From positions 2,852,001 through 2,916,000 of the forward strand of contig NZ_CP071463.1 of the NCBI RefSeq assembly GCF_017352095.1: a stretch of 64,000 nt of DNA, written 5' to 3'. Below are positions 1 to 64,000 of this stretch, piece by piece. The stretch is from Natrinema longum (GTDB taxonomy: Archaea; Halobacteriota; Halobacteria; Halobacteriales; Natrialbaceae). The notes below the pieces were generated by a model. The model had not been told where the DNA came from, did not search any database, and worked only from the letters and a program-made list of their open reading frames with translations. Position 1 is the stretch's first letter, and every line of letters begins with the position of its first letter. The position numbers and the translations under genes were made by a program.

Positions 1-240
1 TGTGTCTGTCGTTAGCATACCCGTCTCACTCTATCGTAATTATCAGTATTAAGAATACGGGTGAAAATCACCGATAGAACGCCACGAATATTCCGAGTAT
101 CCCTTCCGGACCCCCTCGAGATAAAGATTCACGTCGCGAGACGCCGTCGCTGCGGATACTGTTCCATTCGAGTGACGGACCCCGCCGGCTGGCGCTCGGT
201 TGTCGGTTCGAATGACACCGGCGTCGGAGGACGGATCGTG
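1..240. other. Intergenic, no gene seen
   Basis: No credible coding frame is visible in these bases. The open plus-strand frame that starts here is the antisense shadow of the next gene. The first 60 bases are AT-richer and could hold a promoter for a gene left of the window, but this cannot be shown. Confidence 0.4.
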
Positions 241-1098
241 TTACTCCCGCTCGCGTTCGGTCGTCCCCATCGTAATCTCGCCGTCGGCCCGGATCGTGCC
301 GTCGATCTCGGCGTCGGGGCCGATCTCGAGGTCGTCACAGGAGACGTCACCGAGGATACGGGCGTCGGGCTCGATGACCACGTCGCCGTCGCGGGTGGTC
401 ACGTCGCCGTGGATGCGGGTTCCCTCGCCGACGGTGACGTCGCCGCGAGCCCGGAGGCTGCCGAAGACGTTACAATCCGCGCCGACGTCGACCGTTTCGG
501 CACGAACGTTGCCGTGAAGGCGGCAGTCGTCGCCGATGGTCGCGGGCGTCGAGACGCGCCAGGCGTCGTCGCCGACGGTCGCGTTCCGGGGGATCACGAG
601 CGGCTCCGCGTCGGGTTCGCCGTCCTCGTCGTCGACGAGTTCGTCGATGAGTCGCTGTGCAGTGTCCTCCTCGCCGATCAACAGGAGATGCTTGAGGTAG
701 ACGAACAGGAAGACGATCGTCGGCATCGGGTTCCGAATGACGATCCAGCCGTTGGCCTCGAACCCCTCCTCGATCTCGACGTCGTCGCCGATGTCGAGGT
801 CGCCGGCGACTTTCAGTCGGCCGCCGATGTGGACGCGCTCACCGATGTAGGCGTCCTGGCCGACCAGCACGTTCTCGACGACGTCACACCACATGTCGAG
901 CCGACAGTCGCCGTCGGCTTCGATCGCGCCGCCGAACTCGGCCGCTTCGCCGGCCAGGACGTTCCGGCCGCGCACGCCGAACTCGACGGTCGAGCGACTC
1001 CCCACGAGGATATCCCCGTCGGTCACGAGGTCTCGTTCCTGGGCTTCCGTTCCGTCGGGAACGACGAGTTCGTCGAGCGGGTCCCTGCTGAAGGCCAC
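241..1098 (-). CDS. Bactofilin-like polymer-forming beta-helix protein
   Basis: About 285 residues. Two stretches (about residues 25-118 and 165-275) are full of short G-D-V/I and I-G-D-D turns, the pattern of a left-handed beta-helix as in bactofilins and hexapeptide proteins. Between them lies a hydrophobic segment near residues 127-142 (motif IVFLFVYL) that could contact the membrane. The GTG at 1098 is chosen as start because an AT-rich box (TTTATTA, about 1122-1130) sits some 27 bases upstream, as expected for a leaderless haloarchaeal transcript. An in-frame TTG at 1110 is the alternative. The role is inferred to be a membrane-associated scaffold or polymer. No catalytic motif is visible. 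Confidence 0.75.
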   Translation of the reverse strand: MAFSRDPLDELVVPDGTEAQERDLVTDGDILVGSRSTVEFGVRGRNVLAGEAAEFGGAIEADGDCRLDMWCDVVENVLVGQDAYIGERVHIGGRLKVAGDLDIGDDVEIEEGFEANGWIVIRNPMPTIVFLFVYLKHLLLIGEEDTAQRLIDELVDDEDGEPDAEPLVIPRNATVGDDAWRVSTPATIGDDCRLHGNVRAETVDVGADCNVFGSLRARGDVTVGEGTRIHGDVTTRDGDVVIEPDARILGDVSCDDLEIGPDAEIDGTIRADGEITMGTTERERE

Positions 1099-1121
1099 AC
1101 TCGCATCCAAAGGGAGTACCG

Positions 1122-1131
1122 CCTAATAAAC
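1122..1131 (-). promoter_or_regulatory. TATA box for the bactofilin-like gene
   Basis: Read on the minus strand the sequence is TTTATTAGG, centred about 27 bases before the GTG start at 1098. This fits a leaderless promoter. Confidence 0.4.
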
Positions 1132-1245
1132 CTCGCGCGTCGTCAGCCGCTCGTCTGACGCCCGTCCGTCCCTCTCGGCTCTGTCTCCCGGTAGCTGTCG
1201 CGGGCAGTCGCCTTGCTTTTAGACCCCCACCCCGTACGAGCGAGC

Positions 1246-1443
1246 ATGACTACGCTCGCGTTCGACGACGACGGCGTCGACGTCGTCTACGAAGGCACCG
1301 AGTTCCGCCTCGAGCGGGACCTCGTCGAGGAAGCCACCGAAAAGTCCTACTACGACGTGACCGACCACGAAGTGCTGCAGATCGTCGCGGAACAGCCGAA
1401 CCTGCAGGGCGAACCCCGACGCATCGGCGACATTCTCGACTGA
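1246..1443 (+). CDS. Small haloarchaeal conserved protein (DUF5800-like)
   Basis: 65 residues, acidic, no signal peptide or membrane segment. It matches my recollection of the haloarchaeal DUF5800 family, with a beta-rich start (TTLAFDDDGVDVVYEG), a central DVTDHEVLQIV helix and a GEPRRIGDI end. The ATG at 1246 is preferred over an upstream in-frame ATG at 1213. A CTTTTAG box lies about 27 bases before 1246, and the extra residues (LLDPHPVRAS) do not look coding. Function is unknown. Confidence 0.75.
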   Translation: MTTLAFDDDGVDVVYEGTEFRLERDLVEEATEKSYYDVTDHEVLQIVAEQPNLQGEPRRIGDILD

Positions 1444-1576
1444 GACGGACTCCTGTCAGTCAGCGACGGCACACCCGCGAACCGCACTGGTGTCCCACCG
1501 ATCCATCGGGACCACAGACCGTATGACTCCTCGCGAGCGCGCCCGTCGTACCCGATCACTCCCGTTCGCCGACCGG

Positions 1577-2140
1577 TCAGTAGACGACGTGGAGCAACAC
1601 GAAGACGACGATCCCGAGCGAGAACGAGATCAGCCACAGCGTCGCCGCGATCCGGCCGACGCGAGCGTGGCTCGTCTTCGGAATGTCCGCGATCGGATGG
1701 GCGAACGCGAGCAACAAGACGTAGTAGAGCAGGGGGATACAGACGACCGCGAGGAAGATGTGAATCGCCAGCAGCGGGAGATAGACGAACTGGTAGACCG
1801 GATCCGGCCCCGGAAACGGCTGTGGCCCACCGGTCACCGTCAACCGATAGAGATAGAGCACGAGGAATCCGACGAACAGCCCGAACGAGGCGACCATCGC
1901 GACCCGATGGCGCTCGATCGCACCGCGACGGATCGCCCGCCAGCCGATCGTGATCGTCCCGATCGCGACCGCGCTGATCACGGCGTTGACGAGCGGAATC
2001 GTCTCGATGACCCATTCGGGGGCCGCCGGCACGCTCGAGGACGGGATCCGGCCCCCCGCAGCCGCGAAGACGACCGCAAGCGAGACGACGCTCAAGATAC
2101 CGGTGAGAAGACGCACGCGCTCTCGAGGGACGTATTCCAT
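1577..2140 (-). CDS. DUF420 family integral membrane protein
   Basis: 187 residues with about five transmembrane helices. Polar motifs include a basic RRGAIERHR segment after the second helix, a YLYRL segment and a C-terminal SFSLGIVVFVLLHVVY helix. This architecture fits the DUF420 family, which in bacteria and archaea is often found near haem-copper oxidase genes. A role in cytochrome oxidase assembly is inferred from the family only, since no oxidase gene is nearby. It ends close to the convergent DUF5800-like gene. Confidence 0.75.
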   Translation of the reverse strand: MEYVPRERVRLLTGILSVVSLAVVFAAAGGRIPSSSVPAAPEWVIETIPLVNAVISAVAIGTITIGWRAIRRGAIERHRVAMVASFGLFVGFLVLYLYRLTVTGGPQPFPGPDPVYQFVYLPLLAIHIFLAVVCIPLLYYVLLLAFAHPIADIPKTSHARVGRIAATLWLISFSLGIVVFVLLHVVY

Positions 2141-2246
2141 GGCTGTTCGTTCGACCGGAACGGGAAAGCGGTTACTTTCTGTACTGGAGACCGCCGCGAC
2201 GGTACAAGTCGACGAACCGGGAGCCGATGGCGCACGACGGATGCTC

Positions 2247-2522
2247 CTACCTCGCGGCAGGCCTTCGGTCGACGTGATCCCTCAGCAATGCGGACACGAC
2301 CAGGAGGAGGAAATCGAATACGAGCGTCGCCAGTATCCCGTACCGAAACAGGACGACGATACCTGCGACCGCAGCGATCACTCCGGCGAGCACCCCGCTC
2401 ACCCTCCCGGCGGCAGCGAGAGACTGGGAGACGTGATAGCCGATACCGAACTGGAGGACGATTACGACGAGACCGAACAGGGCCAACCCGGGCATTACCA
2501 GCACCGGGAGCCGGAACGACAT
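2247..2522 (-). CDS. Small three-helix membrane protein, unknown
   Basis: 91 residues starting at the ATG at 2522. It has three hydrophobic segments (about 5-27, 42-58 and 60-80) and a short Arg-rich tail (RDHVDRRPAAR). The longer open frame reaching upstream is rejected because its extra 105 residues are S/R/H-rich and run into the tRNA-Leu gene. It lies upstream of the DUF420 gene on the same strand, with a gap of about 105 bases. I do not recognise the family. Confidence 0.55.
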   Translation of the reverse strand: MSFRLPVLVMPGLALFGLVVIVLQFGIGYHVSQSLAAAGRVSGVLAGVIAAVAGIVVLFRYGILATLVFDFLLLVVSALLRDHVDRRPAAR

Positions 2523-2786
2523 ACATGTTTTTGAATGAGAATGAACCGTCCCTTCCTGTAGTCGGTCCCAGTGCTCGTTGGGCGGTCGAGGCACGGATGA
2601 CGGCGTTCCATCGGAGAGGAAAACGCCGGAAGACTGCATTGGCCGTGAAAACGTCCCGTGGGCGAACTCTCCGCCGTGCTTGGCGCTATCGCTCGTCGGT
2701 GTAGCGTCGGAAAGGATTATGCGTGGGTGATGTCCTCGAAGGGAGATCACCTGCATCGTAGTGGTGGACATCGTCCACCGGTGCGA

Positions 2787-2871
<85 letters not shown>

Positions 2872-3036
2872 TCGCGGTCTTTGTCTGCACTCACTCGTAT
2901 CCAGTGTGATTATAAAAGCCCTTTCCTTTGGGTCGGCGACTGCGGTTTGGTCACACGAACTGTACCCCACAATCGACGGGACGGTCGAACGACGGGAGAC
3001 ACAAAGCCTTCAACCCTCGAGCGAAACTGTCGATCG

Positions 3037-3777
3037 ATGCTGGTCTCGTCGGTCCGGATGCGTGCGCTCGCGGGCGTCGTCGTGGCCAGCGGCGCGGTCG
3101 CCGCGGGCCTCCTCGTCTCGCCGTCGACGATCGTCGGGACCGTCGATTCCCTCGTTGCGGACCCGGTTCGCTTCGGGCTCCTCGTCGCCGGGCTCTACCT
3201 CGTGCGACCGCTGCTGGCCTGGCCCACGACGCCCCTCGCGGTCGTCGTCGGCTACGGCTTCGGCGTGGCGGTCGGCGTCCCGGTCGCACTCGCCGGCGTC
3301 GTCGTGACCGTCCTCCCCGTGTTCCTCGCCGTCCGATGGGCGACGACACAGCACACTCGAGGCGGGCCGTCCGACCGACCCGAGCGCGACGGCGACGGGG
3401 GCGGTCTCCTCGGTCGAACGAGCGCCGTCGTCGCCCGGTACTACGACACGGCGGGGCCGCTCCGTGGGGTCACCGCCTCGCGTCTGGCACCGATTCCGTC
3501 GGACGTCGCGACGGGTGCCGCCGCGGTCAGCGAGGTCGAACTCCGACACCTCGTCCTCGGGACGGTACTCGGCGAACTGCCGTGGACGATCGCCGCCGTC
3601 ACGGTGGGGGCCTCGATGGCGACGATCACCTCGAGCGGCGTCGGCGAACTCGGACTGACGCTCTCGATCGCCTGCGCCGGGGCTGCCGTCGTCCTGCTGG
3701 CTGGCCCCGTCTACCGGACGCTTCGGGCGACGAACCGAACGCCAGCGGAGGACACGAGTCGATCGACGGACGGGTGA
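3037..3777 (+). CDS. TVP38/TMEM64 (SNARE-associated/DedA-like) membrane protein
   Basis: 246 residues with about six hydrophobic segments. Features fitting TVP38/TMEM64 (VTT-domain) proteins are the N-terminal helices, a GYGFGVAVGVPVALAG helix pair, a cytoplasmic charged loop, a central R-L-x-P-I-P-S motif (RLAPIPSDV), and a G-E-L-P-W-T segment before the next helices. Family members are thought to act in membrane lipid handling or transport; the substrate here is unknown. The start at 3037 is chosen because the upstream in-frame region is non-coding in character and overlaps the tRNA-Leu region. An ATG at 3058 is an alternative. Confidence 0.75.
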   Translation: MLVSSVRMRALAGVVVASGAVAAGLLVSPSTIVGTVDSLVADPVRFGLLVAGLYLVRPLLAWPTTPLAVVVGYGFGVAVGVPVALAGVVVTVLPVFLAVRWATTQHTRGGPSDRPERDGDGGGLLGRTSAVVARYYDTAGPLRGVTASRLAPIPSDVATGAAAVSEVELRHLVLGTVLGELPWTIAAVTVGASMATITSSGVGELGLTLSIACAGAAVVLLAGPVYRTLRATNRTPAEDTSRSTDG

Positions 3778-3847
3778 GTGGTCGATCGGTCGCCGTCGCG
3801 ATTCCGGGGCCACGCACCGACCGGATTTCTCCCGACGACACGGGGGT

Positions 3848-4048
3848 TCAACGGAAGGGGTCGCTGCAATCGATAATGACCCCGTGCTGGGGACAGACGT
3901 ACTTGCAGTGGCGTTTGTACATCGGCGCGTCACAGTGAGGACAGCGCGGTGCACCCGCCGTTCGGTCGCTCGAGCGATCCGCATCGCTGCCACTCGCGGT
4001 GGTATCCGTCGTGGCACTCCCAGCACCATCCACACCGTCGGCAGTCAT
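3848..4048 (-). CDS. Small zinc-finger protein (HVO_2523-like)
   Basis: 66 residues. The first half is a low-complexity acidic/Ser/Thr region. The second half has a compact metal-binding pattern: C-P-H-C, then HCKYVCPQHG and a final D-C near the C-terminus. This matches the small haloarchaeal zinc finger family I recall as HVO_2523-like. Its targets are unknown. It is encoded just downstream of the large ribonucleotide reductase gene on the same strand. Confidence 0.7.
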   Translation of the reverse strand: MTADGVDGAGSATTDTTASGSDADRSSDRTAGAPRCPHCDAPMYKRHCKYVCPQHGVIIDCSDPFR

Positions 4049-4158
4049 ACGAGACGGTTCTCGCCAGCCGGTGCTAAGTGTGGTGTTTGCGGTAGTCTAT
4101 CGAAATCGAGGGAAAACGCACCGACGAAATACAGCGCCGAAACGGCCTCACTCAGCGC

Positions 4159-7100
4159 TCAACACTCGCTCCAGCCACAGGATTCGCACGTCTTGCAGCC
4201 TTCGGAGAAGTACAGGGTCATCGCGCCACAGTCGGGACACTCCGGCGACTCGCCGGCGTCGATGAGGTCCTGAGTCGTGTCGTCGGCGTCCGCGGGCGCA
4301 CCGCCTTGCGCGGCGGCCCCACCGCCGTCGGTCTTGGGACCGTCGTAGTCGGCGATCTCGGCGTCGGCCGACTCCTCGAGGGTCTGCTGTTTCGGGTAGG
4401 GTTTGTCGATCTCGCCCTCGAGGTACCGGCGCATCGCGGTACCGATGGCGTCCGGGATGGACTGGATCTGTTCGCCCTTGTCCCAGGCCACTTTGGGACT
4501 GCGAGTCCCACAGAGTTCGTCGACGATCTCCTCGGGATCGACGCCCGAGCGCAGCGAGGTCGAGATGACCTTCGCCAGGGCCTCGGTAAAGGAGTTCGTG
4601 AAGCCACCGGAGTGGCCGATGTTCGCGAACAGTTCGAACGGCTGGCCGGTCTCGGGGTCCTCGTTGATCGTCACGTAGATCTTCCCGTAGCCGGTGTCGA
4701 TGCGCTGGCTGACGCCCTGCAGGGCGTCAGGTCGCTCGCGCTTTTCGGTGAAGTCGACCTCGACCGGCTGGCGGTCGCCGTCGTCGGTCAGCGAGCCGAC
4801 GTCTTCTTCGAGGACGTCCCGGACTTCCTCGCTCTCGAGGAACGCCTCGAGGCCGCCGAAGATCTCGTCGATCTGTTCGACCAGGGCCTGGGCGGCTTCG
4901 GTCTCGTCTGCGAAGTCGGCGTTGTCCGCGCGCGTGGTCAGCACCTGCTTGCTGCGGGTGCCGTCGCGGTAGTAGGTGACGCCTTTCCCGCCGTTCTCGT
5001 AGACCCACTCGAAGACCTCCTTGGCGTCCTCGAGCGTGGAGTCGTTGGGTGCGTTGACCGTCTTGGAGATGGCGGAGTCGACGCCGTTCTGACAGGCACA
5101 CTGGACCGCCGCGTGCTGTTTCGCGGTGAGGTCCGAGGTGATGACGAAGAGTTCGCCGATCGCGTCCGGAACGGTCGAGAGCCCTTCGACGCCGTCGAAC
5201 TGGTTGGTGGCCATCTGCTCTTGGGCCTCCTCCTTGACGGCGTCGACGTCGATGTCGTTGGCCTCCAGCGTGCGCAGGAAGTAGTCGTCGAACTCGACTA
5301 ACATCTCGTCGCCCTGGACGTCGTCGGTGACGTTCTTGTAGTAGGCGACGTTGTAGATCGGCTCACAGCCGCCCGTCGTGTTGCCGACCATCGAGGTCGT
5401 CCCGGTCGGGGCGATGGTCGTCACGTTGTGGTTTCGGATCGGGAAGCCGTCGGCCCAGTCGTCGGCGTCCTCGCCGGTCTGGCGCTCGAACCACTCGCGG
5501 TACTCGGTCGGGGTCGCGTACTTCGACTCGTCCCAGTCGTTGAACGACCCTCGCTCTTGGGCGAGTTCGTGGCTCTTGGCCTTCGCGCCGTGGTTGATGT
5601 GGGTCATCAGCTGGCTGGCGACTTCGTTGCCCTCGTCGCTGCCGTACTTGATGCCGAGCTGGACGTACAGCTGGGCCAGACCCATGACGCCCAGACCGAT
5701 CTTGCGCATGTCGCGGACCTTCTCCTCGATCTCCTCGACCGGGAAGTCAGACATCGTGACGACGTTCTCGAGGAAGCGCGTGCCGTACTCGATGCGCTCG
5801 TCGAACTCCTCGAAGTCGATGGCCTCTTCGAGGAACGCCGAGACGGCCGCTTCCTGGGAGTCGTACTCGGCGGCATGCTCGTCGGACCAGACGCGCCAGT
5901 CCGGGGCGTCGAGATCGGCCAGCGTCGAGAGGTTGATGTGGCCGAGGTTACAGGCCTCGTACTCCTCGAGGGGCTGCTCGCCACAGGGGTTGGTCGCGAG
6001 CATTCGGTGGTCGTCTTCCTTCTCGACGTCGAAGGAGTGTTCCTTGTTGACTCGCTCGAGGTAGATGACGCCGGGTTCGCCGTTCTCGTGGGCTCCTTGA
6101 ACGATGCGTTCCCAGACGAGTTCCGCGGGAACGGAGAGCGGTTCGCCGACCTCGACGTGCTCGCCGAGGTCGTAGCGGCTGTACATCTCCTTTGTCTCCT
6201 CGGTGGCGATGTGGGGTTCCTCCGTGCGCGGGTTGGTGAAGGTGTACTCCTCGCCGTTCTGGACGGCGTCCATGAAGTCGTCGGTGACGCCGACGGAGAT
6301 GTTGAAGTTCGAGAGATGGCCCTCGACGGCGTTGCGCAGGTGTTTGGGGACGCGCCCGTCCTCGTCGATCAGGTCCCGGGCTTCCTCGAGGGCCTCCGAG
6401 AAGGTCGTGTAGGTGTAGTCGTCGGGGTCGTTCAGTCGCAGCGTGTGCGCCAGCGAGACGTCCTTGTTCTTGGCGTGGATGAACTCGATGACGTCGGGGT
6501 GGGAGACGCGCATGATGCCCATCTGGGCACCCCGGCGGGTCCCGCCCTGGGCGATGGTCTCACAGAGCTGGTCGTAGGTTCGCATGAAGGTGATCGGGCC
6601 GGAGGCGATGCCGCCGGTCGAGCCGACCGAGTCGCCGTAGGGGCGCAGCTGCCAGAAGCCGTAGCCGACGCCGCCGCCGGACTGGAAGACCTCGGCCGCC
6701 TTCTTGGCGGTCTCGTGGATGTCCGAGAGGTCGTCGTCGGGCGACATGACGAAACAGGCCGAAAGCTGCTGGAGTTCGTCGCCGGCGTTCATCAGAGTCG
6801 GCGAGTTCGGCATGAACGAAAGCGACTCCATGCCCTCGGTAAAGGTCCCGGCGACGTCCTCGACGTGGCTGCGTACGTCCTCGGGGAGCTCGGGAACGAT
6901 CGTGTCGTAGGCGAACTTGTTGACGTTGCGCTCGGTGAGCGTCGTCTCGGCGTCGTCGTCGGCGGTGACGCCCTCACCGAAGACCTCCTCGGCGAGGTCG
7001 TCCCGGCGCGGGTGGTCGGGCTTGAGTTGATCGGGCGTGACCGTGATCTCGAGGTCACGCTTTTCGGCCTCGTAGACGGCTTCGGCCAGCGCGATGTTCT

Positions 7101-7284
7101 TGCCGACGCGGTCGAAGAGGTCCTCCTGGGTCTCGATCAGGTCGCCGTTGGCGTCCTTGCGGAGATAACGAGCCGGGAGAATGTTCTGATAGGCGTTGTC
7201 GGTCAATCGCTCCTCGAGGGTGTCCCCGTCGGAGCGTTTGATCGGGAGGGTGAGATCGGCCGCAGATAGTTCGGTGTCGCTCAT
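4159..7284 (-). CDS. nrdJ: Adenosylcobalamin-dependent ribonucleotide reductase (class II)
   Basis: 1041 residues. It reduces ribonucleoside diphosphates to deoxyribonucleotides using coenzyme B12 and needs no oxygen. Visible features are an N-terminal substrate/redox cysteine in SACFVMSPDD (C177), the Gly-rich QSGGGVGYGF loop, the class II active-site motif N-P-C-G-E (432-436) with thiyl-radical Cys 434, an APTGTTS phosphate-binding loop, and a C-terminal Cys cluster (CPDCG ... CKTCESCGW). That cluster could form a zinc ribbon or shuttle reducing equivalents. The length is normal for the haloarchaeal enzyme and no intein is present. It is monocistronic by position. A 430-base spacer upstream carries its promoter. 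Confidence 0.95.
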   Translation of the reverse strand: MSDTELSAADLTLPIKRSDGDTLEERLTDNAYQNILPARYLRKDANGDLIETQEDLFDRVGKNIALAEAVYEAEKRDLEITVTPDQLKPDHPRRDDLAEEVFGEGVTADDDAETTLTERNVNKFAYDTIVPELPEDVRSHVEDVAGTFTEGMESLSFMPNSPTLMNAGDELQQLSACFVMSPDDDLSDIHETAKKAAEVFQSGGGVGYGFWQLRPYGDSVGSTGGIASGPITFMRTYDQLCETIAQGGTRRGAQMGIMRVSHPDVIEFIHAKNKDVSLAHTLRLNDPDDYTYTTFSEALEEARDLIDEDGRVPKHLRNAVEGHLSNFNISVGVTDDFMDAVQNGEEYTFTNPRTEEPHIATEETKEMYSRYDLGEHVEVGEPLSVPAELVWERIVQGAHENGEPGVIYLERVNKEHSFDVEKEDDHRMLATNPCGEQPLEEYEACNLGHINLSTLADLDAPDWRVWSDEHAAEYDSQEAAVSAFLEEAIDFEEFDERIEYGTRFLENVVTMSDFPVEEIEEKVRDMRKIGLGVMGLAQLYVQLGIKYGSDEGNEVASQLMTHINHGAKAKSHELAQERGSFNDWDESKYATPTEYREWFERQTGEDADDWADGFPIRNHNVTTIAPTGTTSMVGNTTGGCEPIYNVAYYKNVTDDVQGDEMLVEFDDYFLRTLEANDIDVDAVKEEAQEQMATNQFDGVEGLSTVPDAIGELFVITSDLTAKQHAAVQCACQNGVDSAISKTVNAPNDSTLEDAKEVFEWVYENGGKGVTYYRDGTRSKQVLTTRADNADFADETEAAQALVEQIDEIFGGLEAFLESEEVRDVLEEDVGSLTDDGDRQPVEVDFTEKRERPDALQGVSQRIDTGYGKIYVTINEDPETGQPFELFANIGHSGGFTNSFTEALAKVISTSLRSGVDPEEIVDELCGTRSPKVAWDKGEQIQSIPDAIGTAMRRYLEGEIDKPYPKQQTLEESADAEIADYDGPKTDGGGAAAQGGAPADADDTTQDLIDAGESPECPDCGAMTLYFSEGCKTCESCGWSEC

Positions 7285-7714
7285 GCGCGCGCCACCTCGT
7301 CGCTATACCGGTGCCGCGTGCCGATTCTGCCGTGAGTCGGAGTCCTTGCTCTCATCATTCGTGACGAAGGTTCGGTATTCATGCATCCATCATAAAACGT
7401 GGTGTTGTTGTCCTACTTTTCTTGTAGTAATACAAATGTGGTTGTATAGATGGGTCTATAACCTATGATTGCTGGGTCTCCCACGGCCGCCGAGACGGCC
7501 GCCTGCGTGGCTATCAATACCTACGCCGTCGATGCTCTTAACCATTTTCAGACCGGGCTGAAAGTGACTGTCACCGACGAAACGGCATCGCAGTCCGGTG
7601 ATTTTCACTTTTTCATATGAAACCACGACCCAGCCGTTGTCACGACTCAGTCATCCCGTCGAGACAGTCACGGTCTCCAGAAAGATTACGTCCGTGCAGC
7701 GTGGGTGGTGTCGT
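7285..7714. promoter_or_regulatory. Intergenic, divergent promoter region
   Basis: No gene is seen in these 430 bases. The part from about 7380 to 7480 is AT-rich and contains a TTTTATGA box on the minus strand that could serve nrdJ. A palindromic TTCATATGAA at about 7613-7622 lies on the side of the small plus-strand gene. Confidence 0.4.
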
Positions 7715-7900
7715 ATGATCGATGCACTGACGTCGGCACCACCGGTCCTCCTGGTGTTTGCCCTGCTCGCCGCGTTCGCGGTCGCCGTCATCGCGATCCG
7801 GATCGCAATCAAACTGGCCGTCCGCGTCGGAATCGTCGCCGCAGTCGTCCTCGCAGCCCTCTACGCGGTCGGCCAACTCGAGTTGCTTCCCGGCGTCTAG
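7715..7900 (+). CDS. Small two-helix membrane protein, unknown
   Basis: 61 residues, almost entirely two hydrophobic helices separated by a short basic turn (IRIAIKLAVRVG). It starts at the ATG at 7715. The longer open frame upstream is rejected because its first 39 residues are Thr/Ser-rich and unlike a coding sequence. It converges on trpG, with the two stops about 78 bases apart. I do not recognise a family. Confidence 0.55.
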   Translation: MIDALTSAPPVLLVFALLAAFAVAVIAIRIAIKLAVRVGIVAAVVLAALYAVGQLELLPGV

Positions 7901-7978
7901 TGGCGGTCCACGCTTGCACCGCAGGTCGAACCGGATCACGCCGCCGGATTCGACCCTGCAGTCGACGGGTGAACGGGA

Positions 7979-8608
7979 CTAGACGCTCGAGAGGAAGTTC
8001 TCGATCACGTCGTGGCCCCGTGCCGTGAGTACGCTTTCTGGATGGAACTGCACGCACTCGAGTGGGTACTCTCGGTGGCGCACGCCCATGACGAGCGTCT
8101 CCGATTCGTGTTCTGCAGTCGCCGACACCTCGAAGGAGTCGGGCACCTCGGTCGCGATAAGCGAGTGGTAGCGACCCGCCCGAAAGTCCTGCTCGAGCCC
8201 CGCGAAGACGCCTTGCCCGTCGTGCTCGACCGCGGAGGCTTTCCCGTGGATCGGTTCGGGTGCCCGGCCGACGCTGCCGCCGTACTCGTAGACGGCGGCC
8301 TCGAGCCCCAGACAGACGCCGAGCGTCGGTATCTCCGGAGAGAGTTCCCGAAGCACGTCCATCGTAACGCCGACGTCCCGATCGTTCTTCGGGTGACCGG
8401 GTCCGGGACTGATGACGATCGCGTCGGGATCGACGGCGCGGATATCCGCGAGTGAGGCGGTGTTCTTTCGCACCTCAGTCTCGGTGTCCGGCAGTTGGCT
8501 GACGTACTCCACGAGGTTGTAGGTAAAGGAGTCGTAGTTGTCGACGAACAGGACCGTGACGGGGTCGGCGTCACCGTCGGCCCGACGACTATCGCCAGTC
8601 GCGCTCAT
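7979..8608 (-). CDS. trpG: Anthranilate synthase, glutamine amidotransferase subunit
   Basis: 209 residues, class I glutamine amidotransferase. It supplies ammonia from glutamine to TrpE for anthranilate formation. The start motif is FVDNYDSFTYNLVEY and the oxyanion-side motif is SPGPGHP. The nucleophile elbow is GVCLG with Cys 99, followed by L-E instead of the more common H-Q. The catalytic pair lies in FHPES (H189, E191). The gene overlaps trpE by four bases, indicating translational coupling, and is the last gene of the minus-strand trpD-F-E-G operon. Confidence 0.93.
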   Translation of the reverse strand: MSATGDSRRADGDADPVTVLFVDNYDSFTYNLVEYVSQLPDTETEVRKNTASLADIRAVDPDAIVISPGPGHPKNDRDVGVTMDVLRELSPEIPTLGVCLGLEAAVYEYGGSVGRAPEPIHGKASAVEHDGQGVFAGLEQDFRAGRYHSLIATEVPDSFEVSATAEHESETLVMGVRHREYPLECVQFHPESVLTARGHDVIENFLSSV

Positions 8609-10347
8609 CGACTCACCTCTGCCGTCGTTTCGGACTCGTCGTCCGCGTTCGATTCCGCGGCCGGGTGTTCGATCTGCTCGAGCGCGGCGAGGACGCCGCC
8701 CATCTTCTTCTCGGTTTCCTCGTACTCGGCGGCCGGATCGCTGTCGGCGACCAGCCCTGCGCCGGCCTGGACCGTGATTCGATCCCGCCCGCCTTCGTCT
8801 CGCGGATCGTCCCTCCCCGCTCGCCCATCCGCGGCGCGTGGCACCGCGCCCTCCTCCACCGTTGCGGTCCGAATGACGATCGCGAAGTCCGTGTCGCCGG
8901 TCCAGGAGTAGTAGCCGACGCCGCCTCCATAGAGACCGCGTGGCTCGGACTCGAGGTCGTCGATGATCTCCATGGCCCGGATCTTCGGCGCGCCCGAGAG
9001 GGTCCCGGCGGGGAACGACGCGCGGGTCGCGTCGAACCCGTCGGCGTCGGCGGCCAGTGTACCCGTCACCGTCGACTCGATGTGCTGGACGTGGCTGTAC
9101 TTGAGGACGTTCATGAACTCGTCGACGCGGACCGAACCCGGCTCCGAGACGCGGCGCACGTCGTTGCGCGCGAGATCGACCAACATCGTGTGTTCGGCGC
9201 GTTCCTTCCCGTCGGCCAGCATCTCCCCTGCGAGCCGGCGGTCCTCGACTGGACTCGAGCCTCGGTTACAGGTCCCGGCGATCGGATTGGACATGACCTC
9301 ACGACCGCGGACGGAGACGAGCGTCTCGGGACTGGCTCCGACGACTGTCAGGTCGTCGTGGTCGAGGAGATACATGTAGGGCGACGGGTTCACCTCCCGC
9401 ATCGCCTCGTAGAAGCCGATCGGATCGACGTCGCCGTAGAGTTCCCGCGTCCGCGAGATGACGCCCTGGTAGATGTCTCCGTCGAGGACGTGCTCTTTGG
9501 CCTGCCGAACGCTTTCTTCGTACTCCGCTCTGGAACCTGCGATCTCGTCCTCGCGGACGAACCCGCCAGTCTCAGGTCGGTCGGCCTCGCGAAGCGTCGC
9601 CGCCACGTCGGCGGCTTCTCGTTGCAGGGCATCGTACACCGCCTCGGGGTCGTCGTCGGCCTCGAGCACGGGCGTAAAGACCAACGAGACCGTCCCGTCG
9701 CGCTCGTCGAAGGCCAGCGTTTTCGTCGTCAGCAGGAACTGCGCGTCCGGGAACCGCGAGTCGGGCCGCTCGAGCCCGACCTCCTCGAGCCAGAGGTCGT
9801 AGACGGCGTCGTAGGCCAGAAAGCCGACCAACCCGCCCTCGAGGTGCTGGCGCTCGTGGTCGGGCATGTTCGCGAGGCGGACGTCCGGCATCGCGGCTCG
9901 AAGCGCGTCGACGGTATCGCCGTCGGCATCGGTCCGGATCGCCGCAAGCGGTGCGTCGTCGGAGAGTGCGTCGACGGTGGCCGCCCCGGATTCGACCGTC
10001 ACCACGGCCTCGGGGTCGTAGCCGACGTAGGAGTATCGCGCGTGGCGCTCGGCGTCCGCCCCGCTCGGTCGGAACGCGCCGTCGGGATCGCTCGAGGCGG
10101 TCTTCTCCGCGCTCTCGAGCAGGAACGCGTACGGCGAGCGCTCGCGATCGATCGCGTCGGAGCGGCCGGTCAGCGCGGCGTAGGCTGCAAGCGGCGTCGT
10201 ATCACACTCGAGTGTCGCGACGGTGCGGACGACGACGGGCCGATCCCCTCGGTCCGCGTTCGTGCCCGCGTGGTCGCTGAACGTCTCCCGGTCGATGTCG
10301 AACGTCGGGTGGGCCGACGCGGATTCGGAATCGTGCATACTGGTCAC
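8605..10347 (-). CDS. trpE: Anthranilate synthase component I
   Basis: 580 residues. With TrpG it converts chorismate and glutamine to anthranilate, the first committed step of tryptophan synthesis. C-terminal chorismate-binding motifs are visible: DGDIYQGVISR, NPSPYMYLL, PIAGTCNRG, an ERAEHTMLVDLARND block, the SYVQ-like KYSHVQHIES, and FPAGTLSGAPKIRAMEIID. A late Asp/Arg/Gly-rich insertion (EGAVPRAADGRAGRDDPRDE region) interrupts the usual IRTATV ... AGAG block. The GTG at 10347 lies two bases after the trpF stop. An ATG at 10338 is an alternative start. Confidence 0.93.
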   Translation of the reverse strand: MTSMHDSESASAHPTFDIDRETFSDHAGTNADRGDRPVVVRTVATLECDTTPLAAYAALTGRSDAIDRERSPYAFLLESAEKTASSDPDGAFRPSGADAERHARYSYVGYDPEAVVTVESGAATVDALSDDAPLAAIRTDADGDTVDALRAAMPDVRLANMPDHERQHLEGGLVGFLAYDAVYDLWLEEVGLERPDSRFPDAQFLLTTKTLAFDERDGTVSLVFTPVLEADDDPEAVYDALQREAADVAATLREADRPETGGFVREDEIAGSRAEYEESVRQAKEHVLDGDIYQGVISRTRELYGDVDPIGFYEAMREVNPSPYMYLLDHDDLTVVGASPETLVSVRGREVMSNPIAGTCNRGSSPVEDRRLAGEMLADGKERAEHTMLVDLARNDVRRVSEPGSVRVDEFMNVLKYSHVQHIESTVTGTLAADADGFDATRASFPAGTLSGAPKIRAMEIIDDLESEPRGLYGGGVGYYSWTGDTDFAIVIRTATVEEGAVPRAADGRAGRDDPRDEGGRDRITVQAGAGLVADSDPAAEYEETEKKMGGVLAALEQIEHPAAESNADDESETTAEVSR

Positions 10348-10349
10348 CG

Positions 10350-10996
10350 TTACGGCTCGACCGGTTTGCGGGCGTTCTTGGCTCGGTCGACGAACGATCG
10401 GATGGCGTCGACGTCCTTGACGCCGCCGCGTTCCTCGACGCCGCTCGCCACGTCGACCGCGAACGGTTCGACGGTCCGGACCGCATCCCCGACGTTCGCC
10501 GGCGTGAGTCCGCCCGCGAGGATCAGCGGCGACTCGAGGTCCTCGATTGCCAGTCGGGTCCGATCCCAGTCGTGCGTGCGACCGGTTCCGCCACCGCCGT
10601 CCTCGCTTACGGTATCGACGAGGAGGGCGTCGACGATGTCGTCGTAGGCTTGGGCGGCCGTTGGATCGTCGGCGTCGACTGCAAGCAGGAGTTCCGTCTC
10701 GAGGTTCGCGCGCAGATATGCGAGGTCACCGGCACACAGTTCGCTGTGAATCTGAATCGCGTCGGGCTCGATCTCATCGACGAGTTCGATCGCCGCCTCG
10801 GGATCGGCGGGCATCGTCACGAGCACGCTCGTCACGAACGGCGGCGTGGCCGCTGCAAGCGCCGTGGCCTGCTCGATCGAGACCTCCCGTGGCGTGTCGA
10901 CCGAGACGTCACAGATGATGCCGACTGCGTCCGCACCCGCGTCGATGGCCGCCGCGAGGTCGGATTCGCTGGTCAGCCCGCAGATTTTGACGCGCG

Positions 10997-11000
<4 letters not shown>
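10350..11000 (-). CDS. trpF: Phosphoribosylanthranilate isomerase
   Basis: 216 residues, TIM-barrel enzyme. It isomerises phosphoribosylanthranilate to CdRP in tryptophan synthesis. The diagnostic opening VKICGLT (active-site Cys) is followed by the ADAVGIIC strand, a central QIHSEL segment where many homologues have QLHG, and the phosphate-binding end ILAGGLTPANV with VDVASGVE. The start overlaps the trpD stop by four bases. Confidence 0.93.
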
Positions 11001-12013
<1,013 letters not shown>

Positions 12014-12201
12014 AGTGGACACCAATGTACGTAGTTGTCTTGTAATGCTCAAATCAGTACATCGACTTAAGCGTATCGACCGGGTGCGTGGTGGCGACTC
12101 GCGTACGGGGATCGATTCGAAACCTTCAATTACGGTGGCGGGCAACGAACGAGTGCAGTCAGGAAGCGTGGCGACGCGCGCCACGAACGAACGCAAAACC
12201 A

Positions 12202-12276
12202 GGGTTGGTGGTCTAGTCTGGTTACGACACCTCCTTGACATGGAGGAGGCCGGCAGTTCAAATCTGCTCCAACCCA
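12202..12276 (+). tRNA. tRNA-Val (anticodon GAC)
   Basis: A 75-nt cloverleaf. The acceptor stem is GGGTTGG/CCAACCC with discriminator A, and the anticodon stem CCTCC/GGAGG has loop TTGACAT, giving anticodon GAC (reads GTC). The T-arm is GGCAG-TTCAAAT-CTGCT. No intron is seen and no CCA is encoded. It lies divergently upstream of trpD. Confidence 0.95.
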
Positions 12277-12540
12277 CTACTTCTGCTGCGAGCAAGTTCT
12301 CGAGTAGCGAATTCGTCGTGTAGTACTTCCGTCGCGAACGAATCCGTGAGCGGTCGGATCGGCACCGCTTCGATCCGTTGCTACCGACACGACCGAGACC
12401 GTGCAGTCGGAACACGGAGGCCGAACAGCCGGTTCTACTCGTGGCTGTACAGGCGTCCGACGACGACGATCACCGCGGCGAGCAGGACGAGGAGGCGTAT
12501 CGGTTCGGACAGGACCCGAACCGGCCACGGGCCGACGTGA

Positions 12541-12729
12541 CCGAGCCGAACGAACCCGTCCGCGACGTTCACCGCCTGCGTGGTGATGCTCGGGACGCCG
12601 ACCGCCGTCTCGACGTTCGTCGTCGCGAACGAACTCGGCGGTGACAGGGAGTTCGCCTCGCTGAACGTCTTCGTCACGACGCTCGTCTCGATCGCGACGC
12701 TGTTCGTCCCGATCACGCTCGTGCGTTGA
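12541..12729 (+). pseudogene. 3' remnant of an AEC-family (auxin efflux carrier) permease
   Basis: An open frame of 62 codons with no proper start, preceded directly by an in-frame TGA. From about 12586 it reads as the last part of an AEC-family transporter: MLGTPTAVSTFVVANELGGD, then a final helix with FASLNVFVTTLVSIATLFVP and a TGA stop. The missing 250 or so upstream residues are not found in any frame between tRNA-Val and this point. I infer that a deletion removed most of the gene. The minus-strand frame opposite it is its shadow. Confidence 0.55.
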
Positions 12730-12795
12730 GGCCGGCACCGCCATCCGCCACCCGTCGATACGCGAGAACGGACTCGGAGCCGCGTCGTCCCCCTC

Positions 12796-13491
12796 TTATC
12801 GCGAGAAAAGCCCCTTGAGACGGCCGAGCAGTCCGGTCCCGTCGGACCGTCGGTCAGCACTCGAGTCGGCGTCCCCGTCGCGATCGCTCGAGTCGGCAAG
12901 CGGGCCGGCGTCGTCGGGATCGATCGAACCGGCGAGCGGGCCGGCGTCGTCGTGGCGAGCCGTTTCGGCAGCGGCCCCGCTGGTGCCCGTCGTCTCGAGG
13001 TCGTCCATCGAGAGTTCGACCTCGTCGATGTCGGGAGTCGATTCGCGCCCGTCGCCGGCCTCGGCCGCGCGGACGTCCGCGCCGGTGACGGTTCCGTCCT
13101 CGACGCGGGCGGCAAGTTCCTCGAGCGACGGGTCGTCCTCGGCGCTCGCGTCGGTCGCCGCCGAGTCCGCGTCCGTCGCTGCCGAGTCCGCGTCCGTCGA
13201 CGGCCCGGTGTCGTTCGTTGCCGCCGACGACTGCTCGTCGATATCGGGTCCAGGCTCGGCGGCTGGGATATCCGTCTCGTCGAACTCGGTCGTCACGGCG
13301 TCGTCGGCGTCACTCGCCGTCTCGTCGCTCGAGTCCGTCGAGCCGAGGGAGTCGAGGATGTCGTCGACGCTCTCCTCGGAGACGACGCGCTGGGGACCAC
13401 CGCCGGGCTCGAGGGAATCGCCCGCGTCTGCGTCGTCGGCCGTCGAGGGTCCGTCGGCCGCGGCGGGACTGGATGATCGCTCGTCGCTCAT
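12796..13491 (-). CDS. Acidic low-complexity protein with basic C-terminus, unknown
   Basis: 231 residues, very rich in Asp, Ala and Ser. It contains short internal repeats (TDADSAA twice in a row, DDAGPLAGS/DDAGPLADS) and two DDL/ILDSL-type short helices (SVDDILDSLGS near residue 42, ELSMDDLE near 163). It ends in a conserved-looking amphipathic basic motif, LLGRLKGLFSR. No membrane segment or enzyme motif is visible. It may be a disordered adaptor whose C-terminal helix binds membrane or a partner, but that is inference. It precedes the YihY-like gene's stop on the same strand. Confidence 0.6.
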   Translation of the reverse strand: MSDERSSSPAAADGPSTADDADAGDSLEPGGGPQRVVSEESVDDILDSLGSTDSSDETASDADDAVTTEFDETDIPAAEPGPDIDEQSSAATNDTGPSTDADSAATDADSAATDASAEDDPSLEELAARVEDGTVTGADVRAAEAGDGRESTPDIDEVELSMDDLETTGTSGAAAETARHDDAGPLAGSIDPDDAGPLADSSDRDGDADSSADRRSDGTGLLGRLKGLFSR

Positions 13492-13580
13492 GGTGGGACT
13501 CTGTCGCTGCTGGGGACATAATTGTTCCCCTGTACAGGGAGTTCAGGGACCAGCAACCGACGGTCGTCTCGGGTCGGTTC

Positions 13581-14363
13581 CTACGTGGCCAGCGAGGGAC
13601 GCGATCGGACGACGTTGAGTACGGCACCGACGAGAATGATGATGCCCGCGAAGTAGAGCCAGGTGACGAAGAGGAGCACGGCACCGACGGCCCCGTAGGC
13701 TTCGTACTGGGCGGCGTTTGCCGCGTACAGCTGGAAGCCAAACTGGAGGACGGTCCAGCCGACGGCGGCGAAAACCGTTCCGGGGAGGATCTCGCCCACC
13801 TCGACCGGAACGGGCGGGAGGACGTAGTAGATCGGGAGGAAGACGAGGACGAGCCCGGCGAGCAGCGTGAGCCAGCTCACGAACCCGGCGAACGGAACGC
13901 TGTCGGCGACGATCCTGAGCGCGGCCCCGATCCCGAGCATCAGGACGAGCGCGCCCGCGCCGGCGACGATCACCGTGAGCCCGTCCCGGATCTGATCGAC
14001 GAGCGTGTCCTCGGCGACCTCGTCGTAGACGATGTCGAACGCCAGGCTCAGGCCGCGAAAGACCTTGAGCGCGCCCCAGGTCGCGACGACGAGTGCGACG
14101 ACGGTCGCCTCGGCCCGGCCGGACTCGGTCGTCAGCGCGTCGGCGACCAGTTGCTCGCCCGCTGCCGGAAGGAAGTCGCCGGCGACCCTGATCAGCCGCT
14201 GGGCCGTTTGCTCACCACCCAGCAGCGAGCCGACCACGAGCGCGAGCAAGACCAGCGGGATCAGCGAGACGAACGCGTAGTAGGCGAACCCGGCCGCGAG
14301 AAAGGTCAGATCGCGGTCGCTCGCCGTCCGATAGATCAGCGTGAGTGACTCGGGGAGTTCCAT
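13581..14363 (-). CDS. YihY/BrkB-family inner-membrane protein
   Basis: 260 residues with about six transmembrane helices. The N-terminal part holds the family pattern LTFLAAGFAYYAFVSLIPLVLL. A central GALKVFRGLSLAFDIVY motif and the late GAVGAVLLFVTWLYF segment are both typical of the YihY/virulence factor BrkB family. The biochemical role of the family is not established. It is the only gene in its transcription unit with a clear start (ATG at 14363). Confidence 0.85.
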   Translation of the reverse strand: MELPESLTLIYRTASDRDLTFLAAGFAYYAFVSLIPLVLLALVVGSLLGGEQTAQRLIRVAGDFLPAAGEQLVADALTTESGRAEATVVALVVATWGALKVFRGLSLAFDIVYDEVAEDTLVDQIRDGLTVIVAGAGALVLMLGIGAALRIVADSVPFAGFVSWLTLLAGLVLVFLPIYYVLPPVPVEVGEILPGTVFAAVGWTVLQFGFQLYAANAAQYEAYGAVGAVLLFVTWLYFAGIIILVGAVLNVVRSRPSLAT

Positions 14364-14533
14364 ACAGTCACTCCGACGGTCAGGTCCAATAACGTGTAAG
14401 TCGTTCGCAGTTCCTGCGTGAGCCAGTCCCCGGTCCGATCACGCCCGTCCCCAGTCCGGTCACGCCAGTCCTCGGTCCAGTCACCCCGTCCCCGCTCGAG
14501 TGAGCGCGTTCCGGACCGTCGACAGCGACTGCA

Positions 14534-15274
14534 TCACCGCTCGTGACAGAAGTTCTGACCGGCGTAAACCGAGCCGTCCGGGCCGATGTAGACGCCGACG
14601 CCCGCTCGATCCCAGTGAGGCGTCTCGCCAGTCTCGAGGATCGCTTCCCGGTGGGCCGTGGAGTTCATCCACTGGTTGACCAGCCCGGTCGCGAGGGCGT
14701 CGGCGGTTCGGTAGCGGACGACGTCGCCGCTGGAGCGCTCGACGCGCCGATCGACCCACGTCCTGGCGATGTTCTCGCCGTATCCCCGGCAGTAGTCGTC
14801 GACGCTCCGGAATCGGTCGTAGGGCTGCTCTCCGTCGGGGTTCGTGTGCGCGAAGTAGTCTTCCTGGGCCATCTCGTAACTGTGGGCGCGTGCGACGGAC
14901 GCGACCGTCCCGTCCCACTCGAGGGGCTCGAGGCCGTGCTCGGCCCGGCGCTCGTTGATCTCGGCGTGGACGAAGTCCTCGACGGCCGAGGAGGTGACCG
15001 TCTCGACGTCGGTTTCGTAACTCGAGTTGCCGGGATCGCTTGGATCGGTTACCGCGGGGTTGCGCTCGCCGGCCGGTGGCGGCTCGGGACTGGGTTCGGC
15101 ACTGCTCCCGAGTTCGATCCCGTCGACGAGTTGAGGTGCAACCAGTGTGATACCGAGCACGAGCGAGCAGACGATGAGAGCCCCGAGGAAGACTGTTACC
15201 AGTCCCCGCAGGAGGCCACGGTCGGGGGGACCGTCAGTATCGATCGCTGTCGTCTCGGATCGCCGGCCGTCCAT
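14534..15274 (-). CDS. CAP (SCP-like) domain protein, membrane anchored
   Basis: 246 residues. One N-terminal transmembrane helix (about residues 20-45) is followed by a Pro/Glu/Ser-rich linker and a C-terminal CAP domain. The CAP motifs are seen: FVHAEINERRAEHGLEPL, ARAHSYEMAQEDYFAHTNPD, a YGENIA motif and a WMNSTAHREAIL segment. The domain should be outside the cell; CAP proteins vary in function and no catalytic role can be assigned. The ATG at 15274 is chosen because the 41 residues upstream are Pro/Arg-rich and not conserved in character. Confidence 0.85.
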   Translation of the reverse strand: MDGRRSETTAIDTDGPPDRGLLRGLVTVFLGALIVCSLVLGITLVAPQLVDGIELGSSAEPSPEPPPAGERNPAVTDPSDPGNSSYETDVETVTSSAVEDFVHAEINERRAEHGLEPLEWDGTVASVARAHSYEMAQEDYFAHTNPDGEQPYDRFRSVDDYCRGYGENIARTWVDRRVERSSGDVVRYRTADALATGLVNQWMNSTAHREAILETGETPHWDRAGVGVYIGPDGSVYAGQNFCHER

Positions 15275-15491
15275 CGAATTACGTTTTGGTCTGTCGACAC
15301 AAGATAGTCGCGGACGGTCCCACTCAGTGAGAGACGGCTGGTTGGCTGGCGCGCCGCCGTCGGGGATCGATCCTGGTCGGCGTGGGGGAGCGACCATCCA
15401 GTCGACGTGTGAATAAGATATCCGCGGTCAGTGCCGGCCCAGCCGCGACCCGCCCTGGGGGTGCGCCGGGACGTCGGGACAACAGCCCGTC

Positions 15492-15791
15492 TCAGTCGTC
15501 TCCGAAAATCGTCTCGTGGACCCCGACGACGAGTCCGGGGACGACCGCCATGAAGAGGTGTTCCTCGAGCGGGATCCCGGCGATATCGATCCCAGTCCGG
15601 AGTTTGATATCGAAGACGCCGACGGCGAGCGTATATCGATCCCAGGCGTAGGCGATCGGGTAGAGCGCGAGGATGGTGATCGCGGCCTTCCGGCAGGCGT
15701 GTGCCCGCCGGAGCAACAGGGCGGCGACGGTTCCCCACACGATTTCGGTGACGAGGTAGGTGTAGCGACCGAAAACGCTGATGTCGAGCAT
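15492..15791 (-). CDS. Single lycopene-cyclase-type membrane domain protein
   Basis: 99 residues with about three transmembrane helices. The motif PLEEHLFM near the C-terminus matches the P-x-E-E/D signature of the CrtYc/CrtYd-type lycopene cyclase domain. The start (MLDISVFGRYTYLVTEIVW) matches that domain's first helix. Haloarchaeal lycopene cyclase usually carries two such domains, so this one-domain protein may need a partner or may have another role. The ATG at 15791 lies about 26 bases after a TATA box, so the transcript is probably leaderless. Confidence 0.7.
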   Translation of the reverse strand: MLDISVFGRYTYLVTEIVWGTVAALLLRRAHACRKAAITILALYPIAYAWDRYTLAVGVFDIKLRTGIDIAGIPLEEHLFMAVVPGLVVGVHETIFGDD

Positions 15792-15810
15792 TAGCCGCCG
15801 ATTCAACGGC

Positions 15811-15852
15811 GTCTATAAAAAGTCTCAGGTCTAGAGCCACCCATATAAAACG
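15811..15852. promoter_or_regulatory. Divergent promoters
   Basis: Two TATA boxes lie 20-30 bases apart on opposite strands. On the minus strand, TTTTTATAG (15813-15821) is about 26 bases before the cyclase-domain ATG. On the plus strand, ATATAAAA (15843-15850) predicts a start of transcription near 15873, about 25 bases before the CBS-protein ATG. Confidence 0.6.
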
Positions 15853-15897
15853 GGCAGTATGTTAAATACCCCGGCGGCTCTACGCTCATGTAGAAGG

Positions 15898-17055
15898 ATG
15901 AATATCGCTGATATTGCTACCACGGAGTTTATCGAAGTCGATGTTGGAACGCGCATGGGGAAGGTCCGTTCGATGTTCGAGAACGGCAACCCCAAGGGGA
16001 TCATCGTCACCAACGACGGGGAGTACGAGGGCGTCATCAGCGAGCGAGAGGTCCTCCAGTCCCACGTCGAGGACGACGCCAAGGTGGCGGCGCTCACGAA
16101 ACCCAGCCGGAGCACGCCCTCGCCCAAGGTCGACCGCCAGGAGGACGTCCGAGAGACCGCACGCGTCCTCGTCGAGAGCAACGCGAAGGTCGCGCCGGTC
16201 TTCGAGAACGGCGACCTCTGGGGCGTCATCACCGACGACGCCATCCTCGAGGCCGTCCTCGAGAACCTCGATACGCTGACCGTCGCGGACATCTACACCG
16301 ACGATCCGGTCACGCTGACCGAGGACGACGGAATCGGGAAGGCGATCAACCTCCTGCGCGAACACGGTATCTCCCGGCTGCCGATTCTCAACGAGAACGG
16401 CTACCTCTCGGGGGTCGTGACGACTCACGACATTGCGGACTTCGTCATCCGGGAGAACCACACGACGACGACCGGCGACCGGGTCGGCGACAGCCAGCGC
16501 CTGCTCGACGTGCCGGTCTACGACCTCATGACCAGCCCCGTCGAGACGACGACGCTCGACGCGACTGCCAAGGAAGCCGTCGAAGCGATGCTCGAGGACG
16601 ACTACGCGGGGTTGATGGTCACGCCCGAGGACGACGATCGGCTCGTCATCGGCGTCATCACCAAGACGGACGTCCTGCGCGCGCTGACGTTCACGGAGGA
16701 GGAACACATGGACGTTCAGATCACCAACATCTCGATGCTCGACACCATCACCCGTGAATCGATCGTCCAGGACATCGAGGGCGTCGCCGACAAGTACGCC
16801 GACATGCAGGTGATGCACGCCCACGTTCGGTTCCACGAGCACAACGAGAAACTCCGTGGCACCCCGCTCGTGCAGTGTCAGATCCGCCTGCGAACCAACA
16901 AAGACCAGGTCGCCGGCACCGGCGAAGGCTACGGCTCGGAGAACGCGTTCCGGGTCGCGCTGGACAAACTCGAGCGCAACGTCTTGGAACTCAAAGGCGT
17001 CACCAGCGACGAGGAGTACCGCGGCCAGCTCCTGCGGAAGCTCAACCAGATCTAA
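15898..17055 (+). CDS. Four-CBS-domain protein
   Basis: 385 residues with four CBS domains in tandem over about residues 1-280. Each shows the pattern of an opening IADIATTEF/VADIYTDDPV/VYDLMTSPV segment, a strand-turn G-V-I/V-T, and a closing helix. The remaining 100 residues (from about DITRES) include an MHAHVRFHEHNEKL stretch and an RGTPLVQCQIRLRT segment, reminiscent of a ribosome-hibernation-type or stress domain; this is uncertain. CBS domains bind adenosyl nucleotides and sense energy state. The ATG at 15898 is used because an upstream ATG at 15859 would precede the predicted transcription start. Confidence 0.88.
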   Translation: MNIADIATTEFIEVDVGTRMGKVRSMFENGNPKGIIVTNDGEYEGVISEREVLQSHVEDDAKVAALTKPSRSTPSPKVDRQEDVRETARVLVESNAKVAPVFENGDLWGVITDDAILEAVLENLDTLTVADIYTDDPVTLTEDDGIGKAINLLREHGISRLPILNENGYLSGVVTTHDIADFVIRENHTTTTGDRVGDSQRLLDVPVYDLMTSPVETTTLDATAKEAVEAMLEDDYAGLMVTPEDDDRLVIGVITKTDVLRALTFTEEEHMDVQITNISMLDTITRESIVQDIEGVADKYADMQVMHAHVRFHEHNEKLRGTPLVQCQIRLRTNKDQVAGTGEGYGSENAFRVALDKLERNVLELKGVTSDEEYRGQLLRKLNQI

Positions 17056-17141
17056 CGGTCCGGCGGCGCTGACCGACCGCTCCCGATCGTATTTGTTCAC
17101 CGACGGGGAATTCGACCCGACTACTGCCCAGTGGACACGGT

Positions 17142-17891
17142 TCAGGGCCGCCCCGTCTCGTCTCCGCCCTCGAGTCCCGCATCCGTGATTCGGAACTGGA
17201 CCGATTCACCGGCGGGTTTCGAGCGGTGTTTCTCGAGGGTCGCACGTCGTTTGCCACCGCGAAACCGTTCGAGGCGGACGACGGCTCCGGTCCAGTGTTC
17301 CAAGGTATTGCCACCCAGCCCGCGGGTCCGGTCGGAGTCGGGATCGGCGAAGACCTGGTTCGTCAGGACGACCGCGAGGTCGTGTTTTCGGGCCAGTGAG
17401 AGGAGATGCGTCACCTGTCTGGTGACGCTGCGCAGTGCCTCGCCCTCGTCGCCGTCGGCCGTTCGCTCGAGGCGATAGAAGCCGGTCGCGCTGTCGAGGA
17501 CGATGAGTTCGGCGCGCTCGGCGAACTCCTCGGCGTCGCGGACGGCCTCGGCCTGTTCCTCGAAATCCAGCGCGTCCTCGATGACGATCCGCGAGGCGAC
17601 GGCCTCGACGTCGTCGGCCTCGCCGTCTCGCGGTGCCCCGGTCCGATCGCGAGCCGGTCCGTCGACCGCGGCCTCGAGCAGCTGCTGGAAGCGGTCGAGC
17701 GAGACGCCCTCGGTATCGATGTAGACCGCCGTGCCGCCGTCGACGGCCGTCTCGACGGCGGCCGACAGCGCGAGATTCGTCTTCCCGGCGGCCGGCGGGC
17801 CGTACAACTGCGTGACGGTACCGCGTTCGAACCCGCCACCGAGCAACTCGTCGACCGGGCCACAGCCGGTTGAAATCCCCTCGTCGGTCAC
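17142..17891 (-). CDS. radB: DNA repair and recombination protein RadB
   Basis: 249 residues, a RecA-fold RadA paralogue lacking the N-terminal DNA-binding domain. It opens with ISTGCGPVDELLGGG, followed by Walker A GPPAAGKT and Walker B LIVLDSATGFY. A late GLGGNTLEHW loop and an RGGKRRATLEKHRSKP segment are also visible. RadB assists RadA recombinase in archaea. The GTG at 17891 gives the usual family length; an ATG at 17948 would add 19 residues (ELIGPFRGLFARPPPTRT) and cannot be excluded. It is divergent from the RNase H-fold gene. Confidence 0.9.
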   Translation of the reverse strand: MTDEGISTGCGPVDELLGGGFERGTVTQLYGPPAAGKTNLALSAAVETAVDGGTAVYIDTEGVSLDRFQQLLEAAVDGPARDRTGAPRDGEADDVEAVASRIVIEDALDFEEQAEAVRDAEEFAERAELIVLDSATGFYRLERTADGDEGEALRSVTRQVTHLLSLARKHDLAVVLTNQVFADPDSDRTRGLGGNTLEHWTGAVVRLERFRGGKRRATLEKHRSKPAGESVQFRITDAGLEGGDETGRP

Positions 17892-18077
17892 GGTTCGAGT
17901 TGGCGGGGGACGCGCAAAAAGGCCCCGGAACGGGCCGATGAGTTCCACGAGGCTCGAGATCGAGACTCGAGTCGACGATGGATGTCAGTCCGATATAACT
18001 GGTGGAGACGCCGTGTTCCCACGGTGAAATCCGAGGGATCGCGTACGTTTATTCGTCACGGGAGCGAAGTCCAGCCC

Positions 18078-18851
18078 GTGATCGTCGTCGCCACGACGGA
18101 CTTCGAGGTGTACCACGGCGTCGTCAACGAGCTTCGCGAGCGCGGAACGGCGTTTACGACCCTCGAGCCCGACGAAGCGCTGCCCGAGCGAGCCACCGTC
18201 GTCGTCACCGGGGCCGACAACGCCGAGACGTTCGCGGACGCGACGACGATCGTCGCCGATCCGGCCGAGCCACGGCGTGCGGTCGATCAGGCGCTGGCCG
18301 CGGTTCGGGGCAACGGCGGTCGGACGGTCATCGGCGTCGATCCGGGCCAACGACCCGGCATCGCCGTGCTCGCTGGCGAGACGATCGTCGCCGCCTTTCA
18401 GGTCCCGCTGGGCGACGCCGTCGACGTGATCCAACGCGAGGCCGCCGACGCCCCGTCGCCGATCGTCCGGATCGGCGACGGCTCCCGCCTCGAGAGCGCG
18501 AAGCTCGTCAACGAACTCGACGACGTGACGGTCGAACTCGTCGACGAAACCGGGACGACCCCGTATCTCGGGACGGGTGCCCGAGGGATGGGAGACGTCC
18601 TCGCCGCGGTCAACATCGCCCGACTCGAGGGGAACGTCGTCGATGCACGCGAGATCGAACCGACGGACGGCGAGATTCAGGTGATCAAGGACCGCTCCCG
18701 CGAGGAGAGCGAGCACAATCGGGCGATCGACGAGCTACTCGCCCGTCGAGTCGCTGCCGGCGAGTTGACCATCGACGAGGCACTCGCCGAGCATCGCGAC
18801 GACGACGCCGCGACGGAGACGGCAGAAACGGACGGCTCCGACGGAGCGTAG
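18078..18851 (+). CDS. RNase H-fold (RuvC/YqgF-like) conserved protein
   Basis: 257 residues from a GTG at 18078. The first 70 residues form an alpha/beta domain starting IVVATTDFEVYHGVV. Then comes VIGVDPGQRPGIAVL, the first strand of an RNase H/RuvC-like fold with its Asp. IVRIGDGSRLESAKLVNEL and VELVDETGTTPY could supply later strands, and a GMGDVLAAVNIAR helix follows. The C-terminal 50 residues are charged and helical. The fold suggests a nuclease or resolvase relative, but the full acidic triad cannot be confirmed by eye. The neighbour radB, divergent by about 190 bases, fits a recombination or repair context. Confidence 0.65.
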   Translation: MIVVATTDFEVYHGVVNELRERGTAFTTLEPDEALPERATVVVTGADNAETFADATTIVADPAEPRRAVDQALAAVRGNGGRTVIGVDPGQRPGIAVLAGETIVAAFQVPLGDAVDVIQREAADAPSPIVRIGDGSRLESAKLVNELDDVTVELVDETGTTPYLGTGARGMGDVLAAVNIARLEGNVVDAREIEPTDGEIQVIKDRSREESEHNRAIDELLARRVAAGELTIDEALAEHRDDDAATETAETDGSDGA

Positions 18852-19001
18852 CCACCCCGTCGAACTGCGGTTCGTCGGTCCGAGCTGAACGCACGTGGAA
18901 CGGCGTCCCCGATCGCCGAGCAGAGCTCCCGAGGGAGTCGCCGAAAGAAACGGAAACTGTCGGTCACGTCGGTCGAAAACCGACCGTGTGACGGACTGTA
19001 A

Positions 19002-20555
19002 TTATGCGCCGACCCAGGCGTTCGTCGAGGCGACGGACGTGAACTGGATGTTCTCGTTCTCCTGCATGGTGATCTGCGAGCTGCCGGCACTCTCTCCGTC
19101 TTCGGCGACCGCGACGGAGGTGTGTTGCTCGTTGACGTTCTCCTGGGCGATGAACTGGTGTTGTACGATCGCCGCGCTCGCCGTCTGATCGCCGTCGTTC
19201 GTCTGCGTGGCGTTGCCGGCGTAATCGTACGACATGCCGGGGTTGGAGTCGCCCGCATTGCCGTCGATCGTCGCCGTCGTACTCGAGGTTCGGGTGATGT
19301 CGTCGGAGACGTAGCCCGGACTCGCGTAGACGTTGAGTGCGTCGGCGTAGGCGATCTGAGCGTTGTAGTTTTGCTGGTAGGCCATCTGGACGGCCGTGGC
19401 ATCGCTGCCGTTCTGTGCGATCGCCATGGCGCTGTTTTGCAGGTTGATGTTTTGCTGCTCGACCTCCTGCTCTTGGGCCACGCCGGCGGTCGCCGTCTGC
19501 TCACCCCCGTCGTCGCTTTTCTTGTCGGGTTTGTGCGTGTCGGTGTGCGTCGAGAGGACGTCACTGCTCACGTTACCCGCGGTCGCGATGTTCATCCCGG
19601 CGCTCGAGGCCAGCAGATTCGTGGCGTCGGCACTTCCGAGCTGTTCGTTGAGGTTGCTCTGGTCGGTGAACTGAATCGCCGTGGCGGTGCTGTTCTCGCC
19701 GACCGCGATGGCGACGGCACCGCGCTGTTCGTTGAGGTTCGCCTGCTCGACGTCCTGTTGTTGCGTAACCGTCGCGTCAGCGTCCTGGCCGGTGGACGGA
19801 CCGTGATCACCCGACTTGTCCTTCTTGTGGCCGAACTCGCCGTCGCCGAGGTAGACGTTGGACGCGTTGGCGACCCCCTCCTGGAGGTTCTCGTTGCGCT
19901 GGTAGGACTGCTGGACGGCGGTCGCCTCGCTGTCGTCGACGGCGAGGGCGAAGGCGGTACTCTGGTTGTTGTAGTTGACCTGAGCGACCTCCTGTGACTG
20001 GGTCACGGAAGCGAGGGCCTCCTGGGTGATCGTCTCGTCGTCACCCTTCTTGTCTTTGACCCCCCAGCCGTCGAACTGTTGGTCGCCGCCGTTACCGATG
20101 ATGATGTTGACGTCGCCGACGTCTTCGAACTGTGTTTGTGCGCTCTGCAGGCGACTCTCGGCGTTGGCCGACCCGCGCTGTTCGTTGTCGTTGTACTGGT
20201 TTGCCTCCTGAATGGCGGTTGCATCGCCACCGTCGATCGAGATCGACACCGCCGAGCCTTGCTCGTTGATGTTGACCTGATCGACGTCCTGATACTGGAT
20301 GACTTCGGCCGCGGAGTCGGCTTCGCCCTCCGCGTGCTCGTCGATATAGTCTTCGAGCGACTGCTCACCGAGGTCCGCCCCGAAAACCAGGTACAGCTCC
20401 TCGCCGTCCTCGAGCGCGTGGACCGTTCCGTTCTCGAGGTCGCCGTCGCCCCCCGCAGCGGCCGTCGGCACACCGGCCGCTACCATCGACAAGGCGACCA
20501 TACAGGCGATAAGGAGTGTCGTAGTTCGTGAGCGTCTCGTTGTCTTGTTTCTCAT
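19002..20555 (-). CDS. Secreted Q/N-repeat protein with curlin-like repeats
   Basis: 517 residues. A Sec-type signal peptide ends near residue 35 (hydrophobic core LLIACMVALSMVAAG, then TAAAGG). A short domain follows (GEELYLVFGADLG, about 52-63). Then come five repeats at about 83-138, 183-235, 262-316, 357-411 and 461-515. Each reads roughly V-x-Q-x-Q-x-V-x-Q-x-N-x-N-x-Q, an alternating A-x-A-I/V-A strand, ATAxQ, and a second Q-x-N-x-N-x-Q followed by A-x-A-x-N. The regular Q and N spacing resembles curlin repeats and predicts stacked beta-strands. Spacers are Asp/Lys/Gly-rich and differ in length. The function as an extracellular amyloid or adhesin is inferred. Two smaller proteins with the same motif lie on the other side of a 700-base spacer. 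Confidence 0.75.
   Translation of the reverse strand: MRNKTTRRSRTTTLLIACMVALSMVAAGVPTAAAGGDGDLENGTVHALEDGEELYLVFGADLGEQSLEDYIDEHAEGEADSAAEVIQYQDVDQVNINEQGSAVSISIDGGDATAIQEANQYNDNEQRGSANAESRLQSAQTQFEDVGDVNIIIGNGGDQQFDGWGVKDKKGDDETITQEALASVTQSQEVAQVNYNNQSTAFALAVDDSEATAVQQSYQRNENLQEGVANASNVYLGDGEFGHKKDKSGDHGPSTGQDADATVTQQQDVEQANLNEQRGAVAIAVGENSTATAIQFTDQSNLNEQLGSADATNLLASSAGMNIATAGNVSSDVLSTHTDTHKPDKKSDDGGEQTATAGVAQEQEVEQQNINLQNSAMAIAQNGSDATAVQMAYQQNYNAQIAYADALNVYASPGYVSDDITRTSSTTATIDGNAGDSNPGMSYDYAGNATQTNDGDQTASAAIVQHQFIAQENVNEQHTSVAVAEDGESAGSSQITMQENENIQFTSVASTNAWVGA
19011..20309 (-). repeat. Five degenerate Q/N-rich repeats in the coding sequence
   Basis: The five units of about 53-56 codons are similar at protein level and diverged at DNA level. 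Each is two half-units built on a Q-x-N-x-N-x-Q core. Linkers between units range from roughly 26 to 50 residues. Confidence 0.65.
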
Positions 20556-21257
20556 TGATCGTTTGATTTGTGTCGTGATTGTGATTTCTTGCTAGGTCTG
20601 TGCGTCGCAAACCCTCCTATCCCGATTACAGACTTTGTTATCTGTATATTTCCGCGGCGAAGAAGACTGATACCGAACTGAAGGGGGGCCTTACGCGATC
20701 AGTCTCGAGAGTGGCCCGAAACGCGACCGCCGGCACACTCGCTGAGACCCTCCCGGCACCACAGCAAACCCAGGTCCGATCGAAACCCCGGAAGCATCGT
20801 TTCTGCGGGACCGTCGCGACGCCGAGACTGTCGGAGTATTTGATCGGTAACTCGAGTAGCCGTTACGGAGCGGAAAGTTCGGGTTGGGATCGGCGAGAGA
20901 TCGAGTATACCGCCGGAAAACCCCCTCTCGAGCCGGAAAACACCCCTCCCCAGGGTCGGTACGAGTCCCAACTTCGGTATCTGGTACGGACGCCATACGC
21001 GATCGATAGTCTCGAATTTCGAGTCTGCGCTGAAACGATCGGTCAATTCGAGATAGGTATTGAAACGGTGCGGTCAACCGTTGCTATGGAACGAAACCAT
21101 GCCCCGTCTTCATATGGATCTCCGAAGTGAGGCTTAGTCGGGAGACACGCAGCGAACGGGAGGTTAACGGCGGCTACAGCCGACGAGCGGCAGCTATCCG
21201 TCGCATGCCGGCTCGGTAGCGTTACGTGTCTCTCGAAGCGATACCAAGATTCCAACT
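20556..21257. other. Divergent spacer between Q/N-repeat genes
   Basis: No credible gene is seen in these 700 bases; the open frames on both strands are Arg/Ser/Pro-rich. The left part holds the promoter of the leftward repeat gene and the right part must hold that of the rightward gene. A TTCATATGG motif at 21109-21117 recurs upstream of the third repeat gene. Confidence 0.5.
20641..20656 (-). promoter_or_regulatory. BRE/TATA promoter of the Q/N-repeat gene
   Basis: On the minus strand the sequence reads GCGGAAATATACAG, a purine-rich BRE followed by a TATA box. It predicts transcription from about 20620 and a 5' leader of about 65 nt before the ATG at 20555. Confidence 0.5.
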
Positions 21258-21734
21258 ATGAATGTGACACGGAACACGATCCTGACGCTCGTACTCGTCG
21301 CCAGCCTGCTGATGGTTGGCTTCGCCGGAACGGCAGCAGCAGGTGGTACCGCCGATACGGCCGAGACAGCAGACGTCGACGACGATGACGATGACGATGA
21401 GCAGGTCGCGGCAGCAGCTGTCGTCCAGAACCAAGAGGTCGCTCAGGTTAACGACATCGACCAGAACGCCGACCAGACTGCCGAGCAGGAGGCAACTGGA
21501 CTCGAGGTCGACGTCGAAATCGGAGACGACGACGATGAAACCGGTAATGACGCTACGCCCTCCGGAGACCAGCTCGAAACCCTCAACGACCATGAGGATG
21601 ATGGAGACGGATTCAACCTCGAGATCGGCACCACTGGTGACCAGACGGTAGAGCAGGACATCAGCCAGTCGGCCGAGGCGTCCAACACGAACTCACAGGT
21701 CGGCACTGCGTCCGCTGCCAACTTCGACTTCTAA
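21258..21734 (+). CDS. Small secreted Q/N-motif protein (paralogue 1)
   Basis: 158 residues. The signal peptide is MNVTRNTILTLVLVASLLMV, ending in TAAAGG. An Asp run is followed by one Q/N unit (VVQNQEVAQVNDIDQNADQ, then AEQEATGLEVDVEI). An acidic middle insert lies between this and a C-terminal Q/N unit (GDQTVEQDISQ, ASNTNSQVGTASAAN). The first and last parts align with the next gene and with single units of the 517-residue protein. I infer a minor or nucleating partner of the large repeat protein. A T-rich tract (about 21768-21773) follows the stop. Confidence 0.65.
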   Translation: MNVTRNTILTLVLVASLLMVGFAGTAAAGGTADTAETADVDDDDDDDEQVAAAAVVQNQEVAQVNDIDQNADQTAEQEATGLEVDVEIGDDDDETGNDATPSGDQLETLNDHEDDGDGFNLEIGTTGDQTVEQDISQSAEASNTNSQVGTASAANFDF

Positions 21735-22254
21735 CGACACGACTCGCCGATCGATTCGGGATAGTACTTTTTTATCGAAGCGGGATGGAAACCGGAGCCG
21801 TTCGACCGACCGGTCTCGAATCTCCCGACTCCGAGTCGACTCGCGAGGGGGCCGTCTGTAGCAGTCGGATAGCGATCGATAGCGTGACCCTGATTTCGAT
21901 ACCAGCCGCTAGGGACTCGAGTCGCCATCTGTATCGGTTTCTACTCCCGTCCGACGCACTATGACTGATCCCAAACACTATTCCGCTCTCGAAATACAGG
22001 CGGTGAAGCTATTCTGTAATTTTAGATAATATACGGTCCTGTACAATGTAGGACTCGGATAGCACCGTGAACAGTGATTTGCCTTCATATGGGCTGCTAT
22101 GGTCCGATCTGACCGGGCGAGGCACCACGATGATGTGGGAAGAGACCGAGACGCGGTCGGTACACGGTGTCGTGTGTTGCGACGGCCGGTGTCCTATCGG
22201 AAATCCCGCATGACACGTGTGTGCCCACCCGGACAAACAACGATCTACCAAACT
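21735..22254. other. Intergenic, no gene seen
   Basis: These 520 bases hold a T tract just after the previous stop and an AT-rich stretch (about 22010-22035) with a TATA-like AATATAC. A TTCATATGG motif lies at 22084-22092. No credible coding frame is seen. Confidence 0.45.
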
Positions 22255-23094
22255 ATGAGACGGACACTAACGGTACTGATGACGCTCGCTCTCGTCGGAA
22301 GCATGGCCTTCGTGGGCTTTGCAGGAATGGCTGCTGCAGGTGGCGGCCACCACGATGACAAGGCCGACGACAGCGGCGACGATAGCCTTGCGGCCTCGAG
22401 CGTCAGTCAGTCACAGACCGTATCGCAGACGAACGTGATCGAACAGAACGCCAGCCAGTTCGCCAGTCAGGACGCGACCGGGGTCGACATCGACCTCGAG
22501 GACGTCATGGACGATGGCGATGATGGTACTGATGGCGATGACGGTGAGAACGGTGTCGACGACGGTGAGGATACCCAAACCGGAATCCAGACCGTGACGT
22601 TCATTCGCGAAGAAGGCAATCAACCCTACGCTACGTTCGAATGGGATGGTGATGACGATGAGTTCGATCTAGAATCTAGTATGGGTCAGGGAGATAACAT
22701 CGACCTAACCCCTGGGGAAGCACGTGCCAGTGACGGCAATCCGCTGGACGCTACCTGGACCTTCGACCCACCGGGCGCGAGCGAAGCCCAAACGCCGGTC
22801 CGGGCCCTTGTGACCAATTCTGATGGGACGACGTGTACCTTCGAGTATGGAGACGCCCAACTGGAAGGGAGTGTTGAAGCATGTGAGCCGGACAACGGTG
22901 GCAACGGTGGCAACGGTGACAACGGTGGCGACAACGGCGACAACGGCGACGTCACCGATGGCATCGAAGGATCCGTCGGTAACCAGACCGTCAACCAGCT
23001 AGTCGAGCAGAACGCCGACGCGTCGAACTCGAACACGCAGAGCGCCAGCGCGAACGCCTTCAGTGGCGATCTGGCCGCGATGATCTCCGGCTGA
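22255..23094 (+). CDS. Secreted Q/N-motif protein (paralogue 2) with insert
   Basis: 279 residues from the ATG at 22255. The signal peptide (TVLMTLALVGSMAFVGFAGM, then AAAGGG) resembles that of the preceding gene. The N-terminal unit (SVSQSQTVSQTNVIEQNASQ, then ASQDATGVDIDLE) and the C-terminal unit (GNQTVNQLVEQNADASNSNT) align with the paralogue. Between them is a 130-residue insert with a beta-rich part, two Cys (TTCTFEYGD and EACEPD) and a G-N-G-D repeat run. The upstream frame extension is rejected since it is Arg-rich. Inferred role: accessory or capping member of the same extracellular fibre. Confidence 0.65.
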   Translation: MRRTLTVLMTLALVGSMAFVGFAGMAAAGGGHHDDKADDSGDDSLAASSVSQSQTVSQTNVIEQNASQFASQDATGVDIDLEDVMDDGDDGTDGDDGENGVDDGEDTQTGIQTVTFIREEGNQPYATFEWDGDDDEFDLESSMGQGDNIDLTPGEARASDGNPLDATWTFDPPGASEAQTPVRALVTNSDGTTCTFEYGDAQLEGSVEACEPDNGGNGGNGDNGGDNGDNGDVTDGIEGSVGNQTVNQLVEQNADASNSNTQSASANAFSGDLAAMISG

Positions 23095-23598
23095 GACGGT
23101 CACTCTCCGGACGATTCCACTTTCGATTTTTTGTGCGCTGTGCTCGAGTCGATCACGCGACCGTCTCGACCACGAATTCGTGACCGACTCGAGGCTGAGT
23201 AACGGCGACTCCGGATTCCGCGCTCGCTTTTACGAGAGTCGCATCGAACGATCGCTCGCGGTGGGTGCGATCACAGCGACGGGTTTCGGAGCCTGTTCTC
23301 GAGTCGGCGTCGATCCCGGCGCGAGCCCCACCGCTCGAGGCGAGATCATTACGAAGTGTTAGCAGTAGATATAAGTTGCAATACATTAAACTGAAAACCG
23401 GAAGCCGGTCTCCAGCGACAGGGGGCTGTATCGAAATGCCCCGGGTGGTCAGGTCACCCGAGACGTGGCTTCCAAACCCGGGAGGGTTTCGAAGCATGAT
23501 TACGTTGATTCTACCGGGATATAAACGTCCCGCACGACGACAGAATCGCCAGACGAGACCAGTGTCGACGCCGCGCTCGATCGGGAGGTGTGTTCGCG
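23095..23598. other. Intergenic with promoter
   Basis: No gene is seen. A T tract at about 23127-23132 may terminate the upstream transcript. Near the right end, GATATAAAC (about 23518-23526) is a good TATA box for the zinc-finger gene, predicting a start near 23548. Confidence 0.45.
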
Positions 23599-23841
23599 AT
23601 GTGTAGCGACGAGACGGGGGATGGCGACGATCGACGAGCGGACGACTCCGCGCTGCTCTCGTGTCCCAGTTGCGGCCAGCCCATTACTGGGCTGACGTCG
23701 ACCGGGCCCCACACCGGCGTCGTCAGGCCCTGTGGCTGTTCGGTCGCCCCTGGGCTGGTCCACCGCGAGGCCGACGGCGGCATCCACCGCGAGCGCGACA
23801 GCAGCGTCCATCGCGAGCACGACGACGGGACCGACGAGTAA
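23599..23841 (+). CDS. Small CPxCG zinc-finger protein with HRE repeats
   Basis: 80 residues. An acidic head is followed by a metal-binding unit C-P-S-C-G ... C-G-C (LLSCPSCGQPI, then VVRPCGCSV). The tail has three short repeats, VHREAD, IHRERD and VHREHD, each about eight residues apart. GGGAGGTG lies eight bases before the ATG at 23599 and is a good ribosome-binding site. The histidines of the tail could bind metal too. The function is unknown. Confidence 0.55.
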   Translation: MCSDETGDGDDRRADDSALLSCPSCGQPITGLTSTGPHTGVVRPCGCSVAPGLVHREADGGIHRERDSSVHREHDDGTDE

Positions 23842-24311
23842 CGCGGCGCTCGGCGCTCGAGCCCCGCCGGGTAGCCGACCGGTCGGCGGTGCGCGTCGAA
23901 CGGACGACACACCACCCTGCCGTCGACACCACCACTCGATTGATGCCTCGCCGTCGACACGATCGGCGGCCGGTCGGCTCGGAACCGGGCCTCGAGTCCA
24001 GTCAGATCGGATCGGTACACTGTCTGCCACGGGGGAATCAGCAGTGAATCGCGTGAGCGAGATTCCGGTGTCTCGAGCGCGGTGTTCGATCGGGATAACC
24101 GGAACGAAGCGTCCTGCTCTCGTGGCAACAGGGAGTAACCACACCCTCCCCAGCCGATTCGCTCGCTCCCTTTGGTCGCTCGTTCATCCATTGGAAGACG
24201 CGACGCGTCTTCCACGCCTTCGCTCACAGCGTTCGCGAAGACCTCGCACACTGTCGTCGACTGCCCTCGGTATCCCTCGGACAGTCGACAGCGCGCGCCA
24301 CCGCACATCAG
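23842..24311. other. Intergenic with inverted repeats
   Basis: No credible gene is found in these 470 bases. Two perfect inverted repeats are visible: GGAAGACGCG / CGCGTCTTCC around one base (about 24192-24212), and GTCGACTG / CAGTCGAC with an 18-base gap (about 24257-24290). Confidence 0.45.
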
Positions 24312-25658
24312 CTACTCGGTCCCGTGCTCGGCTCGGACGGCCGCTTCCGCTCGCTCCATCACGGCTCGAACCGGGAGGGAGGTCTGGCCCGCGACTGCCA
24401 GCGCGTCGTCGTACTCCGCGCTGACGTCGTAGACCTCGCCGTCGGCGTCGCTCGCGATCTTGACGCTGACCGCGTACTCGTCGCCGTCGATCTCGAGGGA
24501 GGCCGTCTCGAACTGCCGATTCGCGATCCATCGGTGGGTGACTCCCGCATCCCGAACGCCGAGCGTGCCGGTCTCGTCGGCCAGTTTCCGGGCGACGCGC
24601 TCCCGATCCGCGGGCTTGCAAATGACCTTCACCAGATGGCCGGGTCGGGACTTCTTCATCGTCGCGGGGAGGATCGAGACGTCGCGTGCGCCCGCGGCAG
24701 TGAGCGTTTCCTGGAGCCCGCCCAGTACTTCGGGCGGTGCGTCGTCGAGGTTCGTCTCGAGGACCGCGATGTCGTCTTTGACGAGTTCGCCCCGGCCGTT
24801 ACCGTCGCCGACCAGCACCCGAAGCACGTTCGGGTGCGGATCGAGGTCGTAGCCGCCCGCGCCATACCCCGCGGCGTCGACCGAGAGGGCGGGCACCGAA
24901 TCGACGCCCTCGGCGACGTGGCCCAGGATCGCCGCGCCGGTCGGGGTGAGGAGTTCCGCGTCGACGGGCCCGCCGCGAAGCGACCAGTCGGCCCGCTGTG
25001 CGATTTCGACGACTGCCGGCGTCGGCACGGGATACTCGCCGTGGCTCATCGAGACCGTTCCGCCGCCGGTCGCCAGCGGCGTCGTCACGACGCGGTCGGG
25101 TTCGAGGTCGTGGAGCAAGGCCGCGGCACCGACCACGTCCGCGATCGCGTCGTCGGCCCCGACCTCGTGGAAGTGGATCTCCTCGAGATCCTCGCCGTGA
25201 ACGCTTGCTTCCGCCTCGCCGAGCAACTCGAAGATCGCGAGGGCGTCGCGTTCGACCGCCGGCTCGAGGTCCATGTCGGCGACGATCTCGCGGACCTCGA
25301 GATAGCTGCGATGGGGGCCGTGGCCTTCGGCGTGGCTGTCGTCGTGTCCGTGGTCGTGCGTGTGGCCGTCGTGTGGGCCGTGGCCGTCGTGATCCGGGTC
25401 GCCGTGATCGGGGTCCGAATCGTCGTGGGCGGTGTCGTGGCCGTGATCGTCGTCGGCAGGGGACGCCGTGTCCGTCAGGAGCACGTCGACCGCCGTCGCG
25501 GCGATACCGCTCTTGTCGGCCTCGTCGATCCGGTACTCTACGTCGAGTCGGTCGGTGACGGGCTCGAGGACGTCGGGGTCGCCGCCGGCATCGAGGAGCG
25601 TGGCGAGGATCATGTCGCCGCTGGCTCCCATGTGGCCGTCGAAGGCGAGAATACGCAT
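24312..25658 (-). CDS. larC: Nickel pincer cofactor biosynthesis protein LarC
   Basis: 448 residues from the ATG at 25658. The N-terminus is the family signature (MRILAFDGHMGASGDMILA). A His/Asp-rich stretch (about residues 65-115, repeated HDD, HDGHG and HGHD units) is the metal-loading region common in LarC. Then follow an EEIHFHEVGADDAIADVVG block, a VSMSHGEYPVPTPA motif and a C-terminal domain with PATMKKSRPGHLVK. LarC inserts nickel into the LarA-type pincer nucleotide using CTP. larB, larE and larA are not in the window. The longer open frame upstream is rejected. Confidence 0.9.
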   Translation of the reverse strand: MRILAFDGHMGASGDMILATLLDAGGDPDVLEPVTDRLDVEYRIDEADKSGIAATAVDVLLTDTASPADDDHGHDTAHDDSDPDHGDPDHDGHGPHDGHTHDHGHDDSHAEGHGPHRSYLEVREIVADMDLEPAVERDALAIFELLGEAEASVHGEDLEEIHFHEVGADDAIADVVGAAALLHDLEPDRVVTTPLATGGGTVSMSHGEYPVPTPAVVEIAQRADWSLRGGPVDAELLTPTGAAILGHVAEGVDSVPALSVDAAGYGAGGYDLDPHPNVLRVLVGDGNGRGELVKDDIAVLETNLDDAPPEVLGGLQETLTAAGARDVSILPATMKKSRPGHLVKVICKPADRERVARKLADETGTLGVRDAGVTHRWIANRQFETASLEIDGDEYAVSVKIASDADGEVYDVSAEYDDALAVAGQTSLPVRAVMERAEAAVRAEHGTE

Positions 25659-25875
25659 GGCTACGTTCGGAACGCAAGCGGCAAAAAGCCATCCGTCTCC
25701 GTCCCGAGCGGGATTGAGAGGGGCCAAAACCAACCGATGCCGGTACATCTTTGTAGCGTCCAGCCCAAGTAGGTATGGTAGCAATTAGCACAGAATTAGC
25801 TCAGGAAATGACTTGCGCTAGCAAAAAACCTATCCGGTCACGAATCGGAGTCACTGACATCGCGGTTCCTAAATC

Positions 25876-28104
25876 ATGAACGAAGTCCAATTGGAGGTTG
25901 CGAAGGCGTACCCGAACGACTCGGGTCGTGGTATCGCCCGACTCGACCCGGACACGCTGTTGCATCTGAAGCTCAGTCCGGGCGACATCATCGAGATCGA
26001 GGGTGCGGATACGACTGCGGCGAAGGTCTGGCGTGCGGATCGGCAAGACTGGAACACGGATACCGTCCGTATCGACGGCTTCACCCGTCAGAACGCCGAC
26101 GTCGGTATCGGCGAGCGGGTAACGATCCGGAAGGCCGAAGCGACGAAAGCCGAGAAGTTGGTGCTCGCACCGCCCGAGGAGGCGTCGGTCCAGTTTGGGT
26201 CCGACGCTGCGGGCATGGTGAAACGCCAGATCCTCAAGCGCCCGGTCGTCGGTCGCGACATCGTCCCGGTGATGTCCTCGACGAATCATCCGTTCATGCG
26301 GTCGCCGGGGCAAGCGATCCCGCTGATCGCCGTCGAGACCGAACCCGAAGGCGTCGTCCTCGTCACCGAAGACACCGACGTCGAACTCCGGGAGGAGCCG
26401 ATCTCGGGCTTCGAGAAGACCGGCGGCGGGATCACCTACGAGGACATCGGCGGCCTGCAAGGCGAGATCCAGCGGGTCCGGGAGATGGTCGAACTCCCGA
26501 TGAAGCACCCGCAGATCTTCAAGAAACTCGGTATCGAGCCGCCACAGGGCGTCCTCCTGCATGGCCCGCCGGGCACCGGGAAGACCTTGCTCGCCAAGGC
26601 CGTCGCCAACGAGACCTCCGCCAGTTTCTTCTCTATCGCCGGTCCGGAGATCATCTCGAAGTACTACGGCGAATCCGAACAACAACTCAGGGAGATCTTC
26701 GAGGACGCGACCGAGGAGTCGCCGTCGATCATCTTCATCGACGAACTCGACTCCATCGCCCCGAAACGCGAAGACGTCACCGGCGAGGTCGAGCGCCGGG
26801 TCGTCGCCCAGCTGTTGACGATGATGGACGGCCTCGAGTCCCGTGGCCAGGTCATCGTCATCGCGGCGACCAACCGGGTCGACTCGGTCGACCCAGCACT
26901 GCGCCGACCCGGCCGCTTCGACCGCGAGATCGAGATCGGCGTCCCCGACGAGACGGGCCGCGAGGAGATCCTGCAGATCCACACCCGCGGGATGCCCCTC
27001 TCCGACGACGTCAGTCTCGGGCATCTGGCCGACGAGACCCACGGCTTCGTCGGTGCCGACATCGAGAGCCTGACCAAAGAGGCTGCGATGAAGGCGCTCC
27101 GGCGCTACCTCCCCGAGATCGATCTCGACGAGGAGGACATCCCGCCGAGCCTGATCGACCGGATGATCGTCAAGCGCGAGGACTTCCGGGGCGCGTTGAA
27201 CGAGGTCGAACCCTCCGCGATGCGGGAAGTCCTGGTCGAACTCCCGAAGATCTCCTGGGAGGACGTCGGCGGCCTCCAGGACGCCAAGGATCAGGTCCAG
27301 GAGTCCGTCGAGTGGCCCCTCTCGACGCCCGAACGGTTCGAGCGGCTGGGGATCGATCCGCCGGCCGGCGTCTTGCTGTACGGCCCACCCGGCACGGGGA
27401 AGACGCTCATGGCGAAAGCCGTCGCCAACGAGACCAACGCGAACTTCATCTCCGTGCGTGGGCCGCAACTCCTCTCGAAGTGGGTCGGCGAATCGGAGAA
27501 GGCCATCCGACAGACCTTCCGCAAGGCCCGCCAGGTTTCCCCGACGGTCATCTTCTTCGACGAACTCGACGCGCTCGCGCCGGGTCGAGGCGGTGAAGTC
27601 GGCTCGAACGTCTCCGAACGCGTCGTCAACCAGCTGCTGACCGAACTCGACGGGTTAGAGGAGATGGGCAACGTCATGGTCATCGGCGCGACCAACCGGC
27701 CGGACATGATCGACCCCGCACTGCTTCGCTCGGGGCGGTTCGACCGGCTGGTCATGATCGGCGAACCCGACGTCGACGGTCGCGAACGCATCCTCGAGAT
27801 CCACACCGAGGACACGCCACTGGCCGCCGACGTCACCCTGCGCGAGATCGCCGAGATCACGGACGGTTACGTCGGCAGCGACCTCGAGTCGATCGCCCGC
27901 GAGGCGGCCATCGAGGCTCTCCGTGAGGACGAGGACGCGGACATCGTCGAGATGCGCCACTTCCGACAGGCCATGGAGAACGTCCGGCCGACGATCACCG
28001 ACGACATCCTCGACTACTACGAGCAGATCGAAGAGGAGTTCCAGGGCGGCACGAGCGGCCCCGATCCGACGGGGCGTCGCGGCAGCCGGATCGGCTTCCA
28101 ATAA
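25876..28104 (+). CDS. cdc48: CDC48/VAT-type AAA+ ATPase
   Basis: 742 residues. N-terminal double-psi barrel domain ([20 protein letters not shown] ...), then D1 with Walker A GPPGTGKT (about 229-236) and Walker B IFIDELD (about 289), and D2 with Walker A (about 502-509) and IFFDELD (about 562). Arginine-finger segments ([25 protein letters not shown]) are present in both. It unfolds proteins and remodels complexes, likely feeding the proteasome. The C-terminus is short and polar. A hairpin and T tract follow the stop. Confidence 0.95.
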
Positions 28105-28144
28105 GCCGACCGTCGCCGTCGGCGGGATTTCAGCGCGGTTTTTT
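28105..28144 (+). terminator. Hairpin plus T tract after cdc48
   Basis: GCCGAC and GTCGGC form a six-base stem with a seven-base loop directly after the stop codon (28105-28123), followed by six T at 28139-28144. Confidence 0.5.
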
Positions 28145-28290
28145 CGGGTCTGCGTTCGGTGAGCACTCTCGGACGGAGAGCACGGCGGATCGGCGGCTAC
28201 CGTTCGACTGAGACGGTCTCCTGTCCGTCAGTGCCGGCGGGACCGGGACCGCCCTGCGGTCCCACCGGGAAATCGGGACAGCAAACCGTA

Positions 28291-30519
28291 TTACGAGACG
28301 TCCGTCTCCTCGCGAGCAGTCTCGAGATGGCGGCGTTCGACGACGACCTCGGAGGCTCGCTCGTTCGCCGCTTCGGGACCGTACTCGTCGGCGACCTCGC
28401 GGATCGCCCGCATCGAGGCGTTCCTGACCAGCGCCTCGAGGTCGGCACCGGTGTACCCCTCGAGTTCGGCGGCGAGTTCGGAGACGTCGACGTCGTCGGC
28501 CAGCGGTTTGCCCTCCGTGTGGACCGCGAGGATCTTCTCTCGAGCTTCCAGGTCGGGTTCGCCGACGAAGACGTGCGTGTCGAGTCGGCCGGGTCGAAGC
28601 AGTGCCGGGTCGATCTGGTCCTTGCGGTTGGTCGCGGCCAGCACCACGAGGTTGGGGTTCTCCCTCATCCCGTCGAGTTCGGTCAACAGCTGTGAGACGA
28701 CGCGCTCGGTGACCTCGTGGCCCTCGCCGCGGGCGGCCGTGATCGCGTCGATCTCGTCGAAGAAGACGATCGACGGGGCCGACTGGCGAGCGCGTTCGAA
28801 CACCTCACGGATCGCCTTCTCCGATTCGCCGACGTACCGGTCGATGATTTCGGGGCCATCGACGCGGACGAAGTTGACGTCGGTTTCACCCGCCAGCGCG
28901 CGAGCGAGCAGCGTCTTCCCGGTGCCCGGTGGGCCGTACAACAGGACGCCCGACGGTGGGGCGGTGTTCGTCTCCTCGAAGAGTCGATCGTAGGTCAGTG
29001 GCCACTCGACCGACTCGCGGAGCGTCTGTTTCGCCGCCTCGAGGCCGCCGACGTCCGCGAAGTCGGTGGTCGGCGATTCGGCGACGTACTCGCGCATCGC
29101 GGACGGTTCGACGGACGCGAGCGCGGCGTCGAAGTGGGCCTTTCGTACCGTCGGGTTCCGGTTCCAGTCGCGACGCTCGTCCGTGTCGGTCGGCCGATCG
29201 CGGATCGCGGCCATCGCGGCCTCGCTCGCGACGGCGTCTAAGTCCGCCCCGACGAACCCGTGGGTCCGCCGCGCGATCCCGTCGACGTCGACGTCGTCGG
29301 CCAGGGGCATGCCCCGTGTGTGGACCTCGAGGATCTCGCGGCGACCTTCCTCGTCGGGGACGCCGATCTGGATCTCGCGGTCGAAGCGACCGCCCCGCCG
29401 GAGCGCGGGATCGATCGTATCGACGCGGTTGGTCGCGCCGATGACGATCACCTCGCCGCGGGCGTCGAGGCCGTCCATCAGGGTCAACAGCTGGCCGACG
29501 ATCCGGTTTTCGGCGTCGCCGTCGTCGTCGCGCTGGCCGGCGATCGAGTCGATCTCGTCGAAGAAGACGATCGTCGGCGCGTTCGCCTCGGCGCGCTCGA
29601 ACACTTCGCGGAGCCGTTCCTCGCTCTCGCCTTTGTACTTCGACATGATCTCCGGCCCGGAGATCGTCTCGAAGTTCGCGTCGACCTCGTTGGCGACGGC
29701 GCGGGCGATCAGCGTCTTCCCGGTGCCCGGCGGGCCATACAGGAGGACGCCGGAGGGCGGTTCGACGCCGAGTCGACGGAACAACTCGGGCTCCGACAGC
29801 GGGAGCTCGATCATCTCGCGGACGAGCTCGAGTTCCTCGTCTAACCCGCCGATGTCTTCGTAGGTAACGCCGGAACTCGGCGTCGGAGCGTCGGCATCGC
29901 CGTCGGAACCGGGGTCGCCGACCGCGGCGTCCGTCGACTCGGCGGTGGGGTCACGGCTGGATTGTCCGGATCCCGCCGAGCGTGGGGAGCCACTCGGCCT
30001 GCCCTCGGTGTCGACGATCCGGATCGTCGTCGCTTCGGTGATTCGAACGTCGCCGGCGGGGTCCGTATCGGTGACGCTGAACGGCTGCTGGTCGACTCCC
30101 CCGATTCTGATCTGTTCGCCGGCTCGGACCGGCCGATTGCGGAGCTTCTCCGTGGCTTCGCGTTCCGCGGCTCGACGCTGGCGCTCGGGGAGTGCCGACG
30201 GCGCGGCCAGCGTGACTCGCCTGGCGTCGGTGATCGTGGACTTGTCTTTGGCCCGGACCGCAACCGTCTCGCCGACGTGGACGCCGGCGTTCGCACGAGT
30301 GTCTCCGTCGATCTGAATCGCGTCGTCCGGGACCGACTGATCGGCGGGCCACATCTTGGCGACGGTCGTCTCGTCGCCCTCGATGACGACGGCATCGCCA
30401 CTGAGAACCCCGAGCCGTCGCCGCACGGGCTCCGGTATTCGAGCGACGCCCCGGCCGGCGTCCCCTTTCTCAGCAGCGCGAACGGACAGCGTCACATCGT
30501 CCGATTCCGACGAGCTCAT
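28291..30519 (-). CDS. Second CDC48-family AAA+ ATPase
   Basis: 742 residues from the ATG at 30519. It has the same layout as its neighbour: N-domain (VTLSVRAAEKGDAGRGVARI), D1 Walker A GPPGTGKT near residue 259 with Walker B VFFDEID, and D2 Walker A near residue 528 with VFFDEID. It differs in a Ser/Gly/Asp-rich insertion of about 45 residues before D1 (DPTAESTDAAVGDPGSDGD region) and a distinct C-terminal end (EVVVERRHLETAREETDVS). It converges on the other cdc48. It is probably a paralogue with another adaptor set. Confidence 0.92.
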   Translation of the reverse strand: MSSSESDDVTLSVRAAEKGDAGRGVARIPEPVRRRLGVLSGDAVVIEGDETTVAKMWPADQSVPDDAIQIDGDTRANAGVHVGETVAVRAKDKSTITDARRVTLAAPSALPERQRRAAEREATEKLRNRPVRAGEQIRIGGVDQQPFSVTDTDPAGDVRITEATTIRIVDTEGRPSGSPRSAGSGQSSRDPTAESTDAAVGDPGSDGDADAPTPSSGVTYEDIGGLDEELELVREMIELPLSEPELFRRLGVEPPSGVLLYGPPGTGKTLIARAVANEVDANFETISGPEIMSKYKGESEERLREVFERAEANAPTIVFFDEIDSIAGQRDDDGDAENRIVGQLLTLMDGLDARGEVIVIGATNRVDTIDPALRRGGRFDREIQIGVPDEEGRREILEVHTRGMPLADDVDVDGIARRTHGFVGADLDAVASEAAMAAIRDRPTDTDERRDWNRNPTVRKAHFDAALASVEPSAMREYVAESPTTDFADVGGLEAAKQTLRESVEWPLTYDRLFEETNTAPPSGVLLYGPPGTGKTLLARALAGETDVNFVRVDGPEIIDRYVGESEKAIREVFERARQSAPSIVFFDEIDAITAARGEGHEVTERVVSQLLTELDGMRENPNLVVLAATNRKDQIDPALLRPGRLDTHVFVGEPDLEAREKILAVHTEGKPLADDVDVSELAAELEGYTGADLEALVRNASMRAIREVADEYGPEAANERASEVVVERRHLETAREETDVS

Positions 30520-30559
30520 ACCTGTTCCTTTCGGGCCAGTTCCCTTGAGAATTGTCCCA

Positions 30560-31192
30560 TCACAGCGCGCTCTCGAGGAGCCGATCGATACCTCGGCGCA
30601 GTCGCTCGGAGGCCGACGGTGCCGAGATCCCCAGCCGATCGCCGACGTCCTCGGTCGACGCCTCGCGCGGGACCGCGAAGTACCCCTCCTCGCGGGCGAC
30701 GAGCAGCGCCTGGTGTTGTTCCCGAGTGAGGCCAAACGGTGGGTCGTCCGTCGACGACTCTCGGGTGAGTCGCTCGAGCTTGAAGGTTGCACCACGGTCC
30801 GTACAGAAGCGCCGGTACTCCGCGAGTGCTTCCCTGTCGGGGAACCGTGCTCGCCCCCACCAGCCGTCGACGGTCACGATCCCCCCCAGCGGCGTGGTCC
30901 CCAGTTCGACGTACTTCCGGTAGATCGGAAGCGGGGGATCCCGTAACCTGATTCGATACATGTCACCGCCCTCCCGCGCGTCGAGCATCGTGTACGCGTC
31001 GACCGTCGGATCGTGCGCAAGCGCCTCGGCAAAGTCGTCGCTCGCCTCGACAGCCCGACAGAGGACGATCGGTCGGTCGGGGTCGACGACGAGGATCCGT
31101 TCGATATAGAGCGTGATGTCCGGAACGGCCGCGACTGCGTCCGTCAACGGCAGATCCGACGAATTGAGTTGGAACTCCGCGATCAGGCCCAT
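30560..31192 (-). CDS. Bat-type HTH_10 transcriptional regulator
   Basis: 210 residues. The N-terminal 150 residues form the sensor-like region seen in haloarchaeal bacterio-opsin-activator relatives (start MGLIAEFQLNSSDLPL). The C-terminal HTH_10 domain has LTREQHQALLVAREEGYFAVPR and a recognition part (TEDVGDRLGISAPSASERLRRG). The start lies about 24 bases after a TTTAAGTA box on the minus strand (about 31213-31220), so it is likely leaderless. It is divergent from the diiron gene, which it may control, and 40 bases upstream of the second cdc48-type gene. Confidence 0.85.
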   Translation of the reverse strand: MGLIAEFQLNSSDLPLTDAVAAVPDITLYIERILVVDPDRPIVLCRAVEASDDFAEALAHDPTVDAYTMLDAREGGDMYRIRLRDPPLPIYRKYVELGTTPLGGIVTVDGWWGRARFPDREALAEYRRFCTDRGATFKLERLTRESSTDDPPFGLTREQHQALLVAREEGYFAVPREASTEDVGDRLGISAPSASERLRRGIDRLLESAL

Positions 31193-31278
31193 ACGACCAC
31201 GTTCGTCCGATAGTACTTAAATGCCCTAACCTATGAGATACAGGTTGATCGGACGACGACGCATATGTTCGGCTGACA

Positions 31279-32181
31279 ATGGCCAGCAGCGAAGATCCCG
31301 CGATGCAACTCAGTACGGGCACTCGATCGCACAACTACTACCGAAACGCCGTCGAGAAACACTGGGACCCCCACGAGATCGATCTCGAGGCCGACCTCGA
31401 GGGGGCCGCCGAACTCCCCGAACCGGCGTTTGTCGGACTCAAACAGTCCCTCGCGCTGTTCGGAGCGGGCGAGGAGTCGGTGACCGAAGACCTCGCGCCG
31501 CTGGCGGTCGTCCTCGAGGACATCGGCGACCAGATGTTCCTCACCACGCAACTCTACGAGGAGTCCAAACACACGGACTTCTTCGATCGCTACTGGCGCG
31601 AAGTGATCCACACCGAAGAGGAGCGCCGCGGGCAGGAACTCTCGTCGCCGACCGACGAGAAGTGGTTCAACGAGCCCTACGACGAACTGTTCGAGCGCAA
31701 CGAGCGGGCCATGGCTCGACTCCTCGAGGACGATACGCCCGAAAACCGTGCGAGGGCCCACTGTCACTACCACCTGACGATCGAAGGGATTCTGGCCCAG
31801 ACCGGCTACTACGGACTCACCCTCGCGTACGGCGAGAACGAGCCCGAACTGCCGGACCTGCCGGGACTCGTCGAGGGACTCAAACTGGTCCGCAGCGACG
31901 AGGGTCGCCACGTCGGCTTCGGGATGGCGAAACTCAAGTCGCTCGTGAGCGAGGGCGCGGTCGAACCCGACCTCCTCCGAGAGACGGTCGACGAACTGGT
32001 GCCGCTGGTTCAGGAGAGTCTGGCGGGCGACGACGGAGCGAGTTCCGAATCGGGTCCCGGCCCGAGTCCCGCCGATCTGGCCGACTACGCGTACACGAAA
32101 CACGAACAACGGATGCAACAGATCACCTCCGCGAGCGAGAAGATCCCGGACGTCGACGAACTGACCGAACTCGAGGCCTGA
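31279..32181 (+). CDS. R2-like diiron protein (R2lox or RNR beta type)
   Basis: 300 residues, ferritin-like helical fold. Metal ligands are visible in two E-x-x-H motifs, E95-SK-H98 (LYEESKHTDFF) and E208-GR-H211 (RSDEGRHVGFG), plus E169 in HLTIEGILAQTGYY and a candidate first Glu near residues 66-70. The EESKH and DEGRHVGFG context is closer to R2-like ligand-binding oxidases than to true ribonucleotide reductase beta subunits. No partner NrdA lies nearby, and the window already has a B12-dependent enzyme. Acidic low-complexity spacing near the C-terminus (residues 250-270) is halophilic. Confidence 0.8.
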   Translation: MASSEDPAMQLSTGTRSHNYYRNAVEKHWDPHEIDLEADLEGAAELPEPAFVGLKQSLALFGAGEESVTEDLAPLAVVLEDIGDQMFLTTQLYEESKHTDFFDRYWREVIHTEEERRGQELSSPTDEKWFNEPYDELFERNERAMARLLEDDTPENRARAHCHYHLTIEGILAQTGYYGLTLAYGENEPELPDLPGLVEGLKLVRSDEGRHVGFGMAKLKSLVSEGAVEPDLLRETVDELVPLVQESLAGDDGASSESGPGPSPADLADYAYTKHEQRMQQITSASEKIPDVDELTELEA

Positions 32182-32266
32182 TCGCAGGATCGACCGCTCG
32201 GAGTGTAGTTCGCGGGCCGCCGGGGCCGGAGAAACGCCTTTTGTCGTTCGTGTCCCAGCAGGTACT

Positions 32267-32401
32267 ATGGTCGTCCAGACAGAGCGCGACGACACCACCT
32301 GGTACGAGTGTGAAACCTGTGGCCTGCTGTTCGACGAGAAGTCGGACGCGACGGAACACGAGAAGCGCTGCGACGAGAGCGATCCGTCCTACATCCAGTA
32401 A
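32267..32401 (+). CDS. Tiny zinc-finger protein (DUF7128-like)
   Basis: 44 residues, too short for many gene finders. The pattern is Y-E-C-E-T-C-G-L-L-F followed by H-x-x-x-C (EHEKRC), a C2HC/C2H2-like metal site, and it ends in DPSYIQ. I recall this as a conserved haloarchaeal family (DUF7128). A GGT-rich stretch precedes the ATG at 32267. Its stop is three bases before the stop of the convergent gene. Confidence 0.75.
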   Translation: MVVQTERDDTTWYECETCGLLFDEKSDATEHEKRCDESDPSYIQ

Positions 32402-32403
32402 CG

Positions 32404-32649
32404 CTACTCGAGGCGTTCGCGGTGCTCGGCTGTGAGTTCGCCGGCCCCATCGAGCGTGTGGGTCTCCGTCCAGCGGACGCGGTCGCCGTCGCCGTAGGCC
32501 AGCGCGGTCTTGAGTTCGTCTCGGAGGACGCCGTGGTCGACCGCCAGCACCGTTCCCGAATCGTCGCCGAGTTCGTAGACGCCGGGTCGATCCGGCGCGG
32601 CGGCGACCGTCTCCCGCTCGAGGTCGCGCCAGGGTTTTTGCAACGGCAT
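32404..32649 (-). CDS. Small haloarchaeal conserved protein (DUF7508-like)
   Basis: 81 residues. It starts MPLQKPWRDLERETV and has a RPGVYELGDDSGTVL strand pair, reminiscent of the GVYE strand in GIY-YIG folds, though no catalytic residues are seen. The start codon overlaps the stop of the upstream gene by one base (TGATG), so the pair is translationally coupled. Function is unknown. Confidence 0.7.
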   Translation of the reverse strand: MPLQKPWRDLERETVAAAPDRPGVYELGDDSGTVLAVDHGVLRDELKTALAYGDGDRVRWTETHTLDGAGELTAEHRERLE

Positions 32650-33080
32650 CAGTCGGCGCTCTCGACGAGTTCGTAGGCGTGTTCGCTCATCTCGTCCTCG
32701 GCGAAGACGAACACGCGGCCGTCGACGACCGAGAGATCCGCCTCGACGCGGACCGAGTAGGCCTCCGTCGCGACGGTGACGCCGGGGAACAGCTCTTCCT
32801 CGTCGTCGCGCTCGAGCATCACGCGGCCGACCCCCGTGGTCTCGAGGATGTCGTCGTGGGTGTTGCGGTCGTTAATGTACGTCATGACACCCTCGACGCC
32901 GTCGGGGTCGGTGACGAGGACGTGGACCTCCTTCCCCGGCGGGGTCGTCAGCGGCCCCTCGACGGGCTCGGGGGGGCCGTGGTAGAACACCTCTCGACCG
33001 TCGTGGTACTCGACGACCACGCCACCGTCGACGAGGTCGACGCCGATCGTACTGGGGGGGACGTTGTTGCGTGCGCTCAT
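32649..33080 (-). CDS. Small haloarchaeal conserved protein (DUF5796-like)
   Basis: 143 residues, acidic, mostly beta. It starts MSARNNVPPSTIGVDLVDGG and contains EVFYHGPPEPV and THDDILETTGVGRVMLE, matching the DUF5796 family as I recall it. The ATG at 33080 is used, since the upstream extension is Arg/Ser-rich. It is coupled to the DUF7508-like gene downstream. Function is unknown. Confidence 0.75.
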   Translation of the reverse strand: MSARNNVPPSTIGVDLVDGGVVVEYHDGREVFYHGPPEPVEGPLTTPPGKEVHVLVTDPDGVEGVMTYINDRNTHDDILETTGVGRVMLERDDEEELFPGVTVATEAYSVRVEADLSVVDGRVFVFAEDEMSEHAYELVESAD

Positions 33081-33309
33081 TGTCACGTCTTGGATTGGCG
33101 GAGGGAAAAACGGTGTGCTCCGTCGTTCGTGGGGCCAAGCGCCCGCTCTCCTTGCCGGGCTGTGTTGGCGGAAGCTGTGTGCGTCGACGGCGCGTGAGTG
33201 CCGTCCGCTCCGGGGATCCTCGCCACCGAGTTCTGCACCCGGTCGACGCCACCGGGTGCGACTTCCGCGGATCGTTAGCCGTAAGTACGCCCTCTGAGAG
33301 AGTCCGTGT

Positions 33310-34182
33310 ATGGATGGCCGTGCTGTCGCTCCCGCAGCCGGAACGGTACTCAACGCGCTCGCGACCGGGACCGGCTCGGCGTTCGCGATCGACCTCGAGA
33401 CGACGGCGACCGTCGAACTCACCGAAGACGGGGATGTCGTCGGCGAGGTCGCCGGCCAGCCCGAGGCCGACACGACGCTCGTCGAACGCTGTGCGACGAT
33501 GACGATCGACGACTACGCCGAGCAGGCCGGGCTGGACGAGTCGACCGTCGGCGCTCGTGTCCGGACCGACAGCGAGGTCCCGATGGCGTCCGGGTTGAAG
33601 AGTTCCAGCGCCGCGGCCAACGCGACGGTACTCGCGACGCTCGACGCCCTCGCGGTCGCCGATTCGGTCGAGCGAATCGACGCCTGTCGCCTCGGCGTTC
33701 GGGCGGCTCGCGACGCCGGCGTGACGGTCACCGGCGCGTTCGACGACGCCAGCGCGAGCATGCTCGGCGGCGTGACGGTAACCGACAACACGGCCGATGC
33801 GTTGCTCGCCCGCGAGGAAGTCGACTGGCACGCACTGGTCTACACCCCGCCCGAACAGTCCTACAGCGCCGATGCCGACGTCTCGGCCTGCGAGCGCATC
33901 GCGCCGATGGCCCAACTCGTCGAAGAACTCGCACTCGAGGGCCGGTACGGCGAGGCGATGACGGTCAACGGCTTCGCGTTCTCGGCTGCACTCGAGTTCT
34001 CGACGGGACCGATGATCGACGCCTTGCCCGATGTCGCCGGCGTCTCGCTGTCCGGAACGGGGCCGAGCTACGTCGCCGTCGGGGAGCGGGAGACGCTCGA
34101 GGCGGTCCAACGCCGGTGGGACGAGCGAAAGGGAACGACACGATTACTGGAGACGCGAACGGACGGAACACGAACGACATGA
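33310..34182 (+). CDS. Archaeal shikimate kinase (GHMP type)
   Basis: 290 residues. It phosphorylates shikimate, a step of the chorismate pathway. It belongs to the GHMP kinase superfamily, unlike bacterial AroK: start GRAVAPAAGTVLNALATG, phosphate-binding loop PMASGLKSSSAAANATV (about 94-110), and a late SGTGPSYVAVG motif. Its stop overlaps the start of the chorismate mutase gene (ATGA), so both enzymes are made together. Confidence 0.92.
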   Translation: MDGRAVAPAAGTVLNALATGTGSAFAIDLETTATVELTEDGDVVGEVAGQPEADTTLVERCATMTIDDYAEQAGLDESTVGARVRTDSEVPMASGLKSSSAAANATVLATLDALAVADSVERIDACRLGVRAARDAGVTVTGAFDDASASMLGGVTVTDNTADALLAREEVDWHALVYTPPEQSYSADADVSACERIAPMAQLVEELALEGRYGEAMTVNGFAFSAALEFSTGPMIDALPDVAGVSLSGTGPSYVAVGERETLEAVQRRWDERKGTTRLLETRTDGTRTT

Positions 34183-34514
34183 CTCGAGAGCCAACGGACA
34201 CGGTGACCGACGGTGGAATCGACGACGAGGAACGCACGCCCGAGGAGATGGACCTCGACGAACTCCGCGAGGAGATCCGGACGATCGATCAGGAGATCGT
34301 CGAGTTGATCGCCCAGCGGACGTACGTCGCGGACACGATCGCGGCGGTCAAAGACGAACAGGGGCTGCCGACGACCGACGAGAAACAGGAACAGCAGGTC
34401 ATGGAGCGAGCGGGCGACAACGCCGAACAGTTCGACGTGGACGCGAACCTCGTCAAGGCGATCTTCCGGCTGTTGATCGAACTGAACAAGGTCGAGCAGC
34501 GAGAAAATAGGTAG
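34179..34514 (+). CDS. Chorismate mutase (AroQ type)
   Basis: 111 residues. An acidic 25-residue head is followed by the three-helix AroQ fold: MDLDELREEIRTIDQEIVEL, IAQRTYVADTIAAVKDEQG, and a C-terminal helix with AIFRLLIELNKVEQ. It converts chorismate to prephenate for Phe/Tyr synthesis. Coupled by ATGA overlap to shikimate kinase. Confidence 0.9.
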   Translation: MTREPTDTVTDGGIDDEERTPEEMDLDELREEIRTIDQEIVELIAQRTYVADTIAAVKDEQGLPTTDEKQEQQVMERAGDNAEQFDVDANLVKAIFRLLIELNKVEQRENR

Positions 34515-34938
34515 CCGAATTCGGGCGCTACAGTGCTTCTATCCCCGGTCGATTAGTCAAATAATCTTCCGGCAGTTGCTCTTTCGTTTCTCGATCGGTG
34601 ACCGATAACACAGTTTCGTAGTCACCTCGGGCACTGGATCGAAGAGTAACCTTGCGGCGACTGACGAACTATTCGAGGGCATCCGCTCACGAGTCCGTCT
34701 ATTGGTAGGAATCGCTATCTGGTCGATGTGTCACGGAAATCAGCTTCCTCGAATCCTTCAGTCGATAGGAGTCGCGTGCTGCATACAGAGCATGAGTTTA
34801 GCAGACCGACTTCGTTTGTTCCGTGCGATCCGCGCTGAATTGGTCGATCAGTAGACCTGCGTATCGAGCGCGTCGTACCTTCTGGACTCTTTAATACGCA
34901 GGTGTCCATAGATACTATCGACAGATATTCTATCTCAG
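34515..34938. other. Intergenic, possible gene remnant
   Basis: No intact gene is seen in these 424 bases. On the minus strand, 34528-34668 is an open stretch of 46 codons without a start, ending in a stop at 34528. It has coding-like composition (DYETVLSVTDRE, then LTNRPGIEAL) and could be the end of a decayed gene. The base composition is AT-richer than in the neighbours. Confidence 0.3.
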
Positions 34939-35604
34939 ATGGATCTCCTCGAAACAATGGAGCGACGAACGCTTCTTGGACTGGCCGCCAGCGCCGGTGT
35001 CGTCGGCGTCCTCGGGACCAAAGCCGGGGGTGCCGACAAGCCCTCCATTCCACCAGCCACGTACCCCGAGGAGCCAGTAGCTTCAATGGGTCAACGGAAC
35101 AGCCCCGTCGTAGCTACCGACACGACGACGGCGGGACGAAAGACGTACGGTACCGTTCGACAGTCCGCATCGGTTCTCGACCTCGAACCGACCGGTCACT
35201 ATGCCCTCGTCACCAAGTATCAACTTATCCCAGGATCGAACTATGAGGCGAGGACCGAGTGGAAAACTGCCTCGCTGACAGTCGAACACGGCTGGGATTC
35301 GGGTTCGCTCGTCTCTCACTCTGGAGACGTTGTTCCGGCTGACGATGGCAATGCCGACTCGAACCTTTACTTGGGCACCGATCGGTCGACGAGGCGGTAC
35401 CGGTGGCATCTAACGTTTGACACCGCGACGGGGAACTCCCACATCTTTCGCTTCGCCACTGTCGTGGACCGTGAGGAAGCGCCCGAGACGGGTGATGCTC
35501 TCGTCGACGCGATGTTCGGTGCGGGCTTCACGAAGGGATTCCTCAGGGCCTCAGAACGGGACCTTGCGACGGCACGACTCGTACTGCAGGGAACGAACGA
35601 GTAG
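34939..35604 (+). CDS. Secreted protein with Tat-like signal, unknown
   Basis: 221 residues. The N-terminus has a twin-Arg-like motif before a hydrophobic core (MERRTLLGLAASAGVVGVLG), suggesting Tat export. The rest is mostly beta, with no Cys in the mature part and no known motif. The internal ATG at 34960 (MERRTLLG) is a possible alternative start. It lies about 100 bases upstream of the Tat lipoprotein gene on the same strand. Confidence 0.55.
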   Translation: MDLLETMERRTLLGLAASAGVVGVLGTKAGGADKPSIPPATYPEEPVASMGQRNSPVVATDTTTAGRKTYGTVRQSASVLDLEPTGHYALVTKYQLIPGSNYEARTEWKTASLTVEHGWDSGSLVSHSGDVVPADDGNADSNLYLGTDRSTRRYRWHLTFDTATGNSHIFRFATVVDREEAPETGDALVDAMFGAGFTKGFLRASERDLATARLVLQGTNE

Positions 35605-35704
35605 AGCCGAAGCCGCTCACACGAATGCGTTCTCGAGCGGAATACAATCACGCTCGTCAAAGACACACACGTTTAATACCTTCCGAAACATATATACATC
35701 GTTT

Positions 35705-37573
35705 ATGAAGAATACGCAGCGCATCGAGACTCCGATAGACGATCGAAACCCGACTGTGACGCGCCGAGGGTTGCTCGCAGCCGGTGGGCTTCTCGCCGTA
35801 AGCGGGCTAAGCGGGTGTCTCGATCGGGCTGCGGGCGCGGCGACGAACACCGGGGCCTCACCGGCCGCGTACTGGGACGGCGACGCCACACGCGCGACGT
35901 CGGGTACCGAGGCGATCCGCGCGTACGGGGCAGGTCAGACGGACGTCCGGTACGTGCCGGCCACGATTCGGGGCGGTGCCGGCTTCCTCTCCGGCGAGGT
36001 CGACCTCGAGGGCTGGAGCACCAGCGCCGCCACGAGCGCACAGGACTACAACTCCTCGCGGTCGAACAAACCGCGCAGCGAGTGGTGGGGCCAGTCCGAC
36101 GACAGCGACGACGCCAACGACGACAGCCACGCTACGGTACTCGAGGTCGAACGGGAGCTGTTAGGCCACGTCGATTCGGCGCTGGACGCCGTGAGCCGAC
36201 GATCGAAAGCCGATAGCAGGGAGGCACTCGACGCGTTCATCGACGCCACGACCACGTCGCTCAGGCCCGAACTCGACCGCTGTACCAGCGACGTCTGTTC
36301 GGCCGTCCGGGAGAGTTCCGACGGTCGAGTAAAGGGCGTTCGTGCCGCGATGGACGCCGTCGATGCCGAAGACTGGGACGAGGCAGACGGACTGCTCGAG
36401 GAGGTTCGGGGCGTCGTCGAGGGAGACATCACGCGGTTGGAGGATGCCCGTGCCAACGACACGCGAAGTAACGGATCGGCGGTCGGGACTCCGGACTGGA
36501 TCGACGACACGGACGACGACGGCGACGGCATTCCCGACGTCGTCGCGGCGCTGTACGACTACCTCGCCGACGACCCGACCATCGGCGAGCGGTTCACCGT
36601 CTGTCTCCCCGACGCCCGTCTGCCGGCCGACCGCGGCGCGCTGGCCGACGAACTCACGCCACGACGGGTGATCGAGTACTTTACCGGCGAGCCAAACGGC
36701 GAGCGATGCGAAGCGAACGGACGCGAGGGGGCTGCCAGAATCCACCGAGATATCGCGTGCCGTGACCTCCTGTCGGCAACGCTCGACGAACAGTCCTCCA
36801 AGGGCAGCCGGGGCGTCGCTGCGTTCACGACACGCGGTGGCGTCTGCGTCACGGGCGTCCTCCCGGACGCCGACGGTGCCGAAACGATGCTGTACGTCAC
36901 GGAGGACAGGACGACGCCGAAGCTGTACCAGGGCGTCGCGTACGCGCCCGACTCTCTCGATGAGTGGGGAGAGGAAACGGTGGCAGATGGCGTCGCCGTG
37001 ACGCCGACGCTGGTCTGTCCCGTGCTGGCGACGCCGGCGGATTGCCCGTGCCCGATGCCCGCGCTGTTCTACGTTCGGCGCTGTAAGCATGACGAGCAGT
37101 ACCTATTCACCGGCGGGTGGCTGATCGACGACGGCGCACTCTACGAGAACACCATGACCCTCCTGGCCAGCGAGGGCCCGACGGAGGTCGTCGCCGTTTC
37201 CGCGGCCGACGTCGACGGCGACGGCTACGGCGACCTCGTCACCGGCCGCCTCTCGCGTCCCCGCAGTCGCTACGGAACGACGATGCTCAGCGGTGGGCAC
37301 GACCGGGACGCCGACTACCTGCCGGCGGCACTCCGGACCGAGGACGGAGCAGACGGGCTGAACGCGTTGCGAGAAGGCAACGACCGGGTCGTTCGCAAAA
37401 AGCCGGGCCGAACACGCGGAGAGCAGGCGGGTGATGACGCTACCGATGACGGCGACGCAGCCGAGATGCTCGTGATGGCGCTGGATGCGCCAGTCGTCCA
37501 TCTCGCGGCTGCCGAGGCCTCGAACGACGTGAAGTTCAAGGCCGGCGCCGAGCTTTCGAAATCGGTCAACTGA
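35705..37573 (+). CDS. Tat lipoprotein with FG-GAP/VCBS-like motif, unknown
   Basis: 622 residues. The signal has TRRGLLAAGGLL and a lipobox LSGC, so it should be exported folded by Tat and lipid-anchored. Residues 75-250 are helical and Asp/Ser-rich. A DDTDDDGDGIPDVV motif (about 263) resembles a calcium-binding thrombospondin type 3 loop. A later VDGDGYGDLVTG motif (about 507) resembles an FG-GAP/VCBS calcium loop. Cys pairs occur in between (RCTSDVC, CPVLATPADCPCP). The ATG at 35705 is used; TTTAATA about 33 bases upstream is a possible TATA box. The function is unknown. Confidence 0.65.
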   Translation: MKNTQRIETPIDDRNPTVTRRGLLAAGGLLAVSGLSGCLDRAAGAATNTGASPAAYWDGDATRATSGTEAIRAYGAGQTDVRYVPATIRGGAGFLSGEVDLEGWSTSAATSAQDYNSSRSNKPRSEWWGQSDDSDDANDDSHATVLEVERELLGHVDSALDAVSRRSKADSREALDAFIDATTTSLRPELDRCTSDVCSAVRESSDGRVKGVRAAMDAVDAEDWDEADGLLEEVRGVVEGDITRLEDARANDTRSNGSAVGTPDWIDDTDDDGDGIPDVVAALYDYLADDPTIGERFTVCLPDARLPADRGALADELTPRRVIEYFTGEPNGERCEANGREGAARIHRDIACRDLLSATLDEQSSKGSRGVAAFTTRGGVCVTGVLPDADGAETMLYVTEDRTTPKLYQGVAYAPDSLDEWGEETVADGVAVTPTLVCPVLATPADCPCPMPALFYVRRCKHDEQYLFTGGWLIDDGALYENTMTLLASEGPTEVVAVSAADVDGDGYGDLVTGRLSRPRSRYGTTMLSGGHDRDADYLPAALRTEDGADGLNALREGNDRVVRKKPGRTRGEQAGDDATDDGDAAEMLVMALDAPVVHLAAAEASNDVKFKAGAELSKSVN

Positions 37574-37837
37574 GCGGTCCTTTCCCGAGTTGGACGCCCG
37601 GCCGAACGAACTGACCGAGCGAGTACGTCACGCGTTCCGGTCACACGCAATCTACGACACGCGACGTGGAGAGCCCGAGCGGACCGACCTTCCGTGTGAC
37701 TCACGTCAGGGAGGAATCAGAACCGTTGACGTACTGACTGCGGTCGCCAGTCGACTGTGACGGGAATCGGGACTGGCTTGCAACGACCCAGCGAGATCGG
37801 TACGCGGGAGATCGGTGTGTGACGCCTTCGAGAGACG

Positions 37838-40375
37838 CTACTTCCGTCCGGTCAAGGCGCGAGCCGATTCCCGCCACTGCAGGTCACCGATCGTCCCGAA
37901 CCGCCGCTCGAGGCGGTCCCAGACGACGATCGTCGACGGAAGCAGGAGGATCGACGTGAGGTAGGCATAGAAGACTCCAAGCGCGAGCAGGAGCCCGAAC
38001 TCCATGATCAGCGGGATCAAGGCTAGGTACAACACGCCGAGCCCGCAGACGGTCGTGAGCATACTGCCGGTCAGGGCACCGCCGGTTCCACGAACCGTAA
38101 CCGCGAGCGCATCGTGAACGTCGGCTCCCCGCTCGTACTCGTCGACGAACCGATGCATGAAGTGGACGGTGTAGTCGACGCCGAGCCCGATCGAGACCGA
38201 CAGAATGGGGGCATTGAACGGGGAGAGCGGAACGTCGAAGAGCCGCATCGACCCCGCCAGCATCGCGACGGTCACGAGGACCGGGACGAGGTTGATCACG
38301 CCGTAGATCATCCGTCCCTCGAGCCACCAGTAGGACAGCATCAGGAAGACGGCGGTGAGGATGAACGCGACGATCAGACTCCTGATCGCCGAGTCGCTGA
38401 TGCGGTCGATGAGGGCCTGGTTGACCACCAGACTGCCCGTCGCCGTCGCGTCCATCTTCATGTCGTCCGCGACCGCTTCGGCGGCGTTCGTCGCCTCCGT
38501 CTGGTCCGCGTCGACGTCTACCTGATACACGATTCGGGTCGCGCTTCGGTCGCTCGTGACGTACTGCCGAGCCGCGTCTTCCTCGAGCAGTTCGTCGTAG
38601 ACCCGGTCGACGTCCCGGTCCGGAAGTCCGTCATCGTTCGAATCGCTCCGCCGGACCGTTGCCGCGAACTCGGGATCGGTCTCCTTGCGTTGCTCCATCG
38701 CGCTGATCATGCTATCGGCTTCCGCGCGGCGGTCGGTTTCTTTGAACGCGTCGGGGGGATCCCTGATCGCACGGTCGACGTCCCGAAACGCGGTGTCCGA
38801 TCTGACGTCCGGATCCTCGACGTAGACGGTGACCGACCCCACGAATCCCTGATCGAAATCCTCCTCGAGGTAGTCGAGGACGGCCATGAACGTGTAATCG
38901 CTGGGTGCGAACGGCTCGGGAAGCCGTTCGTACTGGGCGATCCGGTCCTCGTCCGGGAAGAACGCCTCCTGTGAGAACTCCGTATCCACGCCCGTCCCGT
39001 AGGCTGCCGCTGCCCCACCGAAGACGAGCGCGCTCACGAGCACGACGGCGGGCGCGATCCGTGCGAGCTTCGCTCCCACGGGAAGGACGTACCCGAGAAC
39101 CGAGTCCTCGTTTCCGAGCGGTGCAGATCCGAAGTTCGGGATTCGCGTTCCCTCCCGAAGTCGATCCAGCCCGACCTTCCCGGCCGGCAGGAAGACCCCG
39201 AAGATGAGGAACGTGAAGATGATACCGACGGCGGCGACGATACCGAAGTCACGCAGCTGGGAGAGCGAACTCGTCAGGTTCGCGGCGAATCCGATGACGG
39301 TCGTGATCGTGACGATCAGGAACGCACCGGAAAGCTGGCGCGTCGTGATGCCCATCGCGTCGCCGATCGCCGCTCCCGTCGCTCGTTCCTCGCGATACCG
39401 GTTGATGATGTGTATGCCGAAGTCGATTCCGACGGCGAGCAACAGCGGAAACACCGTGACGAGCGAATCCGAGAACGGGATCCCCGCATACCCCATGAAC
39501 CCGAACGTCCAGACCAGCGTCATCACCAGCGCCAGCAACCCAAGCGAGAGGTCGATCGGGTCGCGATAGGCGACGAGCAGGAAGAACATGATCAAGACGA
39601 GCGCCGCCGGGAACACGACGATCGCGGTGTCTCCGAGCAACTGCACCGTCTCTTCCTGGATGAGCGCGTTGCCGAAGACCTCGACGTTCTCGCCCGTCTC
39701 GTAGCCATCGATCTCGCCGGCCAGTTCGGCCGTTCGCGTCTGTAGTGCGGCCTTGTCGGTATCGTCCGCGTTCGGCGGCGTATCGTAGGTGACGGCGATC
39801 TGAGCGACGTCCGCCTGTGCCGACTCACGAGTAAAGTCCGTGCTTACCGGCAGCCCCATACTCTCGTCGGCATCTGCGATCGCCGCCTCCAGTTCTCCTT
39901 GGGAGGCCCGCTCGATGGCGCGTCGTTGCGTTTCGGCCGTGTCGGCCTCCGGATCGAGTTGCTGTGCGACGAGCGAGGCCGGACTCGTCGAGGAGACGAC
40001 CCGGAGCCCGTCTTCGTTTTCCGCACGCTCCTGAAACTCGAGCATCCGAAGGAGACTCGGCTTCGAGAGGGTGTTGTGCTCGTCAGTGATAAACAGGTTC
40101 GCGGTCGATCCGCCGTCGTCACGATCCCCGCGTTCGAAGTCGTCCTGCATGTCCTCGAGGGCTTCCTGTTCCTCTAGACCCTCGGTGAACTGGTCGGTTC
40201 CGGCCTCTTGCTCGCCACCGCCACCGATGCCACCGATGAACAGGCCGGTCACCACGACGAACGCGAGGACGATCCGCCAGGGGTGGTCGGTGATCAACGC
40301 GTTGACTCGATCGGCGAGATCGAGATCGTCCCCGCTCGAACCGCTACCTTCAGGGCGTTTCTCGAGGTCCCTCAT
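37838..40375 (-). CDS. RND/MMPL-family exporter
   Basis: 845 residues. Two halves each have one helix, a large extracellular domain, and a five-helix block, as in the MMPL/HAE3 branch of RND transporters. Seen motifs include VFPLLLAVGIDFGIHIINRY and VSIGLGVDYTVHFMHRF, the paired G-x-D proton-relay segments of TM4 and TM10. The extracellular loops are Asp/Glu-rich. It follows the COG1361-type gene by three bases on the same strand, so the two are an operon, probably controlled by the divergent TetR regulator. The cargo is unknown (lipid, drug or isoprenoid). Confidence 0.9.
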   Translation of the reverse strand: MRDLEKRPEGSGSSGDDLDLADRVNALITDHPWRIVLAFVVVTGLFIGGIGGGGEQEAGTDQFTEGLEEQEALEDMQDDFERGDRDDGGSTANLFITDEHNTLSKPSLLRMLEFQERAENEDGLRVVSSTSPASLVAQQLDPEADTAETQRRAIERASQGELEAAIADADESMGLPVSTDFTRESAQADVAQIAVTYDTPPNADDTDKAALQTRTAELAGEIDGYETGENVEVFGNALIQEETVQLLGDTAIVVFPAALVLIMFFLLVAYRDPIDLSLGLLALVMTLVWTFGFMGYAGIPFSDSLVTVFPLLLAVGIDFGIHIINRYREERATGAAIGDAMGITTRQLSGAFLIVTITTVIGFAANLTSSLSQLRDFGIVAAVGIIFTFLIFGVFLPAGKVGLDRLREGTRIPNFGSAPLGNEDSVLGYVLPVGAKLARIAPAVVLVSALVFGGAAAAYGTGVDTEFSQEAFFPDEDRIAQYERLPEPFAPSDYTFMAVLDYLEEDFDQGFVGSVTVYVEDPDVRSDTAFRDVDRAIRDPPDAFKETDRRAEADSMISAMEQRKETDPEFAATVRRSDSNDDGLPDRDVDRVYDELLEEDAARQYVTSDRSATRIVYQVDVDADQTEATNAAEAVADDMKMDATATGSLVVNQALIDRISDSAIRSLIVAFILTAVFLMLSYWWLEGRMIYGVINLVPVLVTVAMLAGSMRLFDVPLSPFNAPILSVSIGLGVDYTVHFMHRFVDEYERGADVHDALAVTVRGTGGALTGSMLTTVCGLGVLYLALIPLIMEFGLLLALGVFYAYLTSILLLPSTIVVWDRLERRFGTIGDLQWRESARALTGRK

Positions 40376-40378
40376 CCG

Positions 40379-42001
40379 TTAGCTCCGTCGCAACCAGAGG
40401 CCGACGCCGAGTCCGGTGACGGCGAGTGCACCCAGGATTCCGACGATGGTCGACGGGAACCCGCCCCCGTCGTCCTCCCCGGGCTCGACCTCGATGGGAT
40501 GCTGGTAGACGTCCGAGAGGACCGTCTCCCCGCGCTCGGTGTCGTACTCGAAGTCGAGTTCGACGGGGTGGGTCTCGACGCGTGCACCGTCCCCTGCCGA
40601 GACTTCGAACGGAAGCTCCGCCGACTCGCCGGGCTCGAGTTCGTCGACGAACGCCTCGTCGTCGGGGGCGTCGAGATCACCCTCGGTGTAGAGTCTGGCG
40701 TCGATGTTCGACAGCGTCTCCGCGCGCTCGTTCGTGATCTCGAGCACGAGATCGCTGGTTTCGCCTTGACGGACGGAGACGCCGTCGTCGCTGATCGAGA
40801 ACTCGTCGGTGCGCTCGTCGACGACGACTCGCTCGGAGATCGGACCGTCTTGGAGCGTCGTATCGCCGCTCCCGGTGTATTCGACGGTAAACCGAAGCTG
40901 TCGTGCACCTGCATCGGCGTCTCCGCTGACGTCGGTCGGATACCGGAACGTCGCGGCTTCACCCGATTTCAGTTCGGGCAGCGCGTAGCGGGTATCCTCG
41001 ACGAACAGCGAATCGCTCATCGGCTCGACGATCAGCACTGCGTCGTCGACGGGTCGTGGCCCGTCGTTGACGACTTCGCCGGTCACCTCTCCCTCGTAGC
41101 CGACCGAGAGGGTGTCCTCGAGCGTTCGAATCGAGAACGACTGCTCGTCCGCGGGCGTAAACGTCGATCGCGTGGGGGTCGACATCCGTTCGATTCCCGA
41201 CCCGTCTTCGTACGTGAACGTCGCCTCGATCGACTTGGCCGTCTCACTCGTCGAGTCGGCGATCGCCGCCTCGACCGTCGTCGTCGTCGACTCGTTGGGT
41301 GCGAGATCGCCGATGGCGTTCTCGCTCGCCCCGCCATCGATCGTGACGCCACCGGACCCGGTCACGGAGACGCGGGTTTCGTTCGCGGGTTCCGTTCCCG
41401 TGTTTTCGATCTCGAGCGTCATATCGCCGTTTTCGCCGGGCGCGACGTCGGTCTCGACGTTCGAGATCGAAAACCGCGGTTCGTCGGGAACGACGATGTC
41501 TAGCTCGAGCGTTTCCGTCGTCGTGAATCGCTGTTGGGACTCCGACACGCGGTTCGTGTAGGCGTACCTGACTTTAACGTCGACTTCGTATTTGCCGGGC
41601 TCGACATCCTCGGGAACCTCGAGTTCGAGCGGCGCAGTCGCGATCGTCCCGTCCTGGATCGGACCGACGGCGACCTCGCCGGAGCCGGATTCGAAGGGAC
41701 CGGCGTCCTCAATCTCGGCGGTGACGCCGCGGGCCGTCAGGACCCGATCGGCCTGTGAGCCGGTTTTGAGGTCTCCGTCGTTTTTGATTTGGACGTCGAG
41801 GGTAGTCTCGGTACCCGGCGTCACTTCGGGGTTCGAGTTGACGACCTCGAGTTCCGGTTCACCGCGGGTCAAATCGTTGCCGGACTGCTGTGGTGCCTGT
41901 TGTGCCAGCGTTGCGGTCGCGCCAAGCGGGGCGAGGAATCCGACGACGGTGATCGCAGCGAGGGCCAGGGCGAGACGCCGACGGCGGCTCACGGGAACCA
42001 C
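40379..42001 (-). CDS. Secreted COG1361-type S-layer-like protein, membrane anchored
   Basis: 540 residues. A signal peptide (LALALAAITVVGFLAPLGAT) is followed by about four Ig-like/NEW3-type domains of roughly 100 residues with E-N-T-G or N-D-G turns (TPGTETTLDVQIKNDG, APGENGDMTLEIENTG, EVVNDGPRPVDDA). A C-terminal anchor helix (IVGILGALAVTGLGVGLW) ends in RRS. It is probably an extracellular companion of the exporter encoded three bases downstream. The start is GTG at 42001; GTG at 41992 is also possible. Confidence 0.85.
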   Translation of the reverse strand: MVPVSRRRRLALALAAITVVGFLAPLGATATLAQQAPQQSGNDLTRGEPELEVVNSNPEVTPGTETTLDVQIKNDGDLKTGSQADRVLTARGVTAEIEDAGPFESGSGEVAVGPIQDGTIATAPLELEVPEDVEPGKYEVDVKVRYAYTNRVSESQQRFTTTETLELDIVVPDEPRFSISNVETDVAPGENGDMTLEIENTGTEPANETRVSVTGSGGVTIDGGASENAIGDLAPNESTTTTVEAAIADSTSETAKSIEATFTYEDGSGIERMSTPTRSTFTPADEQSFSIRTLEDTLSVGYEGEVTGEVVNDGPRPVDDAVLIVEPMSDSLFVEDTRYALPELKSGEAATFRYPTDVSGDADAGARQLRFTVEYTGSGDTTLQDGPISERVVVDERTDEFSISDDGVSVRQGETSDLVLEITNERAETLSNIDARLYTEGDLDAPDDEAFVDELEPGESAELPFEVSAGDGARVETHPVELDFEYDTERGETVLSDVYQHPIEVEPGEDDGGGFPSTIVGILGALAVTGLGVGLWLRRS

Positions 42002-42110
42002 CTAGTGGGTGTTTCGCGAGCGGGTGACGCGTCGCGCGGCGACGTCGTCGCCCCCGATACATGTTCGGCGGTGTTACTTTCGCTCATTGTCAGATGTCCG
42101 GGAGGGGCGG

Positions 42111-42142
42111 GCTATAACTCTTTTGAATGAACGTTCAATCAA
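42111..42142. promoter_or_regulatory. TetR operator and shared TATA region
   Basis: TTGAATGAAC (42123-42132) and GTTCAATCAA (42133-42142) form a 20-base palindrome with one mismatch. A GCTATAAC box at 42111-42118 lies beside it. The site is placed to block both the leftward exporter operon and the tetR gene. Confidence 0.65.
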
Positions 42143-42260
42143 ACCGGTTATGGTGTCCGACGCTGTGCTGTCACTAGATGCAACCCTTCGATCGGGTCGC
42201 GGCGTCGAGACTCGCCCGGGGACGGGCGGGCGGACCGGCGCGGTTCAGAGGTGGCCCACC

Positions 42261-42884
42261 GTGACGATCGACGTGTTCGACGACCCGGCGGATACCCGCG
42301 AAGAGATCCTGGCAGCGACCTATCACAGCCTCAGGGACCACGGTTACGCCGGGCTGACGATACAGACGATCGGCGAGAAACTCGACCGGAGCCCGTCGCT
42401 GATCTACCACCACTACGAGGACAAGGACGCGCTGGTACTCGCGTGCCTAGAATACCTCCTCGAGTACTTCCAGGACGAACTCGGGCAGGGCAGCGTCGAC
42501 GAGCCGCGGGCGCGACTCGAGGAACTCCTCGAGTGGTGGTTCGCGATGGACCAAGAGGAGGAGTGGGGCGCGTTCGTAACGACGATTCTCGAACTCCGAA
42601 GCCAGGCGGTCCACGACCCGGCCTATCGGGAGCACTTCACCCGGAGCGATCGGCTGTTCAGCGAGTCGATCACGGCGGTGCTCCAGGCGGGTATCGACGA
42701 CGGGGCCTTCCGCGAGTGCGATCCCGAGGCCGTCGCCGAGACGCTCCAGACGACGGTTCTCGGGACGGTGTTGCGCCGCTCGAGTACGGAGGGCGACGAC
42801 TGGCTCGGAGGGGTTCACGACGAACTAAACAATTATCTTCGGACGCGCGTGTACGCGACCGAAAACGATTCTGTCAGAGAGTAA
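42261..42884 (+). CDS. TetR-family regulator
   Basis: 207 residues from the GTG at 42261. The N-terminal HTH is DTREEILAATYHSLRDHGYA followed by GLTIQTIGEKLDRSPSLIYH and HYEDKDALV. The C-terminal ligand-binding domain is helical and Glu-rich. It is divergent from the COG1361/RND operon, and a palindromic operator lies between, so local control of the exporter is likely. An ATG at 42150 would add 37 Gly/Arg-rich residues; it is close to the predicted transcription start and cannot be ruled out. Confidence 0.85.
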   Translation: MTIDVFDDPADTREEILAATYHSLRDHGYAGLTIQTIGEKLDRSPSLIYHHYEDKDALVLACLEYLLEYFQDELGQGSVDEPRARLEELLEWWFAMDQEEEWGAFVTTILELRSQAVHDPAYREHFTRSDRLFSESITAVLQAGIDDGAFRECDPEAVAETLQTTVLGTVLRRSSTEGDDWLGGVHDELNNYLRTRVYATENDSVRE

Positions 42885-43029
42885 TCGACTCGTCCGGATT
42901 TCGACGCGCTAGCGTTCGCTAACTCACACGAGGGGCGACGAGCCTACGGTTGAGAGGAAAATGGAATTCACGGATTGATGACTATCAGTATATACTATAC
43001 GTCGCTCGTGAACTGTCGGCACGAGAGAG

Positions 43030-44409
43030 ATGAGTACGGAACGGACGCGAACCACGAGCGGACTCGACCGGCGGTCGTATCTGAAACTGGCAGGGATAGC
43101 GGTTCCAGCTGCCATCTCGCCGATGTCTGTAGCAGGCGCGTCGGACGACGGGGCGTACGAAGTCATCGATGCTCGCGGTCAGACGATATGGATCGACGAC
43201 GGCGAGACGTTCGCGAACAAACTGATCGATTACACGACCGGTGAAGGCTGTACGATCGACGCCAGGGACTCGACCAACTGGACGATCAGAAACATCGGAT
43301 TCAGAGGGCGAAAGCGCGCTTCCAGAACCGTGTTCGGTCTCTCCGATACCGGCAACGGAACGAGCACCGTCGAAAACGTCTATCTCGGCGACGGATCGGA
43401 CGCTGTCGGTGACTCACCGCACGGCCCCGGGGGCATCTTCGTCGGCCCGGAGCACAACGGAACCATCGAGTTCAGGAACGTCAACGTCCAGGAGTTCCCC
43501 AACAACGGCATCTACGCCTCCGCCCCGGCGACGGACGGCGACGGATCGATTCACATCGACGGCTGTTACGCGGCGAACTGTGGAATCTCCCACTATCGCG
43601 TCGGCGGCGACGACGATATCATCACCAACTCGAGCGTCGAACTCACCGAACGCGGGTACGACGGCCGCGGCGTCTGGGCGTGGGCACCCGGACCGGTATC
43701 CGTAGCCGACTGCGAGTTCGCGATGAACGGTCGCCACTACTCGTTCGTTGTCGGCGCGAACGACGACGCGAGTCACCTTCGAATCTCGGACACCGAGTGG
43801 GATGACGAATTTCACGGCGGGTGGGATATCCGCTCGGGAGGGGCGATCACGTTCAGTGAGTACAGCGGTAATAATCCACATGCAGCCGTTCCTGACGGGT
43901 GCCCGGCGTCGATCGCTGACGCCTTTCCGACTGCTGTCGGCGATATCTTTATGGACGATCAAGAGTCGACTGGCGAGTCAGTTACCGTCGGAGTAGCGTT
44001 TTATAATGCGGCCGACACCGTGATCACCATCGAAACCGAATCCGGCGACGTGGTTGGCCACAGTGACGTGGTCCCAGCCGGCGACACAGTCGAAGACCTG
44101 TCGGTATCGCTCGAGTCGCCACTCGAGGAGAGCCAAGCAGTAACAGGGCGTCTACAGTACGCTCGCGGGGAGGATCAGTTCGGTGCTACTGTCGACGTTG
44201 ACGGCGAATCCGTCACCGATACCGCCGACGTGACGATAACTAACGAGGACAGCGATACGGCCGATATCAGACAGTACGACACGAACGATAGTGGCCGGAT
44301 CGAATTCACCGAGGCCCTCCGGGCAGTAGCGGAGTACAATACCAACCGGATCGATTTTCAGGGAGTACTAGCCGTTATTGACGCCTACAACACAGGGAAA
44401 ACCGTTTGA
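43030..44409 (+). CDS. Secreted beta-helix protein with dockerin-like module
   Basis: 459 residues. Tat-type signal (DRRSYLKLAGIAVPAAISPM). Residues about 40-300 look like a right-handed parallel beta-helix of the pectate-lyase type (IRNIGFRG, VENVYLG, IEFRNVNVQEF, IHIDGCYAANC). A short beta domain follows (about 310-400). The last 50 residues are a dockerin-like module with one EF-hand loop (D-T-N-D-S-G-R-I-E-F-T-E) and a second half ending VLAVIDAYNTG. It may bind or cut a polysaccharide at the cell surface; no catalytic site could be verified. The next surface gene ends in the same type of module. Confidence 0.75.
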   Translation: MSTERTRTTSGLDRRSYLKLAGIAVPAAISPMSVAGASDDGAYEVIDARGQTIWIDDGETFANKLIDYTTGEGCTIDARDSTNWTIRNIGFRGRKRASRTVFGLSDTGNGTSTVENVYLGDGSDAVGDSPHGPGGIFVGPEHNGTIEFRNVNVQEFPNNGIYASAPATDGDGSIHIDGCYAANCGISHYRVGGDDDIITNSSVELTERGYDGRGVWAWAPGPVSVADCEFAMNGRHYSFVVGANDDASHLRISDTEWDDEFHGGWDIRSGGAITFSEYSGNNPHAAVPDGCPASIADAFPTAVGDIFMDDQESTGESVTVGVAFYNAADTVITIETESGDVVGHSDVVPAGDTVEDLSVSLESPLEESQAVTGRLQYARGEDQFGATVDVDGESVTDTADVTITNEDSDTADIRQYDTNDSGRIEFTEALRAVAEYNTNRIDFQGVLAVIDAYNTGKTV

Positions 44410-45360
44410 GCAGCGTCTCGATCGAAATCGAGCGCTTCAAACGGACTGTACTGGTCCGCTCAAACAGTAATCAGATCCGTATCTCTTCGACGATAGACTG
44501 AACGTCGACACTTCTCCAGGAACGACGACCGATTCGACCGCCGTTTTCGTCCAGCGATACCGAGACCGAGTAGCATTTCCCTTCGGTTACGTTATCGTTG
44601 TAACCTATGATAGTCATGGTAAGGCATAAGACAAGTTGATAAGCGGCGAGTCGATAGCTTCCGGTGGCGGGGACGGATGGGATCTCACCCTGCTCACCCA
44701 CACTCGATCGATCCCGCCCTGTGGGTAGGGGTACCAGGGTGTGTATCACCAACCATCCGACTTTCGGTGCAGCCAACCGTCGTTTCTTGTCATCGGAGTA
44801 ATTGTGTCTCCGCGGCACAATTACTGCTTCCTGAACTCCGCGTTCTTACGTATGGTACGTGGGTGCACGACACTCGCCTGGAGGGATCTCCGCTCGAGCG
44901 GTGGGGATCGCGGTCGTAATACCGTCTTACCGTACTCTACTAACTCTTTTTCAGTAGTCATAATGGTGATACCGACAGTCTCGATAATTACACAATCCGG
45001 AACAGACCTCTAAATAAGTATTTCCTACCGAATTCGTGACATAGGTCTGGTCCGGGTATCGATTTCGGCCAAGTAGCGGGTTGAACGGTTTGATACGGGT
45101 ATAATCGGAGATATTATCCGTGGCATAATAAGAGACACACGACTGTTCCTGTATGTCATAGAGTATACTCATCTGTCGTGACGTACAACAAAGTATTTAA
45201 GACACGCCTATGAAATATCGTCCGTACCCCTACCCATGGTCATGCAAGCTAGTAGGATCGGACGGCGTCTTTCGGACCGCACTCAACGTTCGATTACCCG
45301 GACTCACGATCGGAACGCAAGCGTGGCCACTCAGGAGAAGCAACCCAACTAACATAACAT
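44410..45360. other. AT-richer spacer before surface glycoprotein gene
   Basis: This 950-base spacer has visibly lower GC than its flanks. Apart from the small ORF at 44471-44617 no gene is seen. A TATTTAAG box at about 45193-45200 probably serves the glycoprotein gene, giving a 5' leader of about 138 nt. Confidence 0.4.
44471..44617 (-). CDS. Possible 48-residue protein
   Basis: Starts at the ATG at 44617 and reads TIIGYNDNVTEGKCYSVSV, then SLDENGGRIGRRSW and a final helix VQSIVEEIRI. The composition is coding-like and a TTATCA box lies about 24 bases upstream on the minus strand. I do not recognise a family. A longer open frame upstream is not used. Confidence 0.35.
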   Translation of the reverse strand: MTIIGYNDNVTEGKCYSVSVSLDENGGRIGRRSWRSVDVQSIVEEIRI

Positions 45361-48300
45361 ATGACAAGAAACGACAAACCAACCTATCGCGAGAAGGGAC
45401 GTGCAGTGTTCCTGACCGTGATGATGGTACTGTCCGTTGTCGCCATGTCCGCAGCGTTTGCGGGCGGGGCGGCGGCGGCAGCGACCGCGGTTAATTCGGA
45501 CGATACAGCCTCAGGCGAATCGGATATTACGGTCACTCACGACGCGAGTGACTCGAACGTAGCATACGTGGTGAGTGCCGACGCCACTTACGACGCTGGT
45601 ACCGACCTCTACGCCAGCGCATCGGCAGATAGCTCCGGCGAAACCACCTTCGAAAACGTAGACATCACTAGTCTTGCTGCAGACGACTACAACGTCTACG
45701 CGGTTTCGGGTAGCTCGAGTGCTACTGCCGAACCAGGCGATGGTGACAGTCTCGATACGGACTGGTCCGACGTCGAGAACGTCGACGAACTGACCGTCGA
45801 GGCAGCCAACTACGAGGTTTCGAACATCGATGCACCACCGTACGCACCGTACGGTGCGGACATCACGGTCAACGCGACGATCGAGAACACCGGTGACCTC
45901 GAAGGAGATCAGACGGTCTCCTACCACGTAACTGGTGAAGGAAACGGTGCAGGAGCCCTTACCTTCAATCAAGATGACGAGAAGGACTCCCAGAGCAACG
46001 TCGTGATCTCGCCTGGCGAAGAGGCGAACGTTGAGTTCGTGCCGAACACGGGAGACGATGCCGTCTTCAGTGGCGCTGAGACTGACGCCAACAACGACTA
46101 CGGTCACGGTGTCGCCACGGACGACGACAACGCTGGAACAGACCTGACGATCGCAACGGACAACAGCGGGACCGTGAGCACTGACGTCGTCAATGCTGAC
46201 ACCCGTGAACCCGTCGCGGATACTACCGTCAACATCTACGATGCTGACGACTACAACGCGGACCCGTCCACTGCAGTTCCGCTCGACACTCTCACGACTA
46301 ACGACGACGGATTCGTCCGCTTCGAGGGCCTCGCTGTTGGTCCTGATCAGGGTAGTTCGTACGACTACGTCGTTGAAGCAGAAGGGAGCGACCTCCTCGT
46401 CTCGAACACCCGTACGGCTTCGCTCTACACGCCGGGTCAAACTGGTGACAGCGTCGAAGTCGAACTCGAGAGCGACGAAGCGCCACAGGAGATCGGCATT
46501 GGCGTCTTCGACGAAGAAGAGCAGGAAATCGTCAGTAACGAGACGACGCTCCTCGCAGACGGAGAACTCGACAACACGCAGACGTACGTCGTCTACTCGC
46601 AGACACAGAACGACGACGACCGCGCTGTGAACCGCGACGTTACGGTCGACCTCAGCACTGCTGAACTCGAACCTGCTGGCTTCGACATCGCTAGCTTCCT
46701 CGATGCGCAGGGTGACTCCACGAAGGACCTGACCGTCACGATCAGTCCCGACAGCCCCGAAGGCAACATCGACGACAATGCCGCGACGGGCAACTGGTCG
46801 TACGAAACGTTCGACGTGAGTGCTGACTACGCCAACGAGAGCAACATGACGGACGGCGACATCCAGCCGATCGTCAAAAACCTCATCGACGGCGAAGCAG
46901 TCTCCGGCCTCGACGATGACGCCACTGCAGACGACTCGAGTGCTGCGGCTAACGTCACGTACGTCCTCGAGGGCGACGAAGTCGTCACCGGTGAGATCCG
47001 CGACGGCGAAACCCAGGAGCCGATCGAAGACGCTAACGTCTGGGTCGCCTACGACGGACAGGTCGACCAGTCCTACGATTACATTAACGAAACCTTCGTT
47101 AACGATGAGGGAGACTCCTTCCTGACTGCCGAGACCAACGAGGACGGCGCTTACGTCGTCAGCGGTCTCGCCGGTGAGCAAACGGACTTCAACCTCTACG
47201 TGTCCTACAACGACCAGTACGACCAGATCAACCTGTCCTCTGAGGCAGCCGGTCAGTTCGTCGCTGGTACGGACCAGAACCTGAACACTGGCGATCCAAA
47301 CGACCAGGTGACGCAAGACGTCGCTATCTTCCAGGAAGACGTCGTCTTCGACTACCGTACGAACGTGTACGTCGAAGAGGATGGCGAATGGGTGAACGCA
47401 ACGTCCCTGCCGCTCGACGATACGACCAACGTTCAGATCGTGACCGAGCGCAACCCACAGACTGGCGACGACGAGTGGAGCCCCGCTCCGGGTCAGGACG
47501 TTGAGCTTACCACCGACGACGGTACCGTCGGCGCACTCGACGCCACCAACCTCACGACCGACGATAACGGTACGGCGATGACGACGTTCGTCGGTGGCCC
47601 GAACACGGGCGTCACTGACATCAACGCCACTACCGAGAACTCCGAAGACACGGAGTTCACCACCGACGAGAACCAGAACGCCGAAGTCGAAGTCTTCGGC
47701 GTCGGTCAGATCACTGGCGACGTTGTTGACGCAGACGACAACAACATCCCCGGTGCAAACGTCGAACTCTACGTCTGGAACGCAACCAGTCAGGAGTACG
47801 ACCTCGTTGGCGAGCGTGAAACTGGTGCCACTGGTTCGTACGCGTTCACGGACCTCCGAACCGGTATGGACTACCGCACTGAAGCAACGTTCAACGGACA
47901 GACTGGTTACACGATCGACGAGAACCTCCCGCTCGGGACGACTAACGCTGACATCGTGATCGAGGGTGTCGAGGCCCCCGAAGGCTTCGCAGTCTCCGAT
48001 CTGGCTGCACCTGCGGACGCAGCCCAGGGCGACACGATCACGGTGACGGCGAACGTCACTAACACCGGTGCCGAGAGTTCCACCAACACGGTCGACTACA
48101 CGTTCGACGGTGCAGTCGTGGACTCCACCGATGTCACGCTCGATGCTGGAGAGAGTACCACGGTCGAGTTCGAGTACACCGTCGACGCCGAAGCTGGTGA
48201 CTACGAGCACGGCGTCTCGACGTCGCTCAACGACCAGACTGCTACGCTGACTGTCACTGAAAACGACGGTAATAACGACTTCGACGTGTCGCAGTACGAC

Positions 48301-48429
48301 ACGAACGATAACGGCCAGATCGATATCAACGAAGTCCTTACCGCAATTCAGGACAACAACAACGGTGACATCGGCACGACCGACGTGCTGACCGTCCTTC
48401 AGGCGTACAACACCGACCAGGAAGTCTGA
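45361..48429 (+). CDS. Surface glycoprotein with dockerin-like C-terminus
   Basis: 1022 residues. The N-terminus is the haloarchaeal surface-glycoprotein signal (REKGRAVFLTVMMVLSVVAM, then AGGAAAA). The chain has a CARDB-like Ig domain (DITVNATIENTGDLEGDQTV, about 165) and several carboxypeptidase-regulatory/prealbumin-like folds (REPVADTTVNIYDAD, QEPIEDANVWVAYDG, NIPGANVELYVWNAT). A last CARDB-like domain (about 860-960) is followed by a dockerin-like module with EF-hand loop D-T-N-D-N-G-Q-I-D-I-N-E near residue 980. Many N-x-S/T sites are present. No membrane anchor or PGF-CTERM tail is seen, so retention may depend on the dockerin-like end. Terminated by a T tract at 48476-48481. Confidence 0.8.
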   Translation: MTRNDKPTYREKGRAVFLTVMMVLSVVAMSAAFAGGAAAAATAVNSDDTASGESDITVTHDASDSNVAYVVSADATYDAGTDLYASASADSSGETTFENVDITSLAADDYNVYAVSGSSSATAEPGDGDSLDTDWSDVENVDELTVEAANYEVSNIDAPPYAPYGADITVNATIENTGDLEGDQTVSYHVTGEGNGAGALTFNQDDEKDSQSNVVISPGEEANVEFVPNTGDDAVFSGAETDANNDYGHGVATDDDNAGTDLTIATDNSGTVSTDVVNADTREPVADTTVNIYDADDYNADPSTAVPLDTLTTNDDGFVRFEGLAVGPDQGSSYDYVVEAEGSDLLVSNTRTASLYTPGQTGDSVEVELESDEAPQEIGIGVFDEEEQEIVSNETTLLADGELDNTQTYVVYSQTQNDDDRAVNRDVTVDLSTAELEPAGFDIASFLDAQGDSTKDLTVTISPDSPEGNIDDNAATGNWSYETFDVSADYANESNMTDGDIQPIVKNLIDGEAVSGLDDDATADDSSAAANVTYVLEGDEVVTGEIRDGETQEPIEDANVWVAYDGQVDQSYDYINETFVNDEGDSFLTAETNEDGAYVVSGLAGEQTDFNLYVSYNDQYDQINLSSEAAGQFVAGTDQNLNTGDPNDQVTQDVAIFQEDVVFDYRTNVYVEEDGEWVNATSLPLDDTTNVQIVTERNPQTGDDEWSPAPGQDVELTTDDGTVGALDATNLTTDDNGTAMTTFVGGPNTGVTDINATTENSEDTEFTTDENQNAEVEVFGVGQITGDVVDADDNNIPGANVELYVWNATSQEYDLVGERETGATGSYAFTDLRTGMDYRTEATFNGQTGYTIDENLPLGTTNADIVIEGVEAPEGFAVSDLAAPADAAQGDTITVTANVTNTGAESSTNTVDYTFDGAVVDSTDVTLDAGESTTVEFEYTVDAEAGDYEHGVSTSLNDQTATLTVTENDGNNDFDVSQYDTNDNGQIDINEVLTAIQDNNNGDIGTTDVLTVLQAYNTDQEV

Positions 48430-48469
48430 AATCGCTCAGACTCTCCAGTCGGCTCGCGAATTGAAATCT

Positions 48470-48482
48470 AGCTTATTTTTTG
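48470..48482 (+). terminator. T-rich tract after surface glycoprotein gene
   Basis: AGCTTATTTTTTG follows the stop by about 40 bases. Archaeal termination often needs only such a T tract. Confidence 0.4.
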
Positions 48483-48651
48483 ACGGCCGCTGAACGACTA
48501 CTTATAAGTCAATTGCTATTCACTCCGGCGACTACATATTGGCGTTCGAAATACGTTATTAACCCCCCGCTTTCACCAACTGTTACTAAGAGGCGCTATA
48601 CTGTGCGTCTACACCAGTTATTAATACCTCTCTACCGCTCGGTGAATGATC

Positions 48652-48694
48652 TATTTATAAACATAACAGGGGAACACAAAGCATTTAATAGATG
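48652..48694 (+). promoter_or_regulatory. Promoter of the S-layer glycoprotein gene
   Basis: CTATTTATAA at 48651-48660 is a strong TATA box with predicted start near 48683. A second box, GCATTTAATAG, follows at about 48682-48692. The ATG is at 48720, giving a leader of about 37 nt. Confidence 0.5.
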
Positions 48695-48719
48695 GTGCGC
48701 AACCAACGTCTGGAGTAGC

Positions 48720-51599
<2,880 letters not shown>

Positions 51600-51611
51600 G
51601 TCGTAACACTA

Positions 51612-51650
51612 CCGGCTCACGCCGGCCCTGATATTCGCGGTTTTCTTTTA
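51612..51650 (+). terminator. Hairpin plus T tract after the S-layer gene
   Basis: CCGGC and GCCGG make a five-base stem around TCAC, followed by GGTTTTCTTTTA at 51639-51650. Confidence 0.5.
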
Positions 51651-52049
51651 TCGACCGTTACACGATTACCGGCAGGTCTCCCGATCGAGTCGACCGTTGA
51701 CGAGGTCTGGTTCGAAACACGGTCACTGCCGTCCGCAGCCCGTGGATCACGGGTGGGCTGTACGATGAGTCAATCGATGAGTACGGAGTCGAGTGCTCAA
51801 ACGGGACGCGCTCGGTAGTGGAGTCGTCGCCTCCGTACGGAGGCCGGTCGGTCTTGCGAGCACACCGAGGTGTGGACTAGTACCGTGCGACGAATAGAGG
51901 TCCGTGGATCCGGACTCACGATCCGGTGTAGTGGTCGTTCGCGAGCTACGGTCTTCGGGAGCGCCCAGTTCTCCGGAGCGTCCGAACGCGACGGCGGACC
52001 GTAGAACCCCGACCCACACGCTCGAGCGCGCGGCGATAGCGGAGAAGAG
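51651..52049. other. Intergenic, no gene seen
   Basis: These 400 bases hold a 14-base perfect palindrome, CCTCCGTACGGAGG, at about 51830-51843. No credible coding frame is found; the minus-strand frame is Arg/Thr-rich. Confidence 0.4.
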
Positions 52050-53375
52050 TTAGTCGTCTGCGGCAGCGGCTTCCGCGTCCGCGACGCTCGAGTCGGCTCG
52101 CTCGAGGTTCTCGAGGTATTCGTCGGCGTCCAGTGCGGCTTTCGACCCCATCCCGGCGGCGGTCACGGCCTGCTGGTAGTGATAGTCGACGACGTCGCCA
52201 GCGCCGAAGATGCCGGGGACGTCGGTTTCGGTCTGGCCGCCACCCTCGCCGCCCGTGGTCTTCAGGTAGCCGTCGGCGTCGGTTTCGACGCCGGTGCCCT
52301 CGAGATAGTCGGTGTTGGGCGTGTGGCCGATCGCGAAGAAGACCGCGCCGACGTCGAACTCGAACTCCTCGGTTTCGGGGTCGTCGAGGCGGTCGGTGGG
52401 GTGGCCCTGCTCGTTTTCGACGAGGGTGACGTGGTCGACGCCCTCCGCCTGGGAGCCGTGGATCTCGATCAGTTCGGTGTTCTTCATGATCTCGATCTCG
52501 CCGCTTTCGACCTTCTCGTGGACGCGGTCGATCCAGTAGTCCTCCGCGCGGAACTCCTCGCGGCGGTGGGCGATGTAGACGGTATCGGCGAACTTCGTGA
52601 GGAAGGTTGCTTCCTCCATGGCGGCGTCGCCGCCGCCGACAACGAGCATGTCCTCGCCGCGGAAGAACGCGCCGTCACAGGTCGCACACGTCGAGAGACC
52701 GTAGCCCATGAGTTCGTCCTCGCCGGGGATACCGAGAGTTCGGGCGCTGGCACCCGAGGCCGCGATGACGGCGTCGGCGGTGTAGACGTCGCCGTTCGTG
52801 AGTTCGACGCGGAACGGCCGACTCGAGTCATCGACCGACTCGATGATGCCGTTTTGTAGCTCCGCGCCGAACTGTTTGGCCTGCTCTTTCATGTTGTTGA
52901 CCAGCTCCGGACCGCCGATGCCGTCGGGGAAACCTGGGTAGTTAGCGACGTCGGTGGTCAGGGTAAGTTGGCCGCCGGGTTCGTCGCCTTCGATGACCAG
53001 GGGCTCGTTGTTCGATCGGCCGGCGTAGATAGCGGCGGTCAGACCGGCGATGCCGGTGCCGGCGATGATCAGTTTGCGATGCTCGACGATTTCCTCGTCG
53101 GTTTCCGTGGCGATGCCGAGTTTCTCGTCGAGTTCGCCCGTCTCGTTCAGCGCGGCGGTGTCGTCCCAGCCGCCGATCAGCTCGTCGTCGATGAACACTT
53201 CGGGGGCGGTCTGGCGACCGTCCGCGCGCTCGACCATCTCCTCGAAGCGTTCGTCGTCGCCGGTGACGTTGTACGTCTCGTACTCGACTGCCTTGCTGTC
53301 GAAGAGGTCCTTGGCCTTCTCGCAATACGGACAGTCCGTTTTAGTATAGATTTCGACGCGTGGCTGATCGGTCAT
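52050..53375 (-). CDS. Glutaredoxin-thioredoxin reductase fusion
   Basis: 441 residues. Residues 1-85 are a glutaredoxin 3-like domain: strand RVEIYTKTD, active site C15-P-Y-C18, cis-Pro motif TAPEVFIDD and GGWDD. From about residue 100 comes a complete thioredoxin reductase: FAD site GTGIAGLTAAIYAGR, redox pair C230-A-T-C233, NAD(P)H site VVGGGDAAMEEA with H-R-R (270-272) and R276 in HRREEFR suggesting NADPH use, and C-terminal FAD site GIFGAGDVVDY. The FAD-side dithiol may pass electrons directly to the attached glutaredoxin. The tail is Ala/Asp-rich. It is monocistronic by position. Confidence 0.93.
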   Translation of the reverse strand: MTDQPRVEIYTKTDCPYCEKAKDLFDSKAVEYETYNVTGDDERFEEMVERADGRQTAPEVFIDDELIGGWDDTAALNETGELDEKLGIATETDEEIVEHRKLIIAGTGIAGLTAAIYAGRSNNEPLVIEGDEPGGQLTLTTDVANYPGFPDGIGGPELVNNMKEQAKQFGAELQNGIIESVDDSSRPFRVELTNGDVYTADAVIAASGASARTLGIPGEDELMGYGLSTCATCDGAFFRGEDMLVVGGGDAAMEEATFLTKFADTVYIAHRREEFRAEDYWIDRVHEKVESGEIEIMKNTELIEIHGSQAEGVDHVTLVENEQGHPTDRLDDPETEEFEFDVGAVFFAIGHTPNTDYLEGTGVETDADGYLKTTGGEGGGQTETDVPGIFGAGDVVDYHYQQAVTAAGMGSKAALDADEYLENLERADSSVADAEAAAADD

Positions 53376-53720
53376 GGGTCACGTTTGGGAGAGAGCGACT
53401 AAACCCCTTGTGTTCTCAGCAATCGCTCCCCCTCGCGAGGACGGCCGTCCGTTCTCGATTCGGTCAGTATCTAGTAGCAACTGAACCGATTTACACACTG
53501 ATCGCAACGCTGTCGTGCGACCAGGAGTGCAATGACTTTCAGTGGCTACTATAGCGGGGTTGCTCGAGCGAATTCGAGCACGACGTTTTGCTCCGATCCG
53601 AATCGGATCGGAGAGTGTACGAGCTGGCTGGCAGTCAGCGGGGACGAGTCGGCCCCGACCAGCGACGACGAGAAGCAGCCGAGACGACGCACTTACGAAC
53701 GCGAACGACCTGGATCGACC
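53376..53720. promoter_or_regulatory. Divergent promoter region with perfect inverted repeat
   Basis: The spacer between the reductase and DUF357 genes carries CTCCGATCCGA and TCGGATCGGAG around one A (53591-53613), a perfect 23-base palindrome. It could be an operator or a hairpin in the 5' leader of the DUF357 gene. No gene is seen. Confidence 0.45.
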
Positions 53721-54008
53721 ATGGCAGCGGATCTCGAGGAAAAGACGGACCGCTATGGCGAACTGCTCGCGGAGGCGCTTGAGGCGGCCACGATAGCGCC
53801 TCCTGAGGGGACGCCGATGGCCGAAGCGGCCGCCGACTGCTACGAGATGGCGTCGTCGTATCTAGAGGATGGGAATCACTTCCGGGAGCAAGCCGACTTG
53901 GTCAATGCACTCGCATCGTTTTCGTACGGGCACGCGTGGCTCGACGCCGGGGCCCGAGTCGGGCTGTTCGATGTGCCGAGAGAGGGTCACCTCTTTACTG
54001 TCGAGTGA
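53721..54008 (+). CDS. DUF357 family protein
   Basis: 95 residues, helical. It starts MAADLEEKTDRYGELLAEAL and contains MAEAAADCYEMASSYLEDGNHF and ASFSYGHAWLDAGARVGLFD, the hallmark of the archaeal DUF357 family. ATG at 53721; the frame extending upstream is rejected. It precedes tfb on the same strand by about 215 bases. Function is unknown. Confidence 0.85.
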   Translation: MAADLEEKTDRYGELLAEALEAATIAPPEGTPMAEAAADCYEMASSYLEDGNHFREQADLVNALASFSYGHAWLDAGARVGLFDVPREGHLFTVE

Positions 54009-54120
54009 GTTGGACGGCGTGTCGGATCGATCCCGCCTCCTCTCCCGCAGATTCCAAACGATTAATCACTATGTAACCGGAACCTATATAATAGCAAATC
54101 CAGTTAGTTTATAAAGTAGG

Positions 54121-54135
54121 CGAAACGTTTATATG
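54121..54135 (+). promoter_or_regulatory. BRE/TATA promoter of tfb
   Basis: CGAAACGTTTATATG is a textbook archaeal BRE plus TATA box. The predicted start is near 54156, leaving a leader of about 68 nt that can form a CCGGGT/ACCCGG stem. Confidence 0.65.
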
Positions 54136-54223
54136 CTTTACGACCTTACCCTATGTTAGCCGAGGCGACCGGGTTTCTTCTGGATTACCCCACCCGGGAG
54201 CCCCGAGTAACCCACCCGACACA

Positions 54224-55210
54224 ATGACAGATACGAGCATCCGAACCTACACGAACGAACGAGAGACCGAGACGGAAACCGAAGACGAAACGACGTCGGT
54301 GACCGACGAGCAAGAGCACTGTCCGGAATGTGGCGGCCGACTGATCTCCGACGACGAACACGCCGAAACGGTCTGTACGGACTGTGGACTCGTCGTCGAG
54401 GAAGACGAGATCGATCGTGGCCCCGAATGGCGAGCGTTCGACGCCGCCGAAAAGGACGAAAAGTCCCGCGTCGGTGCGCCGACGACGAACATGATGCACG
54501 ACCAGGGGCTCTCGACGAACATCGGCTGGCAGGACAAGGACGCCTACGGCCGCTCGCTCTCGAGCCGCCAGCGCCAGAAGATGCAGCGCCTGCGCACCTG
54601 GAACGAGCGATTCCGCACTCGCGACTCCAAGGAACGCAACCTGAAGCAGGCACTCGGCGAGATCGACCGGATGGCCTCCGCGCTCGGGCTCCCCGAGAAC
54701 GTCCGCGAGACCGCGTCGGTCATCTACCGTCGCGCACTCGAGGAGGATCTGCTGCCAGGCCGTTCGATCGAAGGCGTCGCGACCGCGTCGCTGTATGCCG
54801 CCGCCCGCCAGGCCGGGACCCCGCGTAGCCTCGACGAGATCTCGGCCGTCTCCCGCGTCGAGAAGATGGAGTTGACCCGTACGTACCGCTACATCATCCG
54901 GGAACTCGGCCTCGAAGTCAAGCCGGCAGACCCCGAACACTACGTTCCCCGGTTCGTCAGCGACCTCGATCTCTCCGACGAGACCGAGCGGATGGCCCGC
55001 GACCTGCTCGAGTCGGCCCGTCAGGAGGGCGTCCACAGCGGCAAGTCGCCGGTCGGCCTCGCTGCCGCGGCAGTGTACGCCGCCGCGCTCTTGACCAACG
55101 AGAAAGTCACCCAAAACGAGGTCAGCGACGTCGCGAGCATCTCCGAAGTCACCATCCGAAACCGGTACAAGGAACTGCTCGAGGCATCGGACACGGCTGC
55201 ACCCGCGTAA
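54224..55210 (+). CDS. tfb: Transcription initiation factor IIB
   Basis: 328 residues. N-terminal zinc ribbon with C33, C36, C51 and C54 (HCPECGG, VCTDCG), then the B-finger/linker (PEWRAFDAAEKDEKSRVGAP), and two cyclin repeats (about 120-215 and 220-320) with LPENVRETASVIYRRALEE and VHSGKSPVGLAAAAVYAAAL. It bridges TBP-bound promoters and RNA polymerase. Haloarchaea carry several TFBs; this cannot be assigned to one of them by eye. Confidence 0.95.
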   Translation: MTDTSIRTYTNERETETETEDETTSVTDEQEHCPECGGRLISDDEHAETVCTDCGLVVEEDEIDRGPEWRAFDAAEKDEKSRVGAPTTNMMHDQGLSTNIGWQDKDAYGRSLSSRQRQKMQRLRTWNERFRTRDSKERNLKQALGEIDRMASALGLPENVRETASVIYRRALEEDLLPGRSIEGVATASLYAAARQAGTPRSLDEISAVSRVEKMELTRTYRYIIRELGLEVKPADPEHYVPRFVSDLDLSDETERMARDLLESARQEGVHSGKSPVGLAAAAVYAAALLTNEKVTQNEVSDVASISEVTIRNRYKELLEASDTAAPA

Positions 55211-55320
55211 ACGAGGAACTACCGTCGCGTCGACATCTGTCGGTCCGCAAACGCGGGTGGCGTTTCCGGTCGAACGGAACTGCGACAAAGCTTTTCATGT
55301 CTCGTGTGAAAGGGAGTGCC

Positions 55321-55500
55321 ATGGACCAGACGACCGTCCAACTGTTGTGTCCAGAGTGTGCGAAAGACTGGCAGGTGTCTCCGGACGAACTCCCCGCGGC
55401 CGCCGAAATGTTTCACTGCCCGAACTGTCATGCCTCTCGTCGGACCGCGGAATTCATGCGAACGGATCGCGATCTACAGACGCTGAAACAACTCGGATAG
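55321..55500 (+). CDS. Small zinc-ribbon protein (DUF7836-like)
   Basis: 59 residues. Two Cys pairs, LLCPECAKDW and FHCPNCHASR, form a zinc ribbon, followed by a conserved-looking end (FMRTDRDLQTLKQLG). I recall this as a haloarchaeal conserved family. The ATG at 55321 gives the expected N-terminus (MDQTTVQLL); an upstream in-frame ATG at 55297 adds eight residues. Function is unknown. Confidence 0.75.
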   Translation: MDQTTVQLLCPECAKDWQVSPDELPAAAEMFHCPNCHASRRTAEFMRTDRDLQTLKQLG

Positions 55501-55746
55501 GCTGCTGTCTCGATTTCGAGGGCAGTTCCGATAGCAGCGTTTTGAACCCGTCGTTCTCGCAGTACCTACAGTTTCGGTCCCCGGAGGGAGCGTGTTCGGA
55601 TGGTGTCTGAAAGAGCTGGTTACTGTGGTAAATACGATCGTAACACGCTGTTATGATACTGTTTTCTTCACGTAGGAGGGGCGTTCGAATCGTTTCGATC
55701 GATGATACTCCGGTCAGCAGGGCGGGACAGCGTGTTAACGCGACTC

Positions 55747-55761
55747 AAGATAATAATATAA
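55747..55761 (+). promoter_or_regulatory. TATA box for the UPF0058 gene
   Basis: AAGATAATAATATAA is centred about 27-30 bases before the first ATG codons at 55783 and 55789, consistent with a leaderless or nearly leaderless transcript. Confidence 0.5.
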
Positions 55762-55788
55762 CCCTGCAGTGGATAGGATTGCATGGTT

Positions 55789-56025
55789 ATGAAGAAACAG
55801 GAGCTCATTCACCTTCACGGCCTTCTTGCGGAGGTATCCAATCAGTGTGCCGAGTGGGACGATTGTCAGATCGACCTCGAAACGTACGAATCGAAGGGGA
55901 TCCGGCCGACATCCATTCACAAGTCGAAAACCGACCACAAAGCCGCTGTTTTTGCACTCGCTGGCGGGATCACGAAGAACATGCGCGAAGAAGAGCAGGA
56001 AGCAGTCCCCGCCACCGCGGACTGA
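55789..56025 (+). CDS. UPF0058 family protein
   Basis: 78 residues, helical. It starts MKKQELIHLHGLLAEVSNQC and has DLETYESKGIRPTSIHKSKT with a C-terminal helix, matching the archaeal UPF0058 family. An in-frame ATG two codons upstream (55783) could equally be used. Function is unknown. Confidence 0.88.
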   Translation: MKKQELIHLHGLLAEVSNQCAEWDDCQIDLETYESKGIRPTSIHKSKTDHKAAVFALAGGITKNMREEEQEAVPATAD

Positions 56026-56152
56026 GATTCTCGTCGTATCCTCGGATAGATCGACACGACAACTGGCGAGACTGCGTCCGATACACGGAGCCACGAGTCA
56101 ACGGCAGTCCCTTCTCACATCACGGGTGCCAAGAAAGACGAACGGCTACTGA

Positions 56153-56629
56153 TTATTCGACGAGGTCTTCGAACTCGGGGAGGATCTCCTCGTCGTCGGC
56201 GTCGTCGTCACTGGCGTCTGGGGTGGGAGTCGTCTCCGTCCGGTCGGTATCCGACGACTCGTCGGTCTCGTCCGTTTCGTCGTCGGCGTCTTCGTCTTCG
56301 AGGATGTCGATCTGCGTGACTTCGAGCGGGATGTTCTCGAGGCGTTGCCCGATCTCTTTGCGTGCGATACGCGAGGCGTGCTCCTCCCGCTCGACGTTGA
56401 AGACGGTCATCTCCAGTTCGAGCGCGACGAGCGCTTCGTCGGCCGCGATAAACGCCGGTGGGAGCTCCTCACCCGATGGGGACGTCCGCTCGCCCATGTT
56501 GATTTCGACGTAGTTGAGGTCAGGGTTCAACATTTCGCCGGTCTTCGAAATGGCAATACGGATCGCTTCGTCTTCCGTTTCAACGTCGAATACCGGCACG
56601 GCAGCTTCGACGACGACCCTGCAATTCAT
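56153..56629 (-). CDS. DUF555 (UPF0212) family protein
   Basis: 158 residues. The first 115 residues match the archaeal DUF555 family: MNCRVVVEAAVPVFDVETED, AIRIAISKTGEMLNPDLNYV, then EHASRIARKEIGQRL. The last 45 residues are a halophilic Asp/Glu/Thr tail ending EEILPEFEDLVE. Function is unknown. Its promoter region is shared with the divergent glycosylase gene. Confidence 0.88.
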   Translation of the reverse strand: MNCRVVVEAAVPVFDVETEDEAIRIAISKTGEMLNPDLNYVEINMGERTSPSGEELPPAFIAADEALVALELEMTVFNVEREEHASRIARKEIGQRLENIPLEVTQIDILEDEDADDETDETDESSDTDRTETTPTPDASDDDADDEEILPEFEDLVE

Positions 56630-56770
56630 ACATAATCATTGTATCGCCTCCAGTAAGAAGGTTCGCCCCAACGGCTGCACGCCCGCTCTGGCTCCCGTGG
56701 ACGCCCGACAGCGTCGTCTCGCTCGCCCGGTCCGAAAGGCAAAAGCCCACCCCGTCGAAGGGGCAAGCGA

Positions 56771-57652
56771 ATGGCAACCGGGACGATCCCACTCGACGAA
56801 CTCGCCGGCGGACTCGATCTGTATCGAACGCTCGAGAGCGGGCAGAGCTACCTGTGGCGACGGGAGGACGGCGACATGTACACCGATACGCCGGCCCCCG
56901 GAACGTGGTATTCGACGGTCGTCGACGGGGCGGTGATCCGGGTCCGGACTCGCGATGGTCGCCTCGAGTGGGAGTCGACGGCCGACGCCGAGCCGACCGT
57001 GCGCAGGCTGTTGGGTCTCGACGACGACCTCGAGGCGATCGTCGCGGCCGGACCGGACGATCCCCTGCTCGCGGAGGCCTACGAGGCCCATCGGGGGATG
57101 CGAATCGTTCAGGATCCGCCCTTCGGGACGTTGATCTCGTTCATCTGTTCGGCACAGATGCGAGTCGGTCGCATTCACACGATGGTGTCGACGCTGGCCC
57201 GCGAGTACGGCGACGAGATCGCGTTCGACGGTCGGACCTATCGCGCGTTCCCGACGCCGGCGCAACTCGCGACCGCGACCGAAAGCGACCTCCGCGAGCT
57301 GGGCCTCGGCTATCGGGCCCCCTACGTCGTCCGGACCGCCGAGATGGTTGCCAGCGGCGACGCCGATCCGGCCGACGCACGGGACCTCGAGTACGAGTCG
57401 GCTCGGGAGTATCTGACCCAGTTCGTCGGCGTCGGTGACAAGGTCGCCGACTGTGTCCTCCTCTTTTCGCTCGGGTTCGACGAGGCCGTGCCGCTGGATA
57501 CCTGGATCAAGTCCGCGATCGAGGAGTACTATCCGGACTGCGATCGGGGCTCCTACGCCGAAACGTCGCGGGCGATTCGCGAGCGCTTCGGGAACGAGCA
57601 CGCCGGCTACGCCCAGACGTACGTCTTCCACCACTTGCGAACCGGCAACTGA
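56771..57652 (+). CDS. 8-oxoguanine DNA glycosylase (OGG1-like, HhH-GPD)
   Basis: 293 residues. N-terminal OGG_N-like beta domain (LDLYRTLESGQSYLWRRE), then the HhH-GPD fold: FGTLISFICSAQMRVGRIHT, LGLGYRAPYVVRTAEM, and the hairpin FVGVGDKVADCVLLFSLG with catalytic K224. The general Asp is D243 in VPLDTW. A bifunctional glycosylase/lyase that removes oxidised guanine is expected. The N-terminal domain favours OGG1 over AlkA. Confidence 0.88.
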   Translation: MATGTIPLDELAGGLDLYRTLESGQSYLWRREDGDMYTDTPAPGTWYSTVVDGAVIRVRTRDGRLEWESTADAEPTVRRLLGLDDDLEAIVAAGPDDPLLAEAYEAHRGMRIVQDPPFGTLISFICSAQMRVGRIHTMVSTLAREYGDEIAFDGRTYRAFPTPAQLATATESDLRELGLGYRAPYVVRTAEMVASGDADPADARDLEYESAREYLTQFVGVGDKVADCVLLFSLGFDEAVPLDTWIKSAIEEYYPDCDRGSYAETSRAIRERFGNEHAGYAQTYVFHHLRTGN

Positions 57653-57802
57653 GTCTCCCTGTTGCACCGGCGGCTGAGGACGGGCGGACTCGTACGAACT
57701 CGAGATAACAGTCATTGTGCTGAGGGATCGAGCGGACGGTAGTGAGCGACAGGCCGGATACCGTTGTCACTCGAGTCCCCTCGAGAGCGACTCGCTCGAG
57801 GC

Positions 57803-58348
57803 TCACTCGAACTGGGCGGTGTCGCCCCGCCGGTACCGGTCGACCCGCCGATAGCCGTGGACGGTTGCGTCGGTGTCGAGTTCGATCTCGTAGCGCCCGA
57901 TGATGTCCTGGGTGTCGGGAACGGCTCGGCGTTCGACGACTTCGACGACGGACCGCCAGCCGTCGTCTGTCGGCGAGATTTCGCTGACGCCGTCGAACTC
58001 GTGGCCGATGAGCTGACTCGCCGTCGACTGGACCGTCTGTCGGACCGCGAGCACGCCGGCGATCTCTTCCCGATCGGTATCGACGTCGGCGTCGACCTCG
58101 TCGGGGTCGGTCATCTCCTCGGCGGTCATGGTAGCCGTCCCGCGGGATCGCGGCTCCTCGATGTCGCCGGATTCGGCCTGTTCGTCCGCCTGTTCCTCCT
58201 CTTGGGCTGCCTGACTGTCGCTCACTGTTGGATCACTCTCGTCGTGTTGGTAGCAGAAGCCGTCCTCTCGCGCCGGCCGCGAGCAGCGCTCGCCGTCCGT
58301 GGTGAGGGCCTTGCACTGCTCCTGTGATTGCGTGTCGGCTTCGGCCAT
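57803..58348 (-). CDS. gvpO: Gas vesicle protein GvpO with N-terminal zinc finger
   Basis: 181 residues. The C-terminal 90 residues match haloarchaeal GvpO (HEFDGVSEISPTDDGWRSVV, EVVERRAVPDTQDIIGRYE, DRYRRGD). The N-terminal 35 residues carry an added C-x10-C-x9-C-x3-H motif (QCKALTTDGERCSRPAREDG, FCYQHD), which should bind zinc. A Gln/Glu/Asp linker joins the two. GvpO is required for gas vesicle formation. It is the last gene of the leftward gvpA-N-O arm, 78 bases after gvpN. Confidence 0.85.
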   Translation of the reverse strand: MAEADTQSQEQCKALTTDGERCSRPAREDGFCYQHDESDPTVSDSQAAQEEEQADEQAESGDIEEPRSRGTATMTAEEMTDPDEVDADVDTDREEIAGVLAVRQTVQSTASQLIGHEFDGVSEISPTDDGWRSVVEVVERRAVPDTQDIIGRYEIELDTDATVHGYRRVDRYRRGDTAQFE

Positions 58349-58426
58349 TGGTCTGAATTCGTGCTCCGTGTCGTCGGACTCGGTCGCCGATGGACCGTGT
58401 GGGTCGGTTCCGTCGCTTTGCGTCGC

Positions 58427-59461
58427 TCAGATCGTCTCGGCGATCTGCGTTCGCAGCTCGTCGATGTCGCCCTCGCCGTCCCCTGCCATCTTCGGTGCGA
58501 GCACGTCGGTGAAGACGTTGGTCAGCGTCTCGTCGCCGAACTCCCCGGCCTCCCGGGGCTCGCCCTGGCCGTCGAAGACGGCAAGCCCTTTCGCGGCGGT
58601 GATCGCGGCACGGGTCCCGACCACGATCTCGAGTTCGTCCCGAAGCGCTCGCGTCGTTTCGACGACGCTCGCGATGTCGTCCGCGGAGAGGTCGACGTGT
58701 GTGGCGACGATCTCGCGTTCGGTTTCCGCGTCGTAGTAGTCGACGTGGACGCCGACGAACCGGTCGAGCAGCGCGTCCTGTTGTTCGTGGACGCCGGCGT
58801 ACTCGGCGTCGTTCGACGTGAGGATCGCCCGGAATTCCGGATGGATGTCGATCGTCCGGTCCTCGCCGCGTTTGCCGGGTCGCTCCAGAACGCCCTCCTC
58901 GAACACCGACAGCAAGACGTTGTGAGCGGCGGGATCGCTTCGCGAGAACTCGTTGTAGACGAGCGTCGCGCCCTCCCGGACGGCGACAGACAGCGGGTTG
59001 TCCACCCACCGCTCGCGGACGATCTGGGTCTTCTTGTCGACGCCGCCGACGTATCGGTCGTGTTCTTCGTAGCGTTCGCCGCCGGCGTGGGTGCCCACGA
59101 GTGCGGCGGTGTCGACTGCCTCGTCACCGTTGAGCCAGACGACCGGCCGACCGCGTTCGGCGGCGGCCGACAGCGCGAGCGCCGTCTTGCCACAGCCCGT
59201 CGGCCCGATCAGGTGAATCGGCTGATCCGCCTCGAGCCAGCCCGTGATCCGCTCTTGGAGGGTCCGGACGGCGTCGGTCTCGACGAACGGCTCGGGCACG
59301 ACCGTTTCGGGATCGGCGAGGGGGCTGTCATCGTGCCGTTCGCCGACGTTCGCTGCCGTTCGCGCGAGCTCTTTCTTCGCTCTGCGGCCTTCCTTCTGCT
59401 CGCGGCTGGCCCTGATCTTCTTTCCGCGGACCTTGCGCTTGCGCGAGGCGTCGTCAGCCAT
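58427..59461 (-). CDS. gvpN: Gas vesicle ATPase GvpN
   Basis: 344 residues, MoxR-like AAA+ ATPase. A basic N-terminal tail (RKRKVRGKKIRASREQKEGR) precedes the ATPase. Walker A is GPTGCGKT (86-93) and a Walker B-like strand is GATLVYNEFSRSDP. FRAILTSNDAEYAGVHEQQD supplies the sensor region. GvpN is thought to use ATP in growing the vesicle shell. It starts six bases after gvpA. Confidence 0.92.
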   Translation of the reverse strand: MADDASRKRKVRGKKIRASREQKEGRRAKKELARTAANVGERHDDSPLADPETVVPEPFVETDAVRTLQERITGWLEADQPIHLIGPTGCGKTALALSAAAERGRPVVWLNGDEAVDTAALVGTHAGGERYEEHDRYVGGVDKKTQIVRERWVDNPLSVAVREGATLVYNEFSRSDPAAHNVLLSVFEEGVLERPGKRGEDRTIDIHPEFRAILTSNDAEYAGVHEQQDALLDRFVGVHVDYYDAETEREIVATHVDLSADDIASVVETTRALRDELEIVVGTRAAITAAKGLAVFDGQGEPREAGEFGDETLTNVFTDVLAPKMAGDGEGDIDELRTQIAETI

Positions 59462-59467
59462 GGGGAG

Positions 59468-59752
59468 TTACTCCGCGGATTTCGGGGACGATTCCGCGCG
59501 GGGTTCGACCTCGAGCTCCTCGAGTTCCTCGAGGTCACCTTCCGCGGTGGCTTGCTCTATTTTCGCGATTTCCTCCGCGTAGTGGAGGAAGGTGTCGACC
59601 GAGGCGACCACGACGCGGGCCTCGATCGTTATGAGTTCGATCCCGACGACCGAGATTCGCGCCCAGATGTCGATAACGACGCCCTTGTCGAGGACGCGGT
59701 CCAGTACCTCCGCGAGACTCGAGGAGTCGGGTCTTCGTTGTGGTTGCGCCAT
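59468..59752 (-). CDS. gvpA: Gas vesicle structural protein GvpA
   Basis: 94 residues from the ATG at 59752. Core: [57 protein letters not shown]. This is the amphipathic shell protein that forms the gas vesicle ribs. The C-terminal extension ([19 protein letters not shown]) is longer than the standard haloarchaeal GvpA of about 76 residues and is strongly acidic. No clear TATA box is seen directly upstream; it may share a transcript with the CPBP gene, which ends 75 bases before it. Confidence 0.92.
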
Positions 59753-59826
59753 GCAACGGACGTTGACTGGCAGTTCGTAACACGACTTGGACTGCGACTG
59801 CAAGCACGTCGGTCATCGGCGGTCAG

Positions 59827-60807
59827 TTAGCGTTCCTGTGACGCCGGTCGATGGGGGTCGCTGCTGTCCGACAAGACGGCGATCGAAAGCGTCCGGCCTC
59901 GACGATAAAACCAGCCGACGACGGCGACGTAGCCGAGCAGAAAGACCGGGAAGATGACCATCGGATCGAGCGACTGGAACTGCACGGCCGATGCGGTCGC
60001 CGTCCGTTCAACGCGGAGGAGTGATGCGATGACGCCGCCAGGTTCGCCGAAAAAGAGCGTCACCTCCGCAAAGTTGATTCCGACGTGAAGTCCGATAGGA
60101 AACGCCAACTCGCCGGACAACACGTACGCGAGCCCGAACAATCCGCCCATGACGGCGGTCATCGCGAGGGCGTATACGAGCCCAACTCCGTCCGGCTGGG
60201 ACCCCAACGGACCGTGGAAAGCCCCATAGACGGCCGAACTGCTTGCCCACGCACCGATGAGCACGAAAGACGGTGGGAGTCCGCGAGCGGCCAACCCCTC
60301 GGCGGCGTTTGTGATAAACACGCCCCGAAACAGCGTCTCTTCCCAGAACCCGACGAGAACCCAGCCGGCGACCGCGACTCCCATGCCGACCACGAACGAA
60401 TCGAACGCCCCGCTGGACAGGGTCTCGACGATCGTTATCGTCCCTCGCTGAGAGGCAACGCCAAACGCGATGCCGACGAGGAGAATACCGAGGCCGGTCC
60501 CGGCGATGACATCGACTGTCCAGGTCGGGGACAGCGAAAAGCCGTAGTCCGACACGTGTCGCCGGTCAACGTATCGAGCCAGGATACTGATCGTCATCAG
60601 GACGGCGATAACAGCCAAAGCGTGGCCCACTAACGGCTCGAAGACCGGAGGAATCGACGCCCGTTGGACGGCCAATGCACCCACAAGGCTACTGCCGACC
60701 GTCAAGACAGTGCCCAGAAGGAGACGCCATGAGGCACGCACGCGGCTGTCAGTCGTTCCACGAAGCACTCTTCGGACGATCGATCTCAGCGACGTATTCG
60801 GCTGCAC
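59827..60807 (-). CDS. CPBP-family intramembrane protease (Rce1-like)
   Basis: 326 residues with about eight transmembrane helices. The active-site motifs are present: W-E-E-T-L-F-R (E-E-x-x-x-R), then a YGAFHG His motif and LHVGINF (H-x-x-x-N). The family contains CAAX-type proteases and bacteriocin-immunity proteins. The start is GTG at 60807. It lies between the two gvp arms, oriented with gvpA, so a link to gas vesicles is suggested by position only. Confidence 0.85.
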   Translation of the reverse strand: MQPNTSLRSIVRRVLRGTTDSRVRASWRLLLGTVLTVGSSLVGALAVQRASIPPVFEPLVGHALAVIAVLMTISILARYVDRRHVSDYGFSLSPTWTVDVIAGTGLGILLVGIAFGVASQRGTITIVETLSSGAFDSFVVGMGVAVAGWVLVGFWEETLFRGVFITNAAEGLAARGLPPSFVLIGAWASSSAVYGAFHGPLGSQPDGVGLVYALAMTAVMGGLFGLAYVLSGELAFPIGLHVGINFAEVTLFFGEPGGVIASLLRVERTATASAVQFQSLDPMVIFPVFLLGYVAVVGWFYRRGRTLSIAVLSDSSDPHRPASQER

Positions 60808-61415
60808 TTGTACTCACGTCGACGTTGCAGATAGTGGTATACGTCGCTCCACAGTTTCAGGGACGGAAACTCTCCGGACTGAAAGATGAGCCGTCAGTGC
60901 TGGAACCGCACTCGAGCGTCCCCAGCCGTTTTCGGATTTCGGCGACTCGGCTCGGTGATACTGTCGGATGGAACGATCGAGTTACCACGACCAATGTCCG
61001 ACCGGTGGGGACTACTCCCGCGGTACAACAGGAGAGGTTGCCGCGTGGCGACACCGCGATGTCGGCGCTCTCGTCGAGGACACGTGTGGCAAACGCTGCG
61101 ACTGCAAGCAACACGATGAGGCGTCGGGCCAGCGAACGTCACGTGACGTGTTCTCGAGTCCCCGCGAATACTCTCACAGGCACCTCGTCTGCGAGGCGAG
61201 TGTCGATAGTTGCCGGGCAACTCGAGAGCGACTACCGATGCCATGATACGCCCACGTACTCGCCGTCGATCGAAGCCGTTCCCGCGTCCCCGAACACAAC
61301 CGCCTGACGGTCGGTCGAGCGGGACGGCGATCGATCGCAACGCAGGCGGCGGCTCGTATCTAGACGTAGCGTCTCGCACACAAGCCCGAAGCCGAGAGCG
61401 GAGCGTGAGCGGACA
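60808..61415. other. Intergenic, no clear gene
   Basis: These 608 bases separate the CPBP gene and gvpF. No gvpD or gvpE regulator is present. A weak minus-strand frame (60857-61114, start MLLAVAAFATRVLDESADI) has some coding-like sequence but lacks support. The right end must hold the gvpF promoter. Confidence 0.4.
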
Positions 61416-62045
61416 ATGACGGCGGCCAACCGATACGTCTACGGTATCGTCGACGGCGACACGGTCGAGTTCGAGACGGACGCCGTCGCCGGGGCCGAGC
61501 GCGTGTACACGATTTCCCACCGCCGACTCGGTGCCGTCGTCTCGGATATCGACACCACCGATCCGGAAGAGACGGACGAGGACGCCCAGCGTCACGACGA
61601 CGTCCTCCGGGAGATCATGGATTACGACGGCGGGACGACCGTCGTTCCGATGCAGTTCGGCATGGCCTTCGAGAGCGACCGGGCGCTGAAGAACGTCTTG
61701 CGCGGTGCGAGGCCGGCGTTCAGGCGCGCGATGAACGACATCGAGGGGAAGATCGAACTCGGCCTCAAACTCGTGTGCGAGGCCGACGCCGACGTCGACC
61801 GCGAGGCGATCGAGACGGCGGTCGCCGACCTGCTCGAGCCGATCGCGACACAGTCGGTCGCGAACGATCTGTTCAGCGATCGGCTCGTCCTGAACCGCTC
61901 GTATCTCGTCGCGGAATCCGACCGTGAACGCTTCGACGACGCGATCGCCCGCTTCGAGGACGAGCACGACGACCTCATGGTCAAGTACACGGGTCCGTTC
62001 GCGCCGTACAGTTTCGTCGACGTGAAAATCGGAGCCCAGCAATAA
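61416..62045 (+). CDS. gvpF: Gas vesicle protein GvpF (GvpL/GvpF family)
   Basis: 209 residues. Family features: RYVYGIVDGD start, HRRLGAVVSDI, TTVVPMQFGMAFESDRAL, and the late VKYTGPFAPYSFVDV motif. GvpF binds GvpA and helps start shell assembly. It is the first gene of the rightward arm and is two bases from gvpG. Confidence 0.92.
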   Translation: MTAANRYVYGIVDGDTVEFETDAVAGAERVYTISHRRLGAVVSDIDTTDPEETDEDAQRHDDVLREIMDYDGGTTVVPMQFGMAFESDRALKNVLRGARPAFRRAMNDIEGKIELGLKLVCEADADVDREAIETAVADLLEPIATQSVANDLFSDRLVLNRSYLVAESDRERFDDAIARFEDEHDDLMVKYTGPFAPYSFVDVKIGAQQ

Positions 62046-62047
62046 CC

Positions 62048-62302
62048 ATGTTCGTCCTCGACGACCTCCTGTTTCGACCGTTCGTCGGTATCATCGACGC
62101 GCTTCACACGATCGCGCTCGACGAGCTGTACGACGTGGACGCCCTCGAGGACGAACTCAAGGAGAACCAGCTGTTGTACGAACTCGGCGAACGCTCCGAG
62201 GCGGAGTATCGCCGCCGCAAGGAGGAACTCGAGGCGGAACTCGAGATCGCCCGTGACGTCCACGAGCGGCTCTCGAGTGGCCGCGTGGAGGTAAAACGAT
62301 AA
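62048..62302 (+). CDS. gvpG: Gas vesicle protein GvpG
   Basis: 84 residues. It starts FVLDDLLFRPFVGIIDALHT and has a long charged helix (ERSEAEYRRRKEELEAELEI), the usual GvpG form. It is an accessory protein of gas vesicle nucleation. The stop codon overlaps the gvpH ATG by one base. Confidence 0.92.
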   Translation: MFVLDDLLFRPFVGIIDALHTIALDELYDVDALEDELKENQLLYELGERSEAEYRRRKEELEAELEIARDVHERLSSGRVEVKR

Positions 62303-62916
62303 TGAGCGATAGGGTCCCGCCGGACGACCGCGACGAATCGGACGACGACCACCGATCCGACGACAGTCGGATCGACGACGACGAGCACTGGCTCTCGAGC
62401 CTGCTGTCCGCGCTCGAATCGCTCGAGAGCGGGTCGACATCGACCTCGGGGCGTCGGCGGGGCGATCGGGCGATCTTCGATTACGACATCTCGATTCGCT
62501 CCGGTGACGACCTTTCGGCGGACGACTCGCCACTCGGTAGCACCCCGTCCGGTGGCGAAGAGCGACGAGGCCGTGACGGCGATCGGTCGCGAACGCGCCG
62601 CATCCGATCGTCGGGCCCCTCGAGCGACCACACCGTGTCGACCCGTCGCTACGACGACGAACTGGTCGTCACCGCGGATGTCGCCGGTGCCGATCCGGAC
62701 GACGTGACGGTCGGCTTCGACGAGTCGATGCTGGTCATCGCCGTCGAGGGACGCGAACTCGATCGTATCGAGATCCCCTGGCGAGAGAACTCCTCGGAGG
62801 CGATGATGAAAAACGGCGTGCTCACCGTCCGGGTCAGGCCGGGGACGGCGGAGAGCGAGGACGGTGACGAGACGGCGGAAACAGGGGCGGACGAAACCAC
62901 GGAGGACGAACCGTGA
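62302..62916 (+). CDS. gvpH: Gas vesicle protein GvpH (Hsp20-like)
   Basis: 204 residues. A polar N-terminal half with Asp/Ser/Arg runs includes HWLSSLLSALESLES, typical of GvpH. The C-terminal half is an alpha-crystallin-like beta domain (DDELVVTADVAGADPDDVTV, NGVLTVRVRPG). It probably acts as a chaperone for GvpA. The stop (TGA) overlaps the next start (GTG) by four bases. Confidence 0.88.
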   Translation: MSDRVPPDDRDESDDDHRSDDSRIDDDEHWLSSLLSALESLESGSTSTSGRRRGDRAIFDYDISIRSGDDLSADDSPLGSTPSGGEERRGRDGDRSRTRRIRSSGPSSDHTVSTRRYDDELVVTADVAGADPDDVTVGFDESMLVIAVEGRELDRIEIPWRENSSEAMMKNGVLTVRVRPGTAESEDGDETAETGADETTEDEP

Positions 62917-63827
62917 GCGACGCCGAGCCCGGGGACAGGTTCGACGCGTTGCTCGAGGACGCCGAAGCGGGCCTCGACCGACTCGAAACGGCCCTCGGCG
63001 AGAACGAGGTGATCGGTGACCTCGACGACGAGACCCTCGAGACCGTCGTGGGCGACGTCGAGACCCTCGTGCGGGTCGCCGAGGAGACCGTCGAACTGCT
63101 GGAGGTGATGGATCTGAGCGAGCTGCCGGACGCGGTCGACGGGGACGAACTCCTCGAGGCGATCGAACTCGGCGAGATTCCGGACGTGCTGGCGAACGAG
63201 GACGAGGGCGTGAGCGATCTCGCCGACGTCACGGCGCTGTTCGACGCGATCGACCTGCTAAACGCCTGGAACGCCGCGGACCTGGGCGACATCTGGCAGG
63301 AGAAAGGCGAGCTCGAGGACGCGCTGGACGACCTCGAGGACGGTGACGACGCCGGGATGGTCGAAGACGCGGTCTCGGACGTCGTGACCGGCGACGAGGA
63401 CGGTGGCGGACTGGTCGGCGACGACGAGGACGGGGTCCTCGGCACTGGAATGGACGCCGGCTCCGCAGCCAAAGAGGCGCTGGGCGACGTCGACGTCGCC
63501 GAGGATCCGGAGGCCTATCAGGTCGCCATCCAGCAGCAGGCGATGCGCGGAATCGACGCCTTCCGGACGGCGCTGCTCGAGACCCACGAAACGTTCGAGC
63601 GACTCTACGAGTTCAACCGCGAGAAGATGCGGACCGAGGACACGAGCACGAACTCGCGGAACCCGACGGCGTCGTCGACGATCCCCACCGACCGACGCGA
63701 TCTCGGCGGCGGAGCCCGCTACTCGACGGTCCCCCAGGACGTCAAGCTCTCGACGGCCCCTAGCCGGACGCGGATCTACGGCCGTCGGTTCGAACTCGAG
63801 CGAGAGCGACAGCGGCGAAACGACTGA
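62913..63827 (+). CDS. Unknown protein coupled to the gvp operon
   Basis: 304 residues from a GTG overlapping the gvpH stop (GTGA). The first 230 residues are acidic, mostly helical, with Leu heptads (ALLEDAEAGLDRLETALGEN, VEELLEVMD-like segments). There is a Gly/Asp hinge near residue 180 and a long helix (YQVAIQQQAMRGIDAFRTAL). The last 70 residues are Thr/Ser- and Arg-rich and basic (SRTRIYGRRFELERERQRR). It is not GvpI, which is a short basic protein, nor any other Gvp I recognise. Tight coupling and position between gvpH and gvpJ suggest a gas vesicle role. Coding is supported by composition and frame. Confidence 0.75.
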   Translation: MSDAEPGDRFDALLEDAEAGLDRLETALGENEVIGDLDDETLETVVGDVETLVRVAEETVELLEVMDLSELPDAVDGDELLEAIELGEIPDVLANEDEGVSDLADVTALFDAIDLLNAWNAADLGDIWQEKGELEDALDDLEDGDDAGMVEDAVSDVVTGDEDGGGLVGDDEDGVLGTGMDAGSAAKEALGDVDVAEDPEAYQVAIQQQAMRGIDAFRTALLETHETFERLYEFNREKMRTEDTSTNSRNPTASSTIPTDRRDLGGGARYSTVPQDVKLSTAPSRTRIYGRRFELERERQRRND

Positions 63828-63836
63828 GCTACCACC

Positions 63837-63941
63837 ATGACCGATCTACTGAACCGACGCGTACGCGGCCGCGAGGTGAGCCCGACGACCGACTCGGAGC
63901 GAGGAGTACCCGACACCGGAGGTGAGCCCGATGGTACATGA
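63837..63941 (+). CDS. Small ORF overlapping the gvpJ start
   Basis: 34 residues (MTDLLNRRVRGREV, then SPTTDSERGVPDTGGEPDGT). It starts nine bases after the previous stop and ends 11 bases inside gvpJ in another frame. It occupies the place where gvpI stands in typical haloarchaeal clusters, but shows no similarity to it that I can see. It may be a coupling leader peptide or a decayed gvpI. Confidence 0.4.
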   Translation: MTDLLNRRVRGREVSPTTDSERGVPDTGGEPDGT

Positions 63942-64000
63942 CTTCCAGCCCAGCCGCCAGAAGACCGACCTCGCGGAAGTGGTCGAAATGCTGCTGGACA
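63931..64000 (+). CDS. gvpJ: Gas vesicle protein GvpJ, 5' part
   Basis: Only the first 23 codons lie in the window (VHDFQPSRQKTDLAEVVEML, then LD). The QKTDLAEVVEMLLD helix matches the start of GvpJ, a minor GvpA-like shell protein. The remainder lies beyond the window end. The downstream genes gvpK, gvpL and gvpM are expected next. Confidence 0.7.
   Translation, partial: MVHDFQPSRQKTDLAEVVEMLLD

Follow-up and report, generated by a model that had tools for sequence, protein, structure and literature searches.

The Q/N pattern at positions 19002-20555 of the 64,000-nucleotide stretch of Natrinema longum DNA analyzed here (the window) is part of a gene cluster, which is absent from the first-pass annotation, an account of a single gene. 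The reading that we favor, and to which we would give an even chance, is that the protein encoded there, P0001, is the member with five units in a so far undescribed family of haloarchaeal secreted Q/N-repeat surface or matrix proteins, with two small proteins encoded nearby, P0002 and P0003, as its one-unit partners. The features, in window positions, are:

19002..20555, minus strand: P0001, five-unit secreted Q/N-repeat protein, 517 aa (open reading frame, translation, homologues)
20556..20645, minus strand: upstream stretch, possible promoter or leader (DNA alignment of five Natrinema sequences)
20454..20555, minus strand: signal peptide of P0001, residues 1-34 (read from the sequence; conserved across homologues)
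20322..20450, minus strand: conserved N-terminal region, residues 36-78, LYLVFGADLG..SLEDYI (homologue alignment)
20154..20318, minus strand: repeat unit 1, residues 80-134 (unit HMM)
19851..20024, minus strand: repeat unit 2, residues 178-235 (unit HMM)
19614..19787, minus strand: repeat unit 3, residues 257-314 (unit HMM)
19326..19499, minus strand: repeat unit 4, residues 353-410 (unit HMM)
19014..19187, minus strand: repeat unit 5, residues 457-514, at the C-terminal end (unit HMM)
21258..21734, plus strand: P0002, secreted one-unit protein, 158 aa (translation, unit-profile match, own-genome search)
22255..23094, plus strand: P0003, secreted one-unit protein, 279 aa if translation begins at 22255, the likely start (translations, own-genome search)

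The open reading frame of P0001, with an ATG start, is exactly where the first-pass annotation had placed it, and the description of the product as an archaeal secreted protein with five repeats is borne out by the reading frame, the signal peptide and the five units found with the unit HMM. The signal peptide is of the Sec type, with a basic start, a hydrophobic stretch and an A-x-A cleavage site, and ends ...TAAAGG. It is followed by the LYLVFGADLG..SLEDYI region, for which a search of the own genome returned no significant second copy, and then by the five units, each of ~57 aa, with D/G-rich linkers between them; Gln makes up 10.6% and Asn 8.3% of the protein, which is also rich in Asp and Glu. 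Tat export was rejected, since the RR at residues 7-8 is not followed by a Tat consensus and the homologue L037 has no RR, as was a lipobox at the conserved Cys18, which is placed within the hydrophobic stretch. This Cys (window 20502-20504, minus strand) is nearly invariant. Separately, ~90 bp of DNA directly upstream of the gene (GATAACAAAGTC plus leader) are conserved among the five Natrinema sequences aligned, the remaining intergenic DNA upstream being much less so, and window 20556-20645 may hold a promoter or leader element of the five-unit gene.

Each unit is built from two related halves, and each half carries the motif Q-x3-Q-x-N-x-N-x-Q, with the two starts 27-28 residues apart (residues 89/116, 188/215, 267/295, 363/390 and 467/494 for units 1-5). 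The strict motif occurs 10 times in P0001, as compared with a mean of 0.003 and a maximum of 1 over 20,000 composition-preserving shuffles, so that the earlier observation of Q and N recurring at fixed spacing, twice per unit, holds. The units are 31-49% identical to unit 1, and the consensus of 47 unit sequences is QxAxAxVxQxQxVxQxNxNxQxxAxAIAxxxSxATAxQxxxQxNxNxQxGxAxAxN. The A-x-A-x-A stretches that had been described beside the Q/N motifs are indeed present after the first motif of every unit, although they are weaker in units 1 and 5. Homologues without conserved Q and N, which the annotation had named as grounds for abandoning its proposal, were not found; in an alignment of 56 non-redundant homologues the Q and N columns of the repeat are nearly invariant. 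Conserved and variable positions alternate along the strands, with mean entropies of 0.44-0.62 bits at the former versus 2.05-2.12 bits at the latter (0 of 5000 permutations). On the conserved face, Q, A, N, S, V and G account for 30, 24, 21, 8, 7 and 5 percent, respectively, and the variable face is acidic, with Glu foremost (E, T and V at 18, 11 and 10 percent). Because the alternation is so strict, the repeat is, as judged from sequence, a selected β-strand pattern with one face predicted to be buried.

Five-unit homologues occur in 84 of the 391 genomes of the class Halobacteria, in 26 of 86 genera. There are 77 distinct proteins, mostly from Natrialbaceae, and all 77 have exactly five units; the linker joining units 2 and 3 is as short as 4 residues in some of them. 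Named records with a homologue come from Natrinema, Natrialba, Natronoglomus, Salinadaptatus and Natrarchaeobius, and plasmid records from Natronorubrum, Natrononativus, Haloterrigena, Haladaptatus and Halomicrococcus. Sampling 393 genomes across the phylum yielded 14 matches, all of them in the same family. No bacterial relative was found in plasmid and phage collections or in one protein scan of genome contigs, which reaches close relatives only, and a viral origin was rejected, as there is no relative in IMG/VR or in phage records. No family could be assigned to P0001 by searching its sequence against Pfam, NCBIfam, PHROGs and PDB, and searches of the literature available to us found no paper on the family. 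One Natrinema homologue, L005, has a TGA within the match and may be a decaying copy; a second copy, 59% identical, is located elsewhere in the same genome.

The C-termini of the 77 proteins fall into three types: 58 stop just past unit 5, 10 end in a PGF-CTERM anchor and 9 in a tail that is mostly Lys-rich. The PGF-CTERM (L060-L068, L072-L073) and Lys-rich (L074-L083) variants are largely in separate clades, with eight of each group forming a clade. PGF-CTERM proteins are processed by an archaeosortase and retained at the cell surface, so that a surface location is expected for at least the PGF-CTERM-bearing five-unit versions.

P0002 and P0003, recognized here for the first time as secreted one-unit relatives clustered with the five-unit gene, are transcribed divergently from it. 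Their half-repeats are split, by an Asp-rich stretch in P0002 and by a long insert in P0003. A profile of P0002-type proteins matches the unit profile with 97.4% probability (E 1.3e-11) and, when run on the whole 3.59-Mb genome, matches only P0002, P0003 and P0001. The same arrangement recurs widely: among the matches listed when 121 genomes of the family were searched, 132 are in genomes with a five-unit gene, and 101 of these lie no more than 10 kb from that gene (median 2.2 kb), in 61 of 72 genomes, counts that are approximate, since the signal peptide is part of the profile and is all that some matches cover. Of the family genomes listed, 20 lack a five-unit gene, and not one of these is among the listed one-unit positives. 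Some of the clustering could be due to tandem duplication. Farther out the genes are ordinary, encoding RadB, CBS-domain, CAP-domain, lycopene-cyclase-like, nickel-insertion and CDC48 proteins. In Natronorubrum bangense, too, the small genes, the five-unit gene, the gene of a conserved protein and RadB follow one another in this order. An assignment of P0002 to NCBIfam NF042931 was rejected (23 bits against a cut-off of 80), the similarity looking like one of Asp-rich composition. The long insert between the two half-repeats of P0003, which has no Pfam match, includes a possibly folded segment (IQTVTFIREEGNQPYATFEWDGDD...), and the small proteins of L034 and L066 have comparable inserts. At L048:3589-4269 a gene for a small repeat protein extends into masked bases, and its C-terminal part is not readable.

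The cluster probably encodes a haloarchaeal surface or matrix system in which a Q/N-ladder β-solenoid co-assembles with small subunits. Each half-repeat would be one coil, ~27 residues long, of a β-solenoid or β-arch stack, with Ala filling the interior and ladders of Gln and Asn side chains holding the coils together, as in curli and FapC; linkers rich in D and G, like the inserts of P0002 and P0003, would extend outward into the brine as loops. With open edges, P0001 and the one-unit proteins would be able to stack on one another. The resulting fiber, at the cell surface or in the matrix, would lie outside a single membrane and would need Sec export and no outer-membrane pore; in the PGF-CTERM versions this body would have a tether to the cell. 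It is in this manner that we infer the solenoid, its stacking, the co-assembly, an amyloid or fiber role and a role in biofilms. As a functional-amyloid-like matrix system of haloarchaea, independent of curli and Fap, with a five-unit scaffold, insert-bearing one-unit partners, Sec export, Gln/Asn ladders in molar salt and no dedicated pore or known chaperones, the proposal is a tentative one, possible but short of an even chance. Counting against a fiber is the constancy of the unit number at five, which one would expect of a defined monomer more than of a fiber subunit free to vary.

The main rival, rather unlikely in our judgment, is accordingly a finished β-solenoid that does not polymerize, with each P0001 folding by itself into ten coils, whether free or anchored, and serving as an adhesin at the surface or as a protein of the envelope, and with the one-unit proteins acting as caps or being paralogues of unrelated function. 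Beyond the invariant unit count, it draws strength from the fact that every unit retains its own identity across species, from the existence of anchored versions and from the observation that most known β-solenoid domains are non-polymerizing (PMC10192328). However, the 58 homologues that end a few residues past unit 5 have no obvious C-terminal cap, and one-unit relatives adjoin the five-unit gene in most genomes, an arrangement that suits co-assembly.

Structure prediction bears on a further possibility, an archaeal counterpart of FapC with few repeats, a Greek-key-like arch and long disordered linkers. AlphaFold2 calculations on full-length P0001, using 15 rows (14 homologues), placed long β strands in all units at low confidence (pLDDT 39, pTM 0.42), with the best blocks inside units at pLDDT 55-66, and a two-unit query (units 2-3) with 44 in-phase rows, also of low confidence (pLDDT 43.7, pTM 0.26), brought no gain. 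The strands would suit the proposed β stack, and the low confidence, which counts against that reading, keeps both stacking and strand pairing predictions. A Foldseek comparison of the low-confidence P0001 model with 350,542 PDB chains ranked Pontibacter CsgA (8c50) first (E 0.037, probability 0.01) and FapC (9u4u) third (E 1.7, probability 0.01); no match is significant at any rank, and we regard the ranking of CsgA and FapC as a hint, not evidence. The third rank, the long D/G-rich linkers between repeats and the conserved Asn and Gln would suit a FapC counterpart, but the unit profile has no match at E up to 10 among the PDB chains, 9u4u included, and the half-repeat structure within each unit differs; we consider this alternative improbable.

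That P0001 might be a disordered, low-complexity halophilic secreted protein, its repeat a by-product of composition, is suggested by the abundance of Gln, Asn and acidic residues and by the low AlphaFold2 confidence. This reading, now very improbable, is largely refuted by conservation, which alternates strictly; the motif count is far above that of the shuffles, and the number of units is fixed.

As for the curlin likeness put forward in the first-pass annotation, the alternating Q/N core stands as an analogy, while membership in the curlin family does not. The curlin signature comprises N-x-Ψ-x-Ψ-x-Q twice, with QX10Q spacing and a repeat of 22-23 aa (PMC10192328), and what P0001 has is QX9Q inside a half-repeat of 27-28 aa; a curlin trait that the family does share, seen in both the entropies and the face compositions, is the alternation of conserved Q, N and small hydrophobic residues with variable polar residues between. 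The search with the Pfam curlin model that the annotation had recommended came back negative: PF07012 has 0 matches in the own genome, with the E. coli control positive, and none of the 15 homologues searched gave a curlin match at E up to 1. Profile-profile comparison (hhalign) with E. coli CsgA and CsgB likewise gave no similarity (probability 0.1% and 0.4%). The remark that no CsgG is visible near the gene extends to the whole genome, with 0 matches to PF03783 and positive controls. Archaea have no outer membrane and CsgG is therefore not expected. By sequence the family thus appears unrelated to bacterial curli, and "curlin-like" holds only as an analogy. A true curlin, that is, a CsgA/CsgB taken up from bacteria with later adaptation to salt, could be argued from the alternating core, from S-x-A-x-A-x-Q stretches that resemble the E. 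coli motif and from large and small subunit genes lying together, but, already disfavored by the missing PF07012 and CsgA/B profile similarity, by the spacing and by the lack of CsgG, it is scarcely credible.

The preferred reading, a secreted Q/N-repeat family with one-unit partners, is of interest because biofilms of Haloferax volcanii stain with thioflavin T and Congo red and the protein responsible was not identified (PMC4180959); the P0001 family provides a concrete, conserved, secreted candidate with partner genes in a related lineage. If fibers do form, then Gln/Asn-ladder polymers would have arisen independently in archaea and would work at near-saturating salt, the residue logic and not the curli lineage would be what makes the fiber, and the repeat would be a naturally salt-stable material.

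Among known systems, the sheath amyloid of Methanospirillum and Methanosaeta (PMC6242892, PMC10593813) is also archaeal, extracellular and amyloid-like, a likeness by description alone, and is, unlike P0001, the tubular sheath of methanogens. FapC of Pseudomonas (PMC12822426) resembles P0001 in having few imperfect repeats with conserved Asn and Gln, joined by long variable linkers; P0001 differs in its five units, each with two half-repeats, and in having no outer membrane to cross. With CsgA and CsgB the family shares secreted imperfect tandem repeats and an alternating core in which Gln, Asn and small hydrophobic residues abound, and, as in curli, larger and smaller repeat genes adjoin. It differs from them in its core, Q-x3-Q-x-N-x-N-x-Q versus N-x-Ψ-x-Ψ-x-Q, with a different motif order, in a half-period of 27-28 aa versus 22-23, in its long linkers and in the lack of CsgG. 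Dueholm et al. (2012) mention a single archaeal protein, unnamed in their main text, that was a match of a curated CsgA/B repeat model and has curli-like, regularly spaced repeats (PMC3521004); the resemblance had thus been glimpsed before, and the protein may or may not be a member of the P0001 family. The same paper describes CsgA homologues that reach 22 repeats (PMC3521004), and whereas repeat number varies among those homologues, the P0001 family is fixed at five, which is also the number of repeats in E. coli CsgA.

Follow-up and report, generated by a model that had tools for sequence, protein, structure and literature searches.

Does the pair of small secreted Q/N-rich proteins encoded beside a larger repeat protein in the haloarchaeon Natrinema longum belong with it to one extracellular system, and if so, of what kind? 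An earlier note on this DNA grouped the three genes by a common motif and, by analogy with curli, proposed that one may encode the major subunit and the others nucleators or caps. Here we follow up that proposal. The window, to which all coordinates without a locus label refer, is a 64,000-nucleotide stretch of contig NZ_CP071463.1 (positions 2,852,001 to 2,916,000).

Five-unit and one-unit Q/N proteins

The two small genes lie on the plus strand and encode p158 (158 residues, 21258-21734) and p279 (279 residues, 22255-23094; a start at 22099 is also possible, while 22255 is favoured by the signal peptide and the orthologues), each a secreted one-unit protein. Their signal peptides end at GFAGTAAA/GG and GFAGMAAA/GG, respectively. 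Motif comparison with shuffles delimits an N and a C half-unit in both, separated in p158 (21405-21500 and 21627-21731) by an acidic linker and in p279 (22387-22482 and 22969-23058) by a folded domain. The N-terminal unit reads VVQNQEVAQVN...AEQEATG in p158 and VSQSQTVSQTN...ASQDATG in p279, and the C-terminal unit GDQTVEQ...ASNTN and GNQTVNQ...ASNSN. None of 1000 shuffles reached the score of the N motif (z = 13.6) or the C motif (z = 10.4), and the two proteins retrieve each other in a protein search of the genome with E values of about 1e-13 to 1e-14. The genes are therefore true paralogues, with the common signal peptide type, common terminal units and differing middles that the earlier note had read from them. 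Matches of p158 to NF042931 and Neugrin were rejected, as they fall below cut-off and cover the signal peptide and acidic linker.

The third gene, p517 (19002-20555, minus strand), is divergent from p158 and p279 and encodes the conserved member of the set, a secreted protein of 517 residues. Its signal peptide is followed by a short N-terminal domain with a conserved LYLVFGADL and by five units of ~53 residues with linkers of ~25-50 residues. Repeat anatomy and an AlphaFold model place these units, all on the minus strand, at residues 82-134 (20154-20312), 181-233 (19857-20015), 260-313 (19617-19778), 356-408 (19332-19490) and 460-512 (19020-19178). The consensus of the first strand is A-x-[VI]-x-Q-x-Q-x-V-x-Q-x-N-x-N-x-Q-x2-A-x-A-x-A, and that of the second, after the turn, A-T-A-x-Q-x3-Q-x-N-x-N-x-Q-x3-A-x-A. 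QxNxNxQ is present in both strands, the two copies lying 27-28 residues apart almost everywhere, and occurs ten times in p517 of the window (shuffle mean 0.03, maximum 2). The members of the pairs Q277/Q299, N275/N301, N273/N303 and Q271/Q305 lie at equal distances on either side of turn residue 288 of unit 3, and the two strands of this unit therefore mirror each other. The units keep their Q and N positions invariant, or nearly so, in 42 orthologues with identities as low as 38%, and nearly every orthologue has exactly five units. One p517 copy (locus L025, genome G018) carries a single in-frame TGA in a genome that holds a second, more distant copy.

In p158 and p279, the N half resembles strand one of a p517 unit, and the C half resembles strand two. 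When joined, the halves score z 3-5 in shuffle tests against p517 units 1 and 2, which makes the motif link among the three genes real, as the earlier note had it, yet weaker than that between p158 and p279. Judged from these comparisons, p158 and p279 are single p517-type units that differ at the turn. One-unit proteins of other genera have either the same A-turn-B order (alignment A4) or a permuted order with the second strand first (alignment A5).

The AlphaFold model of p517, built from 42 sequences, predicts two strands in each unit, mostly of 27-31 residues, joined by a turn of 3-4 residues (pLDDT 70-89). The linkers are modelled as disordered, ~45% of the protein in all is disordered, and the mean pLDDT is only 56. 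A pTM of 0.50 over 517 residues despite this disorder suggests that the five units have set positions with respect to each other. In p279 the insert (residues 107-208, 22573-22878, plus strand) is modelled as a domain of ~100 residues with two Cys (pLDDT mostly 83-94), predicted to be an Ig-like β-sandwich; its best structural matches on VIA realignment are all Ig V-set folds, at Z 5 to 6, below the full-trust level of 8. The lectin-like proteins that came first in Foldseek (E 0.016 to 0.04) were discarded, with TM about 0.2 or less and rmsd >11. A p279-type insert is also found in a 236-residue protein of N. gelatinilyticum (alignment A3) and, by sequence inspection, in a 343-residue Halomicrococcus protein (locus L164). 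The Q/N halves of p279 are predicted to be disordered or helical (pLDDT < 50), so homology alone argues for their strand nature.

Distribution, gene neighbourhood and upstream elements

p517 is present in all 29 Natrinema genomes and in 99 of 125 Natrialbaceae genomes, covering 26 of the 29 genera sampled; outside this family it occurs mainly in Haladaptatus and Halomicrococcus, sometimes in several copies. In the phage records searched no p517 homologue was found, leaving a phage origin unsupported. The nearest named relative, Natrinema ejinorense, has 97% identity in p517. Of the two small proteins, p158 occurs in five of 29 Natrinema genomes, always with p279 alongside, and p279 in nine. 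The pair is lineage-specific, but is replaced by other one-unit proteins rather than lost. The idea of a conserved three-gene set thus holds for the family, p517 with small Q/N partners, but p158 and p279 themselves are not its conserved part.

The synteny search across haloarchaeal genomes that the earlier note had proposed finds at least one small secreted Q/N gene divergently upstream of p517 in 38 of 49 named loci, the nearest starting a median of 629 bp away (interquartile 553-665). The filter applied detects no small gene in the remaining 11 loci, several of which have short flanks or belong to one deep branch (L120-L124). Across the 49 loci, 56 small Q/N genes lie upstream of p517 and one elsewhere in the flanks. 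The small-protein profile A5 matches 92 of 99 p517-bearing genomes and none of the 26 that lack p517 (Fisher p 8.5e-21, a statistic that ignores phylogeny). Some matches of small-protein profiles cover the signal peptide only. The 92 matches listed divide into 67 at most 10 kb from p517, 15 at a greater distance but on its contig, several of them at 26-34 kb, and 10 on contigs other than that of p517. The order-wide A4 search matches p517 itself and so does not bear on the independence of the small genes. In most genomes, then, members of the family do not occur independently of each other.

A plasmid of Haladaptatus salinisoli carries p517 with two divergent one-unit genes, all among unrelated genes, and the module is therefore not tied to its chromosomal neighbourhood in Natrinema. 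The chromosome of the same organism holds five tandem one-unit Q/N genes (L155:5023-6979), with no p517 within the stretch examined. In some Natrinema loci (L071:5262-5759, L072:6029-6355 and L077:6723-7418) the divergent small gene encodes a glycine/aspartate-rich secreted GGDGGD protein with no clear Q/N unit, and GGDGGD and Q/N proteins are mixed in loci L093, L094 and L106.

Small genes of different sub-families have in common the upstream arrangement GAAACCGTT-N~7-GGTTCAAGT...CGACYGGGCAACGCGYCACA, with a distance of 46 bp from AAACCGTT to GGGCAACG. The two-box pattern has 38 matches in 125 genomes (reversed control, 0), of which 37 sit 75-152 bp before a small Q/N gene and the last precedes one by 1.2 kb. 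No exact match to the pattern occurs in the window, where p158 and p279 instead carry the version CTTCATATGG, present in four copies in the whole 3.59-Mb genome. On upstream comparison the promoter-like signature is GAAACC ... CTTCATATGG ... GGGAGACACG for p158 (21093-21149, plus strand) and GTGAACAG ... CTTCATATGG ... CCGGGCGAGG for p279 (22067-22125, plus strand). The element CTTCATATG, first spotted by eye, is kept before nine orthologous or related genes. In loci L079-L127, GAAACCGTT ... TTCAAGT/TTCATAT ... GGGCAACGCG precedes small Q/N genes and is almost exclusive to the gene family. GAAACC, TTCAAGT/TTCATAT and GGGCAACG ~30 bp further on may correspond to a BRE, a TATA box and a start site, which they resemble. 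As the signature is common to divergent small genes, these genes look co-regulated with each other. It was not found before p517, which has an element of its own, ACAGATAACAAAGTCTGT (20628-20645, minus strand), 8-mers from which recur upstream of up to 31 of 42 p517 genes, against an expectation of ~0.5. ACAGATAACAAAGTCTGT, an imperfect inverted repeat, lies ~85 bp upstream of p517, is conserved in roughly three out of four orthologues and may be the site of a regulator.

These observations bear on one account of the locus, that its products are secreted acidic Q/N-rich low-complexity proteins, alike in composition and signal peptide, which do not work together. Acidic character is indeed common among haloarchaeal secreted proteins, and the profile matches confined to the signal peptide would fit such an account. 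Half-unit similarity far above that of shuffles of the same composition, the invariant Q/N positions, the co-occurrence and synteny, and the promoter signature common to divergent small genes all argue against it, and we consider it highly improbable.

The proteins might instead form an adhesin or receptor system, in which p517 is a surface platform and the variable small proteins, whose inserts are Ig-like or acidic, attach to partners, surfaces or viruses; their fast divergence would then follow from such binding. The Ig-like insert predicted in p279 is in keeping with this, as are the rates of divergence, since the small genes vary by species (37-64% identity for p279 outside the closest relative) while p517 mostly keeps 76-86% within Natrinema. 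A surface anchor is present in some members: the PGF-CTERM signal (TIGR04126) that marks archaeosortase A substrates scores above cut-off in the p517 orthologues of loci L073 and L112. Anchored orthologues, from one Natrinema clade and Natronorubrum, are a minority; most orthologues have no anchor, and a test of the C-terminal signal found none in p517 of the window. No receptor or ligand is known, and the ladder-like repeats in every member are a better fit to assembly, so that we think an adhesin or receptor role unlikely. The anchored orthologues at L073:8018-9877 and L112:8995-10821 have a C-terminal extension, and adjoining that of L073 is another PGF-CTERM surface protein with a Q/N motif (L073:4275-5333). 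By eye, one p517 orthologue (L078) appears to have a Tat-type signal.

Relation to curli and other extracellular assemblies

Curli are one of the nearest comparisons. Like CsgA and CsgB, the proteins described here are secreted, have tandem Q/N repeats of a predicted strand-turn-strand kind and are paralogous subunits encoded together. The curli repeat is ~23 residues long, in contrast to ~53 in p517 with its two predicted strands of ~30 residues, and the spacing of Q and N is another: the curli pattern Q-x4-N-x5-Q occurs once in p517 and QxxxQxNxNxQ ten times. The curlin repeat (PF07012) was detected neither in p517, p158 and p279, nor in 42 p517 orthologues, nor in the genome at E<=10; an E. 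coli control was positive. For CsgG, the best match in the genome (E 0.79, 9.9 bits) is under the 20.8-bit cut-off. A single-membrane archaeon would need no CsgG, the general secretion pathway being sufficient. Without PF07012 and CsgG, membership of the curli family is ruled out.

A search of solved structures with the p517 profile matches no PDB chain. Foldseek gives only two PDB matches at E<=10 for the p517 model, CsgA (E 0.61) and FapC (E 4.9), neither significant, and VIA gives Z scores of 5.7 for CsgA, 4.8 for an RTX β-roll and 2.8 for FapC, below trust levels; these matches may be used as a lead. Next to the curli fold, a β-solenoid in which strand-arc-strand repeats are stacked, p517 has predicted strand-turn-strand units. 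FapC, a functional amyloid, is like p517 in having linker-separated repeats, but has no established relation to it. With no curlin repeat, CsgG or solved-structure match, the analogy with curli drawn by the earlier note is at most one of form.

Could the locus nonetheless encode a genuine amyloid system operating in the manner of curli, with p517 or a small protein as the fibre subunit and another as nucleator? The five repeats, Q/N ladders, secretion and several paralogues of different size would suit it, as would the two names returned by Foldseek and the staining of Haloferax volcanii biofilms with Congo red and thioflavin T, for which the responsible protein is not established (PMC4180959). 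Set against these are the departure from the curlin kernel in Q/N spacing, the failure to detect PF07012 or CsgG, and linkers of 25-50 residues, long and predicted to be disordered, unlike the tight repeats of curli. On balance we doubt that the locus works in this way.

Archaea do build giant extracellular assemblies from secreted β-arch proteins, as known from the methanogen sheath proteins SH of Methanospirillum and MspA of Methanosaeta (PMC10593813, PMC6242892). SH is set apart by its description, with a cap domain, an amyloid-like two-sheet domain and a linker, and no five Q/N units. A sheath survey of 2024 refers to Halobacteria in connection with Dsb proteins only, and one paper notes a single archaeal protein, not named there, that has curli-like repeats (PMC3521004). 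No description of the p517 family was found in the literature searched, though such absence is no proof. Taken together, the three proteins look like components of an extracellular fibre or matrix, apparently undescribed so far and without sequence relation to bacterial curli.

Putative assembly of the Q/N system

The homology, repeat anatomy, synteny, co-occurrence and common promoter signature observed here, together with the predicted strand pairs of p517, lead us to a model to which we give about an even chance: the locus would encode a secreted modular β-strand system that builds a fibre or matrix outside the cell, in which the small one-unit proteins are co-subunits or decorators. We infer stacking between different chains, the formation of a fibre or matrix and the roles of the members. 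p517 would be exported via its signal peptide, for which the general secretion pathway would be enough, and would fold or assemble as a rod in which five units are stacked, each with two strands of ~30 residues and a tight turn, and with inward ladders of Q, N, V and A. The small proteins would be exported separately, each giving one like unit in A-turn-B order (p158, p279) or the permuted B-turn-A order (other genera). Units may stack via main-chain hydrogen bonds and Q/N/A ladders, whether they belong to one p517 chain or to p517 and a one-unit protein. The small proteins would be added to the stack as co-subunits, as ends or as decorations, with turn inserts such as the predicted Ig-like domain of p279 exposed at the surface. 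Such a system would yield a fibre, sheath or matrix outside the cell, whose decoration varies by species while its scaffold stays constant, and some p517 orthologues would be surface-anchored through PGF-CTERM.

More tentatively, and at well below an even chance, we suggest a dedicated haloarchaeal extracellular polymer system of an origin independent of curli, in which a constant five-rung scaffold takes up species-specific one-rung modules with exchangeable turn cargo, the small modules being co-switched from a private promoter. The p517 family, annotated only as hypothetical, has clear parts and hosts that include the genetically editable Natrinema gari J7-2. It is a widespread candidate for the amyloid staining of haloarchaeal biofilms, the protein behind which is not known. 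If this reading is true, a curli-like scaffold outside the cell would have arisen a second time, here with exchangeable display modules and working at molar salt, which would also make it of use for materials.
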